In this document: piece by piece, positions 1-64,000 of the stretch
Layout: each line of letters begins with the position of its first letter
Numbering within the stretch: the stretch's first letter is position 1
Source of the DNA: an uncultured Kordia sp.
Lineage (GTDB): Bacteria > Bacteroidota > Bacteroidia > Flavobacteriales > Flavobacteriaceae
Assembly (NCBI RefSeq): GCF_947489565.1
Contig: NZ_CANLEA010000004.1
Location: forward strand, 124,001 to 188,000
Length of the DNA stretch: 64,000 bases
Direction: 5' to 3'
Made by a program: the position numbers and the translations under genes
The notes under the pieces: model-generated
The model's database searches: none
What the model saw: only the letters and a program-made list of their open reading frames with translations
What the model was told of the DNA's origin: nothing

Positions 1-1611
1 TATTTTGATGAAGAACAAGGGTATTGGAAAGAAGAAGGTCAAGCTGTAAAATCTGGCGATTTCTATACTGCTGAAGTTACACACTTTACTTGGTGGAATT
101 GTGATGTTCCTTTTGACTCTATTGAATTTTGTTTCAATCTAGCTCCTAATGGCGCTACGCAAAGCACACCTTATTATGTAAATATAAATAGAGCTTCAAA
201 CAATCAATTAATATTTTCTGGGAATGTTTATTCAGGAGGATTTGAATGTGGATTAATTCCAATAAATGAAGAAATTACTGTTTCTATCTTTCAAGTCGCG
301 AGCTCTTGTTTCGGGCAACTCATAGATACACAAACGTTTAGTGGTTATGCTACCGACACTTCCACTGAAATCTCCTTTACTGAAGGATCAAATTTATCAA
401 CAACCAATATTACTGGAACTGCCAATAATTGTAATGGAAACCCAATTACCAACGGATATTTGTATGTCGATGAATACAATTCATTTTCTATCACAGATGG
501 AACTATTAATATTGGATTACAACATTGCGAATCGCAAACTGCGACACTTCAGTTATTTGACTTTGATGCAAATCAGTGGACAATTATAGATAATGTCCCA
601 CTTAATTCGCAAAACTTTGATCTAGGCACTATAAGTACGTGTGATGATTTTGGCGGTATTTTTAATGGAAACGTTACACTATTAAGTCAACAACAAGTCA
701 ATGAATTTGGTGCTTTTGGACTTACTGGAGTCAATGGGGACTTCATTATTGGAAATCCGAATGCCTTGACAGATATTGTAGATTTGACTCCTTTAGCTTC
801 TATTACAGAGATTACAGGCAGATTGGCAATTATAGGCAATGAAAACCTAACTAGCTTTCAAGGTTTACAAAATATTTCAAGTGTTGAAGGATATCAACTC
901 TTAATCAAAAATAATCCTGCGATAACATCGCTTGCAGGATTTACAAATCTGTTAAGTGTAACTAGTCTAACAATTGATGGAAATAATGGATTAACATCAT
1001 TAGCAGGCATTCATAATAACTTTTCTGTAGTATCAGAAGTACGAATTATGAACAATTCAAATTTAACTTCATTACAAGGTATAGATGCTTTAGGATTAAC
1101 TACTGAAAATGATTTACGAATTTCCAATAACGATGCTTTGATGTCTCTAGAAGGCGTTGAAAACATTACTCAACTTCGATTTTTAACGATAGAAGATAAC
1201 GACGCATTAAACTCAATGGCTGCTTTCGAAAGTTTAACACAAGTACTCGATTTATATCTTAATAATAATGACACGCTTGTTACTTTAGTAGGATTAGAAC
1301 AGCTCATGGAAGTTAGAAGCCTGATTATAATAAATCATGAAGCATTAGAAAACTTAAACGGACTTGACAATTTAGTAACATTATCTCCAGGTGGTTTCAA
1401 TTTTATAAACATTGGAGCATCACAATGGGAGAATTTTTGTGATGCTTACATTGATGGTCCTAATCCAAATTTGACTGATTTTTGTGCAATACAAACATTA
1501 ATAAATGCTGGTCAGTGGGATAATAATGGAGCCAATCAATGTGCAGTCATTGTAAACAACGAGTACAATCCTACATTGCAAGATTTTATGGACGGAAATT
1601 GCAGTCAATAA
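1..1611 (+). CDS. LRR-containing surface lipoprotein-like protein, 5' truncated by window edge
   Basis: Frame 1 is open from base 1 (YFDEEQGYWKEEGQAVK...) to the stop at 1611; aligns with the internal part of the 1696..3984 protein; repeated NLTSLxGLxN LRR units. Confidence 0.8.
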   Translation, partial: YFDEEQGYWKEEGQAVKSGDFYTAEVTHFTWWNCDVPFDSIEFCFNLAPNGATQSTPYYVNINRASNNQLIFSGNVYSGGFECGLIPINEEITVSIFQVASSCFGQLIDTQTFSGYATDTSTEISFTEGSNLSTTNITGTANNCNGNPITNGYLYVDEYNSFSITDGTINIGLQHCESQTATLQLFDFDANQWTIIDNVPLNSQNFDLGTISTCDDFGGIFNGNVTLLSQQQVNEFGAFGLTGVNGDFIIGNPNALTDIVDLTPLASITEITGRLAIIGNENLTSFQGLQNISSVEGYQLLIKNNPAITSLAGFTNLLSVTSLTIDGNNGLTSLAGIHNNFSVVSEVRIMNNSNLTSLQGIDALGLTTENDLRISNNDALMSLEGVENITQLRFLTIEDNDALNSMAAFESLTQVLDLYLNNNDTLVTLVGLEQLMEVRSLIIINHEALENLNGLDNLVTLSPGGFNFINIGASQWENFCDAYIDGPNPNLTDFCAIQTLINAGQWDNNGANQCAVIVNNEYNPTLQDFMDGNCSQ

Positions 1612-1695
1612 TATACTATAAAAGGAGTTTGGTTAGTTTTTAACGCAACCTTTTCAAGATTTATGTATCCATAATATATACCTTAGAAAACAACT

Positions 1696-3984
1696 ATGAA
1701 AAAACTAACCAAACTAATCTTTGCATTGATATGTATACTTTGCATACAAAATTGTAAAGATGACGACTTCAATACTACAGGAGATACTACTAGTTCAGAA
1801 ACAGAAGCTGTCAGGGATCAACAATTCAAAACAGAGAACTTCGGAAATGCCACTACTGCAAAATTCATTGGTTCCATTACCGATACATCTGGAAATAAAT
1901 TAGAAAACGTACAAATCATAATTGGAAATACAACAACGTTAACAAACAACAATGGACTTTTTATTTTAAATGATGTAGATGTGTTTGAAAATTTCGCGTA
2001 CATCAAAGCGCAAAAAGAAGGCTACATCAACGGTTCCAGAGTTGTATTACCAAAAACGGATGGTGTAAATATTATAAACATTGTACTTTTTCAAAAAGAT
2101 GTTGTTGCAACGGTTAATTCTGGAGAAACTTCGCAAGTATCCTTACCAAATGGTGCAGAAGTCAATTTTGGTGGCGATTTCACTACAGCAACTGGAGAAG
2201 CGTATACTGGTCCTGTAGACGTTGTTTTACACTATATAACTCCAAATTCAGAAGAAACATTTACACAAATGCCTGGAAGTTTATTTGCACAAACAGCTAC
2301 CAATGAAGCCAGCGCTTTAGAAACGTATGGAATGCTTTCTGTAAATCTTTTTTCTCCTGCTGGAGAAGCATTAAATATCAACAGTAATACTCCAGCAAGG
2401 ATTGAATTTCCAGTGGATGAAAGTCAAACCAATATTGCGCCAGAAACTATAAATCTATGGTATTTTGATGAAGAAAACGGATACTGGAAAGAAGAAGGGC
2501 AAGCCGTAAAAGAAGGAAACAAATATGTGGCAGAAGTAACACACTTTACATGGTGGAACTGCGATATTCCTTTTGATTCCATTGACTTTTGTTTTTCTAT
2601 AAATCCACTACATACAGACGCTACAATACCTTACTATGTAGTGATTACACGCGTGTCCAATAATCAGATAATCTATGCAGGAGATATATATGCTTACAAT
2701 GTAGAATGTGGCTTAGTGCCTAACAATGAAGAAATTTCAATAAACATTTACAGTAGTAGCGAAACCTGCAACACTGAACTAATACACTCTGAAACACTTG
2801 GTGGTTATACCACTGATACTACTGTTGATATTTCTTTTACTGAAGAAGTTACTTCTACATCCATAACTGGAATCGCTACAAATTGTGATGGTGATCCAAT
2901 TATTAATGGATATGTTTATATAGACAGCGCAAATACATTTAGTATTACCGATGGCACAATTGATATTGCATATTTAAATTGTTCCCCTGAAACAATTATT
3001 ATTCAAGTGTTAGATTTCGATACAGGAACATGGGCAATTATAAATAACGTTACCGTAAATGGCAATGCTGTGAATTTAGGAACCATAAGTACTTGTGATG
3101 ATACAGGTGGTACTTACAATGGAAATGTTGTCTTAGTAAGTCAAGAAGATGTAAATAACTTTGGCTTGTTTGGTTTTACAAGTATTGACGGTAATTTACT
3201 TATACGTGATTCCTTAGACGGATCTACAAATATTACAGATTTAACTCCTTTAGCAACCTTAGAAAATATATTTGGTGAATTGGATGTTGTATTCAACCCT
3301 TTGTTACAAAATCTAAATGGACTACATAATATAACAACGATTGATGGTTTTTCTGGCATCACTAATAATGAAAGTTTAACAAATTTAGATGGATTATCTA
3401 GCTTGACAAACGTTCGGAACTTAGTTATTGTAACCAATCCTGCCTTAACATCAATTACAGGATTGAGTAATTTAACAACTATTGATGTTGGCTTTTCTGT
3501 TGCCGAATGTAACTCATTAGTATCCTTAGCTGGTCTTGAAGGAATTACCAGTTTACGCTCATTAGAAGTTGATTATAATAATGGACTGACTTCAATCTCT
3601 GCATTACAAAACTTAACATCTTTAGAAAAATTATTTATTGAAGGTAATAACGCATTAACAAACCTAGTCGGATTAGAACAAATTACAGCATTAGAAATTA
3701 TCAGAATCGCTGATAATAATGGATTAATGAGTCTAAATGGATTGGAAAATCTTGTATATGTTGAACCCAATTCAATTTCTGCACAAATATATATTGGAGT
3801 AAGGTTCAATGGAGCAAATAGTCCTCCAGCTGCAGCTCCTAATCCTGATTTAACAGACCTTTGTGCATTACAAAACTTGTTTGTAAACGGTAATGGAACG
3901 GATCCAAATATTGAAATATTCATAGAAAATAACGCCTACAATCCCACTCCACAAGATATCATTAATGGCAATTGTAGTCAATAA
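1696..3984 (+). CDS. LRR-containing lipoprotein with carboxypeptidase-regulatory-like N-terminal domain
   Basis: Lipobox-like signal (ICILCIQNC), KFIGSITDTSGNKLENVQIIIGN motif, C-terminal LRRs; paralogue of the preceding CDS. Confidence 0.8.
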   Translation: MKKLTKLIFALICILCIQNCKDDDFNTTGDTTSSETEAVRDQQFKTENFGNATTAKFIGSITDTSGNKLENVQIIIGNTTTLTNNNGLFILNDVDVFENFAYIKAQKEGYINGSRVVLPKTDGVNIINIVLFQKDVVATVNSGETSQVSLPNGAEVNFGGDFTTATGEAYTGPVDVVLHYITPNSEETFTQMPGSLFAQTATNEASALETYGMLSVNLFSPAGEALNINSNTPARIEFPVDESQTNIAPETINLWYFDEENGYWKEEGQAVKEGNKYVAEVTHFTWWNCDIPFDSIDFCFSINPLHTDATIPYYVVITRVSNNQIIYAGDIYAYNVECGLVPNNEEISINIYSSSETCNTELIHSETLGGYTTDTTVDISFTEEVTSTSITGIATNCDGDPIINGYVYIDSANTFSITDGTIDIAYLNCSPETIIIQVLDFDTGTWAIINNVTVNGNAVNLGTISTCDDTGGTYNGNVVLVSQEDVNNFGLFGFTSIDGNLLIRDSLDGSTNITDLTPLATLENIFGELDVVFNPLLQNLNGLHNITTIDGFSGITNNESLTNLDGLSSLTNVRNLVIVTNPALTSITGLSNLTTIDVGFSVAECNSLVSLAGLEGITSLRSLEVDYNNGLTSISALQNLTSLEKLFIEGNNALTNLVGLEQITALEIIRIADNNGLMSLNGLENLVYVEPNSISAQIYIGVRFNGANSPPAAAPNPDLTDLCALQNLFVNGNGTDPNIEIFIENNAYNPTPQDIINGNCSQ

Positions 3985-4010
3985 ACTCAAAATATAATTT
4001 TATAAAAAAA

Positions 4011-4034
4011 GCCTTTCCGTACTTGTGGAAAGGC
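4011..4034. terminator. Bidirectional intrinsic terminator
   Basis: gcctttcc-gtacttgt-ggaaaggc flanked by A-run and T-run between convergent genes. Confidence 0.8.
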
Positions 4035-4054
4035 TTTTTATTTTAACAATTTCA

Positions 4055-5452
4055 CTACTGTGTAGATTGGGATAAATCATAATTATTTACTGCGGAAGAA
4101 ATCTCATAACCCAAACGCAATCCTTCGGTACAATCCATCCGAATATGAACACCTAATGGAATTCTTGAATACGCATTTTCTTCAGCCATATCTGTAAAAG
4201 TATCAAACGTTCTCGGTGTTCCATTAAACTCCGTTCTTCCTTCATGCGATCGATCTGTAAAATCGATAGTGTCTCCAAACTCATCAATAAAAACGCCTGC
4301 TGCAGCAGAAGCAAAAGTAGAATGTCCTGATGGATATCCTGGAAAAGAAGGATTTGGCCAAAAAATAAACGTGTACAAGTTGGTTTGAAAATCTGGATCG
4401 ATAAATTCTTGAATATACACACTAGGTCGCATCACCATATATTCATATTTATCTGCCCATGTAGAAACGGCAGCATCGTTCAATGAAAAGCCTAGTTTTA
4501 ATAATAATACTAACGAATTTTCAAAATCCAAATCATACTGAGCTATCAATTGATTAGCGATCGAAATTTGTCTTCCCGGCGGACTCATCATCAAGTTTTC
4601 TACATCATCTGACCAAAATTCTGCAATCCATAACTGCTCATTATTTGTACTTTTGGCAGTATTATTTACTGTATATACTTCTTGCATTTCTGCGTAAAAA
4701 TCACTCGTTGTATCTTCACTATATGATATTGGTGGCGGAATACTTGAGGTTTCATCAGCAGAAATCACAAAAGTTCGTACCGATGCCCAATATGGAAACC
4801 AAGCGCGTTCTTCATCGGCACTATAGGTCCAAAATCCTTCTCCTACTGGCGGTTCATACGAACTCGGTTGCGGATCTACTATTTGAGCTTCCGCTTCGGT
4901 ATCTGTCTGACTATACGCAATTGTACGTTGTGCCACGTAATTTCCCCATTCAATAGAATTTTGCACAACTTCATTTGTCAAATTTTGAGAAAGTGCTGTT
5001 TCTTTAGCATCCTGTAAAACAGCTATTTTACTATCTACATCAGCTTGTACATTATACATAAAATGATCCATTACGGTCGCATAACAAGCATTCAGTGCTA
5101 GATTTAGGTCAATATCATCTTCTCTCCTATTAAAATTGATATTAAACCCTTGAAGTCTATCGGTATTGGAAGTATAACCATCCATATTTGCGACTGCGGT
5201 TTCATACGCAGCCAAGTGAATATATGCCAATGCTCTTGAAGTTGCATTTGGTCGCATCCCAGAAGCATATCGATCCAACTCTAGCCATAAATCATTCCAT
5301 TCGGTAATGGTTTGTGTTGTAATATCCGTTACAATTATTGGGTTTTCTGAAGAAGTATCCGTGATGATGTCATCTGCATCATTGGCGCATGAATTTAAAA
5401 ATACAAAAGGCAATGCTAAAAGCAGTACAATTCTAAAATTTACTGTTTCCAT
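4055..5452 (-). CDS. Vanadium-dependent haloperoxidase / PAP2-like lipoprotein
   Basis: PSFPGYPSGHSTFASAAAG and lipoprotein signal FLNSCAND. Confidence 0.8.
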   Translation of the reverse strand: METVNFRIVLLLALPFVFLNSCANDADDIITDTSSENPIIVTDITTQTITEWNDLWLELDRYASGMRPNATSRALAYIHLAAYETAVANMDGYTSNTDRLQGFNINFNRREDDIDLNLALNACYATVMDHFMYNVQADVDSKIAVLQDAKETALSQNLTNEVVQNSIEWGNYVAQRTIAYSQTDTEAEAQIVDPQPSSYEPPVGEGFWTYSADEERAWFPYWASVRTFVISADETSSIPPPISYSEDTTSDFYAEMQEVYTVNNTAKSTNNEQLWIAEFWSDDVENLMMSPPGRQISIANQLIAQYDLDFENSLVLLLKLGFSLNDAAVSTWADKYEYMVMRPSVYIQEFIDPDFQTNLYTFIFWPNPSFPGYPSGHSTFASAAAGVFIDEFGDTIDFTDRSHEGRTEFNGTPRTFDTFTDMAEENAYSRIPLGVHIRMDCTEGLRLGYEISSAVNNYDLSQSTQ

Positions 5453-5773
5453 AGTTAGGTGTGAATTTAATTAAACAAAAAGCATCACTTCAATGTTTCG
5501 TTGAAGTACTTGCCTTTTCAAACACATATTCGGCCGCTATAAAATGTTGAAAAGAGTAGAATTCTAGTCCATAGTTATATTTTTTGGAGTTTGTTTTTAT
5601 AGTACACCAATCGTATGGGTTACTTTGTATTTAGTGACTGAAAAAAAATAAAACTTGTGCAAAAGACTTGTTTTAACAAAATAATAACAAAATCTGGAGT
5701 CATAATAAGAGATCTTTCAATTTTTGAAAAAGAAAACAAACTACTAATAATCAATATTTTAAAAACAAAAAAA

Positions 5774-5796
5774 AGCTTTCTATATGTTAGAAAGCT
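5774..5796. terminator. Intrinsic terminator
   Basis: agctttct...agaaagct with flanking A/T runs. Confidence 0.7.
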
Positions 5797-5825
5797 TTTT
5801 GTATTTATTTTTTATCAATTGATCC

Positions 5826-7202
5826 TTAGTGCGAAAGATCAAAATTATTGACCGCATCCGAAATTTCATATCCTAAGCGCAATCCTTCACTACAATCTAT
5901 TCGCAAATGAACTCCTAAAGGCAAACGTGAAAATGCATTTTCTGCTGCCATATCGGAGAATGTTGCATAGGTTCTTGGATCGCCACGAAACTCAGTTCTT
6001 CCTTCATGTGAACGATCAGTAAAGTTGGTATTGTCTCCAAAATGGTGAATAAAAATTCCCGCTGCAGCGGAAGCAAACGTCGAATGTCCAGATGGATAAC
6101 TCGGAAATGTTGGATTTGGCCAAGAAATGAACGGAAACAAATTCGTTTGAAAATCTGGATCAATAAACTCCTGAATGTACACACTTGGACGCATTACCAT
6201 ATATTCATACTTATCTGCCCATGTAGAAACGGCAGCATCATTCAATGAAAAACCTAATTTTAATAAGATAATCAATGCTGTTTCATGATCTACATTGTAT
6301 TGCGTAATCAGTTGATTGGCAATAGAAATTTGTCTTCCTGGCGGACTCATCATCAAATTTTCTACATCATTAGACCAAAATTCAGCAATCCACAATCCTT
6401 CTGTGTCAGTTGTTCGTGCAGCTTCACTTGCATCATATACTTCTTCCATAGCAGTGTAATAAGCACTTGAAGTATCTTCACTGTAGACCAAAGCTGGCGG
6501 AATTGTAGACGTTTCTTCGGTAGAAATTACAAACGTACGTACAGAAGACCAATATGGAAACAATCCGCGTTCAGCTTCATCACTATATGTCCAAAATCCT
6601 TCACCAACTGGCGGTTCGTATGAAGTTGGTTGCGGACTTAAAATTTGCGTTTCCGCTTCCGTATCTGTCAAACTATATGCAATAATTTGTTGTGCTACAT
6701 AATTTCCCCATTCTTGAGAATTTAAAACCACATCTGCGCTAATTCCTTGGGTTAGGTCTGTTTCTTTTTGCTGGCGCAGAATTGCAATCTTTGCATCAAT
6801 ATCTGGTCGCACATTATACATAAAATGATCCATCGCGGTTGCATAACAAGCATTTAAAGCAATGGCTACATTTACATTCGGTTGTCTTTGCGAAAAATCA
6901 ATTTCAAGTTCTGCATATCGATCTTTATTAGACGTATAACTAATCATATCTTCCACACAAACCTCAAAAGCTGCCAAATGAATATAGGCTAATGCACGTG
7001 TAGATGCATTGGGTCGCATGCCCGTTGCATATCTATCTAATTCGCACCAAAGTTGATTCCAATCAAGAATTACTTGTGTAATTTCATTCGTAACCACTGG
7101 CGTTGTCGGTACTATAGTATCATCCAATTGTTCATTAGAACAGGAAGTTGATATCATAGTAATAGTAAGCACTATAAGCAGCGCTCGTAAATAAAATCTC
7201 AT
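5826..7202 (-). CDS. Vanadium-dependent haloperoxidase / PAP2-like lipoprotein, paralogue of the neighbouring gene
   Basis: PTFPSYPSGHSTFASAAAG; near full-length similarity to 4055..5452. Confidence 0.8.
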   Translation of the reverse strand: MRFYLRALLIVLTITMISTSCSNEQLDDTIVPTTPVVTNEITQVILDWNQLWCELDRYATGMRPNASTRALAYIHLAAFEVCVEDMISYTSNKDRYAELEIDFSQRQPNVNVAIALNACYATAMDHFMYNVRPDIDAKIAILRQQKETDLTQGISADVVLNSQEWGNYVAQQIIAYSLTDTEAETQILSPQPTSYEPPVGEGFWTYSDEAERGLFPYWSSVRTFVISTEETSTIPPALVYSEDTSSAYYTAMEEVYDASEAARTTDTEGLWIAEFWSNDVENLMMSPPGRQISIANQLITQYNVDHETALIILLKLGFSLNDAAVSTWADKYEYMVMRPSVYIQEFIDPDFQTNLFPFISWPNPTFPSYPSGHSTFASAAAGIFIHHFGDNTNFTDRSHEGRTEFRGDPRTYATFSDMAAENAFSRLPLGVHLRIDCSEGLRLGYEISDAVNNFDLSH

Positions 7203-7303
7203 GTTGTTAGGTTGTTGTTTTAAGACTATGAAATTAATTCATTTTTAACAACTACACACAAAAAACACGGAGAATTGTACCAGAAATACGCTGTATAAAA
7301 AAA

Positions 7304-7324
7304 GCCTTTCCGTTTTGGAAAGGC
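7304..7324. terminator. Intrinsic terminator
   Basis: gcctttcc gtttt ggaaaggc. Confidence 0.7.
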
Positions 7325-7350
7325 AATTTTGTATGTAAAAGAGTCTCAAA

Positions 7351-8193
7351 TTACTTTGACCACTCTTTGATAGATTCTTTGTTCATCTTTACATAATCTT
7401 TGTTTCCAGCTTTTTCAGCCAATGCCAATGATTCTTTAGCAATTTTAACTGCATCTGCTTTTTTACCCATTTTAGCATAGATTAAAGATTGTTGTCTTAA
7501 GTACCAAAATCTTGGTTGATCTTTTGTCATTTCGATCGCTTTGTCAATCCACATCTTAGACTTGTCCATGTCTTTTCCTTCTTCTAGGTAATATCTAGCT
7601 GCAGAAAAATAATCTCCTGCTCCAGGTCCAGCCATCATTTTTTCAATGCTTGCAGTTGCTTTTTTATCTGTTGGCACTACAAAAGGAACAACAACTAATG
7701 TTTTCTCCCACATGAAAACAAGGTCAGCACCATTGTTCTTAAGGTTTGCGATATCAATTGTAAATGATTCCGTATTGTAAGGCATTGTGTTTACAGGAGC
7801 AACCGCTTTCGCTACTACTTTAGCATCGTCCCAATTTCTTGGAGTTCCCCAATTGTTAGTATCATTATATATTACAACTTCCCAAGTTTTTGCTCCAGGT
7901 GTTGTAAAAATAGCGTACGATCCTGCTTTTACAGAAGTTCCTCCAATAGTAACATCGTCACTAAATGTAATTTTCGTATTTGCATTGGCTCCAGTTCTCC
8001 ACATTTGTCCGTGAGGAACTAAGTTTCCAAATATTTTTCTTCCTCTCATTGCTGGTCTAGAGTATTCTAAAGTTACTTCAGTTAATCCAACAGTTTGCGT
8101 CAATTTTGCGCTTGGGCTAGGTTGAGGCGTTTCTATTTGTGCTTGAACACTAATTCCTGCTGCTAAGAAACATGCCAAAAGTAGTTTTTTCAT
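7351..8193 (-). CDS. DUF2911 domain-containing secreted protein
   Basis: Signal peptide; PSPSAKLTQTVGLTEVTLEYSRPAMRGRKIFGNLVPHGQMWRTGANA. Confidence 0.85.
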   Translation of the reverse strand: MKKLLLACFLAAGISVQAQIETPQPSPSAKLTQTVGLTEVTLEYSRPAMRGRKIFGNLVPHGQMWRTGANANTKITFSDDVTIGGTSVKAGSYAIFTTPGAKTWEVVIYNDTNNWGTPRNWDDAKVVAKAVAPVNTMPYNTESFTIDIANLKNNGADLVFMWEKTLVVVPFVVPTDKKATASIEKMMAGPGAGDYFSAARYYLEEGKDMDKSKMWIDKAIEMTKDQPRFWYLRQQSLIYAKMGKKADAVKIAKESLALAEKAGNKDYVKMNKESIKEWSK

Positions 8194-8315
8194 CTGTATT
8201 GTTATTTTAGAGTTTTTATATTTCGACGAATTTACGCAGAAACCTTACGAGTAAATGTTAACAAATACTTAAAATAAGAAATAGTATTTTTGATTTTTAT
8301 AAAAAAACGCCAAAC

Positions 8316-8975
8316 ATGAAAAATTATATTGCGGAATTTTTAGGGACATTTGCCATGGTTTTTTGCGGAACCGCAGCGATGGTTGTCAATGATATTACTG
8401 GAGAAATTACGCATCCTGGCGTTGCTATTACTTGGGGATTGATTGTCATGGGAATGATTTATGCATTTGGAGAGATTTCTGGTGCACATTTTAATCCAGC
8501 CGTGACGATTGCCTTTTCGTATGCTAAAAAATTTCCTTGGAAAGAAGTTCCAAAATATATTTTATCACAGTGTTTGGGCGCTATTTGTGCTAGTTTACTT
8601 GTATATATGTTTTGGCCTGGCAACGAAACACTCGGTGCCACAATACCTTCCATAGTGCCATGGAAAGCACTGATTTTAGAATTTTTACTCACCTTTTTCT
8701 TAATGGTTACCATTATTAATGTATCTACGGGAAGCAAAGAAACAGGAACTATGGCAGGAATTGCTATTGGTGGAATCGTGCTTTTAGAAGCTATGTTTGC
8801 AGGTCCAATGACCAAAGCTTCTATGAATCCTGCGCGTTCTTTAGGTCCTGCATTAGTCTCTGGACAGCTTACACATTTATGGTTATACATTGTTGCGCCA
8901 ATTTTAGGAGCGTTGGCAGCTGTCGTAAGTTGCAAGCTTGTAAAAGCTGAAAACTGCTGTGATTCTGACTGTTAG
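8316..8975 (+). CDS. MIP-family aquaporin/glycerol channel
   Basis: Two NPA-type motifs: HFNPAVT and SMNPARSLGPAL. Confidence 0.9.
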   Translation: MKNYIAEFLGTFAMVFCGTAAMVVNDITGEITHPGVAITWGLIVMGMIYAFGEISGAHFNPAVTIAFSYAKKFPWKEVPKYILSQCLGAICASLLVYMFWPGNETLGATIPSIVPWKALILEFLLTFFLMVTIINVSTGSKETGTMAGIAIGGIVLLEAMFAGPMTKASMNPARSLGPALVSGQLTHLWLYIVAPILGALAAVVSCKLVKAENCCDSDC

Positions 8976-9125
8976 CCACAAAAAACATTTCATTTCTTAT
9001 CCATATTTAAATTTCTTAATATCCTTTTTAAGAAAACTTTAACAATGCTTTCATTTTTTTTGTTCAACTAATTCAAAAATAAGTTAAACAGTATTTGTAT
9101 TTTTATACTGTTTAAATAATACACC

Positions 9126-9785
9126 ATGGCAAAGAAAAAAAATATTACACCTCTTTTTATTATTTCCGCTTACATGGACTCTATTTTAGAACATGGAGCG
9201 CCACCTAAAAATGTATATTCTTTTGCGAAAGACAATAATTTTGACGAAGCAAAGTTTTACGAATTTTTCAGTTCTTTTAAAGCATTAGAAGAAAACATCT
9301 TTACAACATTTGGCACAAATACTATTGAAGTTTTAGCGCATAGTGAAGAGTTTGCAACTTTTGATGCACGCAACAAATTATTAAGCTTCTACTATACCTT
9401 TTTTGAGCAAGTAACTGCCAATAGAAGTTATGTAGTACATAGTTTGACTGCTAGCAAAAATCAGCTTCAATCTCTGAAATTGTTAAAAGGCTTGAAAACA
9501 GTATTTACTGATTTTGTAGAGAACTTAGATTTGAAAACTCTTGATTTAAATCAGGAACGTATAGAAAAGTTTCAAAACAGAGCGATCAATGAAACGGCTT
9601 GGATTCAATTTTTAATGACCATGAAATTTTGGTTAGATGATACCTCGCCAAGTTTTGATAAAACAGATCAATACATTGAAAAGTCTGTGAACGCAAGTTT
9701 CGATTTAATTGACAATACACCATTAAAAAGTATTATAGATTTTGGGAAATTCATCCTAAAAGAAAAATTAGACATTAGAGCTTAA
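9126..9785 (+). CDS. TetR-family-like regulator
   Basis: N-terminal HTH-like region and helical ligand domain; first gene of the operon. Confidence 0.6.
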   Translation: MAKKKNITPLFIISAYMDSILEHGAPPKNVYSFAKDNNFDEAKFYEFFSSFKALEENIFTTFGTNTIEVLAHSEEFATFDARNKLLSFYYTFFEQVTANRSYVVHSLTASKNQLQSLKLLKGLKTVFTDFVENLDLKTLDLNQERIEKFQNRAINETAWIQFLMTMKFWLDDTSPSFDKTDQYIEKSVNASFDLIDNTPLKSIIDFGKFILKEKLDIRA

Positions 9786-11095
9786 TGAAAACAATCGATA
9801 AAATTCCAATCACCAAAATCCAACGCGCAGGTAAAATTGTAACTACAGGTGCAAAAGTTGGCGTGAATTATTTAAAATATTATGGTGATAAGCTCATAAA
9901 TTCTGAAGAAAAAGCAAAAGAACGATTGAACGAATCGAATGCAGAAGATATTTATGACGGCTTAAAAAAGTTAAAAGGAAGCGCTTTAAAAGTAGCGCAA
10001 ATGTTGAGTATGGAAAAGAATATTTTACCACGTGCGTATGTGGAAAAATTTTCATTATCACAATTTTCAGTACCACCATTATCGCCTCCTTTAGTCATAA
10101 AAACATTTAAAAAATATTTTGGCAAACATCCAAATGAAATCTTTGACACATTCAATTCCACTTCTGTAAATGCCGCTAGTATAGGACAAGTACACGTTGC
10201 CGAAAAAGACGGGAAAAAACTTGCTGTGAAAATCCAATATCCTGGCGTTGCGAAAAGCATCTCCACTGACTTGGCACTTGTAAAACCTATCGCGATTCGA
10301 ATGTTTAACATTACCGGAAAAGGTTCTGATAAATATTTTAAAGAAGTGGAAGAGAAATTGATTGAAGAAACGGATTATTTACTTGAAATTAAACAAAGTA
10401 AAGATGTTTCGGAAGCTTGTAAACATTTGCCAAATTTACTTTTTCCCAAATACTATGATTCGCTCTCTTCGGAGCGAATCATAACGATGGATTGGATGAC
10501 AGGCGAGCATTTATCTGAGTTTACCGCTAGAAATACCGATCAAGAGATAGCCAATTTACTTGGACAAACTCTTTGGGATTTTTATATGTTTCAAATTCAT
10601 GAATATCGCAAAGTACATGCAGATCCGCATCCTGGGAATTTCTTAGTCTCTAAAGATCATGAATTGATTGCTTTGGATTTTGGTTGTATGAAAGCCATTC
10701 CAGAAGATTTCTACGTTCCTTATTTTGAGTTAGCAGATCAGAAAACGATCAATGATCCAGCATTGTTTACGAAGAAATTATACGAATTAGAAATTCTTCG
10801 CGAAGATGACTCTAAGGAAGAATTGGAATTCTTTACAGAGATGTTTCACGAGTTGCTAGGATTGTTTACAACTCCTTTTAACACCGAAGTTTTTGACTTT
10901 TCGGATGAAGAGTTTTTCGGAAAAATTGCAGATATCGGTGAACGTTATGCAAAAAATACACAATTACGCAGTATGAATGGAAATAGAGGTTCTAAACATT
11001 TTATTTATATGAATAGAACGTTTTTTGGACTCTATAATTTATTACATGACTTGAAAGCAGAAAATGTAATCATTAATAATTTTAAAAATCTATAA
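9785..11095 (+). CDS. AarF/ABC1/UbiB-family kinase-like protein
   Basis: NAASIGQVHVAEKDGKKLAVKIQYPGV, HADPHPGNFL, ALDFG. Confidence 0.9.
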   Translation: MKTIDKIPITKIQRAGKIVTTGAKVGVNYLKYYGDKLINSEEKAKERLNESNAEDIYDGLKKLKGSALKVAQMLSMEKNILPRAYVEKFSLSQFSVPPLSPPLVIKTFKKYFGKHPNEIFDTFNSTSVNAASIGQVHVAEKDGKKLAVKIQYPGVAKSISTDLALVKPIAIRMFNITGKGSDKYFKEVEEKLIEETDYLLEIKQSKDVSEACKHLPNLLFPKYYDSLSSERIITMDWMTGEHLSEFTARNTDQEIANLLGQTLWDFYMFQIHEYRKVHADPHPGNFLVSKDHELIALDFGCMKAIPEDFYVPYFELADQKTINDPALFTKKLYELEILREDDSKEELEFFTEMFHELLGLFTTPFNTEVFDFSDEEFFGKIADIGERYAKNTQLRSMNGNRGSKHFIYMNRTFFGLYNLLHDLKAENVIINNFKNL

Positions 11096-11709
11096 TGGCC
11101 ACCATCACGAGAACAGATATTGATGCCATGGAAAAGTTATACCGAATCAACTTGATCAATAGTTGTTCTGGGTATAAATCAGCAAATCTAATTGCCACAC
11201 AATCAGCTGATGGTTTTACAAACGTTGCTGTGTTTAGTTCTGTGACACATCTAGGTTCCAATCCGCCATTATTAGGATTTATTACAAGACCTGCAGTTGT
11301 TCCAAGGAATACGTATGAAAACATAAAAAAAACAGGAATATATACGATCAATCATATTCATCACAATATAACGCAAGATGCACATCATACTTCTGCGAAA
11401 TATCCAAAAGAGGTTTCAGAGTTCGATCAAACAGCATTGGAAACTGAATATTTAGATGGTTTTGCAGCACCTTATGTAAAAGGTTGCCATGTGCAAATTG
11501 GCATGCGGTATATGAATGAATACGTAATTGAAGAAAATGATACCATTTTAGTCATTGGTAAAATTGAACACTTACATATTAATGACGATATTTTAGAAAC
11601 GGATGGTTTTATAAATCTTGCGAAAGCAGCAACGGCTACCATTAACGGACTTGACGGATATGCAATACCACAACAACAAACACGCTATCCGTACCAACGT
11701 CCCAAATAA
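11095..11709 (+). CDS. Flavin reductase-like (FMN-binding split-barrel) protein
   Basis: TNVAVFSSVTHLGSNPPLLGFITRP. Confidence 0.8.
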   Translation: MATITRTDIDAMEKLYRINLINSCSGYKSANLIATQSADGFTNVAVFSSVTHLGSNPPLLGFITRPAVVPRNTYENIKKTGIYTINHIHHNITQDAHHTSAKYPKEVSEFDQTALETEYLDGFAAPYVKGCHVQIGMRYMNEYVIEENDTILVIGKIEHLHINDDILETDGFINLAKAATATINGLDGYAIPQQQTRYPYQRPK

Positions 11710-11717
11710 CAGAAATT

Positions 11718-13139
11718 ATGCGAATTCTACTCACAGGCGCAACAGGATATATCGGAAAACGACTGATTCCAATTTTATTGGAAATGGGACATTCGCTGGT
11801 TTGCTGTGTGAGAGATAAACAACGTGTTCCTGAAGAAATCATTGCGCACGATCGTATTGATGTTATTGAAGTTGACTTTTTAAACTTGAGAAGTCTCTAC
11901 CGAATTCCAACCGATATTGATGTTGCATACTACCTAATTCATTCCATGTCATCTTCTATGAAGTTTGAAAAATTGGAAAGCGATTGTGCTGTGCATTTTA
12001 AAACTTACATGCTAAAGACCAAAGTAAAGCAAGTTATTTACTTAAGCGGAATTGTCAATGATCAACAGTTATCCAAGCATTTACAATCTCGTAAAAATGT
12101 AGAAAATATATTAGCGTCAAAATCGTATGCGCTGACAACATTTCGTGCAGGAATTATTGTGGGAAGCGGAAGTGCTTCATTTGAAATTATTCGTGATCTC
12201 ACAGAAAAACTTCCAATTATGGTGGCGCCGAAGTGGATTAAAACAAAATCGCAACCTATTGCCATTAGAAATGTATTGGAATATTTGACCAAAGCGATTG
12301 GTAATGAAAAAGTGCAAAATCAGTCATACGACATTTTTGGACCAGATACATTAACATACAAAGACATGATGTTGCAGTTTGCAGAAGTTCGGAAGTTAAA
12401 GCGCACCATCATTTCTGTTCCTGTGATGACTCCAAAACTTTCTTCGTACTGGTTGTATTTTATCACCACAACTTCCTATAAGCTTGCAAAAAACTTGGTG
12501 GATAGCATGAAAGTCGAAGTCATTGGTAAGCAAAGCAATATCAATGAAATCTTGGACATTCAACCAATGTCATACAAAGAAGCTGTACAAAAAGCATTCA
12601 TCAAAATTGAGCAAAACAGTGTCGTTTCTAGTTGGAAAGATTCGTTGATAAGCGGACGTTTTCGCGAAAAAATTTCACGCTACATCAAAGTTCCGGAATA
12701 TGGTTGCTTTAAAGATATTAAACGACGAAAAGTCATTGACGAACAACAAACCATTGATAAAATATGGGCAATTGGCGGCACAAATGGCTGGTATTATGCA
12801 ACTTATTTGTGGAAAATTCGCGGTTATCTAGACAAAATGTTTGGCGGCATCGGATTGCGTCGCGGTCGCAGAGATCAAAAAACATTGAATGCTGGCGATC
12901 CATTAGATTTCTGGCGAGTTTTATATGCCAATAAGGAAGAAAAACGCTTGTTATTATTCGCAGAAATGCGTTTACCAGGAGAGGCTTGGTTAGAATTTAA
13001 AATAGAAAATGATCAACTACTACAACGTGCTATTTTTAGACCAAAAGGAATTTGGGGACGCTTGTATTGGTATGCTGTATTGCCGTTTCACGGTTTTATA
13101 TTCAATGGAATGATTAACAAACTTGTCAAAAAAGATTAA
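11718..13139 (+). CDS. NAD(P)-binding SDR protein with C-terminal DUF2867
   Basis: RILLTGATGYIGKRLIPILLE; C-terminal DPLDFWRVLYANKEEKRLLLFAEMRLPGEAWLEF. Confidence 0.85.
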   Translation: MRILLTGATGYIGKRLIPILLEMGHSLVCCVRDKQRVPEEIIAHDRIDVIEVDFLNLRSLYRIPTDIDVAYYLIHSMSSSMKFEKLESDCAVHFKTYMLKTKVKQVIYLSGIVNDQQLSKHLQSRKNVENILASKSYALTTFRAGIIVGSGSASFEIIRDLTEKLPIMVAPKWIKTKSQPIAIRNVLEYLTKAIGNEKVQNQSYDIFGPDTLTYKDMMLQFAEVRKLKRTIISVPVMTPKLSSYWLYFITTTSYKLAKNLVDSMKVEVIGKQSNINEILDIQPMSYKEAVQKAFIKIEQNSVVSSWKDSLISGRFREKISRYIKVPEYGCFKDIKRRKVIDEQQTIDKIWAIGGTNGWYYATYLWKIRGYLDKMFGGIGLRRGRRDQKTLNAGDPLDFWRVLYANKEEKRLLLFAEMRLPGEAWLEFKIENDQLLQRAIFRPKGIWGRLYWYAVLPFHGFIFNGMINKLVKKD

Positions 13140-13147
13140 TAACATAC

Positions 13148-14635
13148 ATGAATACTCAAAACAAAACAGAAATAAACGTCGTCTTATTTAAGCGTGATTT
13201 GAGACTTCAAGATAATGAAGCCATTCACAACGCGCTTTCTTCCGGACGAAAAACGTTGTTTGTTTTTGTTTTTGAAGATATTCTCCTGAATGATCCGCAC
13301 TACAGTGAACGACACTGGAACTTTATTAAAGAATCATTAATCGACTTAAATAATTCTTTGATTGCATATAATAGTGAGATATTAATTGTACGATCAAATA
13401 TAAATAGAACGTTGCAGATCATTCAGGAAACCTATAAAATCACACACTTATATTCGCATCAAGAAACAGGTTTAAAAGTTACCTATGATCGTGATAAAGG
13501 ACTCAAGCGTTTTCTATTAAATAATATGATCACTTGGGTGGAAAATGTAAATAACGGTGTATTTAGAGGATTGAAAGATCGTGAAAATTGGATTGAACTC
13601 TGGGAAGGTTTTATGAATCAATCACTCCTCACCTTTCGTCCAAAAAAAGATCAATTATTTACCAAAGAAGAAGTTGCACATTTGGCAACTTTTTTTCAGC
13701 TTCCAGATTTAGAAACCAATCCTGATACTCCTTTTCAAAAAGGAGGAACTACGATGGCGCTTAAGTATATGAATACATTTTTTAGAGATCGTGGGAAAAA
13801 TTACAATGCACATATTTCAAAACCGTTATTAGCGCGAAGAAGCTGTAGTCGTTTATCGCCTTATTTAGCTTGGGGAAATTTGTCTGTACGGCAAGTCATT
13901 CAAGAAACGGTGCGCTGTATTGATCAAAACATTCATAAAAAACAAATGGAATCTTTTGGTTCTCGATTGCGCTGGCAAGCACATTTCATTCAAAAATTTG
14001 AAATGGAAGACGAAATGGAGTTTCTGAGTTTGAATAAAGGATATCAAAAACTGAAAAAGCAAGTTTCTGAACGTTATATTGAAGCTTGGAAAAACGGACA
14101 AACAGGGTATCCACTAGTGGATGCTTGCATGCGATGTTTGAAAGAAACTGGATATTTAAACTTTAGAATGCGTGCGCTCGTAGTTTCATTTTTTACACAC
14201 AACTTATGGCAACCTTGGCAAAAAGCAACGGTTACCTTATCGCAATATTTTTTAGATTTTGAACCTGGCATACACTTTCCGCAGATTCAAATGCAAGCTG
14301 GAGAAACAGGAATTAATTTATTGCGCATGTACAATCCGACAAAAAACGGTATTGCGCATGATCCAGAAGGTGTTTTTATCAAAACTTGGGTTCCCGAATT
14401 AGCCGAATTGGATACTGCTTTTGTACACGAACCTTCTCGCATGACTCCTATGGAACAACAAATGGCTAATTTTTTTGTGGGTAAAAACTATCCAAAACCC
14501 ATTGTCAATTTGCAAGAAACACGAAAATACGCCAGTGATATTTTATGGAATATGAAAGATGAAACGACAGTGATTGAAGAAAACTTCAGAATTTTAAAAA
14601 AGCATACTTTAAAAAACCGCAAAAGAAGTTCGTAA
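13148..14635 (+). CDS. Cryptochrome/deoxyribodipyrimidine photolyase family protein
   Basis: FKRDLRLQDNEAI; FAD-domain motifs RLSPYLAWGNLSVR, GYPLVDACMRCLKETGYLNFRMR. Confidence 0.9.
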   Translation: MNTQNKTEINVVLFKRDLRLQDNEAIHNALSSGRKTLFVFVFEDILLNDPHYSERHWNFIKESLIDLNNSLIAYNSEILIVRSNINRTLQIIQETYKITHLYSHQETGLKVTYDRDKGLKRFLLNNMITWVENVNNGVFRGLKDRENWIELWEGFMNQSLLTFRPKKDQLFTKEEVAHLATFFQLPDLETNPDTPFQKGGTTMALKYMNTFFRDRGKNYNAHISKPLLARRSCSRLSPYLAWGNLSVRQVIQETVRCIDQNIHKKQMESFGSRLRWQAHFIQKFEMEDEMEFLSLNKGYQKLKKQVSERYIEAWKNGQTGYPLVDACMRCLKETGYLNFRMRALVVSFFTHNLWQPWQKATVTLSQYFLDFEPGIHFPQIQMQAGETGINLLRMYNPTKNGIAHDPEGVFIKTWVPELAELDTAFVHEPSRMTPMEQQMANFFVGKNYPKPIVNLQETRKYASDILWNMKDETTVIEENFRILKKHTLKNRKRSS

Positions 14636-15063
14636 TGATTATCAACACAACTTACAGAAATAAAGAAACGGCAAAACTAATTGATTCACATTTAGGAGAA
14701 GCTTTTTCGCTTATGCAACGTATCAAGATGAAAGGAATTGGCTCAAAACGAATGATTATCAACAATGTGAGTCCAAAAATGAAACAATACTTAAATACTG
14801 TAGACGATTTGAATTACGGAAGTATTGAATTGCGTCCTAAAGGTATTTTAGTGCACATACATAAAAAATTGAATAGCTTTTCTTGGGTTATTCCTTATTA
14901 CAGGTTGCAGATTTACAATTCCTCTTTTTTCAGCATTCATGCAAATGGAAACTTTATTCAATTCCAAAAAAATAAACTCTATAAAGAGAACAAAGCATTT
15001 ATAGAAAAAATGCAGACACAAAAAAACACCGTACTCAATACTACAGATTATTATCAAGGATGA
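14635..15063 (+). CDS. Hypothetical protein in light cluster
   Basis: Start/stop overlaps with neighbours; co-directional. Confidence 0.65.
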   Translation: MIINTTYRNKETAKLIDSHLGEAFSLMQRIKMKGIGSKRMIINNVSPKMKQYLNTVDDLNYGSIELRPKGILVHIHKKLNSFSWVIPYYRLQIYNSSFFSIHANGNFIQFQKNKLYKENKAFIEKMQTQKNTVLNTTDYYQG

Positions 15064-15338
15064 AACACAACTTAGACCCAATACAGGTTGATCGAATTAT
15101 AGAAATGGCCTGGGAAGACCGAACTACTTTTGACGCCATACAGTTTCAGTTTGGACTCAAAGAGCAAGATGTTATCGATTTGATGCGTACACATATGAAA
15201 AGATCGAGTTTTAAAATGTGGAGAAAGCGTGTTTCAGGTCGTAAAACCAAGCATGAAAAAAAGCGTGATTTTATCAAAGGACGCTTCAAATGCTCGCGTC
15301 AACGCACTATTAACAACAATAAGATTTCGAAACGATAA
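15060..15338 (+). CDS. TIGR03643-family protein
   Basis: RIIEMAWEDRTTFDAIQFQFGLKEQDVIDLMR. Confidence 0.75.
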   Translation: MKHNLDPIQVDRIIEMAWEDRTTFDAIQFQFGLKEQDVIDLMRTHMKRSSFKMWRKRVSGRKTKHEKKRDFIKGRFKCSRQRTINNNKISKR

Positions 15339-15451
15339 CCCAATCATAATTTTTTTTTATACAAGTATCAATAAAAAGAGGGAAGAATCTTTTTTTTGTT
15401 TCTTATTTTGTTTAACTTTATAAATAAATAATTAAACATTTTAAAAACTAT

Positions 15452-16153
15452 ATGAAAACTGCTGACGTTTTAAACCAATTACATGAATCTTCCATCTCTT
15501 TAAATGGGTTTGATCATCATGAAATTGGGGATGAACACCTACTTACAGGTATGGAAACTCCCATGCGTACAGATGCTTTCGAAATGCCAGATAAGGAAAA
15601 GAAACAAAAAATTGCCTATCATTTTCAAGAAATTATGGAAACGTTAGGTCTTGACTTAACTGACGACTCATTAAAAGGAACTCCTAAACGAGTTGCTAAA
15701 ATGTACATAGAAGAAATTTTCTCAGGGCTTGACCCAAAAAACAAACCAAAAGTAGCATTGTTTGATAATAAATATCAATACAATCAAATGCTTATTGAGA
15801 AAAACATTCAATTTTATTCCAATTGCGAACATCACTTTGTCCCTATTATGGGGAAAGCACATGTGGCGTATATTTCCTCAGGAAAGGTAATTGGATTATC
15901 GAAACTTAACAGAATTGTTCAATATTATGCAAAGCGACCTCAAGTTCAAGAACGCTTGACCAACCAGATTGCGATGGAATTATGCGAAATATTACAAACT
16001 GATGACGTAGCTGTAATTATAGATGCAAAACATTTATGTGTTTCATCTAGAGGAGTAAAAGATGACTCTTCTACAACAATTACATCATATTATGGTGGTG
16101 CTTTTAATTCACCCCAAAAAATTCTAGAATTACAAAACTTTTTAAACAATTAA
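15452..16153 (+). CDS. folE: GTP cyclohydrolase I
   Basis: SNCEHHFVPIMGKAHVAYI, GLSKLNRIV, HLCVSSRGVKD. Confidence 0.93.
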   Translation: MKTADVLNQLHESSISLNGFDHHEIGDEHLLTGMETPMRTDAFEMPDKEKKQKIAYHFQEIMETLGLDLTDDSLKGTPKRVAKMYIEEIFSGLDPKNKPKVALFDNKYQYNQMLIEKNIQFYSNCEHHFVPIMGKAHVAYISSGKVIGLSKLNRIVQYYAKRPQVQERLTNQIAMELCEILQTDDVAVIIDAKHLCVSSRGVKDDSSTTITSYYGGAFNSPQKILELQNFLNN

Positions 16154-16156
16154 ATT

Positions 16157-16360
16157 ATGGCAACTATTTTTTCAGAAGTAACGGACTTTGAGAAAACAAA
16201 GTTCATATCAAGAAGCGACAAAATTACTGCAAGCCGTGAAGCTAAACGTTTGATCTTAGGATTGAATGAAATCTATAAGCAGAAAAAAGATCCTGCAATT
16301 ATGGAAATCATGAAACGTTTGACGACACTTAAAAGAAAATACGAGAAACGTTTACGATAA
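16157..16360 (+). CDS. Small hypothetical protein downstream of folE
   Basis: Short intergenic distance, same strand. Confidence 0.6.
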   Translation: MATIFSEVTDFEKTKFISRSDKITASREAKRLILGLNEIYKQKKDPAIMEIMKRLTTLKRKYEKRLR

Positions 16361-16457
16361 ATTTTCCCAAAAAAGATGTTACGCAATGCTAATGATTCTT
16401 AATTGTTAGCATTGCAATGCATTATTTAAAGATAAATAACCTATCCAACCCATTTAA

Positions 16458-17141
16458 ATGAAAAATATTCTAGTCATTGGAGGTAGTAAAGGTATTGGCG
16501 CTGCTATAGTAAATTCCCAAATCAATCATCACAATGTGATCAATATTAGCAGAACTGCACCAGAAATAACTTCCAATAACTTAACGCACTATAGTTGTAA
16601 TATCCTTGAAGATGAACTTCCCGACCTTGAAGCAGTTGATACACTAATTTATTGTCCGGGAAGTATCAACTTAAAGCCTGTATCACGACTTAAAATTGAC
16701 GATTTCAGAAATGATTATGAAATCAATGTCATCGGTGCCGTAAAAGCAATTCAAAAATATCTACCAGCTTTAAAGAAAGGTACACATCCAAATATATTAT
16801 TATTCAGCACAGTTGCTACGCATTTAGGAATGCCTTTTCATGCGAGTATAGCTGCTGCAAAATCTGCTGTAGAAGGTTTGGTAAAAACGTTGGCTGCAGA
16901 GTTTGCCCCAACAATTCGTGTCAATGCAATTGCGCCAACGGTAACCAATACTGGACTTGCTAGCAAATTGCTACGAAATGATAAAATGATTGAAAATATA
17001 TCAGAACGTCATCCTTTAAAAAAATTCCTCCAACCACAAGAAGTAGCTGATATGGCTGATTTTCTGATTTCTGATAAAGCACGATCTACTTCAGGACAAA
17101 TATTTACAATGGATTGTGGAATTGTGAGTTTAAAACTATAA
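16458..17141 (+). CDS. Short-chain dehydrogenase/reductase
   Basis: IGGSKGIGAAIV and FSTVATHLGMPFHASIAAAKSAVEGL. Confidence 0.85.
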   Translation: MKNILVIGGSKGIGAAIVNSQINHHNVINISRTAPEITSNNLTHYSCNILEDELPDLEAVDTLIYCPGSINLKPVSRLKIDDFRNDYEINVIGAVKAIQKYLPALKKGTHPNILLFSTVATHLGMPFHASIAAAKSAVEGLVKTLAAEFAPTIRVNAIAPTVTNTGLASKLLRNDKMIENISERHPLKKFLQPQEVADMADFLISDKARSTSGQIFTMDCGIVSLKL

Positions 17142-17143
17142 AT

Positions 17144-17605
17144 ATGAATTTTTACGTACGATTAGTCCTTTTCTTAATCATCAATTTTGGTGCATTATGG
17201 ATAGGTACTATATTAATGAATGATGGTCCAAGAACAGATTGGTATCTAAACTTAGACAAAGCTCCTTGGACGCCTCCAGGTTGGGTATTTGGTTTTGCTT
17301 GGACAACTGTAATGATTTGTTTTTCAATCTATATGGCAAAACTCACAGAAGCAAAAAACAACAAAATCATATTACTTTTATTTGCCATACAATTTGTATT
17401 GAATGTAAGTTGGAATTATGTCTTTTTCAATCAGCACGACGTATCTTTAGGAATGATCAATTTGATTGTTTTATTCGGATTGATAGCCGTCATGACAATT
17501 AAATTTAGACCACAATTAAAAATATATACAATATTTATACTGCCCTACTTTTTATGGCTGATAGTCGCCAACTCTTTAAACGGCTATATTTTATATACTA
17601 ATTAA
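17144..17605 (+). CDS. TspO/MBR family protein
   Basis: KAPWTPPGWVFGFAWTTVM; ATG at 17144 chosen over the longer ORF start at 17114. Confidence 0.9.
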   Translation: MNFYVRLVLFLIINFGALWIGTILMNDGPRTDWYLNLDKAPWTPPGWVFGFAWTTVMICFSIYMAKLTEAKNNKIILLLFAIQFVLNVSWNYVFFNQHDVSLGMINLIVLFGLIAVMTIKFRPQLKIYTIFILPYFLWLIVANSLNGYILYTN

Positions 17606-17611
17606 TGTTTT

Positions 17612-18100
17612 ATGCAAAAATTTAGCACGAAAGGAATTGTGTACAGACTACACAGCAAACAAAACTTTCCCATATCTCTTGAAGAGGCATGGGATTTTTT
17701 ATCGGATCCAAAAAACTTAAAGACCATTACACCTGCGTATATGCGTTTTGACATTCTTACGGAAAATCTTGGGAAAATGTATCCAGGTCAAATTATACAA
17801 TATATTGTAACGCCCGTTTTTAATATTAAAACTCATTGGGTGACCGAAATTACACATGTTGAACACCAGCATTACTTTGTTGATGAACAACGTTATGGAC
17901 CTTATTCTATGTGGCATCACAAGCATTTTATAAAAGAAATTCCTGGTGGTGTAGAAATGGAAGATATTATTGATTATAAAATTCCGCTTGGCTTCTTGGG
18001 ACGATTGATGCATCCTATTTTAGTGAAGCCAAAACTGAAAGAAATATTTGAATACCGAACTAAAAAATTAACTGAACTCTTTGGAACCTATGAAGGATAA
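17612..18100 (+). CDS. SRPBCC-family cell division inhibitor-like protein
   Basis: ISLEEAWDFLSDPKNLKTITPAYMRF. Confidence 0.8.
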   Translation: MQKFSTKGIVYRLHSKQNFPISLEEAWDFLSDPKNLKTITPAYMRFDILTENLGKMYPGQIIQYIVTPVFNIKTHWVTEITHVEHQHYFVDEQRYGPYSMWHHKHFIKEIPGGVEMEDIIDYKIPLGFLGRLMHPILVKPKLKEIFEYRTKKLTELFGTYEG

Positions 18101-19394
18101 TTACGCGATTTTTTGGCATCGAAGAGACTTACGAATCGAAGATAATATTGGTTTACACAAAGCTTTAACTTCTGGTGATAAAGTCATTCCGCTGTTTATA
18201 TTTGACAAAGACATTTTGGATAAATTACCAAAAGACGATGCCCGTGTTACTTTTATTCATTCAGCATTAGAAAAAATACACACTACGCTTCAAAAAAGCT
18301 ATGGTGTTTCGCTGATGGTACAACATGGAAATCCTCTTGAAATTTTCCGTAAAATCAGTGAAGAATTCAATATTACTGCTGTATACACCAATCACGATTA
18401 CGAACCGTATGCGATTGCAAGAGATACACAAGTAACAGAATTTTTGACTACAAAAAACATTGCATTTCACAGTTTCAAAGATCAAGTGATATTTGAACGT
18501 GGTGATATTGTAAAAGCAGACGGAAAACCATATACGGTATACACACCATATTCAAAAAAATGGTTGGCAGCACTTAAGGATAGCGACTATAAAAGCGTTG
18601 ATTGTGCTGCGCATTATGGAAATTTTGCAAAGTTATCGTTTGACTTTCCATCCATTGAAGAAATTGGGTTTACGACTTCTTCCATTAAAGTACTTCCGTA
18701 TACAATGGCCGAGAATATCATTGAAAATTATGAAGCAACTCGAAACTTTCCAGCTATTGAAGGTACTTCTAAATTAAGTCCACATTTGCGTTTTGGAACA
18801 GTCAGTGTACGACAATGTGTGCAAAACGGATTGTTATCAGAAGAAAATACATTCTTAAAAGAATTGATTTGGAGAGAATTCTTTATGCAAATTCTATGGC
18901 ATTTTCCTAAATCTGTCACAAACAATTTCAAATCAAAATATGATGGCATCAAGTGGCGCAATAATGAAGCCGATTATAAAGCATGGTGTGAAGGAAAAAC
19001 TGGATATCCAATTGTTGATGCTGGCATGCGCGAACTCAATGAATCTGGATATATGCACAATAGAGTTCGAATGGTTACCGCCAGCTTTTTATGCAAACAT
19101 TTATTAATTGATTGGAGATGGGGCGAAGCTTATTTTGCTAAAAAACTATTGGATTTTGATTTGGCACAAAATGTTGGAAATTGGCAATGGGTTGCCGGAA
19201 CTGGCTGCGATTCTTCTCCATATTTCCGAATTTTCAATCCGACTTCGCAAGTTCAAAAATTTGATAAAGCACATGTCTATATTAAAAAATGGGTTCCCGA
19301 TTATCAAGAATTTACATATCCAACTCAAATTGTGGAACATAAGCATGCGCGTGAACGCTGTTTAGCAACCTACAAGAGCGGAATTGAGAGCTAA
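18081..19394 (+). CDS. Cryptochrome/deoxyribodipyrimidine photolyase family protein (second copy)
   Basis: FWHRRDLRIEDNIGL, TSKLSPHLRFGTVSVR, GNWQWVAGTGCDSSPYFRIFNP. Confidence 0.93.
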   Translation: MEPMKDNYAIFWHRRDLRIEDNIGLHKALTSGDKVIPLFIFDKDILDKLPKDDARVTFIHSALEKIHTTLQKSYGVSLMVQHGNPLEIFRKISEEFNITAVYTNHDYEPYAIARDTQVTEFLTTKNIAFHSFKDQVIFERGDIVKADGKPYTVYTPYSKKWLAALKDSDYKSVDCAAHYGNFAKLSFDFPSIEEIGFTTSSIKVLPYTMAENIIENYEATRNFPAIEGTSKLSPHLRFGTVSVRQCVQNGLLSEENTFLKELIWREFFMQILWHFPKSVTNNFKSKYDGIKWRNNEADYKAWCEGKTGYPIVDAGMRELNESGYMHNRVRMVTASFLCKHLLIDWRWGEAYFAKKLLDFDLAQNVGNWQWVAGTGCDSSPYFRIFNPTSQVQKFDKAHVYIKKWVPDYQEFTYPTQIVEHKHARERCLATYKSGIES

Positions 19395-19538
19395 AACAAA
19401 CCGTATTTTGTTTAACGTTTTACCTTATTTAACAAACAATTAACATTTTTGTTTAACTATTTTTAATTTTGTTTAAACAAAATAATTATATTTGTGTGAT
19501 CGTTAAAAACAATTAATCACAAAAAGCAATAAATTGTT

Positions 19539-20504
19539 ATGAAAAAGAAAAAAACATTTATCCTTGTCGCTTTTGTTATCTCATTATTCACCCTAACCTC
19601 GTGTAGCGATGATGATAATAACGTAGTTGCCCCGAGTAACACTATCGCAGATTTTGTAGCTGCAAATTCTGATTTTAGTTCTTTGGGAGCTGCACTTGAC
19701 AGAGCAGGCTTAACTGGAGTATTGGCAGGAACAACTGATTACACAGTGTTTGCTCCAAACAATGCTGCATTTGACGCATTTTTAACAGCTAATGGTTTTG
19801 CTAATTTAGAAGCAGTGCCAACGGATGTTTTAACACAAGTTTTATTAAATCATGTTGTTAGTGGAATCAACACTTCTTCAGATTTAAGTACAGGATACAT
19901 TAAAACATTAGCTATAGAAGCTACAACTGAAAACACATTAAGCATGTATGTAAATACAAGTAATGGTGTGGTTTTAAATGGAGTTTCTACTGTGACAACA
20001 GCCAATGTTTCTGTTGATAATGGTGTAATTCATGCTGTAAACTCAGTAATTGATTTACCTACTGTAGTAACATTTGCAACAGCAGATTCAACTTTTGGAT
20101 CTTTAGTAGCAGCATTGACAAGAGAAAGTTCTTTTACGTATGTGGCAACACTAAGTACAAAGACTTCTCCAGCTCCATTTACTGTATTTGCTCCAACAGA
20201 TCAAGCATTTACTGATTTAGTAGCTGAGTTAGATGGTGTAAATTCTTTAGCTGATATTCCAACAGCTACTTTAGAAGCTACTTTAAACACACATGTTGTA
20301 GCACAAGCAAATGTTTTAGCATCTACTTTAACTGATGGTATGATGGTAAGCACATTAGGAGCTGATTTTACAATCAACACTACTAACGGTGCAACGTTTA
20401 CTGATTTAAACGGAAGAACTGGTAATATTATAGTAACAGACGTTCAGGCAGTGAATGGAGTAATTCACGCTATTGATAAAGTAATTTTACCAAGTTTAGA
20501 ATAG
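19539..20504 (+). CDS. Fasciclin-domain lipoprotein
   Basis: Two FAS1 repeats (DYTVFAPNNAAFDAF; PFTVFAPTDQAFTDL), NGVIHAIDKVILP; lipobox TSCSDDD. Confidence 0.9.
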   Translation: MKKKKTFILVAFVISLFTLTSCSDDDNNVVAPSNTIADFVAANSDFSSLGAALDRAGLTGVLAGTTDYTVFAPNNAAFDAFLTANGFANLEAVPTDVLTQVLLNHVVSGINTSSDLSTGYIKTLAIEATTENTLSMYVNTSNGVVLNGVSTVTTANVSVDNGVIHAVNSVIDLPTVVTFATADSTFGSLVAALTRESSFTYVATLSTKTSPAPFTVFAPTDQAFTDLVAELDGVNSLADIPTATLEATLNTHVVAQANVLASTLTDGMMVSTLGADFTINTTNGATFTDLNGRTGNIIVTDVQAVNGVIHAIDKVILPSLE

Positions 20505-20609
20505 TATACAACTAAAGAACGATTTCCGAATTAGTTCTATACTCAATATTTTGACAATTAAAAAGTTGATAGAATTTAAATGATTCTATGAACTATCACA
20601 ATAGAACCA

Positions 20610-20690
20610 GTGACTTTTGTCATTGACGTTCAGACAATGAATGGTGTAATTCATGTTGTTAATAAGGTTATATTACAGAATCTAAATTAG
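20610..20690 (+). pseudogene. Remnant of a fasciclin (FAS1) C-terminus
   Basis: Frame reads VTFVIDVQTMNGVIHVVNKVILQNLN-stop, matching IIVTDVQAVNGVIHAIDKVILPSLE at the end of the upstream gene. Confidence 0.75.
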
Positions 20691-20726
20691 GTGTATTAGA
20701 TTCAAAAAAACCATTTTTAAGACTGG

Positions 20727-20756
20727 TAAGGGTAACTAATTATTTAGTTACCCTTA
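20727..20756 (+). terminator. Intrinsic terminator
   Basis: taagggtaactaa-ttat-ttagttaccctta followed by a T-run. Confidence 0.8.
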
Positions 20757-20801
20757 TTTTTTGATATAATTTTGTACCTTTTTGATCCCAAAAGGTAACC
20801 C

Positions 20802-21635
20802 ATGAGACAACTACTTATCATATTGTTGTGTAGTATCAGTTTTTGTAATGCGCAAGATATTGCGTTTGATATTTATTTCGATTCCGGAAAGTTTACAGTA
20901 TCTACCAAACATGCTAAAAAAATAAATCAAGAACTTGCAGATTTAGATAGCACAACAACCTACAATTTTGTTGTTAAAGGCTATACTGATTTTGTAGATA
21001 CCGAAAATTTCAACCTTAAATTATCAAAAAGCAGAGCGACTTCTGTCACAACCTTCCTTAAAGACAATTACAATTCGTTAATTAATTCTATTGAGAAAGA
21101 AGCTAAAGGTGAATTGCCTACTGAAGAAGAGAAACGAAACGAGCGTGTTGGTGTTAAAATGCATCGAAAGGTATCTATTGTTGTTTCTAAAAATGATCAC
21201 AAACCAAAAATTGTCAAGAAAAAACAAAGTATATACGTAGTTCCAGTTAAAAAATTACGTGTAGGCACTTCGTATTCTATGGGAAAAATCAATTTTAAAA
21301 CTGGAAGAGTTTCGCTTGTACAATCATCCAAAAAAGAACTTGAAAAACTGGTTCGCTTTTTAAAGAAAAACAGAAATATTCATGTAGAAGTACAAGGTCA
21401 TGTTTGTTGTGGCGGAAACGACGATTCTGATGCGTTAAATAGTGACACCGGCATGGAAACGCTTTCTGTAGACAGGGCACATTTTATTTACAAATACCTT
21501 ATTAACAGAGGAATTTCTAGAGAACGCCTTAGTTATAAAGGCTATGGTTTTAAATTACCGCTTCGCTTTCCAGAAAAAGGAACACGTGATCGTGGTGCAA
21601 ATAGACGTGTAGAAATTATGATCACGAAAGTGTAA
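20802..21635 (+). CDS. OmpA-family protein
   Basis: VEVQGHVCCGGNDDSDALNSD...LSVDRAHFIYKYLINRGISRERLSYKGYG...RRVEI. Confidence 0.85.
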   Translation: MRQLLIILLCSISFCNAQDIAFDIYFDSGKFTVSTKHAKKINQELADLDSTTTYNFVVKGYTDFVDTENFNLKLSKSRATSVTTFLKDNYNSLINSIEKEAKGELPTEEEKRNERVGVKMHRKVSIVVSKNDHKPKIVKKKQSIYVVPVKKLRVGTSYSMGKINFKTGRVSLVQSSKKELEKLVRFLKKNRNIHVEVQGHVCCGGNDDSDALNSDTGMETLSVDRAHFIYKYLINRGISRERLSYKGYGFKLPLRFPEKGTRDRGANRRVEIMITKV

Positions 21636-21718
21636 TAGTTCACATATTTCCATAAAAAAATGAATCATCTTATCTTCATAAAATGATTCATTCCTATATT
21701 TTTTTGAAACGAGTTTAG

Positions 21719-23026
21719 TTACAAACGTACAATCTTTGCTCCAATAGCACGTAAACGTTCGTCTATATTTTCGTAACCTCTATCAATTTGTTCAATATTG
21801 TGAATTGTGGAAGTCCCTTTGGCAGATAAAGCCGCGATTAATAATGAGATTCCCGCTCTAATATCTGGAGAAACCATTGTCGTAGCTTTTAACTGTGATT
21901 TAAAGTCATGACCAATTACACTGGCTCTATGCGGATCACAAAGAATGATTTTTGCACCCATATCAATTAGTTTATCTACAAAGAATAAACGGCTTTCAAA
22001 CATTTTTTGATGAATTAAAACACTTCCGCGTGCTTGCGTAGCTACCACCAATATGATACTTAATAAATCTGGTGTAAATCCTGGCCAAGGCGCATCGGCA
22101 ATGGTTAAGATAGAACCATCAATATAGTTTTGAATTTCGTACCCATCAGCATGTGCAGGAACATGAATATCATCTCCTTGACGTTCTACTGTGATTCCTA
22201 ATTTTCTGAATACATCTGGAATTTGACCTAAATCGTCCCAACTTACATTTTTGATTGTTAGTTCGCTTCGTGTCATTGCTGCCAATCCAATCCAACTTCC
22301 AATCTCAATCATGTCTGGAAGCATTCTATGTTCTGTTCCGCCTAATTCTTCAACACCTTCAATACGTAATAAGTTTGAACCAACTCCGCTAATTTTTGCG
22401 CCCATTCGGTTCAGCATTTTACACAATTGCTGTAAATACGGCTCACAAGCAGCGTTATAGATGGTTGTAGTTCCTTCAGCTAAAACAGCTGCCATGACAA
22501 TATTAGCAGTTCCAGTTACAGAAGCTTCATCCAAAAGCATGTACGTTCCTTGCAATTTTTCTGCTTCTACTCCATAGAAATAATCTTCTCTATTGTATCT
22601 AAACTTTGCACCGAGTTTTATAAAACCTTCAAAGTGTGTATCGAGTCTTCTACGACCAATTTTATCTCCTCCAGGCTTCGGAATATATCCTTTTCCAAAA
22701 CGTGCTAATAAAGGGCCAACAATCATGATAGAACCGCGAAGTCCGCGTCCTTCTTCTTTAAATTGTTCTGACTCTAGATATTTAAGATTGATATCATCGG
22801 CCTGAAACGTATAGGATCCTGGTCCGTTTTTTTGAGTTTTCACGCCTAAGTTTCCTAAAAGCATGATTAATTTATTGACGTCAACAATGTCAGGAATATT
22901 ACTAATTGTCACTTTTTCAGGTGTCAATAAAACTGCACACAAAATCTGCAATGCTTCATTTTTTGCACCTTGTGGTTGAATACTTCCTTTTAACTGATGA
23001 CCACCTTCAATCTTAAAAGTCCCCAT
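21719..23026 (-). CDS. murA: UDP-N-acetylglucosamine 1-carboxyvinyltransferase
   Basis: GAKNEALQILCAVLLTPEKVTISNIPDIVDV; full-length family similarity. Confidence 0.93.
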   Translation of the reverse strand: MGTFKIEGGHQLKGSIQPQGAKNEALQILCAVLLTPEKVTISNIPDIVDVNKLIMLLGNLGVKTQKNGPGSYTFQADDINLKYLESEQFKEEGRGLRGSIMIVGPLLARFGKGYIPKPGGDKIGRRRLDTHFEGFIKLGAKFRYNREDYFYGVEAEKLQGTYMLLDEASVTGTANIVMAAVLAEGTTTIYNAACEPYLQQLCKMLNRMGAKISGVGSNLLRIEGVEELGGTEHRMLPDMIEIGSWIGLAAMTRSELTIKNVSWDDLGQIPDVFRKLGITVERQGDDIHVPAHADGYEIQNYIDGSILTIADAPWPGFTPDLLSIILVVATQARGSVLIHQKMFESRLFFVDKLIDMGAKIILCDPHRASVIGHDFKSQLKATTMVSPDIRAGISLLIAALSAKGTSTIHNIEQIDRGYENIDERLRAIGAKIVRL

Positions 23027-23047
23027 AAAATATGATAATGAATTTTG

Positions 23048-23689
23048 TTAGTAACGTTTTCTGTTGTTACGATTTTTATTATTTCGTTGTTGTTGATTTT
23101 TGTTCGAAAACTTTTTCTTTTGTTTCAAAAGATTTGAAGAATCTGATAAGTCTTCCTCTTTAGCTGCTAAGTCAATTTTTCCATCGCTCAACTCAAACAA
23201 ATGCTTAAAGATTACATAATCTTCAACAGTGTCTTTGTTCCAGTTTAGGTAACATTTTTTCATATGATTGGCGATTGCAAACTCTAAAGCTTCTTTCATT
23301 TCGCCTTCTTCCCAGCTGTTTGCCACATCAATCATTCGCTTGATATTATTTCCATAGAAACGATATTTTGGAAAGTTTTGTGGATATCCAAGTGGATTTG
23401 GACGTTCTTGCAATACTTCTTTAGAAGGCTTTGGAAATGGCGAATCTACATCCAATTTAAAATCGGACATGATGAATAATTGATCCCATAATTTATGTTG
23501 GAAATCAGGCACATCACGTAAATGTGGTTGTAAATTTCCCATAACACCAATAATGGCTTTTGCTTGCTTGTTTCGCTCTGCTGCATCTTCTGTAGCTACG
23601 GCAATGTTGATCATTTTTTGAATATGACGTCCATACTCAGGAATAATCAATCTATGACGTTCTGTATTATACTCTAGCTGCTCAATCAA
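23048..23689 (-). CDS. DUF4290 domain-containing protein
   Basis: LIIPEYGRHIQKMINIAV...NPLGYPQNFPKYRFYGNNIKRMI. Confidence 0.85.
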   Translation of the reverse strand: MIEQLEYNTERHRLIIPEYGRHIQKMINIAVATEDAAERNKQAKAIIGVMGNLQPHLRDVPDFQHKLWDQLFIMSDFKLDVDSPFPKPSKEVLQERPNPLGYPQNFPKYRFYGNNIKRMIDVANSWEEGEMKEALEFAIANHMKKCYLNWNKDTVEDYVIFKHLFELSDGKIDLAAKEEDLSDSSNLLKQKKKFSNKNQQQRNNKNRNNRKRY

Positions 23690-23792
23690 AATAAAATGTA
23701 TTTGTAAGGTATGTTATTGAAGTAAAATAAAGTTCGTGTGAAGATTATTTTGTGATTGCAAAATAGTAAAAAAAATCTAGATAACTTCGTAG

Positions 23793-24083
23793 TTATAGAG
23801 AAATTATACCTTCTACCTGACTTGCTTCCTTATATTTTTCAATAACGGCGTCTGCACTTTTCATCTTTGCAGTAATAGTAACGCTTGTATACGTTCCTTT
23901 TGAAGACTTCTTAGTATCAATTACGGCACCAAGATTATCAAAAATTTGGTGTACTTCTTTTATTTTTTCATCACTAGAAGGCACAATGAATTTGTACATG
24001 TATAATGCTGGAAACTGTGTGGTATCTTCTAATTGTATTTTTAGTTTTGCATAAAACGCTTCAGGGTCGTTTTTTAAACTCAT
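23793..24083 (-). CDS. DUF493 family protein
   Basis: FPALYMYKFIVPSSDEKIKEV...SSKGTYTSVTITAKM. Confidence 0.85.
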   Translation of the reverse strand: MSLKNDPEAFYAKLKIQLEDTTQFPALYMYKFIVPSSDEKIKEVHQIFDNLGAVIDTKKSSKGTYTSVTITAKMKSADAVIEKYKEASQVEGIISL

Positions 24084-24146
24084 GCTCTCGTTTTTTCTTA
24101 GTGAACGGCAAAGATACTGCTTCTTAGAAAACTTTTGCAGTTTCTT

Positions 24147-25451
24147 CTATTTTATTACTTTTTTGATTGTGATGGTATTGTTTACTTGAACTTTCAAAAA
24201 ATACGTTCCTGAACTTAGTTGTGCTACATTAACCGTTGTTTCACGTACATTTGAGAGTTCTTTTTGCAGTACAATTCGCCCAAAACTATCCAGTAAAATA
24301 ATCGTTTGCAATGGCTTTTCAGAAATTATAGAAAGTTGATCTTTTACAGGATTTGGAAAGATTTGCAATGCAGCTTCCGCTACCTCATCTACACTTAATA
24401 TACAATTGATTTGCGTGCCCGGTTGCGTTACAAGTGTTCCGTTATTTACAGACCAATGTTCCCAAGTTCCGCCAGTTCCAGTACGCCAATCCGTTAAATC
24501 GAACGCATTACTTCCTTCTGTGGTTCCTTTTACTTTGTATACTTTTAACGCTTCTCCTCCTCTATTCCAGTCTAGTGGTATGTTGGGTTCACAGATTTCA
24601 GGAGTCATGTCTGTAAGTTCGCAATTTGCCTGAATAAAATAGGCATTGTCATCAAAAGATGGATAATCGCCAAAAACTCTTGCGCCACCATTTTCATCAA
24701 TACAAACTGCTGTATATTCATCACACGCAATTCCTTTTACATTTACAAAACCTGCACTTCCATAATCTATTAGTATGCGTGCTAAAAATGTAGTATGGCG
24801 ACCTCTACGATCTGGATCATCATAATGTGTATCAGTAATGACATCATTCAAAAACCAATTGCCTAAAAAAGGTGTATTCGGAACTGTCAGATTTGTTGCG
24901 TACGGATTCGCCAAGGCTTGTGCAGAAGTAATTGTTCCGTTTTCAGCAGAAAAATAGAATCTGCCTAAAATTGCCATTCCTGCACTCGTTCCTCCAATGG
25001 CTAAATTTTCAAAATTTATGGCATGATTAATTAGATTTTGTACTTCTGTATCTCTCCAATACGACACATAATTCCACTGATCGCCACCAGCAAACCAAAT
25101 GGCTTCTGCTTCTTGAATTCTTTGAAGCACGTAGGCATCAGTACTTGCGGTACTGTTATTAAAAACAATCGTTTCCACAGAATTCACCGTTACACCCAAA
25201 TCTGAATACATATAATTGTTATAACCATCAGACCCACTGGCGCGAAGTACTAAAACATCGCCTCCATTGGCACGTTGTAAAAACCATTGCATGGCTTCAT
25301 CTGACTCGGATGCGCCGCCCATGAGACACGATCCGCCTAACGGAATAACCTCAATACTTGTTGCGCTTCCTGTTCGATACGATGTGTACGATTGTGCAAA
25401 ACTATTGAGCATAAAGAATAAAGATAAAATGTAGGTAATGTTAGTTTTCAT
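24147..25451 (-). CDS. Cyanophycinase-like peptidase S51 with T9SS sorting domain
   Basis: AEAIWFAGGDQWNYVSYW, NLAIGGTSAGMAILG; C-terminal LQIFPNPVKDQLSI...GTYFLKV. Confidence 0.85.
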   Translation of the reverse strand: MKTNITYILSLFFMLNSFAQSYTSYRTGSATSIEVIPLGGSCLMGGASESDEAMQWFLQRANGGDVLVLRASGSDGYNNYMYSDLGVTVNSVETIVFNNSTASTDAYVLQRIQEAEAIWFAGGDQWNYVSYWRDTEVQNLINHAINFENLAIGGTSAGMAILGRFYFSAENGTITSAQALANPYATNLTVPNTPFLGNWFLNDVITDTHYDDPDRRGRHTTFLARILIDYGSAGFVNVKGIACDEYTAVCIDENGGARVFGDYPSFDDNAYFIQANCELTDMTPEICEPNIPLDWNRGGEALKVYKVKGTTEGSNAFDLTDWRTGTGGTWEHWSVNNGTLVTQPGTQINCILSVDEVAEAALQIFPNPVKDQLSIISEKPLQTIILLDSFGRIVLQKELSNVRETTVNVAQLSSGTYFLKVQVNNTITIKKVIK

Positions 25452-25599
25452 AGGTAAAGTGGTATATTTCAAATGTAGGTAAAGTTTCACGACTTGCAAA
25501 AGGTTATTTATAAGATGATTTGTATTGAATTTTAAATCACTTTCGTTTTAAAAACTCTAGAATCAAGATTTTTTGATTTAATTTGATAAAAAAACAAGA

Positions 25600-26163
25600 A
25601 TGGGGAAACTATTTTTTACATCCGATCATCATTTTGGGCATGATAATATTATAAAATTCTGTAATCGTCCATTTGAAGATGTTCGGGAAATGAATCAAGT
25701 ACTAATTGAAAGGTGGAATGAAAAAATTAAAAAGAATGATTCTGTATATCATTTAGGAGATTTTGGTTATGGTTACAAGGAAAATATTGCTTCTATTTTA
25801 GATCAATTGAATGGAAAGATTCATTTAATTGTGGGAAATCATGAAAAGCCAGCACTACAAAACCCTGATAAATTTGTTTGGATAAAAGATTATTTTGAAT
25901 TGAAGGTGAAAGATGCTGATTGTAAAAACGGATATCAGAACATCATTCTATTTCATTATGCCATGCGCGTGTGGAGAAGTGATTCGAGAGGAAGTTGGCA
26001 TTTATATGGACATAGCCACGGTAATTTACCAGACTTAGAAGATCGTTTGTGTTTTGATATTGGTGTTGATTGTCATGACTTTTATCCGTTATCCTACGAC
26101 GAAGTAAAAACGATTATGAAAACTAAAAACTGGAGTTCTCCTTCACAAAAAAGAGAAATTTGA
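25600..26163 (+). CDS. Calcineurin-like metallophosphoesterase
   Basis: FTSDHHFGHDNII, HLGDFGYG, IVGNHEK, YGHSHGN. Confidence 0.88.
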   Translation: MGKLFFTSDHHFGHDNIIKFCNRPFEDVREMNQVLIERWNEKIKKNDSVYHLGDFGYGYKENIASILDQLNGKIHLIVGNHEKPALQNPDKFVWIKDYFELKVKDADCKNGYQNIILFHYAMRVWRSDSRGSWHLYGHSHGNLPDLEDRLCFDIGVDCHDFYPLSYDEVKTIMKTKNWSSPSQKREI

Positions 26164-26300
26164 GTTAGCTTGAATTGTTTTCACATATAAAGGTGTGAAT
26201 TTCGAATCTAACGGAAGTAAATAAACTCTTAAAAAAATCTATCGTAGTAATAGATCACTTTTATTAATGATTTCACATTATTTCCTTCAAACAATAACTA

Positions 26301-26346
26301 AAGACAGATTGCAAAATACTGAAGTATTATATGCAACCTGTCTTTA
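26301..26346 (-). terminator. Extended hairpin, likely terminator of the small lectin-like gene
   Basis: aagacagattgca...tgcaacctgtctt with inner aatact/agtatt. Confidence 0.6.
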
Positions 26347-26376
26347 AACTAAATTTATATTCTATTATAATCTTAT

Positions 26377-26685
26377 TTATTGTTGTTCAATTCGAAACCA
26401 GCCATTCCATACTCCATCTATTTGATAACATATAAAATATTCGCCAGCTTCTGTAACAGCAACTACTTGAATTTGACCTTGCAGATCCGTTGTTGCAGCT
26501 ACTCTCACAGCTCCAGCTAGAGGTACCTTTGAACCTCCTACAACTCCGAAAAGCGCCTCTGCTTGAGACCATACTAATTTATTTCCTACTTCTACCTGCC
26601 AAGTATGCGCTACGTTTTTAGCTTCATCAATATAAAAAGCTTCTACACGTCCGTCTGAATTCGTTGCTATAACAAAATTGTTCAT
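26377..26685 (-). CDS. Small two-blade PLL/tectonin-like lectin candidate
   Basis: NSDGRVEAFYIDEAKNVAHTWQVE...W and VWNGWFRIE resemble beta-propeller lectin blades. Confidence 0.5.
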   Translation of the reverse strand: MNNFVIATNSDGRVEAFYIDEAKNVAHTWQVEVGNKLVWSQAEALFGVVGGSKVPLAGAVRVAATTDLQGQIQVVAVTEAGEYFICYQIDGVWNGWFRIEQQ

Positions 26686-26964
26686 AATTTATAATTTTAA
26701 AGTTTCCTACTCTATTTAAAATTGGCTTTTCGGGTTACGCCTGCAAAAACCAAAGAAGAGAATAACTACTTCATTATTTGATCTTTACAACAATTCAAAG
26801 ATGCTATCATTATTCGTTTTTTTATCCGTAGAAATTGCTTGTTTTTAAAAAACGGATAGAATTACCTTTGTGTAGGAATAAACTAATATCAAGAAGAAGT
26901 CATAACCAAGCAACTAGTGACTAGCAAAGCTTTTATTATCCACTTACATTTGTAATTAATTCGT

Positions 26965-29900
26965 CTATTTCTTAAGTAGTTTAACCGTGTGAGTATGTAC
27001 TCCGTTCGAGACTTTAATTAAATAAACTCCTTTACTCAAATTACTTACATCAAGCTCTAATTTTGGGGCTTTCATTTCAAAGGTTTCAATTTTTTGTCCT
27101 TGAAAATTAATTATTTCTACCTGATATTGCCCATCAAAATTCTCAAGATAAATTGTTGTTATATCCTTGGCTGGATTTGGAAACAAGGAAAGACTTTCTG
27201 ATGCAGCCTCTAAGGTTCTACTTTTACTCTCATCTGAGTTATAGACTAAATTTTCCCAAGGACTTATAGGCTCATCCTTAAAACTATTTGACCTGTTAGG
27301 TTCACAGGGATGGATAAATGCATCAAATACACTTCCATTTTGAGCAATAAAATCTGGATTTAAATCAATAAAATCTCCAGCTCTGTATTTCACATTTTGT
27401 TCAACTTGTATTGTTGCAGTTGAATGAATTTGTCTACGAGCTTCTTTAAAAACATATGAGTTACCATACGTTCCAGACTCATAAAATATTTCGTCTTCTG
27501 GACAAACAAAACATCCTTCCCAAAGTCCTCTACCAAAAGTTCCTACTCGCAACTTATTTAGTGTATAGTATGGTTTTATACCTCTTTTTTCAATATTAGG
27601 AAGACCAGTTCCTACTATTGTCCAGTTGTAGTTTCCTGCATCTAAATCACTTCCATGTAAATAATAAACACCACAATCTTGAACCACATAAATTCCTTCG
27701 TGAGTACCTTTTTCAATGGCGATATTATAATCATTTGCATGTTTAACACCACATTTAGGTAAATTACCAGTAATGTCAGTATATATCATATCTCCTTGAC
27801 TATTTATATCAAGCATAACTGCTCTATACTCTGAATAAGAAGCATCAGTATTACCGCTAGTGGTAAAATAATACCTGTCATCTATATAATGGCTCTCTTT
27901 TACACTTCCGAACGCTGTGTTAATAATAGGCTGTCCTGTGTCATAAGGCATTTTAATTTCAACCCAGCTATTCATAGCTACCTGAGGATCTGAATCATTA
28001 GCTTTATTGCAATAGAACAACACTTGGTTACCTCCATTTGGAGTAAATTCTACACCATTTGCAAATAGAACATTATCATTTTTTTGTGAAGCACTTAGTT
28101 GTGTTAGTACAAGGTCGTTACCATTGGGTAAAAATTGAGAAAAGTTAGATATTTTGGTTCTAGTTGTTGGAATAACTCCAGGAATCAATTCAGTTTTATA
28201 AACATTCCCAAAGTTAACATTATTCTCCACTCCATGCGTATATAATACAGTTCCATCCTGAGCAGGTTCATACCATCCATTATAATTAGTTGAATAAGCC
28301 GATGGAAAATCTAAATCTACAGATGGAGCATAATAATTTGCCGAAACAAAATCTGTTGTTCCTGTTTGACCACTGGCAAAATAAAATTGATATTCATCCT
28401 CATCTATTATAGTAGCACCAACTCCATCTGATATGCCAGAGAACATATTCCAGTCATGGGTTAAGTTCGGTTGGTTATACGAACTATTTAATCTGGTAGT
28501 ACCATCATGATCTAAAGAAAGTAATATTTTATTCAGATCATTTTCACTATGATCAAACTTTTGAACCATGCCAACTCCTAGCCCTAAGTCTTTACTTTCC
28601 CATGTTACACCATTATCAACAGATTTGGATATGCCTCCATGATGCGCCACCCATACTTCATTTTGATGTTGAGGATGTGGATGCCATAAAAAATGTTCTT
28701 TATCATCATGTAGTCCGCTATTTGTAGGTTTCCCTATATTATTAACAAAACCATTATTGGTTCCAGATAATCCTAGTTGAAAAGAATAAATAATTTTTTT
28801 ATCATCAAATGGATTTACAGCAAAAGCAAAACAAGCACCGAAATTTGATGAACCTTCACTTTCAGATTGTAACATATCTTCTGAAAGATTAAACAATCGT
28901 AAAGACCAAACTTGTTTCAAATTGCTAGTCTTAATATTGCAATGGATCTTTGCTTTGTATGGATCTGCGGCTGAGGATAAATTAGATGGGGAAAATTCAA
29001 ATGTCGCTGCTTCTTTCTCAATGGAACTAAATACTTCTTGACTTGTTTGCCAACCATTTTGTGTTACATACGTCTTTACACTAGAGACGCTTGCAGAACC
29101 AAAATTTTCTATTATTTGAAAACTAGTTGCAAAAAAATTTCCATCTGGAAATAGTTCGTCAGATTTTACAATTTCTACATCGAGGCATTCAATCATACTA
29201 AAACCATTTGGAGATGAAGGAATAAATACTTCTTCCAAATTATTCGGGTTATTAGGATCATTAATATCGGTATACTTATATAACCCTTTGGACTTGGCAA
29301 TAAAAATTTCGTCTGGATTATCTGGATTAAAGATTACTTTATTTATCTTACCATAAGATACTATTTCAGCAGATAGTAATTTACGCCAAGTTTGCCCATA
29401 ATCTCTAGAAATTAAAATTGCCCCATCAACACCTAAACGATGAGATTTTCCATTAAGGTCACCTCCTAATGTTGAAACAGCCACGATAGTACCAGGGTAG
29501 GCTTCAGAAAATTCTGCCCATGCCACTGCAGAAGTATCCCAATTATCGCTAACGCAAGTCCATAACTCACCTCCATTACTGCTATAAAAAAGACCACCAA
29601 ATGTAGATCCTACTAACATACTTAATGGATCATTCATATCTATTCTAATAAATTCGGTATGACCTATTCCATTTAAACGAGTTTCAGTTCCTGTAGTAGG
29701 ATTTGATTGACTTCCAGAAGATTTTACTACTGGTCCAAATTCTTCCCATTCGCATCCTTTTACAGGTAAATCCTTAATATCTGATTTACTATCTAACGAA
29801 GAAAAATAACGTTTCAAACTATAATCATAACTTGCTAGTTTTATTTCCCAATCTGAAATAAATCTCATAAAATCAATGTATGGACTACCTTCTGTTGCCA

Positions 29901-30102
29901 CTCGCTCAATTCCATAAGTTTCAATCTTTTTTTTGTAAAATTCTAAGCCTTCTTTTTTTATATCGGTAAAATTATTTTCTCCCAAAATAAATTGATAGGG
30001 TTCATTTGGATTCTCTCTACCTTCTTTTGAGGTATTTTGACCAAAAGAAACTTGAAACAAGAGCAAGAAAATTACAACTTGTATTTTATATGTTGTTTTC
30101 AT
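26965..30102 (-). CDS. Large secreted VPS10/sialidase-like beta-propeller protein with T9SS sorting domain
   Basis: Repeated SxDxGxTW-type motifs (ISRDYGQTWRKL, SVDNGVTWESK); C-terminal LSLFPNPAKDITTIYL...GVYLIKVSNG. Confidence 0.8.
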   Translation of the reverse strand: MKTTYKIQVVIFLLLFQVSFGQNTSKEGRENPNEPYQFILGENNFTDIKKEGLEFYKKKIETYGIERVATEGSPYIDFMRFISDWEIKLASYDYSLKRYFSSLDSKSDIKDLPVKGCEWEEFGPVVKSSGSQSNPTTGTETRLNGIGHTEFIRIDMNDPLSMLVGSTFGGLFYSSNGGELWTCVSDNWDTSAVAWAEFSEAYPGTIVAVSTLGGDLNGKSHRLGVDGAILISRDYGQTWRKLLSAEIVSYGKINKVIFNPDNPDEIFIAKSKGLYKYTDINDPNNPNNLEEVFIPSSPNGFSMIECLDVEIVKSDELFPDGNFFATSFQIIENFGSASVSSVKTYVTQNGWQTSQEVFSSIEKEAATFEFSPSNLSSAADPYKAKIHCNIKTSNLKQVWSLRLFNLSEDMLQSESEGSSNFGACFAFAVNPFDDKKIIYSFQLGLSGTNNGFVNNIGKPTNSGLHDDKEHFLWHPHPQHQNEVWVAHHGGISKSVDNGVTWESKDLGLGVGMVQKFDHSENDLNKILLSLDHDGTTRLNSSYNQPNLTHDWNMFSGISDGVGATIIDEDEYQFYFASGQTGTTDFVSANYYAPSVDLDFPSAYSTNYNGWYEPAQDGTVLYTHGVENNVNFGNVYKTELIPGVIPTTRTKISNFSQFLPNGNDLVLTQLSASQKNDNVLFANGVEFTPNGGNQVLFYCNKANDSDPQVAMNSWVEIKMPYDTGQPIINTAFGSVKESHYIDDRYYFTTSGNTDASYSEYRAVMLDINSQGDMIYTDITGNLPKCGVKHANDYNIAIEKGTHEGIYVVQDCGVYYLHGSDLDAGNYNWTIVGTGLPNIEKRGIKPYYTLNKLRVGTFGRGLWEGCFVCPEDEIFYESGTYGNSYVFKEARRQIHSTATIQVEQNVKYRAGDFIDLNPDFIAQNGSVFDAFIHPCEPNRSNSFKDEPISPWENLVYNSDESKSRTLEAASESLSLFPNPAKDITTIYLENFDGQYQVEIINFQGQKIETFEMKAPKLELDVSNLSKGVYLIKVSNGVHTHTVKLLKK

Positions 30103-30114
30103 AATTGCTCAATA

Positions 30115-31047
30115 TTATTTGATGTCTTTATTTTTTAATAAGGCTTTTATTTCTTCATTTTCCTTTTTAAGTTGAATCACATAAAGTGTTAGCTCTTCTA
30201 TTTTTTCCATGAGTTTGGCATCCATTTTAGCAACATCAATTCCTGAATTTGCAATTTCTTCTGCGCTTGGAACATTTGGTAAATGTCCTTTTTCTTGAAT
30301 GTGTTTTTCGACTTGAGAAAGTGTTAATAAATGGTAATCATCTTTAAAAACGTAATCGGCCCAATCATCACTTGATCTAACGGCTACTCTCACTTTTTCA
30401 GTTAAAATTCCTCTTCCTACATATAAGTTGTAATCTCCCGATAAAGTAGCTCTTGGGAAATTGTTTGGATTATTTGGATCAAGTCCAATACTTACTTTTC
30501 CGTTATCTGCCAAGAACAAAAAATGATTTCCAAAACCACCTCCATTATTTCCATTTGTACTTCCATCTGGTTTCCAAAAATTAAGTCCTGAAACACCGTT
30601 AGACATATACTCTATTCCCCATTGACCATTTGGAGCACTGACATCACCTCCAAAGACCATCATAGGTCCGCCATAAGAATTGTTTCCTGTAATTTGAATT
30701 CTACCATTATGGACATGAAGCTTACTATTGGGATTCTCCTCTCCTATTCCCACTCTTCCATTAGTTCTTACTACAAATTGACTAAAATATGAGCCTTGGT
30801 TAAATCCTGATTTTCGTAGATGTAATAATGTATTTATATTACTACCAGCAAGAAATGTAAATGGACTCGTTATTCTTAAACCTGATTCCATTGTTGCATC
30901 TTCAGGAAGAATAATATCTGTTTTTGCTGTTGGAGTTATAGTCCCAATACCTACATTCCCATCATCTGGAAATATATTTGTTTGAGAATAAGTAAAGTTT
31001 ACTAAGATTAAGCATATTATTAAGAGGAAATTATTTTTTGTTTTCAT
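30115..31047 (-). CDS. Tail-fibre-like secreted protein with C-terminal coiled-coil
   Basis: GNVGIGTITPTAK; DDYHLLTLSQVEKHIQEKGHLPNVPSAEEI; coiled-coil end. Confidence 0.75.
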   Translation of the reverse strand: MKTKNNFLLIICLILVNFTYSQTNIFPDDGNVGIGTITPTAKTDIILPEDATMESGLRITSPFTFLAGSNINTLLHLRKSGFNQGSYFSQFVVRTNGRVGIGEENPNSKLHVHNGRIQITGNNSYGGPMMVFGGDVSAPNGQWGIEYMSNGVSGLNFWKPDGSTNGNNGGGFGNHFLFLADNGKVSIGLDPNNPNNFPRATLSGDYNLYVGRGILTEKVRVAVRSSDDWADYVFKDDYHLLTLSQVEKHIQEKGHLPNVPSAEEIANSGIDVAKMDAKLMEKIEELTLYVIQLKKENEEIKALLKNKDIK

Positions 31048-31167
31048 AATGATTATTTTAATATTAAATATGGTATGGTTATATTTTAAAAGCATTTCTA
31101 ATTGTATGTATATGTATTTTTAGAATAGAGAGAAAAAAAGCGAACCGAAGTTCGCTTAAAACGTTTT

Positions 31168-31398
31168 TTAACCACCAACATCACAATTAGTAGGTACTCC
31201 TCCTTCAGGGTTTCTACTTGTATGTGTTCCAAAAGTGTCACAGCCATCAAGACTTTTTGGTTGTTCATTTGGGCAATTAACTCCCATACAATTAGTAACA
31301 TCTTCTGTACCTTTGTAACCTCCTTTTAATTGTGTAAACTGAAAATTGGAAACTAATCTCTTATTAAGCTTTAATGATTTTAAATTTTGTTTTTTCAT
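31168..31398 (-). CDS. Class I lanthipeptide-like RiPP precursor
   Basis: Leader MKKQNLKSLKLNKRLVSNFQFTQLKGG followed by a Cys/Ser/Thr-containing core. Confidence 0.6.
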   Translation of the reverse strand: MKKQNLKSLKLNKRLVSNFQFTQLKGGYKGTEDVTNCMGVNCPNEQPKSLDGCDTFGTHTSRNPEGGVPTNCDVGG

Positions 31399-31893
31399 AA
31401 TGTGTGTTTTTTAATGTTAATATTAAATGTGATATAGCTATATTCTTGTTTGATTCTTAGCAATCCATTTTTGTAAACTCTCTTTAAGCGCATACTAAAA
31501 ATGAAATATTGTTTTGCTGTTTTCTCGTTTTAGATTGCTCTATTAGTTTTCCGAACTTGGGTAGAAGTTTTTCTCGTTAACTCAACATCCTTTTTCTTTT
31601 GAAATATTTTTTTATGACAGTACATATTTTGAATAAATGTTGAATCAAAGTAAATGTGTTGATGCCAATAAAAAAAGGAATGTAATTGGTGTTTTATAAA
31701 AGATCAATTGCGTTTTTATAAAACATAAATAAAATATTATCTATGAGTTTTTCCATTCTTATAGGTTTACAAAACCGTATAGACGAATTAATTTATTTAT
31801 GTGATTTTCTTTTACAATCGAACCATCAAGCAAAAACAAAAAATTTCATATTCCTATCATTTTGCGTAATTTTACCCCATAAATTATTCAGAT

Positions 31894-32438
31894 TGAACAC
31901 GAAAAGAGTACTTATTATTGGTGGACCTGGCACAGGAAAATCTACATTGATTACAGCTTTGGAAGAAAAAGGACATGTTTGCTTCCATGAAATTTCGAGA
32001 GAAGTAACAGCTGCTGCACAGAAGAAAGGCATTGAACAACTATTTTTAACACAACCTTTGCTGTTTAGCGAATTGTTATTAAAAGGTAGAATTCAACAAT
32101 TCAAAGATGCCGAAGCACTCAAGAATTCGTTCGCTTTTTACGACCGTGGAATTCCGGATGTAGCTGCATACATGGATTATACAGGAGATGAATATCCTGA
32201 TATGTTTAGAGATGCTTGTAAAGAACATTTGTATGATGTGGCTTTTATGCTAGCGCCGTGGAAAGAAATTTACGAGCAAGACAATGAACGTTACGAGAGT
32301 TTTGAACAGGCAGAAACCATTCAGAAGTATTTGACAACGGCGTATGAAAGTTATGGTTATCAACTAATTGATGTCCCTTTCGGAACGGTTTCAGAACGTG
32401 TTTCATTCATCCTAAATACACTTAATACTCACGAATGA
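31894..32438 (+). CDS. AAA family ATPase
   Basis: KRVLIIGGPGTGKSTLITALEEKG, FAFYDRGIPDVAAYMDY; start taken as TTG near 31894, ORF is open upstream. Confidence 0.75.
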
Positions 32439-34333
32439 CCAAACCGCTTGCACTTCTAGAAAAATATTGGGGACATACTTCGTTTCGTCCTTTGCAAGAA
32501 GAAATTATAAACGCGGTTATTCAACAAAAAGATACCTTAGCTTTATTACCAACTGGCGGTGGAAAATCGGTATGCTTTCAAATTCCTGCCTTGGCAATGG
32601 ATGGAATTTGTATTGTGATTTCTCCCTTAGTTGCCTTAATTCAAGATCAAGTGGCGAATTTAAAAGCCAATGGAATTAAAGCAATTGCCTTAACTGGCGG
32701 ATTGAAAACGACTGAACTGAGCGATTTGCTAGACAATTGCATGTATGGCGATTATAAGTTTTTGTACTTATCGCCCGAACGTTTACAGCAGGAAATCATT
32801 CAGGAACGCATCAAGCAAATGCCTGTCAATTTAATTGCTGTTGATGAAGCGCATTGTATTTCGCAATGGGGAAACGATTTTCGTCCAGCGTATAAAAACA
32901 TCAATACCTTACGTGAATTATTGCCAAACATACCTTGCATTGCACTTACTGCGACTGCAACGCCAACGGTTGTCAATGATATTGAAGCAAGTTTACATTT
33001 AAAAGAGGTTCAGAAGTTTCAACAGTCGTTTACACGTGAAAATTTAGCGTATACCGTGTTAGAAACTGAACACAAAATCTTGACGATCGAAAAAACTTTG
33101 CGCAAATATCCACAATCATGTATAGTGTATACGCGCAATCGAAAAAGCACCATCAGTATTCATGAAGCACTTTCACGAAAAGGATTTACGAGTGTATTTT
33201 TTCATGGTGGACTTTCGTCAGAAGAAAAAAAAGGCAATCTCCAAAAATGGTTGAGCGGAAAAGTACAAACCATTGTGGCCACAAATGCTTTTGGAATGGG
33301 GATTGACAAACCTGATGTAAAAAATGTAATTCATGTGCAATTGCCTGATAGTTTGGAAAATTATTATCAAGAAGCGGGTCGTGCAGGACGAAATGGCGAA
33401 TATGCAAACGCGATTATTCTAACAGATGCCAATGATATTGATATTTTACAAAAACAGTTTATTCATAACTTACCAAGCATCGATTTTTTAAAACTTGTGT
33501 TTAGAAAACTGTGTAGCTTCTTCCAAGTTGCCTACGGTGAAGGTTATGATACCAAACATGCCTTGGCTTTTTATGAATTTTGCAAAGCATATCAATTTCC
33601 AACACAAAAAACGTATACAGCGTTACAATTACTCGATAGACATAGCGTGATTCAGCTTTCGCAGAACTTTCATCGGAAGACTTCTTTACAATTCATCGTA
33701 GATCAATTCAATCTCATGAATTATTTAGATAAAAATGCGAACGTAAGTTTAATTACTCAAGCCATCTTACGAACGTATGGCGGTGCTTTTGAACAGAAAA
33801 TAAATATCAACACACATTTCTTAGCTCAAAAGTTAGGCATTCCAAAAGGTAAAATTAACGAGACCATTCAGCAGTTGGCAAAAGATGAAATCATTATTCT
33901 GGATGAATTGCAAACCGATGCCGAAGTCACTTTTTTAGTCGCACGTGAAGATGATAAAACCATTCATCCGATCGCAAAAGAAGTTCGACAACAAAATGAA
34001 TTGAAAAAGAAACGTGTGCAAGCTGTCATCAAATACATAAAAGATACAGAAACTTGTAAAAATATTCAGCTTCTCTCCTACTTTGGAGAAAAGACACAAA
34101 CTGCTTGCGGAATTTGCTCTGTATGTAAAACTCAAAAAACTGCAACTCCAAATAATGATTTGCAATTACTCGTAAGAGATGATGTTTTAAAAGTATTGCG
34201 ACAAAAGCCGATGACCTCAACAGAAATTTGCGTTGTTTTACCCTACAGAGAAAACCTCATATTAGAGATAATTCAATTACTTTTGGAGGCAGAAAAAATT
34301 AAATTAACAGAAACAAACACTTATACCATATAA
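32435..34333 (+). CDS. recQ: RecQ-type ATP-dependent DNA helicase
   Basis: LLPTGGGKSVCFQ, DEAHCISQWG, QEAGRAGRNGE; C-terminal Zn-binding CGICSVC. Confidence 0.92.
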   Translation: MTKPLALLEKYWGHTSFRPLQEEIINAVIQQKDTLALLPTGGGKSVCFQIPALAMDGICIVISPLVALIQDQVANLKANGIKAIALTGGLKTTELSDLLDNCMYGDYKFLYLSPERLQQEIIQERIKQMPVNLIAVDEAHCISQWGNDFRPAYKNINTLRELLPNIPCIALTATATPTVVNDIEASLHLKEVQKFQQSFTRENLAYTVLETEHKILTIEKTLRKYPQSCIVYTRNRKSTISIHEALSRKGFTSVFFHGGLSSEEKKGNLQKWLSGKVQTIVATNAFGMGIDKPDVKNVIHVQLPDSLENYYQEAGRAGRNGEYANAIILTDANDIDILQKQFIHNLPSIDFLKLVFRKLCSFFQVAYGEGYDTKHALAFYEFCKAYQFPTQKTYTALQLLDRHSVIQLSQNFHRKTSLQFIVDQFNLMNYLDKNANVSLITQAILRTYGGAFEQKININTHFLAQKLGIPKGKINETIQQLAKDEIIILDELQTDAEVTFLVAREDDKTIHPIAKEVRQQNELKKKRVQAVIKYIKDTETCKNIQLLSYFGEKTQTACGICSVCKTQKTATPNNDLQLLVRDDVLKVLRQKPMTSTEICVVLPYRENLILEIIQLLLEAEKIKLTETNTYTI

Positions 34334-34336
34334 TAT

Positions 34337-35284
34337 ATGAGAGATTTGAGAATCGTTTTTATGGGTACGCCCGATTTTGCGGTTGCAACATTAAAAGCAT
34401 TGTTGGACGCCAATTATAATGTGGTTGGTGTCATTACTGCGCCCGATAAACCTGCAGGTCGTGGACGCAAGTTACATCAATCGGCTGTGAAAAAGTTTGC
34501 GTTGGAGCATAACTTAAATGTATTGCAACCTACCAACTTGAAGCGAAAATCATTTGTAGCCGAATTAAAAGCATTAAACGCAAACTTACAAATCGTAGTT
34601 GCTTTTAGAATGTTACCCAAAGTGGTTTGGCAAATGCCCGAATACGGAACTTTTAACTTGCACGCTTCTTTACTTCCTAATTATAGAGGTGCAGCACCCA
34701 TTAACTGGGCAATTATAAATGGAGAAACAAAAACGGGCGTGACAACTTTCTTTATTGATGAAAAGATTGATACGGGCGCGATGATTTTTCAGGAAGAAAT
34801 TGACATTGACCCAACAGAAAATGCAGGTTCTTTACATGACAAGTTGATGAATGTTGGAAGCGGTTTGGTGGTTAAAACAGTTCAACAGATAGAAAAGGAT
34901 GAAGTTACGACGACCATTCAGCCAAATTCAGAAGATGTAAAGACTGCTTATAAGATTCATAAAGAAACTTGTAAAATTGATTGGACTGATACTATAGACA
35001 ATATATATAATAAGATTCGTGGTTTGAGTCCATATCCTGCTTCTTGGACAACTTTATATAATGGAGAGGACACCTATAATATAAAGATATATGAAGTTGC
35101 AAAGGTGTTGGAATCGCATTCAATTCCTGTTGGAAGTGTGATTAGCACTAAAAAGGAAGTCAAAATCGCGGTAAAAGAAGGGTACATCATTGTAAGTATT
35201 TTACAGCTTCCGGGGAAGCGTTCCATGGAAATTAGCGCTTTATTGAACGGTTTTACTTTCGAAAAAGAGGCAAAAGTCTCGTAA
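34337..35284 (+). CDS. fmt: Methionyl-tRNA formyltransferase
   Basis: RIVFMGTPDFAVATLKAL, NLHASLLPNYRGAAPINWAI. Confidence 0.95.
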   Translation: MRDLRIVFMGTPDFAVATLKALLDANYNVVGVITAPDKPAGRGRKLHQSAVKKFALEHNLNVLQPTNLKRKSFVAELKALNANLQIVVAFRMLPKVVWQMPEYGTFNLHASLLPNYRGAAPINWAIINGETKTGVTTFFIDEKIDTGAMIFQEEIDIDPTENAGSLHDKLMNVGSGLVVKTVQQIEKDEVTTTIQPNSEDVKTAYKIHKETCKIDWTDTIDNIYNKIRGLSPYPASWTTLYNGEDTYNIKIYEVAKVLESHSIPVGSVISTKKEVKIAVKEGYIIVSILQLPGKRSMEISALLNGFTFEKEAKVS

Positions 35285-35466
35285 CCCTTATATTTACTGA
35301 TACGAGAGAAAAACAATAAAAAATAGCTGTGTTTATTAACAATCGTAATAAGTTATTAACAAAAACCCGCTTTTCCCGCGCTATTACTTGCATGGCAAAG
35401 AAATCCGTATAAATTTGTAGTGCTTTTAAAAATAATGTTTAACCAACAATTAATAATTCAACGATT

Positions 35467-35739
35467 ATGAACAAAACAGAATTAATTGACGCAATGGCTG
35501 CTGACGCAGGAATTTCTAAAGCTGCAGCAAAGAAGTCATTGGAATCATTTTTAGGAAATGTAGAAGGAGCTTTAAAAAATGGAAACAGAGTTTCTCTAGT
35601 AGGATTTGGATCTTGGTCAGTTTCAGAAAGAGCTGCAAGAGAAGGAAGAAATCCACAAACTGGAAAAACTATCCAAATTGCTGCTAAAAAAGTAGTAAAG
35701 TTTAAAGCAGGATCTGATTTAGGAAAAGCAGTAAACTAA
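35467..35739 (+). CDS. HU family DNA-binding protein
   Basis: MNKTELIDAMAADAGISKAAAKK...GRNPQTGKTIQI. Confidence 0.95.
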   Translation: MNKTELIDAMAADAGISKAAAKKSLESFLGNVEGALKNGNRVSLVGFGSWSVSERAAREGRNPQTGKTIQIAAKKVVKFKAGSDLGKAVN

Positions 35740-35762
35740 TTGTATTTATACATAAATTAGAC

Positions 35763-35790
35763 AAAAAGCACTCAAATTTGAGTGCTTTTT
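35763..35790 (+). terminator. Intrinsic terminator downstream of HU
   Basis: aaaaagcactcaaatttgagtgcttttt. Confidence 0.85.
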
Positions 35791-35874
35791 CGTTTTTATA
35801 AGTGTATTAAAAAAGCACTGTATTTGATTATTCCGTTTTTTTTTAATAGATTTAGTTAACCTAAAAAATCATAA

Positions 35875-36444
35875 ATGATAGCCTTAAAACCCGATAAAGG
35901 ACATCTTTTAATTGCTGAACCATCTATTATTGGAGACGTATCTTTCAACAGATCAGTTGTTTTACTTGCTGACCACACTGATGAAGGATCTATTGGCTTT
36001 ATTTTAAACAAACCTTTAAATGTTGATCTTTCAGACTTAATTCCGCAATTTTCAAACGCTAAAACCACGTTTAAAGTATATAATGGCGGACCTGTAGAAC
36101 AAGATAATTTATATTTTATTCATAAAATACCACATTTGGTACCTAATAGTATAGAAATTTCGCTGGGGATTTATTGGGGCGGCGATTTTTCTTCTATTAT
36201 TAAATTATTGGAGGAAGATAAACTACAGCAAGATGACATTAAGTTCTTCTTAGGCTATTCGGGCTGGCATGCCAATCAACTGAGTGAAGAATTGAATTCT
36301 AATTCTTGGATCATTGTTGAAAATGAATTTAAGAAAGAAATCATTTCAAAATCATGCAAATCGATTTGGCGTAATAAAATGATGGAATTTGGAGGCGAAT
36401 ATTTGATTTGGTCAAATGCGCCTGAAGATCCGAGTCACAATTAA
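35875..36444 (+). CDS. YqgE/AlgH family protein
   Basis: KGHLLIAEPSIIGDVSFNRSVVLLADHTDEGSIGFILNKPL. Confidence 0.92.
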   Translation: MIALKPDKGHLLIAEPSIIGDVSFNRSVVLLADHTDEGSIGFILNKPLNVDLSDLIPQFSNAKTTFKVYNGGPVEQDNLYFIHKIPHLVPNSIEISLGIYWGGDFSSIIKLLEEDKLQQDDIKFFLGYSGWHANQLSEELNSNSWIIVENEFKKEIISKSCKSIWRNKMMEFGGEYLIWSNAPEDPSHN

Positions 36445-36446
36445 AG

Positions 36447-37286
36447 CTACGCTCCTAGTCGAATTCTGACATTCAATTTTGCTATTAAATCTCTCGCAAC
36501 GGTAGATTCAAACTGTTTTTTGCGGTATTTTGTGATGGGTACAATTCCTCGAATTACATTCGTGATAAAAAATTCATCTGCTTTTTGAATTTCAAAAGGT
36601 GAGATACTTTCTTCTTTCAATTCATAATCTGATGTTTTTTCTAGAATTTCTATCAATTGTTTTCTTAGAATTCCTTTCAGACATCCATCGGTAATTGGTG
36701 GTGTTTTGATTGTGTTTCCTTTTACCAAGAAAATATTCCCATTTAAAGCTTCTATGACGCTTTTATCTTCATTTACTAACAAACAGTTGTTCAAGTCATT
36801 TTCTTTCGCGTAAATGCTTCCTAATACGTTTATAACTTTATTATTGGTCTTTAACGTAGAAAGCAATCCTTTGTTGACATAAAAATCTTTGTACAAATCG
36901 ACTTCATAGGCTTCTTCTGAAAGTAAATAAAATGGAGATGCTAGCGAATTTGCCGTGATCATGTATTCTATATCATTAGAAGTTGGCAAATACAATCCGC
37001 CATTTCCTCTATATACTGTAAAACGTACACGTGCATTTTTCAAATCATTCGCTGCTAACACTTTAAGAATTTCTGCTTCTAGGAATTCCATCGTAAAGTT
37101 CATTGGAATTTCCATTCTTAGTATTCGCATGGATTCCATTAATCTGAAATAATGATCTTCCCAAAAAAGAATTTTGTTAGCAACAATTCTGAGGGTTTCA
37201 AACAATGAGTCTCCGTACTTTAGCCCTCTATTTTCAACATCTAAGGTCGTTGTTTCGTCGCTGATGTTTCCATTAAAATTAATCAT
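36447..37286 (-). CDS. Aminotransferase class IV (branched-chain/ADC lyase-like)
   Basis: NRGLKYGDSLFETLRI, TNNKVINVLGSIYAKENDLNNCLLVNE; start MINFNGN at 37286. Confidence 0.88.
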   Translation of the reverse strand: MINFNGNISDETTTLDVENRGLKYGDSLFETLRIVANKILFWEDHYFRLMESMRILRMEIPMNFTMEFLEAEILKVLAANDLKNARVRFTVYRGNGGLYLPTSNDIEYMITANSLASPFYLLSEEAYEVDLYKDFYVNKGLLSTLKTNNKVINVLGSIYAKENDLNNCLLVNEDKSVIEALNGNIFLVKGNTIKTPPITDGCLKGILRKQLIEILEKTSDYELKEESISPFEIQKADEFFITNVIRGIVPITKYRKKQFESTVARDLIAKLNVRIRLGA

Positions 37287-37339
37287 AAAAAAAGCCTTGA
37301 TTTTCTCAAGGCAAATATACTTTTTAAAAATGGTTTTTC

Positions 37340-37729
37340 TTAGCGAGAACCTAAAACTTGTTTCAAACTTGCAATTTGGTTTTCCCAAAGTCTTTTTCCT
37401 TCTTCAACTTCTTCATCGTCATCTGCATGATCGATTACGATAAGGGAGACATCTTTCGTAATTTCGTCAACTACGATCTTCATTTCAAAATAATACGATG
37501 TATCTTCATTTTCCTCCCATTGAAAGCGAATGCGTTCATTATTTTTTTTCCCTAGTAACTTAGCTGTTTCTTCACTACCGTCCCAAATAAAGGTAAAAAC
37601 CTCTCCTCTGGAATTCACATTATCTGCATACCATTCGGATAATCCTGAAGGTGTAGACAAATATTGGAACAAAAGCTGTGGTGAAGATTGTATAGGGAAC
37701 TCAATTTCGTATTTAATTTTATCTGACAT
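37340..37729 (-). CDS. START-like domain (AHSA1-like) protein
   Basis: IEFPIQSSPQLLFQYLSTPSGLSEWYADNV. Confidence 0.85.
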   Translation of the reverse strand: MSDKIKYEIEFPIQSSPQLLFQYLSTPSGLSEWYADNVNSRGEVFTFIWDGSEETAKLLGKKNNERIRFQWEENEDTSYYFEMKIVVDEITKDVSLIVIDHADDDEEVEEGKRLWENQIASLKQVLGSR

Positions 37730-37861
37730 ACTGTATTTCTTGATTATGTTTTGACAATATATACATTAATTGATAAGTTTAAAAGAAAAGAACAAAAAAA
37801 ATAATTTTTGTGTAATATTTGCTCAAAAAAAAATAGTTTATATATTTGCACCCGCAAACAA

Positions 37862-37935
37862 GGCGAGGTAGCTCAGTTGGTTAGAGCGTCGGATTCATAA
37901 CCCGGAGGTCTCGGGTTCAATTCCCGATCTCGCTA
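37862..37935 (+). tRNA. tRNA-Met (anticodon CAT)
   Basis: Cloverleaf GGCGAGG TA GCTC...TTCATAA...TTCAATT...TCTCGCT A; CCA not encoded. Confidence 0.95.
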
Positions 37936-37951
37936 CACCTATAAACACTAG

Positions 37952-37980
37952 AAAAGCTAAGATTCTGAATCTTAGCTTTT
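37952..37980 (+). terminator. Terminator after tRNA-Met
   Basis: aaaagctaagatt-ctg-aatcttagctttt. Confidence 0.8.
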
Positions 37981-38023
37981 TTGCTTTCCTAAAACATACC
38001 TAAAACATTTTGGGTTTTATTTT

Positions 38024-39163
38024 TTAACCAGTCAATAACTTAACTGTTTCATTCTCTTCAGTTAGTAATGGAGTTACTTTCTTTAAATTGTTTTTATAAC
38101 TTTGAAAGGTCGCTTTTGTAATTGACTCTTTTGATTGCTCAATCCAGTCATCAAAAATATCATCTAATTGTTTGAACCTGTCTTGGATTTCATTAGAAAA
38201 TTTATAGATTATTTCAAATTTGATATCATCTAAAGATTTGAAAAGTGCGCCAAGCAAAGAACCTAGCCAACTTCCTATGATTGTTCCAATCCCGGGAAGT
38301 AGAAAAGTTCCTGCTATTCCTCCTGCCGCCGCCCCACCCCATGTGAATGCTTTATCATAAGTTTCAACAGCCTCAGAAGCTCTATCTTTTACTAAACTAT
38401 GAGTACTGCCTATAGAAAATGAAGGAGTTACAAATTGTCTTCTTGGGTTCATTAGGATATATTGTAGCAACAAAGCCAATACTCCTATCAAAGCAATAGA
38501 AAGGGGAAACCACCACAAATTTGCTAATTTTAACAAACTTGGGAATGTTTCTCTTAAAAAAGGAAATTCTTTTACAGCATAAACAAATGAAACTGCAACT
38601 GCATCTCCTAGTAAAATTGGATTTCTATATAAATTTAGGAGCCAATATTTTCTTCTTTCGGCATACATATCCTTAAATAAACTAAATAATAAGTCAGCAC
38701 TATTTAGTTTAGTCGCTTTCTCTATTCTTTTAAAATATCTTTTTAATCTAGTATTTGTATCAATAATCTTGTAAGCAATATCTTTTTTAATTACTTGTTT
38801 TAATTCTTTAGAAGAACCCGTTGAATGAACTTTTCTCCTTATGTAATCAATTAAGTCATTTTCTAGCTGTGAACGAAGATCATAATATCTTTCTTCTATT
38901 TCACTGAAATAAATCTCTAAGTTCTCTTTTAAATCAATAGCTAGTTGAATATCATCATCTACCTTTTTCTTACTTTTAACATTAAGGAAGCTTGATTGCA
39001 ATATTGTATAAGCAACAGAAATTGTTATAAATTTATTATGGTCTCCAGTATCAATATTATCGGGATGATACCTTTTAGATAATAATTTATATCGTCTTCT
39101 TATTTCTTGAAAATCACTATTGGGTTTTACACCTAAAATTTTATAAGCAGTATCTTCGTTCAT
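38024..39163 (-). CDS. J-domain protein with membrane and glycine-zipper segments
   Basis: AYKILGVKPNS...KRYHPDN (HPD motif); AAAGGIAGTFLLPGIGTIIGSWLGSLLGALF. Confidence 0.75.
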   Translation of the reverse strand: MNEDTAYKILGVKPNSDFQEIRRRYKLLSKRYHPDNIDTGDHNKFITISVAYTILQSSFLNVKSKKKVDDDIQLAIDLKENLEIYFSEIEERYYDLRSQLENDLIDYIRRKVHSTGSSKELKQVIKKDIAYKIIDTNTRLKRYFKRIEKATKLNSADLLFSLFKDMYAERRKYWLLNLYRNPILLGDAVAVSFVYAVKEFPFLRETFPSLLKLANLWWFPLSIALIGVLALLLQYILMNPRRQFVTPSFSIGSTHSLVKDRASEAVETYDKAFTWGGAAAGGIAGTFLLPGIGTIIGSWLGSLLGALFKSLDDIKFEIIYKFSNEIQDRFKQLDDIFDDWIEQSKESITKATFQSYKNNLKKVTPLLTEENETVKLLTG

Positions 39164-39538
39164 TTTTATTATTAAATTGATAATAGGAAATTTAAGCTAA
39201 GTTTAGTTCATCTCCTTACGGTTTTCCGCATTTGAAGTGTTTTTCCATCAATTCAATTTAACTCGTTGCTTTAACGCATTCCAAATTCCCAATTAAACAC
39301 TGTTATCTCACACTTTTAGTGACATGTGGTGTTATCGATCAATTGCAAATATCGCCTCTTGCCTTTGCGCGCTTGCAAGACCAAACCCTGCGGGAACACG
39401 AACATTTTTCTAAAAAGAAAAATAACCGATGTTGTCTTGACCTTTACCTCCGCATCGGCAGATGAAGCATTGTTCGAAACCCAACATGCCAAAAGGGTTC
39501 AACTTAAAAACAATGTTTAATCTTAAAAATTTAAAATT

Positions 39539-39946
39539 ATGGCAGTAGCAACAGTAAAACAAAATGGAACAGCGAAAAAAACGCAATCAACAGGAGCCGT
39601 AAAAACAGCCGAAAAGGCAAAAGCAACATCTGCAACTAAGAAACTTGTTCAAGAAGTAATTCCACCAGTCACAAAACCAATTAGTTTACATGACCGTATG
39701 AATAACTTTGAGAAACTTAACGGTTTAGCCAATCAACGCACACGGCTCATGACAACTTTAACGAGCTTAACTAAGTTCAAATACAATAATGGCGACTCAT
39801 GTGTATTTTTAATTCGTGATGAAAATGGCGAAGAATTTAAAACCACGAATACCAATCTTATCCAACTTGTGACTAATCATTTACAAGACACATTACTTCA
39901 CCGCAAAGAAGAAATTGAAAAGAAGATTGTGAAATTTGAGTTGTAA
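39539..39946 (+). CDS. Hypothetical protein of a type I recall from flavobacterial mobile elements
   Basis: KT/A-rich N-terminus, EFKTTNTNLIQLVTNHLQDTL. Confidence 0.6.
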   Translation: MAVATVKQNGTAKKTQSTGAVKTAEKAKATSATKKLVQEVIPPVTKPISLHDRMNNFEKLNGLANQRTRLMTTLTSLTKFKYNNGDSCVFLIRDENGEEFKTTNTNLIQLVTNHLQDTLLHRKEEIEKKIVKFEL

Positions 39947-39968
39947 ATAAACCAACTTATTAAGAAAA

Positions 39969-39992
39969 TAGCCTCTCGGATTTGAGAGGCTA
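39969..39992. terminator. Intrinsic terminator between convergent genes
   Basis: tagcctctcggatttgagaggcta then T7. Confidence 0.8.
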
Positions 39993-40001
39993 TTTTTTTG
40001 T

Positions 40002-40262
40002 TTATTTCTTTGGTGGTTCGTTATCGTTGGCATTATCAAGAATTTTGATATGTGAGTTTAACGCATCTATCCAACAATGTAGATGAAATGCTGTTGGTGT
40101 TCGCACACCACACTCCCACTTGCCAACCAGGCGATCTGCAACACCTAAGATATCATTGACATCATCTTGGGTAAGATTAAGCTCCTTTCTTCTTGTGACA
40201 AGCTGGCTCACAACATCTTTTAAAAAGTCATCGCGGGTTTTATAAGGGTAATTTATTTTCAT
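40002..40262 (-). CDS. XRE-type HTH regulator
   Basis: RRKELNLTQDDVNDILGVADRLVGKWECGVRTPT; start MKINY with upstream AAAGGAG. Confidence 0.8.
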   Translation of the reverse strand: MKINYPYKTRDDFLKDVVSQLVTRRKELNLTQDDVNDILGVADRLVGKWECGVRTPTAFHLHCWIDALNSHIKILDNANDNEPPKK

Positions 40263-40278
40263 GAGTTTTGTCTCCTTT

Positions 40279-40305
40279 CGACAATTTTGTAACTGAAAAT
40301 TGTCG
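40279..40305. promoter_or_regulatory. Perfect dyad upstream of XRE gene (candidate operator)
   Basis: CGACAATTTT-gtaactg-AAAATTGTCG, 10-bp arms. Confidence 0.7.
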
Positions 40306-40335
40306 CAAAGAATATGCACACAAAATCTTGTGTAA

Positions 40336-40382
40336 TACGCACATAAAACTTCTCATATCATTGTGTGAAAAGCCTGTGCGTA
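40336..40382. promoter_or_regulatory. Divergent pair of TACGCACA / TGTGCGTA sites
   Basis: Perfect 8-bp inverted arms 31 bp apart between two divergent genes. Confidence 0.7.
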
Positions 40383-40445
40383 GTGGCTTTAAAAAATATT
40401 TTGTATGTCTTATTTCATCGTAAATCTTTAACCAAAGGAAATGAT

Positions 40446-40727
40446 ATGATTAAAACGATTAATAATAATGATGTGATATTGATAGACCCCGAACAGGAAT
40501 CAAAAGTTGTTGCAGAACTGCTTTTATCCATGAATGCGTTTGTGTCGATTAAAACAGCAGAAATTGCCACAACATTGGATAAAGTCACGCAATACCGCAT
40601 GCGTAAAGAAAAACGTTTCCCCCAACTTTACAGACTTAACCATCATGGATATAGGAAAGCGTATAAGATACAGGATTTGAAAAACTGGCTTGAAAATCCT
40701 GTTTCGTATCAACAGTCGAATGATTAG
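40446..40727 (+). CDS. AlpA/excisionase-like small DNA-binding protein
   Basis: FVSIKTAEIATTLDKVTQYRMRKEKRFPQLYRLNHHGYRKAYKIQDLKNWLENP; ATG 40446 preceded by AAAGGAA. Confidence 0.65.
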   Translation: MIKTINNNDVILIDPEQESKVVAELLLSMNAFVSIKTAEIATTLDKVTQYRMRKEKRFPQLYRLNHHGYRKAYKIQDLKNWLENPVSYQQSND

Positions 40728-42096
40728 CTTTATTAAAAACCTTTTCGCGTAACTGCTCAAAACTTGGCACGCTCTCAACGTTTGGACTTTTGATAATAAT
40801 TTCAATGGCTTTGTTGAGAGCGTTTATTGCCATTTTTTTCTCTTTATCGTAAGAGTAATGGTCATAAATTCCTGTCACATCTGACATAGTATGATTAAGT
40901 AAAAGAGAGGCAAAATCACGCCGACCAAACAATCCCGCAACAATAGTTGCTCCTGTTCGTCGTAGATCATGCGGATAAAATTCTTTGCTAATCTGAAATT
41001 TCTTAAAATGACGCCTAAAAACTTGTGAAAGTGTCCATACTTTAAATGGTTTAATTGTTTTGTCAATAATTTGACACCTACCGTTATATCTTGCACTACC
41101 AAAGACCCAATCACTATGTCCTGTGTATTGTTTAACCTCATCAATCAGCGTCATAGCTAAGTTACTTAAATGAACACGGTGCATCCGTCCATTTTTTGAT
41201 GTAGGCATTGTCCAAACACGACTATATGGATCTACATCATCCCATTGCATATTTCGAACCTCAACAGAACGAGACGCTGTACAGAGTAAAAACTTAATAG
41301 CGAGTATTAAACTTGGCGATACGGGAAGTTTTTCAAGACCATGCCAAAATTTATAGATTTCTTTAGGGCTAAGGTGACGTTGTCGTTTTCTCTTTGGCAC
41401 ATCTACTTTAAGTCCGATACAAGGATTATTATTTTGTTCAAGTAGAAATAACCCTGCTCCATAATTAAATAATCGCTTGGTGTATTTCAATAAGTGCCTC
41501 GCTGCACTTGGTTTACCATTGTTAATCTTTGCTCTAACTGCATTCGAAATTTCTCTTGGTGTGATTTGAGCTATCGGTTTTTGCAATAATTCGTCCCCTA
41601 ATCCATTGCGAATAATATAATACTCATTCTTATATGTTTTTTTTCCTGCCTTTTTAGAATGCTCCACATATAAATCCAATAAATAAGAAACAGTTTTGTC
41701 ATCTTTCTTGTTCTTTCTAATCAATCGCTTTTCTTCTAAAGGATCGCCACCAAACTCAACAATAAATTTAATATCAGTGTGCCGTTTACGTGCCTCATTA
41801 AGCGACATCTGCGGGTATCGACCAATACTCATTCTTTTATTCTTATTTTCTACGCGATATTGGACAATCCATGTTCTTATTCCTTTTGGTGAAATACGAA
41901 TACCAAAACCATTTAATCCACGAAACCAATAAATTGTATTTACAGGTAAAGGTTTGAGTTTTTCAATCGCTAAATTTGACAGTATTATGGAAGTTTTTGA
42001 GCTGTTTTTTTGACTGTGTCTTTTCAACTTGTCTACGTACTTGTCTACTTTTGGTCTGTTATTTGATGAAATCGTATGTTTTTGCATGAAAGGCAA
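40636..42096 (-). CDS. Tyrosine recombinase/integrase with DUF4102-like N-terminus
   Basis: GFGIRISPKGIRTWIVQYRVENKNKRMSIGRYPQMSLNEAR; catalytic HDLRRTGAT, LNHTMSDVTGIYDHY. Confidence 0.92.
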   Translation of the reverse strand: MPFMQKHTISSNNRPKVDKYVDKLKRHSQKNSSKTSIILSNLAIEKLKPLPVNTIYWFRGLNGFGIRISPKGIRTWIVQYRVENKNKRMSIGRYPQMSLNEARKRHTDIKFIVEFGGDPLEEKRLIRKNKKDDKTVSYLLDLYVEHSKKAGKKTYKNEYYIIRNGLGDELLQKPIAQITPREISNAVRAKINNGKPSAARHLLKYTKRLFNYGAGLFLLEQNNNPCIGLKVDVPKRKRQRHLSPKEIYKFWHGLEKLPVSPSLILAIKFLLCTASRSVEVRNMQWDDVDPYSRVWTMPTSKNGRMHRVHLSNLAMTLIDEVKQYTGHSDWVFGSARYNGRCQIIDKTIKPFKVWTLSQVFRRHFKKFQISKEFYPHDLRRTGATIVAGLFGRRDFASLLLNHTMSDVTGIYDHYSYDKEKKMAINALNKAIEIIIKSPNVESVPSFEQLREKVFNKANHSTVDTKQDFQASFSNPVSYTLSYIHDG

Positions 42097-42187
42097 ATAC
42101 CCCCTATAAAAGAAATTCGGTCATAAAAATTTCTTTTAATAATAGATACTTAGAAAACAATATGTACGCACATGAAGTCGTAAAAAA

Positions 42188-42233
42188 TGGCGCGCCCAGC
42201 AGGACTCGAACCTGCAACCTATTGCTTAGAAGG
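42188..42233 (-). other. 3' tRNA-Arg(TCT)-like fragment, candidate attachment site core
   Basis: Reverse complement CCTTCTAAGCAATAGGTTGCAGGTTCGAGTCCTGCTGGGCGCGCCA: anticodon loop to CCA; no D-arm or 5' half next to it. Confidence 0.85.
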
Positions 42234-42383
42234 AATTACGAGGAATATTTACCTCTTTTAACCCGCTGATTCTAAATACTTTTTTAAAATAATTTTTAAC
42301 TAAATTTGGTTGTCTACTTATGCGCGAACAGTAGCATAAGATTGAAAAAATGTAAAGAAAAAATGAGAATATGATATTAAACT

Positions 42384-44315
42384 TTATTCAATATCTGGCC
42401 AATCTTGAGGAATTAACCTTTCTTCTCCATCTCTAGGCCATCTATATTTAGTAGCCTTTTTATACCTTTCATTTTTATGTAGATATGCATGCTCTAAAAC
42501 TATGACTTGCAAGCCATTTTGCTTTTCAACTTGATCAAATATAAAATCAAAATGCTTATTTAACGCTTCTCTATCTTCATCTATAATAATATCTTGATCT
42601 ATCTGGTCTTTTGGATAATAAGGTCTACTAACTTGATCTAAAATTATCAAACCTGGAACTGGGCTCTTTTTTATTTCAAAAAACTTATGAAACGCAAATA
42701 TCAAAGCCAAGTGAATACTAAGGTAGTTTTCATCTGAACCAATTGATGAAAAACTTTCTATTGCTCCAGAGTCATTATTGTAAAGCTCAATTGTTGGCTT
42801 TTTAGATGTAAATTTAATACTATCATCTTTGTAATGTTCGTCTATAGGTAAATAAGCTAAATTTTTTGTGGCATTATTAGAAATAAAAGTTTCTGCTTCC
42901 TCAATTCGTTTTTGTCTTTGCTCAATGCTATAATTTTCATTTATTGCATCAAACTCCTCTTTATATCTAGTCAATCTAGATGAATCAAATTCTTCTGCTT
43001 CCTTGAAATTATCGAGGTAATAAGAAACCCGCCCTATAGTCCTCAATATCATATCATTATTGTTTTTTTGTTTAGTTGCAATACTTGATTCTTTAATTAA
43101 ATTTTGAATTTGTGATTCAAGTTTAGAAGCTTCTTTGGTTTTCTTTTGTATTAGTTCATCTAACTCAATAATGTAGCCATCCAACTTCGGCTTATATTCG
43201 TCAACAACTACACTCTCTTTTTTCAGTATGTCAAATGATTTTTCTATTTGAGAAATAATATCAGACGTTTTCTCTAAATGAGAATCACAAATAGGACAAT
43301 TAGATCTTTCTAAATTAAATAAATCAATTACGTTCAATTTTGATGCTTGCTTTTTCGTTACAGTTTTAAATTTTGAACTACTTGATTGATTTTGAATGGC
43401 TAAAGTTCTTTTTCTCTTTAGCCTATTTATCTCAGATAAAATTGAAGATTTAGAAGACTGTAATTCATAAAGTAATTTCTCATTTTCAAAAATAATCTTA
43501 TTAGGTTGCCAGTTCAACACACCTTTTAAAGTATTTTTTATTGAGTTTACATCATCTACAAACTCTTCTTTTTTTAATAACCCCACCTGAACAACTTCAT
43601 TAAAAAGCATTTTTAAACTCTCAATGGATTGCTTTTTAAACTGTTCAAATGTTGATTTTTTCTTTTCTTCAGTCTCAATACCTCTTTTTAAGCCTTTTAA
43701 TTTTTTTAATGCCTGTAACTCTTCAAGGTCAATCGCATTCAAAAAGTAAGGTAATGACGGAATTATATGCTTAGCTGAATTGACATCGTCTAATCCGTGA
43801 AGTAAATTTTTTCTACTATCAATTACTTCTTTATCAAGAAAAAGATATGGAGTTAACTGTCTAATAGAAATACTGTTTATCTTTGAACTTTCATCTTTTT
43901 GGTAGTCCTTAAAATTGATTAAACCAAAACGCTCAGACAGTAATTGTTTTGCTTGAGTTGAATTAATCTTGCCTTTTAAATCTTTGGAATTTTCAGGTAT
44001 TTCAATATCATTACCAATTTCAAGAAACATTTTACTTGAAGCATTAGAAGATTTTTGAGAAATCTCTCTAACAATCAATATTTCTGTACTTCCTTTTATT
44101 AGCTTAATACCAACAAAAGATAATTTCTTTTTAATTAAATTGGAAAGAGCAATACTGGAAGAGCATAAACAATAATCAATAGTCTCAATTATATATGTTT
44201 TACCAGTTCGAGAAGCACCAGTGATAATTGTTACGTTTTCAGGTTCAAATTCTAAGAGCCTGTTTTGACCATGTTGACTATAATATACTACATGACTAAT
44301 ATTCCATCTACTCAT
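42384..44315 (-). CDS. ABC-3C system ATPase, DUF3732 domain
   Basis: Walker A GASRTGKT, central CPICDSHLE, long coiled-coils, terminal SxGSDENYLSIHLALIFAFHKFF and LIILDQVSRPYYP. Confidence 0.85.
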   Translation of the reverse strand: MSRWNISHVVYYSQHGQNRLLEFEPENVTIITGASRTGKTYIIETIDYCLCSSSIALSNLIKKKLSFVGIKLIKGSTEILIVREISQKSSNASSKMFLEIGNDIEIPENSKDLKGKINSTQAKQLLSERFGLINFKDYQKDESSKINSISIRQLTPYLFLDKEVIDSRKNLLHGLDDVNSAKHIIPSLPYFLNAIDLEELQALKKLKGLKRGIETEEKKKSTFEQFKKQSIESLKMLFNEVVQVGLLKKEEFVDDVNSIKNTLKGVLNWQPNKIIFENEKLLYELQSSKSSILSEINRLKRKRTLAIQNQSSSSKFKTVTKKQASKLNVIDLFNLERSNCPICDSHLEKTSDIISQIEKSFDILKKESVVVDEYKPKLDGYIIELDELIQKKTKEASKLESQIQNLIKESSIATKQKNNNDMILRTIGRVSYYLDNFKEAEEFDSSRLTRYKEEFDAINENYSIEQRQKRIEEAETFISNNATKNLAYLPIDEHYKDDSIKFTSKKPTIELYNNDSGAIESFSSIGSDENYLSIHLALIFAFHKFFEIKKSPVPGLIILDQVSRPYYPKDQIDQDIIIDEDREALNKHFDFIFDQVEKQNGLQVIVLEHAYLHKNERYKKATKYRWPRDGEERLIPQDWPDIE

Positions 44316-44788
44316 AATTGAAGCCCTAAATGATTATATATTGTTTTTATAGAATTCACTTGCCCTAACCATTTGCCTAATCTATCAGCCGATTTAAATA
44401 AACTCTCTAGTTCAAGGCTTTTATTTTTCCCAACATTTTTTTCTATAGGAATCAACAATCCTGAACTATCCAAATGAAGAGTCTTTTTAAATATGGCAAA
44501 CTCAATTGCTGGTTTTAAAAATTCATTGGATTCATTTATTCTTGATGTGAGATTTAATTGTATTTCAGGATTATTCTCTATCCATCTAAAAAAGCCAGTT
44601 TTTATGTTAGTTCCTCTAAAAGTTTTTTCTATTTCATAAGATAAAACAAGTGGTAAAGGCAGAATAAGAAGCGGGAAAGGAACTCCCAATTTTGCTTCAC
44701 TATGATATCCTTTACAAAAATTAAAAATTATCAATGAGCAAAATGCTGGGTTAGTTTCAGCAAAAACATCTATACTAATTTTATTCAT
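44312..44788 (-). CDS. ABC-3C system middle component
   Basis: Overlaps the ATPase gene by 4 bp; NPAFCSLIIFNFCKGYHSEAKLGVPFPLLILPLPLVL. Confidence 0.8.
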   Translation of the reverse strand: MNKISIDVFAETNPAFCSLIIFNFCKGYHSEAKLGVPFPLLILPLPLVLSYEIEKTFRGTNIKTGFFRWIENNPEIQLNLTSRINESNEFLKPAIEFAIFKKTLHLDSSGLLIPIEKNVGKNKSLELESLFKSADRLGKWLGQVNSIKTIYNHLGLQL

Positions 44789-46001
44789 TTTCGTCTTCTG
44801 AAATTAATGATTTATAATCACGATGCCAACCAACTCTCTTATCTTTTGATAGCATTTGATAACTACCTCGAATTAAATCGGGATTTCTATAGTTTCTTGA
44901 AATACTTTTAACTTGATTGATGGCTTCTGTATGACTCCAGTCTAGCAAAGATCTTCCTACTGATTTTTTCTCTTCTTCTAAAATATTCTTATCCACTTCA
45001 TCAAATTTATAAGACCATTCATCTATCAATTTTTCATCATACTTTTTTAACTTGGGAATAAGAGAAAAATTCTTCATCCAATTTTCTCTTTGAATCCTTG
45101 CTTTAACTTCTGTATTAAAAGAACGCCTTTTTTGAGTTTCAGAAGCTTCAATTATATCTAACTGTGCTAAATGAATTTTATGATTCCAATCAGGAGCAGG
45201 TAATTCCATTTCATCAATATCATCTGTAAAACCATCACTATATAACTCTGAATTTTTTTTGGAAATAAATTCTTGTAATTCACTAAAATATATGCACTCT
45301 TTTCTTTCGCGAGTTAATGACCTTACCGCCTCCCTGTCCCACCAAGAGATGATTGCTTCTGCAAGGCTAATTTGATTTTCTTTTTTTGTGCTTTTTCTAA
45401 TTTTTTTAATCACTTCATTTTGTGATTGATCTATAGAAAATGTATCAGTATTAATTCTAATATTTTTTAATAAGTTTTTTCTTTTTTGCTTATTTAATTC
45501 AGTAAAAGCTTCACAGCCTTTATACTTTTTACCATAAGGTAATAGCTTTTCTTTTTCTCCTTTTTTCCGTAAATCAAGATTTTCTTTTTTTACTTTAACT
45601 CTTTCACTGATAACTCTGTTCGCTTCATTGAGTAGCTCTTTTTCAAGTTCATCTCTATCACTTGATTCTTCTTTAAGAACATTTAAAACACTATCATCAT
45701 TAACAGATGCGACAGTCGAAAGTGTAAAAATACCATCTCTTGGATCATTTGATTGTATAAAATCGCACCAGACTTTTAAGGTGCTCCATAAGTCATCATG
45801 TTTTATAGAAATCTTAGAACTAATCGTTTTATGCTTTAACTGTGTTAAATTTTTTGTATCACCGTCTTCATGATAAACATCATCTAAGGTCTCCAAGCTA
45901 ACAAAAGCATCATCGTTTTGAGAGTCCAAAAGACATATCAACGCATATATTGCCTGATAATAATATCCTAATGCTGGTCCAATAGCGCTATGTGAGCTCA
46001 T
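44781..46001 (-). CDS. ABC-3C effector component with Cap4/DUF4297-like nuclease N-terminus
   Basis: GPALGYYYQAIYALICLL...VSLETLDDVYHEDGDTKNLTQLKH (E-D-QxK pattern); overlaps middle component by 8 bp. Confidence 0.75.
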   Translation of the reverse strand: MSSHSAIGPALGYYYQAIYALICLLDSQNDDAFVSLETLDDVYHEDGDTKNLTQLKHKTISSKISIKHDDLWSTLKVWCDFIQSNDPRDGIFTLSTVASVNDDSVLNVLKEESSDRDELEKELLNEANRVISERVKVKKENLDLRKKGEKEKLLPYGKKYKGCEAFTELNKQKRKNLLKNIRINTDTFSIDQSQNEVIKKIRKSTKKENQISLAEAIISWWDREAVRSLTRERKECIYFSELQEFISKKNSELYSDGFTDDIDEMELPAPDWNHKIHLAQLDIIEASETQKRRSFNTEVKARIQRENWMKNFSLIPKLKKYDEKLIDEWSYKFDEVDKNILEEEKKSVGRSLLDWSHTEAINQVKSISRNYRNPDLIRGSYQMLSKDKRVGWHRDYKSLISEDENE

Positions 46002-46279
46002 TTGTAAATTACTTTTTTATCCGAACTTTAACTAAATAATTTTCACGAAAAATGATTTGTTATTTATAATAAGTTAGATTTTACTATTATTTTTTATTTA
46101 ATTATATCTATCAAAGGTAAGAAAAAGAAACAATGAGATAATACTCTTTTCCGTAAAACGGTTTCGCTAGTATGACTGAGATAATAGTTTTTCACTCATT
46201 GTGTCATATATATCAATGGAACATTTATATGAATTTATAAAACGGGTTGGTTTGTGAGTACGTTATTTGACAATGTTCC

Positions 46280-46843
46280 CTAGAATTGAATTTTAAATTT
46301 ATCATATATTTTTATGGTCTTAGTGAAAATTTTGAAACTTCCATTATCCTCAGTTCCTTTTCCTTTGAGATTTTCTCCATTCACACCCAATAATTCCTTA
46401 ACATTATTACTTTGTTGTGCCTTTGGTGTAAATAATACATTTATTTCAATTGAATCTTTGATTGAAGAAAAATCAATATCAGTCAAAGATTTATCAAATT
46501 CAGCATTCTGCTTTTGTATTTTTTTATATTCATTTATCCATTTCATGTCATCTATATCAAATGTGAATTCTATTGAACTATTTTTTACATTAGAATTATA
46601 AGTATAATACAATTCACCTGCATATTGTTCTCCATTATTTTGTCGCTTATAATCTCTTGAAACAGTTATTGTAAAGGCAGTATTTTCAGGAAAATTAGTC
46701 GTGATAAAAGTTTTAATTTCTTGATTAGATATTTTTTCTGTTTTGATTTCAATATTTAGATTTGATACTTCTTCTTTATACTTAATCTCTTTACAACTAA
46801 TAAGAATAATAGTTACAAAAAGTAGTAATGACACTTTTTTCAT
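46280..46843 (-). CDS. Hypothetical lipoprotein
   Basis: MKKVSLLLFVTIILISCKE lipobox. Confidence 0.65.
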   Translation of the reverse strand: MKKVSLLLFVTIILISCKEIKYKEEVSNLNIEIKTEKISNQEIKTFITTNFPENTAFTITVSRDYKRQNNGEQYAGELYYTYNSNVKNSSIEFTFDIDDMKWINEYKKIQKQNAEFDKSLTDIDFSSIKDSIEINVLFTPKAQQSNNVKELLGVNGENLKGKGTEDNGSFKIFTKTIKIYDKFKIQF

Positions 46844-46865
46844 ATTTGATTTTCTTAAATTTATA

Positions 46866-47450
46866 TTAGCGAGGTACAGTCTGATTAATTGTCTGAAAAA
46901 ACCTTGATCTCGAAACGTAAGTTTTAACATCAACTTTTGTTATGCTTGATGTACCGTCATAAACTGGATTAATTACTATAGACCATAACCCAGGTTCTAC
47001 TCTGACTGACTTACTACCAGATTGTGCAGAATTTATGGAAAAACTAGGAATATGCTCATTACTTAATTTAGTAGTGTTTTTTGGCGGCATTGGTATTAAT
47101 CTAACATCTACAGAATTTCCCTCTATTACTTCAAATTCTAAAGTAATTACATCTTTGCTTCCATGTCTTAAATCTATATCATAAAAGATCATTTGTCCTT
47201 TTTTGAGTACTGCTACCTCATCACGCATTTGTTGTTTTGAAAAAATAGGTCTAGTGATAAAACCATAAATAATAATACCAAATAAGCCAATCCACATTAT
47301 CCTTCCTAATGTTATTAGTGCTGATAGTTCTGAATCATTTTGCCCTTTTCTTCTTCGTACTTTAATTATCGTTCTTATTATAATTTGAGCAATTAGTATT
47401 ATTAAGCCTGCAAGAACTCCAATGCTTAAATCTGTTAGTATCTGTTTCAT
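46866..47450 (-). CDS. Hypothetical membrane protein (two N-terminal TM segments)
   Basis: GVLAGLIILIAQIIIRTII and IMWIGLFGIIIYGFI. Confidence 0.6.
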   Translation of the reverse strand: MKQILTDLSIGVLAGLIILIAQIIIRTIIKVRRRKGQNDSELSALITLGRIMWIGLFGIIIYGFITRPIFSKQQMRDEVAVLKKGQMIFYDIDLRHGSKDVITLEFEVIEGNSVDVRLIPMPPKNTTKLSNEHIPSFSINSAQSGSKSVRVEPGLWSIVINPVYDGTSSITKVDVKTYVSRSRFFQTINQTVPR

Positions 47451-47540
47451 TTTAAATTATAATTTTAATCAATTTAACAAATGCAATGCATTAAAATTTA
47501 CGGTTTTCCGCAATTGGTAAAGATTTTCAACTATAACCAC

Positions 47541-50153
47541 TTATGACCCCACCAGCTCCAACGCACCTTTTCGGTCACCAGATTGTTTGATCGCGTTAAG
47601 AAGTTCTTGTTTATCATCGGTATAGATTGTGACCGCCTCACGACCTCTAGAAACGCTGACATAGAATTGATTTTGATTGCTTGCAGGAAAAGCAGATGCG
47701 GGTTGCGCAATGATAACTTTATCAACAGTTTTACCCTGTGCGCTGTAAGATGTACTGGCGTAAGCATAATCAAAATTTCCGTGTCTTTTATCTAATAAAT
47801 ATTCAACACGTCTTTTGCCCGAATTTCGATATGCTTTAACAACGCCTTTTGATGTAAAGCCCCTAATGTTTAAAACTGTTCCGTTATCAAGACGTTTCCC
47901 ATTAAGATCACGCCCGTTTTTATTAATACGAATTTCATCGCCTTTGGCGAGTTTAACTGCTCGGGTTTTATAGAGATCAAAATTTTTAGCATCGGATAGA
48001 TTAAGCGTAAAATTTGTGCCTTGATTGTCCTCCCCTATAATTTCATTCTCCCCGATATCAACAACTCTTAACACACTCCCCTTAGTTATTCCTTTTAGGT
48101 TGAAATGGCTTTGAATAATGAGCCCTTGATAATAATTTCTGGTATCTTGCTTTTGTGCCACGCTGTAATGGTAATTATCAAAGACTGTAACACTGCGCTC
48201 TTTCTTTTCAATATATCCTTTTACTTGTAAAACATCACGAATATCAAGGTTGAGTGTTTTGACTTTTTCTCGCATTGGCGTGATAACCAACATGGATTTT
48301 TTCTCGGTTTTGGCTTCTAAATAATCATCTGATATGGCTTGATTAATTGTTGCGTAATCAGCTTCATGGATTGCGCCCATTTTATCAAGATGTTCAAATC
48401 CAAGCATGATATTGCCTTGACTGATTTCATGGATGGCGGTTTTGTATTCAGCTATTTTCTGTCGATAAATCGTATCAACCGAAGCATAAGGTACACGTCC
48501 GATTTCTTGCAAAAGGCGTAACGCATCGCCTCTTTGCACGGCTGTGTGTTGTTTCGTGTCGCCTGAGAGCATTAAACGCAATTCTAATTTTTGTGCAAGC
48601 TCAAAAAGTTTCAACATATCATCCGCGCCGATCAGTCCTGCCTCATCAATCCATACAACTTGACCTTTGATCTTTTCTTGGATTGTTTTATCAATTAATA
48701 ATTTTGATAATGTATCGGCTTGCTCAAATCCCTCATTCTTTAAGACGTTTCTTGATGCTTCTGCTGTCGGTGCAAACAGAAAGATTTCTTTACCCTGTTT
48801 TTCAATCTCTGGAACAATGGTTTTGAGAAGTGTGGTTTTGCCTGTTCCTGCACCGCCATTGATAATATTGACCATATTTCTTGATTGCATTACATAGCGA
48901 ACTGCTTTTTGCTGTTCATCGTTAAGATGATTGAGATGTGAAACATCAAACCGATTTTTTAATGCGGGGAGTGTTCCGATTGTTGATTGGGCACGTTCAA
49001 TGATTTGCTTTTCTTGGCTCTTAATAGTTTCCGTTGTGCAATAGATTTGATGATCAGCCGTGACTTTAAATATTTCATCTCTATTATCCAAAGCTTTATC
49101 AATCTGTGCCAATGAGATATTAGAATTATCAATACTGTATTGATAAGCTTGTGAGAGGATTTGTGTTTGACGCTTTACAGAAGAATGCGCAAAACAATGT
49201 TCAACTGCGTGTTCTATTGTTTTCTCAACTGTTAGGTTACTATCTGTTGTTGGTTCTTCTTCACTTGTGCTAGGAGTGATGTTTTCTTTCAATAGTTCAT
49301 CATGCCAAATCTCTTGTAATTGGGATATTGTCCGGCTGTTATCTTTTTTCTCTCTGGTCTTTGCACCTAATTTATCCAACATCTTAGGGTTTGTGATGTT
49401 GTTATCATTCGCCACTTGTCCAATTAAATTGGTGCGTTTTGAAAAAAACTCAATCGCTTTGCTTGGAATAACTGTCATTTCAAAACCATGTTTGGTTTTA
49501 CGCAAGTCATAGCCTAATGCGCCTAGCTTATTGGCTAATCGCTTATGAAAGCGCGCTTGATAATACGGCATATCTTTTCGGATATAGTAAAACTGCGCCG
49601 CTTTATAACGATTTTCTTGTGTGTCAAAGCTTAGGTTCATCGTCACACAATGAATATGATAATGCGGGTCTGGCGCATGTCCAGTAACAGCTCGTGCTGT
49701 CCAATGCGGAAAGTTACACCAAATCATTTCACCTGTGCGTCTGTCTTCGTTTCTGCCATTGGTACGCACACGCACGAACATATTTTCTTGCATCTCGCAC
49801 ATGGTTTTATAGACACTGTTATCAACCGCTTGTTTGATGTTTTCATCAGGGCACAGACACAAAAAGATTGAAACAGATTTCGGGCAATGAAAACTGATAT
49901 CATTACCTATACGTCTATCTGGCATATTGCGTGGTGTTAGGTTTTCGCCTGTTAGGGGATGAATATTGTCACATAAATTATGAAAGATATGTTTGTCGAT
50001 GGGTTTGTTTTCTAACCCCAAACGCTTGGCTATTTTACCATTAAACACGCCTTTGGTTTCAACATCTTCGATATAGTAATCCGCTTTTGCAAGACTGTCT
50101 TGAAAATACTTTTTAGCTTGGTTGGCATTTTTACTTTGAAATATTCGTATCAC
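47541..50153 (-). CDS. MOBF-family relaxase/helicase (TraI/TrwC-like)
   Basis: DISFHCPKSVSIF, three-His motif APDPHYHIHCVTMN, helicase Walker A NGGAGTGKTTLL; GTG start with GGAG SD. Confidence 0.9.
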   Translation of the reverse strand: MIRIFQSKNANQAKKYFQDSLAKADYYIEDVETKGVFNGKIAKRLGLENKPIDKHIFHNLCDNIHPLTGENLTPRNMPDRRIGNDISFHCPKSVSIFLCLCPDENIKQAVDNSVYKTMCEMQENMFVRVRTNGRNEDRRTGEMIWCNFPHWTARAVTGHAPDPHYHIHCVTMNLSFDTQENRYKAAQFYYIRKDMPYYQARFHKRLANKLGALGYDLRKTKHGFEMTVIPSKAIEFFSKRTNLIGQVANDNNITNPKMLDKLGAKTREKKDNSRTISQLQEIWHDELLKENITPSTSEEEPTTDSNLTVEKTIEHAVEHCFAHSSVKRQTQILSQAYQYSIDNSNISLAQIDKALDNRDEIFKVTADHQIYCTTETIKSQEKQIIERAQSTIGTLPALKNRFDVSHLNHLNDEQQKAVRYVMQSRNMVNIINGGAGTGKTTLLKTIVPEIEKQGKEIFLFAPTAEASRNVLKNEGFEQADTLSKLLIDKTIQEKIKGQVVWIDEAGLIGADDMLKLFELAQKLELRLMLSGDTKQHTAVQRGDALRLLQEIGRVPYASVDTIYRQKIAEYKTAIHEISQGNIMLGFEHLDKMGAIHEADYATINQAISDDYLEAKTEKKSMLVITPMREKVKTLNLDIRDVLQVKGYIEKKERSVTVFDNYHYSVAQKQDTRNYYQGLIIQSHFNLKGITKGSVLRVVDIGENEIIGEDNQGTNFTLNLSDAKNFDLYKTRAVKLAKGDEIRINKNGRDLNGKRLDNGTVLNIRGFTSKGVVKAYRNSGKRRVEYLLDKRHGNFDYAYASTSYSAQGKTVDKVIIAQPASAFPASNQNQFYVSVSRGREAVTIYTDDKQELLNAIKQSGDRKGALELVGS

Positions 50154-50349
50154 TGCTGATCTCCACTAAAATTGATGACAGTGATTTTTTAGAGTATTGA
50201 CTTAAAATTGTGTACGCACAAATAAATCAAGATTTTTTGTAGTAAATATCCTTATTATATTTATTCTTAAATACTATTTTTATTTACGAAATTACTACAT
50301 TTGAATAATACCTTTATTTAACTTTTACCTTTAATTAAAACCACTAATA

Positions 50350-51021
50350 ATGAAAAAACAAACTTTAATCATTGTATTATTATTAATCGGATTACAAACG
50401 ATTTTAGGACAAACCACAGAACAACAAAGGCGTGCTGATGCTTATTATCAAAATCAACAGTCTAGAGAACAAAAATCTAAATCTTGGAATTGGTTATTTA
50501 ATTCTTCAAATACTAAGTCAAATTATAGCAAAAACAATCTTGTTAAATGGGAATATAAAGATGGTGGTTGGTATACTGGTCAAATAAATTCTAGTGAATA
50601 TGTATCAGGCTTTGGAACTACAAAATATGCAGATAATAACAGCTATTACTCAGGTCAATTTTTTGATGGAAGAAAAAATGGAATTGGAGCTTATTTTTGG
50701 GCAAGTGGAAGCAAGTTTTTTGGTATGTATAAAAATGATTCCATAACAGGATTAGGTATATATATTTGGAGTGACAATTCAATTTATAATGGTTATTGGA
50801 AAAATCATAAAAGAGAAGGGTTCGGAATTAATGAATGGATAAATGGAAACCATGATGACAAAACATTAATCAAATATGTAGGAGAGCATAAAAATAACAT
50901 TCGACATGGATATGGAATAAAATATTATAAAAACGGAACTTATAAATCAGGTATCTGGATAGATGATGTTTTAAGTAAGGAACTTTCAAAACTTGAGGTC
51001 TTAGAAGCATTAGGATTTTAA
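50350..51021 (+). CDS. Secreted MORN-repeat protein
   Basis: Signal peptide; repeated YxGxxxxGxxxGxGxxxW units. Confidence 0.85.
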   Translation: MKKQTLIIVLLLIGLQTILGQTTEQQRRADAYYQNQQSREQKSKSWNWLFNSSNTKSNYSKNNLVKWEYKDGGWYTGQINSSEYVSGFGTTKYADNNSYYSGQFFDGRKNGIGAYFWASGSKFFGMYKNDSITGLGIYIWSDNSIYNGYWKNHKREGFGINEWINGNHDDKTLIKYVGEHKNNIRHGYGIKYYKNGTYKSGIWIDDVLSKELSKLEVLEALGF

Positions 51022-51160
51022 TGAACAATAATTCTTAGAAATATAAATAAGCCTTAAAGGTTTAATTTTCAAAATATAAGGAAAGAAACGCTTTTCTGCT
51101 ATTCGTTATAATTAGGACTATCCTACTTTATAACAACTTAATTTTTAACTAAAAATATAA

Positions 51161-52021
51161 ATGACAAAAGATATAGTAATAATAGAAGATGATTTAATGA
51201 TGAATCATTATATAAAAGAAAATGTATTATTTAGCTCATTTGAGTCAAAATTAAATGTAGCTTCATTTACAAATTATGATGAATTTATAAAAAATATAGA
51301 TATTTTAAATAATAATTCAATATACATATTAGATTATATAATAGGTGGGAAAAATAGAGGATTAGATATATATAATATAATAAAAACAAAAAATAAGACC
51401 GCTAAAATCATATTCTATTCTACATTTCAATTAGGTTCAAAGGTCTTTCAAAACATGATCCCTATAAATGACAAAGATAATATTATGTTTTTGTCTCCTA
51501 TGGAGGGCCCAGAAAAACTTACTCAATCTATTGAGGTATTTACAAAATTAATTTATGATGAAAATAATAATAACAAGTTATTAGCAGTTAAAAATGATAT
51601 TGAAATAATAAATTCAAATTTATTAGAATACCTATCAAGAAACCCAAAATCAATTTATAACATTAATCCTAGAAAATTTGAAGAGCTAGTAGCACAGCTT
51701 TTTAAATATGAGGGTTATTATGTTGAACTAACTAAGGCATCCAATGATGGAGGAAAAGACATTTATGCATATAAGAAAGACTTTTTTAATGAGCAATTAT
51801 TTGCTGTTGAGTGTAAAAGATTTAGTGAAAATAACAAAGTAGGAAGGCCAATCTTACAAAAATTATATGGAGTAGTAGAGCATGAAAAATTAACTGGAGG
51901 GATCCTTGTAACAAGTTCTTTTTTTACCAAGCCAGCAAAGAAGTTTACAAAGCAACTTAGTAATCGAATATTTTTAAATGACTATTATAATTTAATGGAA
52001 CTGATTGCAAAACATAAGTAA
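51161..52021 (+). CDS. Receiver-domain / Mrr-type restriction endonuclease fusion
   Basis: N-term IVIIEDDLMM...YILDYIIGG (D58) receiver pattern; C-term FEELVAQLFKYEGYYVELTKASNDGGKDIYAYKK...FAVECKR nuclease motif. Confidence 0.85.
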   Translation: MTKDIVIIEDDLMMNHYIKENVLFSSFESKLNVASFTNYDEFIKNIDILNNNSIYILDYIIGGKNRGLDIYNIIKTKNKTAKIIFYSTFQLGSKVFQNMIPINDKDNIMFLSPMEGPEKLTQSIEVFTKLIYDENNNNKLLAVKNDIEIINSNLLEYLSRNPKSIYNINPRKFEELVAQLFKYEGYYVELTKASNDGGKDIYAYKKDFFNEQLFAVECKRFSENNKVGRPILQKLYGVVEHEKLTGGILVTSSFFTKPAKKFTKQLSNRIFLNDYYNLMELIAKHK

Positions 52022-52059
52022 AATAAAAATAGTATAAATAAGGGTGGAATCATTTTTCA

Positions 52060-52093
52060 CGCAGTATCTTTTGAAAAATCTCGCGCAGTATCT
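52060..52093. repeat. Two CGCAGTATCT direct repeats, 24-nt period
   Basis: cgcagtatct at 52060..52069 and 52084..52093. Confidence 0.7.
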
Positions 52094-52108
52094 CTTAGTA
52101 TCAGACAT

Positions 52109-52131
52109 CTCCCCGCGTTTTTTAGCGGGAG
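52109..52131. terminator. GC-rich hairpin, possible terminator/boundary
   Basis: ctccccgc-gtttttta-gcgggag. Confidence 0.5.
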
Positions 52132-52164
52132 CGATTTTCAAAATAAACCTAACGTTTTTGTTTA

Positions 52165-52362
52165 TTAATGCTTAGTTTCTTTTCCTCTTTCATATCCCCA
52201 AGACACACCATTTCGTTCCATCTGCATTAAATGCCCTCTAATGATTAACAGATGCCCTTCAACTTCAGCTAATTCATTTTGAGTTTCTTCAATCAGCTGA
52301 TTAATTTCTTCAAGCGTTTTATCTGAATTGTCACTTTTTGAATTTTCATTATTATCGGTCAC
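52165..52362 (-). CDS. Small coiled-coil protein
   Basis: KTLEEINQLIEETQNELAEVEGHL; shares TLxEINxLIExT with the next ORF. Confidence 0.55.
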   Translation of the reverse strand: MTDNNENSKSDNSDKTLEEINQLIEETQNELAEVEGHLLIIRGHLMQMERNGVSWGYERGKETKH

Positions 52363-52426
52363 TTTAATATCTTCCTTACTTTGTTAGCAACTAGAGTAAA
52401 CCATATTTTTTACATTATGTCAATAT

Positions 52427-52726
52427 TTATTGGCTTCGTTCCTTTTCGTTATCACGTTTATTCTCATTTTTTTTACTAAAATCTTTATCTCTGTTCATTA
52501 ATTCTTGTTTGTCTTTTACCAAATTAGATAGTTTAGTATCTAATTGTTTAGCTCTATTACCAAAATATTGTTCATCAATCTTCATGGTATTATAATCCTC
52601 TTTTTTCAGGTTTTTGTCATGATGAGCGTATGCTTGCGCACGATGCTCTTTCATTTTTTCGATTTCAAGCTTCGTTAGCTCAATTAAATCATTAATTTCT
52701 TTAAGAGTTAAATCTTTATCTCCCAT
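52427..52726 (-). CDS. Small coiled-coil protein, possible paralogue of the preceding ORF
   Basis: LTLKEINDLIELTKLEIEKMKEHRAQ. Confidence 0.55.
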   Translation of the reverse strand: MGDKDLTLKEINDLIELTKLEIEKMKEHRAQAYAHHDKNLKKEDYNTMKIDEQYFGNRAKQLDTKLSNLVKDKQELMNRDKDFSKKNENKRDNEKERSQ

Positions 52727-52741
52727 TGTATTTGTAAATTT

Positions 52742-53407
52742 TTAACGCTTAAAACCGCGATCTCGTTTATGCTCAATCTCTTTTTGGTTCTCTTTGTACT
52801 GGCTTTCTCTTAACTTTTCGTAGGCTTGGTCAAACTTATTATTTTGCTCTTTAAGCTTTTCTTGATTTTGTGATTTCTTAAAATCTTCTATTCGATTTTT
52901 CATTAATTCTTGCGAATTATTAAAAGAGTCATTTGTTGTTTCAGACTTAAACGAAAGTATTTCCCTTTTAAAATCTTTTTGAGTTTGTTCTAAAGTTCTA
53001 GGTTCTTGTTTTTGGTGCTTTTTAGTCTCTCTTTCTTTTAAAACCTCATCCCAACCTTTTTCAATAAAAGTTGGTAATTCGTGAATAGGGATTTTTTTAT
53101 AATCTTTTTTCAATTCTCCAACATGTGCTTTATCGCAGTAATCAAGAACAGTTTTTTCTATTTTTTTAGCATTTTCATAAAGCTTATTTTCATAGTGTTT
53201 CTCTCTACTCTTCTTGTCCTTAGATTTATTAACTGTATAGGTTTTTGCAGGTGACCTTTCATTTATAGGTTTTAATACTAGATCAGGTTTGTTGTAGGTT
53301 ATATCTTTATGATAATCCGCTTCTATTTTTTTTCGCTCTTCCAATAATTTCCGTATACCTGGAGCACTAAGTGCTATTTCTTGTAATTCTTCGTAATCTG
53401 TTGACAC
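52742..53407 (-). CDS. Charged coiled-coil protein near relaxase
   Basis: Long highly charged ORF on same strand as relaxase module. Confidence 0.55.
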   Translation of the reverse strand: MSTDYEELQEIALSAPGIRKLLEERKKIEADYHKDITYNKPDLVLKPINERSPAKTYTVNKSKDKKSREKHYENKLYENAKKIEKTVLDYCDKAHVGELKKDYKKIPIHELPTFIEKGWDEVLKERETKKHQKQEPRTLEQTQKDFKREILSFKSETTNDSFNNSQELMKNRIEDFKKSQNQEKLKEQNNKFDQAYEKLRESQYKENQKEIEHKRDRGFKR

Positions 53408-53453
53408 AAAATGAGTTTTATGTTAAGTTACAATAATTAAATGAGAGGCAAAA

Positions 53454-53825
53454 ATGAGTGATTTTGTTGAAACACCAGAAAGATTAAAAACCTATAATAC
53501 GGAAAATATTGAATTCAAAGAAAAGGCACGTAAACTCGTTATCAAAAATTTAGGCTTTGAACCTAATCTCAAAGCTTCACTAGGAATCGAGTTGTTAATT
53601 AGAAAATTAATAAAAAACGTTGAAACTGGAAAAATTTCAAAAAAAGATTTTAAAGAATGTTTAGAAGTATTTTGCAATGCAATTCGTGGAATGATTAGAA
53701 GACGTGTTCCAGAACAAGTTTATCTCTTAGAGAAAAAACGTCCTAGCGTTCCCTATCTTTATCTTGGACTTGGTTTTCTCTCTCTTTGTCTTCTTGGATG
53801 TCTAGTATTTTTTTTACTTGGCTAA
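53454..53825 (+). CDS. Small protein with C-terminal membrane anchor
   Basis: C-terminal YLYLGLGFLSLCLLGCLVFFLLG; upstream GAGAGG. Confidence 0.55.
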   Translation: MSDFVETPERLKTYNTENIEFKEKARKLVIKNLGFEPNLKASLGIELLIRKLIKNVETGKISKKDFKECLEVFCNAIRGMIRRRVPEQVYLLEKKRPSVPYLYLGLGFLSLCLLGCLVFFLLG

Positions 53826-54816
53826 AGGCATCGTCAATCGTTCGCGCACGTGTAATACCATCGTCATTGTCATTAAATTCACTTTTTTTCTTTTCCCAAC
53901 GTTCCTCTTTAAAATCTTGAATAAGTTTATCAAATCTGGCACTGGCTTGTCCGATTTCATCTTTTGTAACCATGTCAAAAGCATTCTCAACCATCACTTT
54001 TTTCTTGTATTGTTGGTCTCGCTTTTGTTCGGTTTTCTTTTCTTTAAGCTGTGTTTGATCTTTTTTTAAATCTTCAACTTTGGGGAGTTGCTTTAAAATT
54101 GGTTGCAGTTTTTCCTCTACGTGCTTTTTCTTCTCGCCTGTAAAGCGCATCAGTGAATGGACTTGGTTTTTATCACTGACCAAGACAACACCACGGCGAC
54201 CGATGGCTAAATCAAAACCTGCTTTTTTTAAAGCTTGTTGTAATTCTTTTGGATTGGAATGCTGTTGATAGAGTTTTTTTACGCGGGCTTTCAATTGCTT
54301 GGGTGTATAGCCATCACGAATGGTTTGTTGGCGTTCATTCATCGTGTCCCAATTTGAACCAAATTCAGCTTTGAGTTGTTTGTGCTTAAAACGTTTTTCA
54401 AGATCACGTCCTAGCTTTTTATGAATGTAATAATCATTTTTAGTGTCAATGACTTTTCCCTGTTCAATATCGGTGCGTTGCCACACAACATGAATATGCG
54501 CACGCCCACCTTTTTCATGATAAACAACCGCACGCGGTTGATCATTTAATCCCAAGCGTTTTTCCATTTCATCCACGCTGTATTGCCATTGTTGCGGTGT
54601 CATGGTTTCACCCATGGCAGGATTAATTTGTGCATGATAAAGCCCTGTTTTGGCTTTGGTCATCTTTGCGGTCAGTTCCATGTCTTTAAGAGCTTGTGTC
54701 AAGTCTTGTGTGGCTGTGCCCGTAATCTCAACAACCACAATACGTTCATTATCATCTTTGAGTAGATGATTGGCTAAACTTGCGCCACCTGAGCGCTTGC
54801 CTCCTTTACAGATCAT
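53743..54816 (-). CDS. MOBP/MobA-type relaxase (mobilization nuclease domain)
   Basis: GKRSGGASLANHLL; RAVVYHEKGGRAHIHVVWQRTD. Confidence 0.9.
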   Translation of the reverse strand: MICKGGKRSGGASLANHLLKDDNERIVVVEITGTATQDLTQALKDMELTAKMTKAKTGLYHAQINPAMGETMTPQQWQYSVDEMEKRLGLNDQPRAVVYHEKGGRAHIHVVWQRTDIEQGKVIDTKNDYYIHKKLGRDLEKRFKHKQLKAEFGSNWDTMNERQQTIRDGYTPKQLKARVKKLYQQHSNPKELQQALKKAGFDLAIGRRGVVLVSDKNQVHSLMRFTGEKKKHVEEKLQPILKQLPKVEDLKKDQTQLKEKKTEQKRDQQYKKKVMVENAFDMVTKDEIGQASARFDKLIQDFKEERWEKKKSEFNDNDDGITRARTIDDAFSQVKKILDIQEDKERENQVQDKDRER

Positions 54817-55153
54817 ATCCTAAAGCTTGACGGAGATCTGTACGTATGGTTTCAATCTTTTCTAATAAAGATTGCCCTAATGCGACATCTGTTGGATTAC
54901 CACTATTGTAATGTTTGGCGATTTGATTGATATTCCCGCCAATCTTACCCCAAGAAGCCAAGAGCTTAATCAAAAGGACGGTTTCCACGCCTGATTTGAG
55001 TGGTTTGGATTTGAGGGCGGTTTTGCGAAAATAATCTGCGCCACTTAATCCCGCTTGTTCACAGCGTTCAAGAAAATCTTGTTTTTCTTCAGCTGTGAGG
55101 CGGAATTGCACCAATTCATTGCGCTGTCGCTTTTCACTTCTTTTTTTCTTCAT
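54806..55153 (-). CDS. MobC-like relaxosome accessory protein
   Basis: QFRLTAEEKQDFLERCEQAGLSGADYFRKTAL; GKIGGNINQIAKHYNSG. Confidence 0.88.
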   Translation of the reverse strand: MKKKRSEKRQRNELVQFRLTAEEKQDFLERCEQAGLSGADYFRKTALKSKPLKSGVETVLLIKLLASWGKIGGNINQIAKHYNSGNPTDVALGQSLLEKIETIRTDLRQALGYDL

Positions 55154-55159
55154 AATCTC

Positions 55160-55330
55160 AAGAAAAATAACTCAACCCTTATCGGGGAGGATTAAACGGA
55201 CGGGGAGTTTGCCCCCTCCTTTACAAGGGTGGCGGTATTACCGCCCCATACCTTGCATACGCTCTTATATAGAGGTTTTTTCTTATATAAAGATAAAGAT
55301 TTATTTGTAAAAACCATTCGCTTAGCACTT
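55160..55330. other. Candidate oriT region of the MOBP relaxase module
   Basis: GC-rich intergenic segment upstream of mobC with ggcggtattaccgcc palindrome (55231..55245) and gggga/tcccc-type segments. Confidence 0.45.
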
Positions 55331-55354
55331 TAAAAATATTCACCAAAAGCACGA

Positions 55355-55408
55355 AATAGTATTAATTCTGGTAAGATTTGGGGGGCAATGCTTCGCCTCA
55401 ATACTATT
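55355..55408. other. Inverted repeat aatagtatt ... aatactatt
   Basis: Perfect 9-bp arms at 55355..55363 and 55400..55408. Confidence 0.6.
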
Positions 55409-55417
55409 AAGATTTTC

Positions 55418-55445
55418 TTGACTCTTACTCTGTAATATGTATAAT
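55418..55445 (+). promoter_or_regulatory. Sigma70-consensus-like promoter
   Basis: TTGACT - 16 bp - TATAAT, 29 bp before ATG 55475. Confidence 0.7.
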
Positions 55446-55474
55446 AATAGAAACTGTAACAACAGAGAATTGTC

Positions 55475-56485
55475 ATGGACGCGTTTTCTTTTCGGGTAAA
55501 CTTAATCGAATTATTAATGCCTGCATCAAATGATGCCATCGACTTCGTTCAAGGATTAAACAAAGTCAAAGAGGCAATTGATTTTCTGCTACTGAGTGAT
55601 GAAGAAATAGATCATCAAGAAAGACAAGAACTTATTAATAAGAGTTTTGATGTCATCGGTGGTCAATATGATTTACCTGAAACTAAAGCCGATTTTTTGA
55701 AGACCAACCCAGACACGATTATCTATGGTTTGACACAACACTTAAAAAGTGAAAATCAACTTTCAACCCTTTATAATTATGACATTCCAAAAAATCTTCC
55801 TAAAAATGCACAATCTCATTATGTAGCGCGTTTGAGAGGACATGCAAAGGATGCCGCTTTTTATGATAGTTATTTACGAGATACCAGTCGACTTGACAAT
55901 ATAGACGGAATAAATTCTTCTCCAACAGGTGAAGTTTTAGATCATATGCCAGGTTATATCCATCCAAGAGAACGTGAATATAAAGCCTATAAAGCAAGAC
56001 AAAGACAAATCGAGCTAGAAAGACTTAGAGAGGCGCATGAGGCACTTAATCACTCATTTCTGCGTGATGAGCATGGCAAAGTTAATCTCAATGAATATGG
56101 AGATGGGACTGATTTTTTAGAAAAGCTACATTTTCAAAAACACAGCTTTTGGGCACTGAGAGAGGCGGGCATCGTTCCTAATAATTTTGCAGCCTTTAGA
56201 ACACTCGATTATGATCTTATCATGGGAACGCTCATTGAAAATCAAGTCGTGGTGGATTATCCTGAATATCGTTCCCTTGAAGATGAAAATGTAAGACAGG
56301 CACATTATGAGCAAAAAGCCCAAGAATATGGAGTTAGTGTTGAACTCCTAACAATGGATATTCGCAATGTGCCTAATCAAGATGATTGTATTAATCCCTT
56401 TCAACAAAATTCCCAAGACGTTTCATTTGGTCAAAGAATTGCCAATGGTGTTAAACAAGCGGTCAATTTTGTTCAATCACTTTAA
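55475..56485 (+). CDS. Hypothetical protein upstream of coupling-protein module
   Basis: Long ORF with its own promoter; no family recognised. Confidence 0.75.
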   Translation: MDAFSFRVNLIELLMPASNDAIDFVQGLNKVKEAIDFLLLSDEEIDHQERQELINKSFDVIGGQYDLPETKADFLKTNPDTIIYGLTQHLKSENQLSTLYNYDIPKNLPKNAQSHYVARLRGHAKDAAFYDSYLRDTSRLDNIDGINSSPTGEVLDHMPGYIHPREREYKAYKARQRQIELERLREAHEALNHSFLRDEHGKVNLNEYGDGTDFLEKLHFQKHSFWALREAGIVPNNFAAFRTLDYDLIMGTLIENQVVVDYPEYRSLEDENVRQAHYEQKAQEYGVSVELLTMDIRNVPNQDDCINPFQQNSQDVSFGQRIANGVKQAVNFVQSL

Positions 56486-56581
56486 TTCAGTTAATCATTT
56501 TATCCAAAAAAGTAATTTTCTTACTTTTTAAATAATTATTTATTGTATTTTCATGGTTGAATAACCAACAAAATACATTTT

Positions 56582-57253
56582 ATGAATCCTTTAAATCATG
56601 ACAAAAACCGTCGATTAAAAAATCAACTCAAAAGTAAAAATGCCATTTTAGGCTATATCATACTCGGTGTCATAGTTAGTAGCGTAATTAGTGCTTTTTC
56701 CGCATCTTCCAATACTGGTTTTTTTCTATTATTTATTGTACTTGCAGTTTTCACTGCGGGTGTCTTTCACACACGTAAAATCAATAAATTCTACCAATAT
56801 GCAGATGAATTTGAGAATAATGATACATGGCTACCGAAAAATTTTGAGATTAAATTACCAACAACCATACAAAAAATCATGGATAGCAGTGCTGATGAAG
56901 TCCGTGAAGAAATGGGCGTAAAAAAATATGTAGAAACCCTTGAAGCAGAATTAGAGTTTATTCACAAGCATAAACGAAAAACACAAAAAAAACAAAATGA
57001 ATGGCAGACTATACAGATTCCAATTAATGAAAAATTTTGGAAAGTTGAAACACGAATGAATCTTAGTGGTAGAACGGCTATTTATTCTGCCGATGAACGT
57101 GCGCATATTCAAAGAGATTTTATCGATCAAATCGACTATCAAGATCAACTTATAGCCAAAGTTAATAAGCTTCTCAATAAAGCGATTGATAAAGGTTCTG
57201 AGATACAAAGAGGTAATATCAACATATCCAATATCGAGGGCTTAAATTCTTAA
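56582..57253 (+). CDS. Membrane protein, paralogue 1 of the T4CP-linked pair
   Basis: TM segments; YADEFENNDTWLPKNFEI; GRTAIYSADERAHIQRDFI. Confidence 0.75.
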   Translation: MNPLNHDKNRRLKNQLKSKNAILGYIILGVIVSSVISAFSASSNTGFFLLFIVLAVFTAGVFHTRKINKFYQYADEFENNDTWLPKNFEIKLPTTIQKIMDSSADEVREEMGVKKYVETLEAELEFIHKHKRKTQKKQNEWQTIQIPINEKFWKVETRMNLSGRTAIYSADERAHIQRDFIDQIDYQDQLIAKVNKLLNKAIDKGSEIQRGNINISNIEGLNS

Positions 57254-57280
57254 AATAATCAACATTTAAAATCATAAACT

Positions 57281-57949
57281 ATGTTTCCTTTTTTCCACGA
57301 TAAAAAGCGCCGTCGTAAAAATAGATTAAACAGGCTATTTAAGATGATGATTATTGCAATGGTATTTGTTCTAGCTATTATTAAGCTTGATAACCATCCA
57401 GTTTCAAATATAAGTTTTATAACCTTTCTTATTCTCTTTTGTTTTGTCTTTTATAAAATTTATAGAATTGATCAATTCTACAAATATGCAGAAGAATTTG
57501 AAAATAATGATTCATGGTTGCCGAAATACTTTGTAATTGAAAAGCCATCAATGCTTAAAAAATTAGAACAACAAACTTTTACTCAAACTTTAGATAGCAT
57601 TGGTAATAAAGCTTTTACCATAGCTATTGAAAAAGATTTAGCTTATCTCCATGAACAAAAGGCAAAAATTGAATTAAAGCAAAAAGAATGGCAAACCATT
57701 CCTATACCAAATGATAAGGAGTTTTGGGATATTAGGGAAAGAAAAAAGCTAGGAAGACGTACAGCAATATATTTCAACCATGAACGCTCCGAAATTCAAA
57801 GAGAGTTTATTCGAAAAGTTAGCTTGTGCGATCAAATGATTGCACAAGCGAATAAAATCCACAATCAGCTGATTTCTAAAGGACATGAAGTTCAAAATAA
57901 TCATCGTAATATCTCAGGTATAGACGGTTTAAATTCAATAGAATCATGA
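57281..57949 (+). CDS. Membrane protein, paralogue 2 of the T4CP-linked pair
   Basis: TM segments; YAEEFENNDSWLPKYFVI; RRTAIYFNHERSEIQREFI. Confidence 0.75.
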   Translation: MFPFFHDKKRRRKNRLNRLFKMMIIAMVFVLAIIKLDNHPVSNISFITFLILFCFVFYKIYRIDQFYKYAEEFENNDSWLPKYFVIEKPSMLKKLEQQTFTQTLDSIGNKAFTIAIEKDLAYLHEQKAKIELKQKEWQTIPIPNDKEFWDIRERKKLGRRTAIYFNHERSEIQREFIRKVSLCDQMIAQANKIHNQLISKGHEVQNNHRNISGIDGLNSIES

Positions 57950-59319
57950 AAGGTGTTTATATTGGTCAAGACAAAGAGGGAAAATCCTATGCTTATGATA
58001 AAGATGTCCATATCTTAACCATCGCTCAATCGGGTGCAGGGAAAAATACAGGACTCATAATGCCGAATTTACTTCATGATGCTTTCAAAGGCACAAAAAT
58101 CATCCTTGATTTAAAAGGCGAAAATTCAGCCGTGTGTTCGCATTGGAAAGAAAAAGAAAATTTAGGCAAAACCTTTCGCCTTAATCCTTGGAATATTTTT
58201 GATATGCCGTCCATCAATTATAATCCGTTTTGTTTACTCGATGCGTATAATGACAGTATTTATGAAGATTGTTTAGACTTTGCATCGGCTATTATTCCCG
58301 AAAAGGGTAATCAATCCGATACAGGCGAGCATTTCGATGAAATGGCACGTGATTTTATTGGTTCATTTTTACTCTATATGGTTGTCTCTGATTACCCAGA
58401 AGTACCCACGCCATCGAGTTTATACGAAAGTTTGATTATCAACCTTTCATCCATTGATGGCTTTCGCTCACTCTGTGATCAAATGATGGCTGTCCATCAT
58501 CCCGATGAAGCCATTAAACGAGCGATTAAATTATCGGCTCTTTCTATGATGGGTGTGACAACGGGAGGGGAAAATGGCGAATTTAGAGGCATAAAAACCA
58601 CCATTGCCAAAGCTTTAAAAGCATTTCGTGGAAAAATACTCTCAATGGCTGTTGATGATGAAGCCGAGCATTCAAGAAATTTACTTAATGAACTCTTTCA
58701 ACAAGACGAATTGCATAACGATCTCTATATTTCTTTTCCACAAAATAGAGTGAATATTGCCCGCGTTTGGTTAAGGCTTGTTTTAACATCATTTATAAAA
58801 AGGCTTATTGACACCCCCCCTTTAAAACCTGTTTTATTTGTCCTAGATGAATTTCCGCAATTGGGAACATTCAATTTGATTAAAAATAATGCGGCGTTCT
58901 TACGAGGTTACGGCGTTCGATTTTGGTTTATCTGTCAAAACCTCGATCAATTAGAAAATAATTACGGCAAAAGTGGACGCCAAGAAATTGTTGAAAATTG
59001 TGGTGTTTCACTCTTCTTTAATGTCAAAGATGAAACAGCCAAATATGTTTCTGAAAAACTCGATAAATATTCCAAATCTATTGAAAACTATAATACAAAT
59101 GAATATCGCACCAGTATTGAACGCTACCGTAAAACACGTTCGGAAGTCGAACAGGAACAAGGAAGTTTCGTTTTTATCGGGCAAAATGAAGCGGTTATAT
59201 TTGAGCGTGTACCCTATTTTAAAATGAAAAATTTAGAACACAGAATTGCGCCTAATCCATTATTCTATGGAATAAAAGCCTATCACAATTATATTAGAGA
59301 AAACAAAAGCCACGATTAA
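57946..59319 (+). CDS. VirD4/TraG-type coupling protein
   Basis: LTIAQSGAGKNTGLIMPNLL, IILDLKGEN, VLFVLDEFPQLGTF, RFWFICQNLDQL. Confidence 0.9.
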   Translation: MKGVYIGQDKEGKSYAYDKDVHILTIAQSGAGKNTGLIMPNLLHDAFKGTKIILDLKGENSAVCSHWKEKENLGKTFRLNPWNIFDMPSINYNPFCLLDAYNDSIYEDCLDFASAIIPEKGNQSDTGEHFDEMARDFIGSFLLYMVVSDYPEVPTPSSLYESLIINLSSIDGFRSLCDQMMAVHHPDEAIKRAIKLSALSMMGVTTGGENGEFRGIKTTIAKALKAFRGKILSMAVDDEAEHSRNLLNELFQQDELHNDLYISFPQNRVNIARVWLRLVLTSFIKRLIDTPPLKPVLFVLDEFPQLGTFNLIKNNAAFLRGYGVRFWFICQNLDQLENNYGKSGRQEIVENCGVSLFFNVKDETAKYVSEKLDKYSKSIENYNTNEYRTSIERYRKTRSEVEQEQGSFVFIGQNEAVIFERVPYFKMKNLEHRIAPNPLFYGIKAYHNYIRENKSHD

Positions 59320-59350
59320 GTGGCCTTTGTCATTAAGTTCTTATGATAGC

Positions 59351-59716
59351 TTAATATTCATGGGCGTGCATAACAGTTAAAACACGCCGTGTCTTATTGA
59401 GATTACTTGGCTCATCACTGCCATATTGGTAATTGGTATCGTAATAATCAATCTTCCAAAATATGGTCTCTGCGTTATGCTTAAAACTACCCAAATCATG
59501 TTCGCCGTAAGGATCATTATCGGGATTGAAATTATCAAATTCACGGACTTTCTTTGTGATGAGTAATTGATCATGTACTGGCAATTCAGAAATACCTCGC
59601 GTGACACAATATTGTCCCTCTATCCCAGTTTCTTTTTGTGCGTTGGTATCAGCAAAGTTTTGCCGAAACAGATCATTTTGTTCAGCAATGCGTTTTTTAA
59701 TGTCGTCGGTCATCAA
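59351..59716 (-). CDS. DUF3768 domain-containing protein
   Basis: VREFDNFNPDNDPYGEHDLGSF...IFWKIDYYD...RVLTVMHAHEY. Confidence 0.85.
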   Translation of the reverse strand: MMTDDIKKRIAEQNDLFRQNFADTNAQKETGIEGQYCVTRGISELPVHDQLLITKKVREFDNFNPDNDPYGEHDLGSFKHNAETIFWKIDYYDTNYQYGSDEPSNLNKTRRVLTVMHAHEY

Positions 59717-59757
59717 ATTTTCCTTTTCTTGACTGTTAGTGGTTGAGGAATGAATTG

Positions 59758-59835
59758 ACTTAAAAGCAAAGAATTTTTGAGCAGAACCATACGGTCAGGT
59801 GCGAGCCCGTGGCGCGATAAAATCTGCTTTTAAGT
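59758..59835. other. Structured leader upstream of DUF3768 gene (11-bp inverted repeat)
   Basis: acttaaaagca (59758..59768) and tgcttttaagt (59825..59835). Confidence 0.6.
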
Positions 59836-59923
59836 GACATTCCCTAAAGAACACGACAAGGAATAACGAAAAGGTGTTGATGACACTACGCACAGAAAAC
59901 AGTGTAAAAATAAAGAGTGAGAT

Positions 59924-60193
59924 TTAACGTGAACGATCTTTGGAGCGATCATCACGCTTTTGTTCTAAGGCTTGGTCTTTTTGTTTGGTTTTTTCTTGGA
60001 GCTTATCCGTTTCATATTGTTTCATGCCTAATTTGACGACATTAAGGCGTGTTGAATTGATATTCAGCTTTTGCAATTTTTCTGGCTTCATTTTATCCAA
60101 TGTATCAGCTTTTAAGCCTGTTTCTTGGGCTATAATATAACCTTGATTAAAGGCTTTGAGATATTCTTTATCGACAGTTGTATAATCTTCCAT
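59924..60193 (-). CDS. Small hypothetical protein
   Basis: ORF with basic, charged C-terminus, co-directional with the upstream HTH gene. Confidence 0.5.
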   Translation of the reverse strand: MEDYTTVDKEYLKAFNQGYIIAQETGLKADTLDKMKPEKLQKLNINSTRLNVVKLGMKQYETDKLQEKTKQKDQALEQKRDDRSKDRSR

Positions 60194-60196
60194 AGC

Positions 60197-60466
60197 TTAA
60201 AAAGTTTCGCGTGCGTTCGTATTGAGATATTCATTAATCGAATTTTTATCATAAAGTATGACGCGCGGTTGCGGTTGCGAAAAACGAATTTTTCCCTCAT
60301 CACGGAGTTTCTGTAGTGTCGTTTTTGAAGCAATATTCAAGAGTTTCATTGCTTCATTACCATCCACCCAAACCCAAGAATCTTCTTGGTATTTTTGGTC
60401 AATATAGGCGGTGACGCGATCAAAGAGCTTATAAAACGCATCTTCTTCTAAACAAATAACTTCCAT
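60197..60466 (-). CDS. Excisionase/MerR-type HTH protein
   Basis: WVDGNEAMKLLNIASKTTLQKLRDEGKIRFSQPQPRVILYDKNSINEYL. Confidence 0.8.
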   Translation of the reverse strand: MEVICLEEDAFYKLFDRVTAYIDQKYQEDSWVWVDGNEAMKLLNIASKTTLQKLRDEGKIRFSQPQPRVILYDKNSINEYLNTNARETF

Positions 60467-60556
60467 ATACTTCGTTTTTAAAACAAAGAAAAAAGATACA
60501 AATAAATTGTCAGAAAAAGTATAAAAAAACCTGCGCATGTGGCAGGTTTTTCATGT

Positions 60557-61366
60557 TCAATTATTGAGGAAGCGAGTAAAATACATTTGCTGTCCCGTAA
60601 GGTCAGGGTTACTATCAGGTAAATTAGGGTTGGCGTTACTTAGCTCAATAATAAAAATAGGGATATCTTGAACTGCTGCAGTGGGATTAAAAACGTCAAT
60701 TAAAACAGCTGGCGCATTAACATTTAAACCACTCAAAACACCATCTTGTAATCTTGGAAAATCGTTAGGTGAAACTGTATAGGTAACTTCTTCAACTTTA
60801 TCACTTTGACTATTAATTCCTAGAACCTCAGTTGTTGAATTCGCAATGATTTTAAATTTTCCGTTTGTTAATTTAGAAACATTTTGTCCGTTGATATCCG
60901 TTCCTTGATTGCCTGGTGCTGTACTATAAACAACAGACTCAATTCTTCTCAATATTGCATTGGGTGTTAATTGAGAATTGGTAATCTCATCGCCATAAAT
61001 AAATGTAACAACATTATATCCAAAATTCGTAACATGGGGTAAGTCGAATACGTCTTTGTCTTGGTTCATGACTTGTCCTGCCACTGAAACAAATACAGCA
61101 TCTTGGCTTACAAGGTTATTATTGTAATAATAATTAACACTAGAGCGAATAAGTCGATCAACTGTTGGATTATCAGTTTTGATATCTTCACGGGTAATAT
61201 AAATACCCTCCAAAGAGAATTCTCTTGTAATGCCGTCGGCTGAATAATTCTCATTACTTGGATTTTGTGTTGTTGGATTTTCATCATTATTATTTGTTTC
61301 ATCTTCACTTGTACATCCAAGCATCAAGAAAGTGAGAAAGATTAAAAATATCGTTTTTGCTTTCAT
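60557..61366 (-). CDS. Hypothetical lipoprotein
   Basis: FLIFLTFLMLGCTSEDE lipobox. Confidence 0.7.
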   Translation of the reverse strand: MKAKTIFLIFLTFLMLGCTSEDETNNNDENPTTQNPSNENYSADGITREFSLEGIYITREDIKTDNPTVDRLIRSSVNYYYNNNLVSQDAVFVSVAGQVMNQDKDVFDLPHVTNFGYNVVTFIYGDEITNSQLTPNAILRRIESVVYSTAPGNQGTDINGQNVSKLTNGKFKIIANSTTEVLGINSQSDKVEEVTYTVSPNDFPRLQDGVLSGLNVNAPAVLIDVFNPTAAVQDIPIFIIELSNANPNLPDSNPDLTGQQMYFTRFLNN

Positions 61367-61378
61367 AAGTTACGTGAT

Positions 61379-61903
61379 TTATTCAATTGTTATAGAGTAA
61401 AAAGTTGTTTCAAAAGATGACATTTTTAAACGTGTAATCGCTTGGTTTGGAGAAAGATTAATAATAGCTTGTGCTTCTCCTTGTGGTATTACATCATTTG
61501 TATTGAGTAGTTGTATAACCTCATTATTATTAAGAACTTGAATAACTGTACAACCGTTAGCGCAATTATTAAAAAGAGGAATTGTAATCTTTGAAATCCC
61601 GCTAACATCACTTAAATCAAGTTCCATAGTACTTGGGTTTCCATCTTGTGGAAAAGCTAGAAGAATTCCATTATTAATGTAAGCATCCGTTGACCTTACC
61701 CTAAAAACCGTAAAATCAAATCCTTGTGTAGTAAATGATGTATCATCGACATCTATACCAAGACCATCAAGATTTATGGTCACAGGCATAAAAGTTTCAG
61801 TTTCAGGTGTAATATCGTCATCATCATTACTACATGACCCTGCCATGAGAATAAATGACAATGAACTGATAAAAAAGAGTTTTAAATATGTGTATGATTT
61901 CAT
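61379..61903 (-). CDS. Hypothetical lipoprotein
   Basis: FISSLSFILMAGSCSNDDDD lipobox; 12 bp from the downstream lipoprotein gene. Confidence 0.7.
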   Translation of the reverse strand: MKSYTYLKLFFISSLSFILMAGSCSNDDDDITPETETFMPVTINLDGLGIDVDDTSFTTQGFDFTVFRVRSTDAYINNGILLAFPQDGNPSTMELDLSDVSGISKITIPLFNNCANGCTVIQVLNNNEVIQLLNTNDVIPQGEAQAIINLSPNQAITRLKMSSFETTFYSITIE

Positions 61904-62316
61904 TATTTGATACGTTTTAAGTTGTTAGAAATTATTTTGAGTTGAAGGTTTAGGGGAACGCATCAAAGGGCGGCTTAGAAGCGACTACGGGGAGCGAATT
62001 GTGGTTTTAGGTGTTTCCATGGCTTTAAAAAAAATAGCGTGAAACTTAGTGTGCCCTAAACCCGTGGTACTGGTATACCGTGATCCAAAGACAACAACTA
62101 AGCCCACGCCTAAGACATGGGCATTAGTCTACATGCCTTTCGTTCGGATCAGAGAAAATTACCAGTTTTCGGGTTTGAACGAAATTTGTAGCTAATGCTT
62201 AAATTTGTATAATATTTTTACACTAAGACTTTGCTCTTATATGTTTATGATTTTTGATTATTTGAATCTAAATTAGGCATTCTAAACGTCACAATCACTA
62301 TAAACAAAAAGTTTTT

Positions 62317-62787
62317 TTAGAGAGTAAATGACACTAAATTGTCATCAGCCATAGAGTAATATTCATCATCCGTGACAATCAAATGATCCAAAATACTGAT
62401 ATCGAGATAATGCGCGCCTTGGACAATTTTTCGCGTAATGGCTTTATCCGCTGAACTTGCCTTTAATCCACCCGATGGATGGTTATGACCTAAAATAATT
62501 CCACAAGCACGTGCTTTGAGCGCAGAGGCAAAAATCAACTTTGGATCAACAGTAACACCAGAAACACCACCCTTAGCAATCGGCACAATACCCATACATT
62601 GATTATTGCGATCAAGAAGCAAGATTTTAAATTCTTCAAACAAGTTAATGGTCATATCATCCCAATTAGCACGGAATAATTGATAAGCGCGTAAAGCACT
62701 ACTTATTTTGGGGCGCTCATTCGCCTTAACTTTGCGCTGATATTGCAAGGTGATTTGGCTGATATTCGTGTGAAATTCTTTTGTCAT
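62317..62787 (-). CDS. RadC/JAB-domain protein
   Basis: ACGIILGHNHPSGGLKASSADKAITRKIV; start MTKEF at 62787. Confidence 0.9.
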   Translation of the reverse strand: MTKEFHTNISQITLQYQRKVKANERPKISSALRAYQLFRANWDDMTINLFEEFKILLLDRNNQCMGIVPIAKGGVSGVTVDPKLIFASALKARACGIILGHNHPSGGLKASSADKAITRKIVQGAHYLDISILDHLIVTDDEYYSMADDNLVSFTL

Positions 62788-62973
62788 GAAGAAACTATGA
62801 CACAAAACAAACAATCTAAATACGCACAGAAAGTCTTATAAAAAAATATGTTTATGAGAAAAATTTTACTCTTATAAAATATTTTCTCTCACAAAGACGT
62901 TTTTGACTATATTAGCTAAAGAATTTATTTCTCCCTAAAGCCTAACTTTTACAATTTAAAACAAAAGTTATTT

Positions 62974-64000
62974 ATGAAATATATTATGAAAGTTTTTCCC
63001 TTTATCATCTTTATTGCACTCATTGCCGTTATTGCATGTCAGCATGATGATGCTGTACGCATTGATGAACAAATAAAATCGCAAGATGCCAGTTTTATTA
63101 TTAAAATGGAGTCTGGCGAACATTTACGCGCCACATATCCAAGCGTGTATCAAAAGCTGAATCAATCATCGCATATTGCTAAAAATAATGATGGCGCACC
63201 TTATTCTTTAGATTTAAACAAAATACAAATTATAGAGCGCAATACCTATACACAATATACCACACCTGTTATTGGACATGTCGAACAAAATAATTATCTC
63301 ATTAATTATATGCTCCTTGAATTTGATAATGGAGACAGTTATCAATTCTTGATTAAATATCCACGCCTTGCAAATGGTCTAGATTATACAAATTCAGTCA
63401 TGGAAGCCGTTAATGGTAATACACTTCTTCAAAAAAGTGGTATTGGACAACCGCGTCCATGTTTGGACGGCACACCTGAACTGGTTGGCACAGAGCAACA
63501 ATATATTTGTGAAACAACACGATGCACTGGACCTGAACGTCATCAATGGGGCGAGCAATGTCCTTGTGCTAATTTAAACTATTGTACAATGCCTACGAAT
63601 ACTTGTGATTGGCAAACTGTGAGTATTTGGAGTTGTACAGGCGGAAGCGCACCAAGTGGAGGTGATGGAAGTGATGGCACAGCAGGAGGTGGCGGTGGCG
63701 ATAATCCCGATGATACCAACCCAGATGATCCAATAGAAACTGTGCCTGTTTTTGACTTACGTGATGCAAATATTAAAAGTAAACTTTTAGAATATAGCAA
63801 TACGACTAAAATCAAAAATAAACTATCTGAATTAGGACAGAAGATTTTCGATCCCAATTATCATCTTGAAGATGGAGCGATGTATAAAAGAGAAGCTGAT
63901 GGTCAATATACTGATCGTCCACCTGATGTTTTAATTGAAGCAGGTACAGAATTTATTCCTGAATTTAAAATAGGTGAAGTTGTATCTTTACACATGCACC
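62974..64000 (+). CDS. Lipoprotein, 3' truncated by window edge; absent from supplied ORF track
   Basis: Open frame MKYIMKVFPFIIFIALIAVIACQHDD... through GGDNPDDTNPDDPIETVP linker to the last base; ends ...EFIPEFKIGEVVSLHMH. Confidence 0.8.
   Translation, partial: MKYIMKVFPFIIFIALIAVIACQHDDAVRIDEQIKSQDASFIIKMESGEHLRATYPSVYQKLNQSSHIAKNNDGAPYSLDLNKIQIIERNTYTQYTTPVIGHVEQNNYLINYMLLEFDNGDSYQFLIKYPRLANGLDYTNSVMEAVNGNTLLQKSGIGQPRPCLDGTPELVGTEQQYICETTRCTGPERHQWGEQCPCANLNYCTMPTNTCDWQTVSIWSCTGGSAPSGGDGSDGTAGGGGGDNPDDTNPDDPIETVPVFDLRDANIKSKLLEYSNTTKIKNKLSELGQKIFDPNYHLEDGAMYKREADGQYTDRPPDVLIEAGTEFIPEFKIGEVVSLHMH

Follow-up and report, generated by a model that had tools for sequence, protein, structure and literature searches.

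The analyzed window (the whole stretch of DNA considered here, 64 kb long) spans C4:124001-188000 of a genome of 6.4 Mb, which its gene content and the hits in the phylum sample suggest to be from Bacteroidota. The window contains a tRNA-Met gene that is the site of a mobile element of about 28.6 kb bounded by the first two copies of a 44-bp direct repeat: the left attachment site at the 3' end of the tRNA gene (37893..37936, + strand), and a second copy located 28.5 kb away, 2.4 kb past the right end of the window (L163:2421-2464). A third direct copy lies another 21.6 kb or so to the right (L164) and suggests that integrative elements are arranged in tandem at this one tRNA; a 445-aa ORF begins about 50 bp past this third copy. 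A tyrosine integrase gene is present near each end of the element, including that at 40636..42096 (- strand; Pfam Phage_integrase and Arm-DNA-bind_3), which is followed by a complete Lamassu-like operon, LmuB-LmuC-LmuA (42384..46001, - strand; PADLOC E-values of 5e-89, 3e-14, and 2.5e-43). The mobilization genes encode a MobF relaxase/helicase (47541..50153, - strand; NCBIfam MobF, E = 5e-47, above the cut-off), a MobP-type relaxase (53743..54816, - strand; NCBIfam TraI/MobA(P), E = 2e-14, under the cut-off, along with matches to plasmid relaxases), and a VirD4/TraG-type coupling protein (57946..59319, + strand; best NCBIfam E = 3e-32, under the cut-off); a RadC-like JAB-domain gene is located toward the element's right end (62317..62814, - strand). 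Relaxases of two types, MobF and MobP, are thus carried by a single element, and the MobP relaxase was found only in the host among the 301 family genomes searched. With its direct repeats, integrases, and two relaxases, the element bears out the mobile context supposed in the initial annotation.

Between the two relaxase genes are two genes of a different composition, one for a protein that has MORN repeats and probably a signal peptide (50350..51021, + strand; Pfam MORN) and one for the protein that is the subject of this analysis, denoted REC-Mrr (51161..52021, + strand). The GC content of these genes (28.9% and 24.6%, respectively, versus 36-40% in the mobilization genes) suggests that both are cargo, acquired separately in the case of REC-Mrr; the repeats flanking this cargo are just short, low-identity pairs. 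The MORN-repeat gene, whose product is likely exported, is directly upstream of REC-Mrr on the same strand, with a gap of 139 bp.

The REC-Mrr gene is a single ORF of 286 aa and contains all the motifs from which a receiver domain fused to an Mrr-type nuclease had been proposed: E9-D10-D11, YILDY (D58), MFLSPMEG (S112 and P113), FEELVAQLF, DGGKDIYAY (D196 and D200), and FAVECKR (E217 and K219). The region of aa 166-282 (51656..52006, + strand) matches the Mrr_cat family (PF04471) with E = 3.1e-28 and 98.7 bits, compared to the curated Pfam cut-off of 21, and its catalytic residues D200, E217, and K219 are intact; together with E174, they occupy invariant columns in alignments with relatives. 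Judging from the sequence, it is beyond doubt that the C-terminal half of REC-Mrr is an intact Mrr-type PD-(D/E)xK nuclease, as originally annotated, and DNA cleavage by this protein is predicted from the catalytic motif. The nuclease is preceded by a linker (about aa 132-165; 51554..51655, + strand) which, as the alignments indicate, is conserved in relatives together with the nuclease unit from about aa 145 onward. The PADLOC matches of REC-Mrr, Type IV restriction models included, are confined to the nuclease part; PADLOC yielded no whole-protein match to a described anti-phage defence system, and NCBIfam produced no match. No domain that would read DNA or modified bases was identifiable in REC-Mrr with Pfam.

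The N-terminal region (about aa 3-131; 51167..51553, + strand) corresponds to a divergent receiver domain of the (beta-alpha)5 type, as indicated by Pfam, structural modelling, fold matches in the PDB, and a shuffle test. The Response_reg family (PF00072) matches aa 5-90 with E = 8.1e-5 and 23.2 bits, missing the curated cut-off of 30.2, and this receiver ranks 100th among the 101 Response_reg matches in the host genome. A profile built from other receivers only scored REC-Mrr at 14.1 bits, whereas none of the 4,801 scored shuffles of its residues exceeded 13.2 bits, and in single-sequence searches, a receiver from an unrelated genome and REC-Mrr matched each other in both directions. Structure prediction, the check proposed along with the initial annotation, returned a receiver fold. 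The AlphaFold model of the whole protein from the single sequence had a pLDDT of 38, with the secondary structure elements already in the receiver beta-alpha order, whereas the model of residues 1-143 built with an alignment was a (beta-alpha)5 receiver with a pLDDT of 86.6 and a pTM of 0.83; the underlying alignment consisted of 13 receivers from viral contigs, so that this model tests compatibility with the fold and is not an independent discovery of it. The receiver was modelled without the nuclease, a joint alignment of the two parts having placed the receivers onto the nuclease. The PDB matches of the residues 1-143 model were response regulators, among them NtrC1 (E = 7.9e-6), TrrA, and PhoB. 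Taken with the profile scores, the model indicates that the N-terminus of REC-Mrr is a genuine, even if divergent, receiver, so that the proposed fusion holds, with both domains in one ORF. Assignment to the cRec or Response_reg_2 families was also considered and rejected, PF00072 being the sole receiver-type family among the Pfam matches with E up to 1.

Most of the receiver active site is recognizable in the alignments. The acidic pair following beta1 (E9-D10-D11; 51185..51193, + strand; the D10 column is at least 90% conserved), the phospho-acceptor position at the end of beta3 (D58; 51332..51334, + strand), and the conserved Thr/Ser position at the end of beta4 (S87-T88; 51419..51424, + strand) are represented, with D10/D11, D58, and S87 falling in the expected receiver columns, as the initial annotation had it for the acidic residues. 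The Lys-Pro pair of receivers is replaced by S112-P113 (51494..51499, + strand). The initial annotation read this as a substitution of S-P for K-P, which is correct as regards the loss of the lysine but depends on the alignment as regards the substituting residue: S112 occupies the lysine site when the proline is used as the anchor, and P113 does so when the sequences are aligned on the beta5 phenylalanine (F110). Under either alignment, the conserved lysine after beta5 is absent. Because this active-pocket lysine has been called ‘invariant’ in typical receivers (PMC4395418), normal phosphorylation-driven switching of REC-Mrr is doubtful.

The surroundings of the gene point in the same direction. 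No HATPase_c kinase is encoded within about 66 kb of REC-Mrr, and hence none in the window or in the element; the nearest HATPase_c genes, both outside the element, are about 66 kb to the left and 77 kb to the right, in line with the initial statement that no histidine kinase is found nearby. Neither is there a second receiver elsewhere in the window. REC-Mrr thus lacks the nearby cognate histidine kinase that defines a canonical two-component system. A genuine phospho-switch, in which a host kinase or acetyl phosphate would phosphorylate D58, so that the receiver dimerizes and activates the nuclease in a PorX-like manner, would make use of the retained D10, D11, D58, and S87, and could draw on cross-talk with the kinases of the host, given the 93 HATPase_c matches in the 6.4 Mb genome; furthermore, PorX, a receiver-phosphodiesterase of Bacteroidota, provides a precedent (PMC11320123). 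The missing pocket lysine, the absence of a kinase from the element, and the place of this receiver among the two lowest-scoring ones in the genome argue against such a switch, and we regard it as unlikely. Accordingly, nothing positive was found for the suggestion of phospho-control in the initial annotation, and the missing lysine and partner kinase make it less likely; ordinary phosphorylation by a histidine kinase is probably not what drives REC-Mrr. Loss of the lysine would also be consistent with loss of switching altogether, that is, with a restriction nuclease always active on the right DNA, either modification-dependent (Type IV-like) or unspecific, in which the receiver merely holds the dimer together and transmits no signal. 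The match of the PADLOC Type IV restriction models to the Mrr domain alone fits this possibility, but REC-Mrr has no identifiable domain for reading DNA or modified bases, and the acidic pocket, needless in a purely structural module, is retained; we consider constitutive activity quite unlikely.

We searched for relatives of REC-Mrr in 396 genomes of the phylum, 395 of the class, and two further phyla (239 and 240 genomes), as well as in plasmids, phages, GTDB species contigs, and IMG/VR contigs; the receiver part alone was searched against 400 family genomes and plasmids. None of these sets contained a match spanning both receiver and nuclease: a few hits were to unrelated receivers or were partial, and every other one was confined to the nuclease part; the receiver part alone had no match in plasmids at E up to 0.1. 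Pattern scans with the single protein against viral and genome contigs likewise detected no relatives. When a receiver profile was run over 111 Mrr ORFs (a set that includes 5 copies of REC-Mrr and, among the others, some genes more than once), the receiver region was matched in REC-Mrr alone and in 0 of the 106 others. Thus, no second receiver-Mrr protein was found in these sets and, therefore, there is no conservation that would show selection on the fusion; the comparison of neighbours proposed in the initial annotation had no homolog of the same architecture to draw on.

The close nuclease subfamily itself is sparse, being represented in 10 of the 395 class genomes at E<=1e-20. Its members share the sequence from about residue 145, comprising the linker and the beginning of the nuclease (‘PRKFEELVA’), and differ in their N-termini. 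In a Gemmatimonadota MAG (L074:2-847), the Mrr unit is fused to a TIR_2 domain (E = 5.5e-10), and in an Ignavibacteriales MAG (L053:1214-2329), to a NusG-like domain (E = 1.3e-4); other nucleases of the subfamily carry cysteine-pair N-terminal modules, and a recurrent unnamed module of about 130 aa with a ‘DKDW.Y.IL’-like motif is found in L055-L064, L066, L077, and L080 (Pfam scans of two of these, L056 and L062, gave no match for it). Given the conserved nuclease unit and the differing N-termini, the receiver is yet another module attached to a common effector. Hence this kind of protein, a sensor-swapped Mrr effector, is already known, and what seems to be new, as far as the sequence comparisons go, is the receiver version, represented by one instance; we found no description of a receiver-Mrr fusion in the literature searched, which did not extend to subscription papers and InterPro architecture lists.

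The gene neighbourhoods of the nuclease relatives were scanned for up to three genes on each side of 16 relatives (70 proteins). These flanks include Type I methylases, a Type I restriction enzyme, and a C5 methylase; Thoeris ThsB, DarT/DarG, and AbiH; and a reverse transcriptase, TraG, and TraO. In a rough comparison in which models were counted overall, without per-protein counts, the flanks matched 170 PADLOC models versus 20 for the control of 30 chromosomal proteins from the window; the latter 20 are mostly DpdF-type helicase models, presumably matched by a RecQ-like helicase (32435-34333). Relatives of the nuclease, then, often adjoin defence or mobility genes. With Lamassu on the element itself and restriction-modification, Thoeris ThsB, DarTG, AbiH, and conjugation genes next to the relatives, the defence-like setting envisaged in the initial annotation finds support, and the outcome named there as refuting, homologs consistently outside defence or mobile contexts, is the opposite of what we observe for the nuclease relatives. 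The location of the REC-Mrr gene between two relaxase genes would also suit a nuclease that serves the element itself, in transfer, stabilization, or exclusion of sister elements, rather than in phage defence, all the more so as the extra 44-bp att repeat, by suggesting tandem integration, makes competition between elements plausible. This appears very unlikely, considering that the GC content of REC-Mrr, below that of the mobilization genes, speaks for separate acquisition and that the relatives have other neighbours in varied genomes and plasmids.

The explanation that we favour, with a probability of roughly 0.45, is that REC-Mrr is a stand-alone sensor-gated DNA nuclease, which an integrative and mobilizable element carries for defence. 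DNA would be cut by the Mrr-type domain as the effector, and the N-terminal receiver would act as the input switch, in the place where close relatives carry TIR, cysteine-rich, or other modules. With the active-site lysine gone and no accompanying kinase, the trigger is most likely something other than phosphorylation by a histidine kinase: the acidic pocket might bind a ligand, or the signal might be a metal or a protein contact with a product of the invader. Such a trigger would alter the pairing of receivers and so bring two nuclease domains together, with the invading DNA as the target. We infer gating by the receiver, activation by pairing, and the nature of the target from the domain logic and the genomic context. 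A bolder proposition, which we put forward tentatively and consider somewhat doubtful, is that a lysine-less, kinase-independent receiver would sense the invader in a DNase defence system encoded by a single gene, so that receivers would join TIR and other domains as inputs of Mrr effectors.

Comparison with the closest known systems delineates what is distinct about REC-Mrr. Mrr_cat nucleases (including PADLOC candidate family PDC-S02 and the Type IV mREase_IV models) resemble it in the nuclease fold, catalytic motif, C-terminal position of the nuclease, and defence or mobile contexts, but those examined, REC-Mrr excepted, are without a receiver, which is the N-terminal module here. The TIR-Mrr, NusG-Mrr, and unnamed-module-Mrr proteins (L074, L053, L055-L066) share with it the nuclease unit, the linker, and the single-gene layout, and differ in the input domain. 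PorX is likewise a receiver fused in Bacteroidota to an enzyme that cleaves phosphodiesters, a PglZ/alkaline-phosphatase-like phosphodiesterase, the pairing of which can also be triggered by zinc (PMC11320123); however, its effector fold is unrelated to Mrr, it has a cognate sensor, PorY, and it functions in type IX secretion. Receivers of conflict systems that work independently of kinases, cRec among them, lack a histidine kinase as REC-Mrr does (PMC7824862, PMC7159879, PMC8195603), and have been predicted to be nucleotide-responsive switches (PMC8195603) or cyclic-phosphate enzymes (PMC7824862); unlike these receivers, REC-Mrr has only a canonical Response_reg match among the Pfam receiver families and a direct DNase fusion, and no NAD/ADPr-processing neighbour was seen. 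Response_reg_2/HEF_HK pairs share the link to restriction, with a receiver-like domain tied to restriction-modification systems (PMC8011034), but there the receiver is a protein of its own beside a kinase-like gene, whereas REC-Mrr has a fused nuclease and no kinase-like gene. If the favoured explanation is correct, a part of two-component signalling would have been recruited, within one polypeptide, as the immediate trigger of a defence enzyme that cuts DNA, and REC-Mrr would offer a compact system for studying how the kinase-less receivers of conflict systems switch, on which the literature consulted offers only predictions (PMC8195603). It would also bring to light a family of Mrr effectors, each encoded by one gene and differing in an exchangeable N-terminal module, whose members lend themselves to side-by-side testing.
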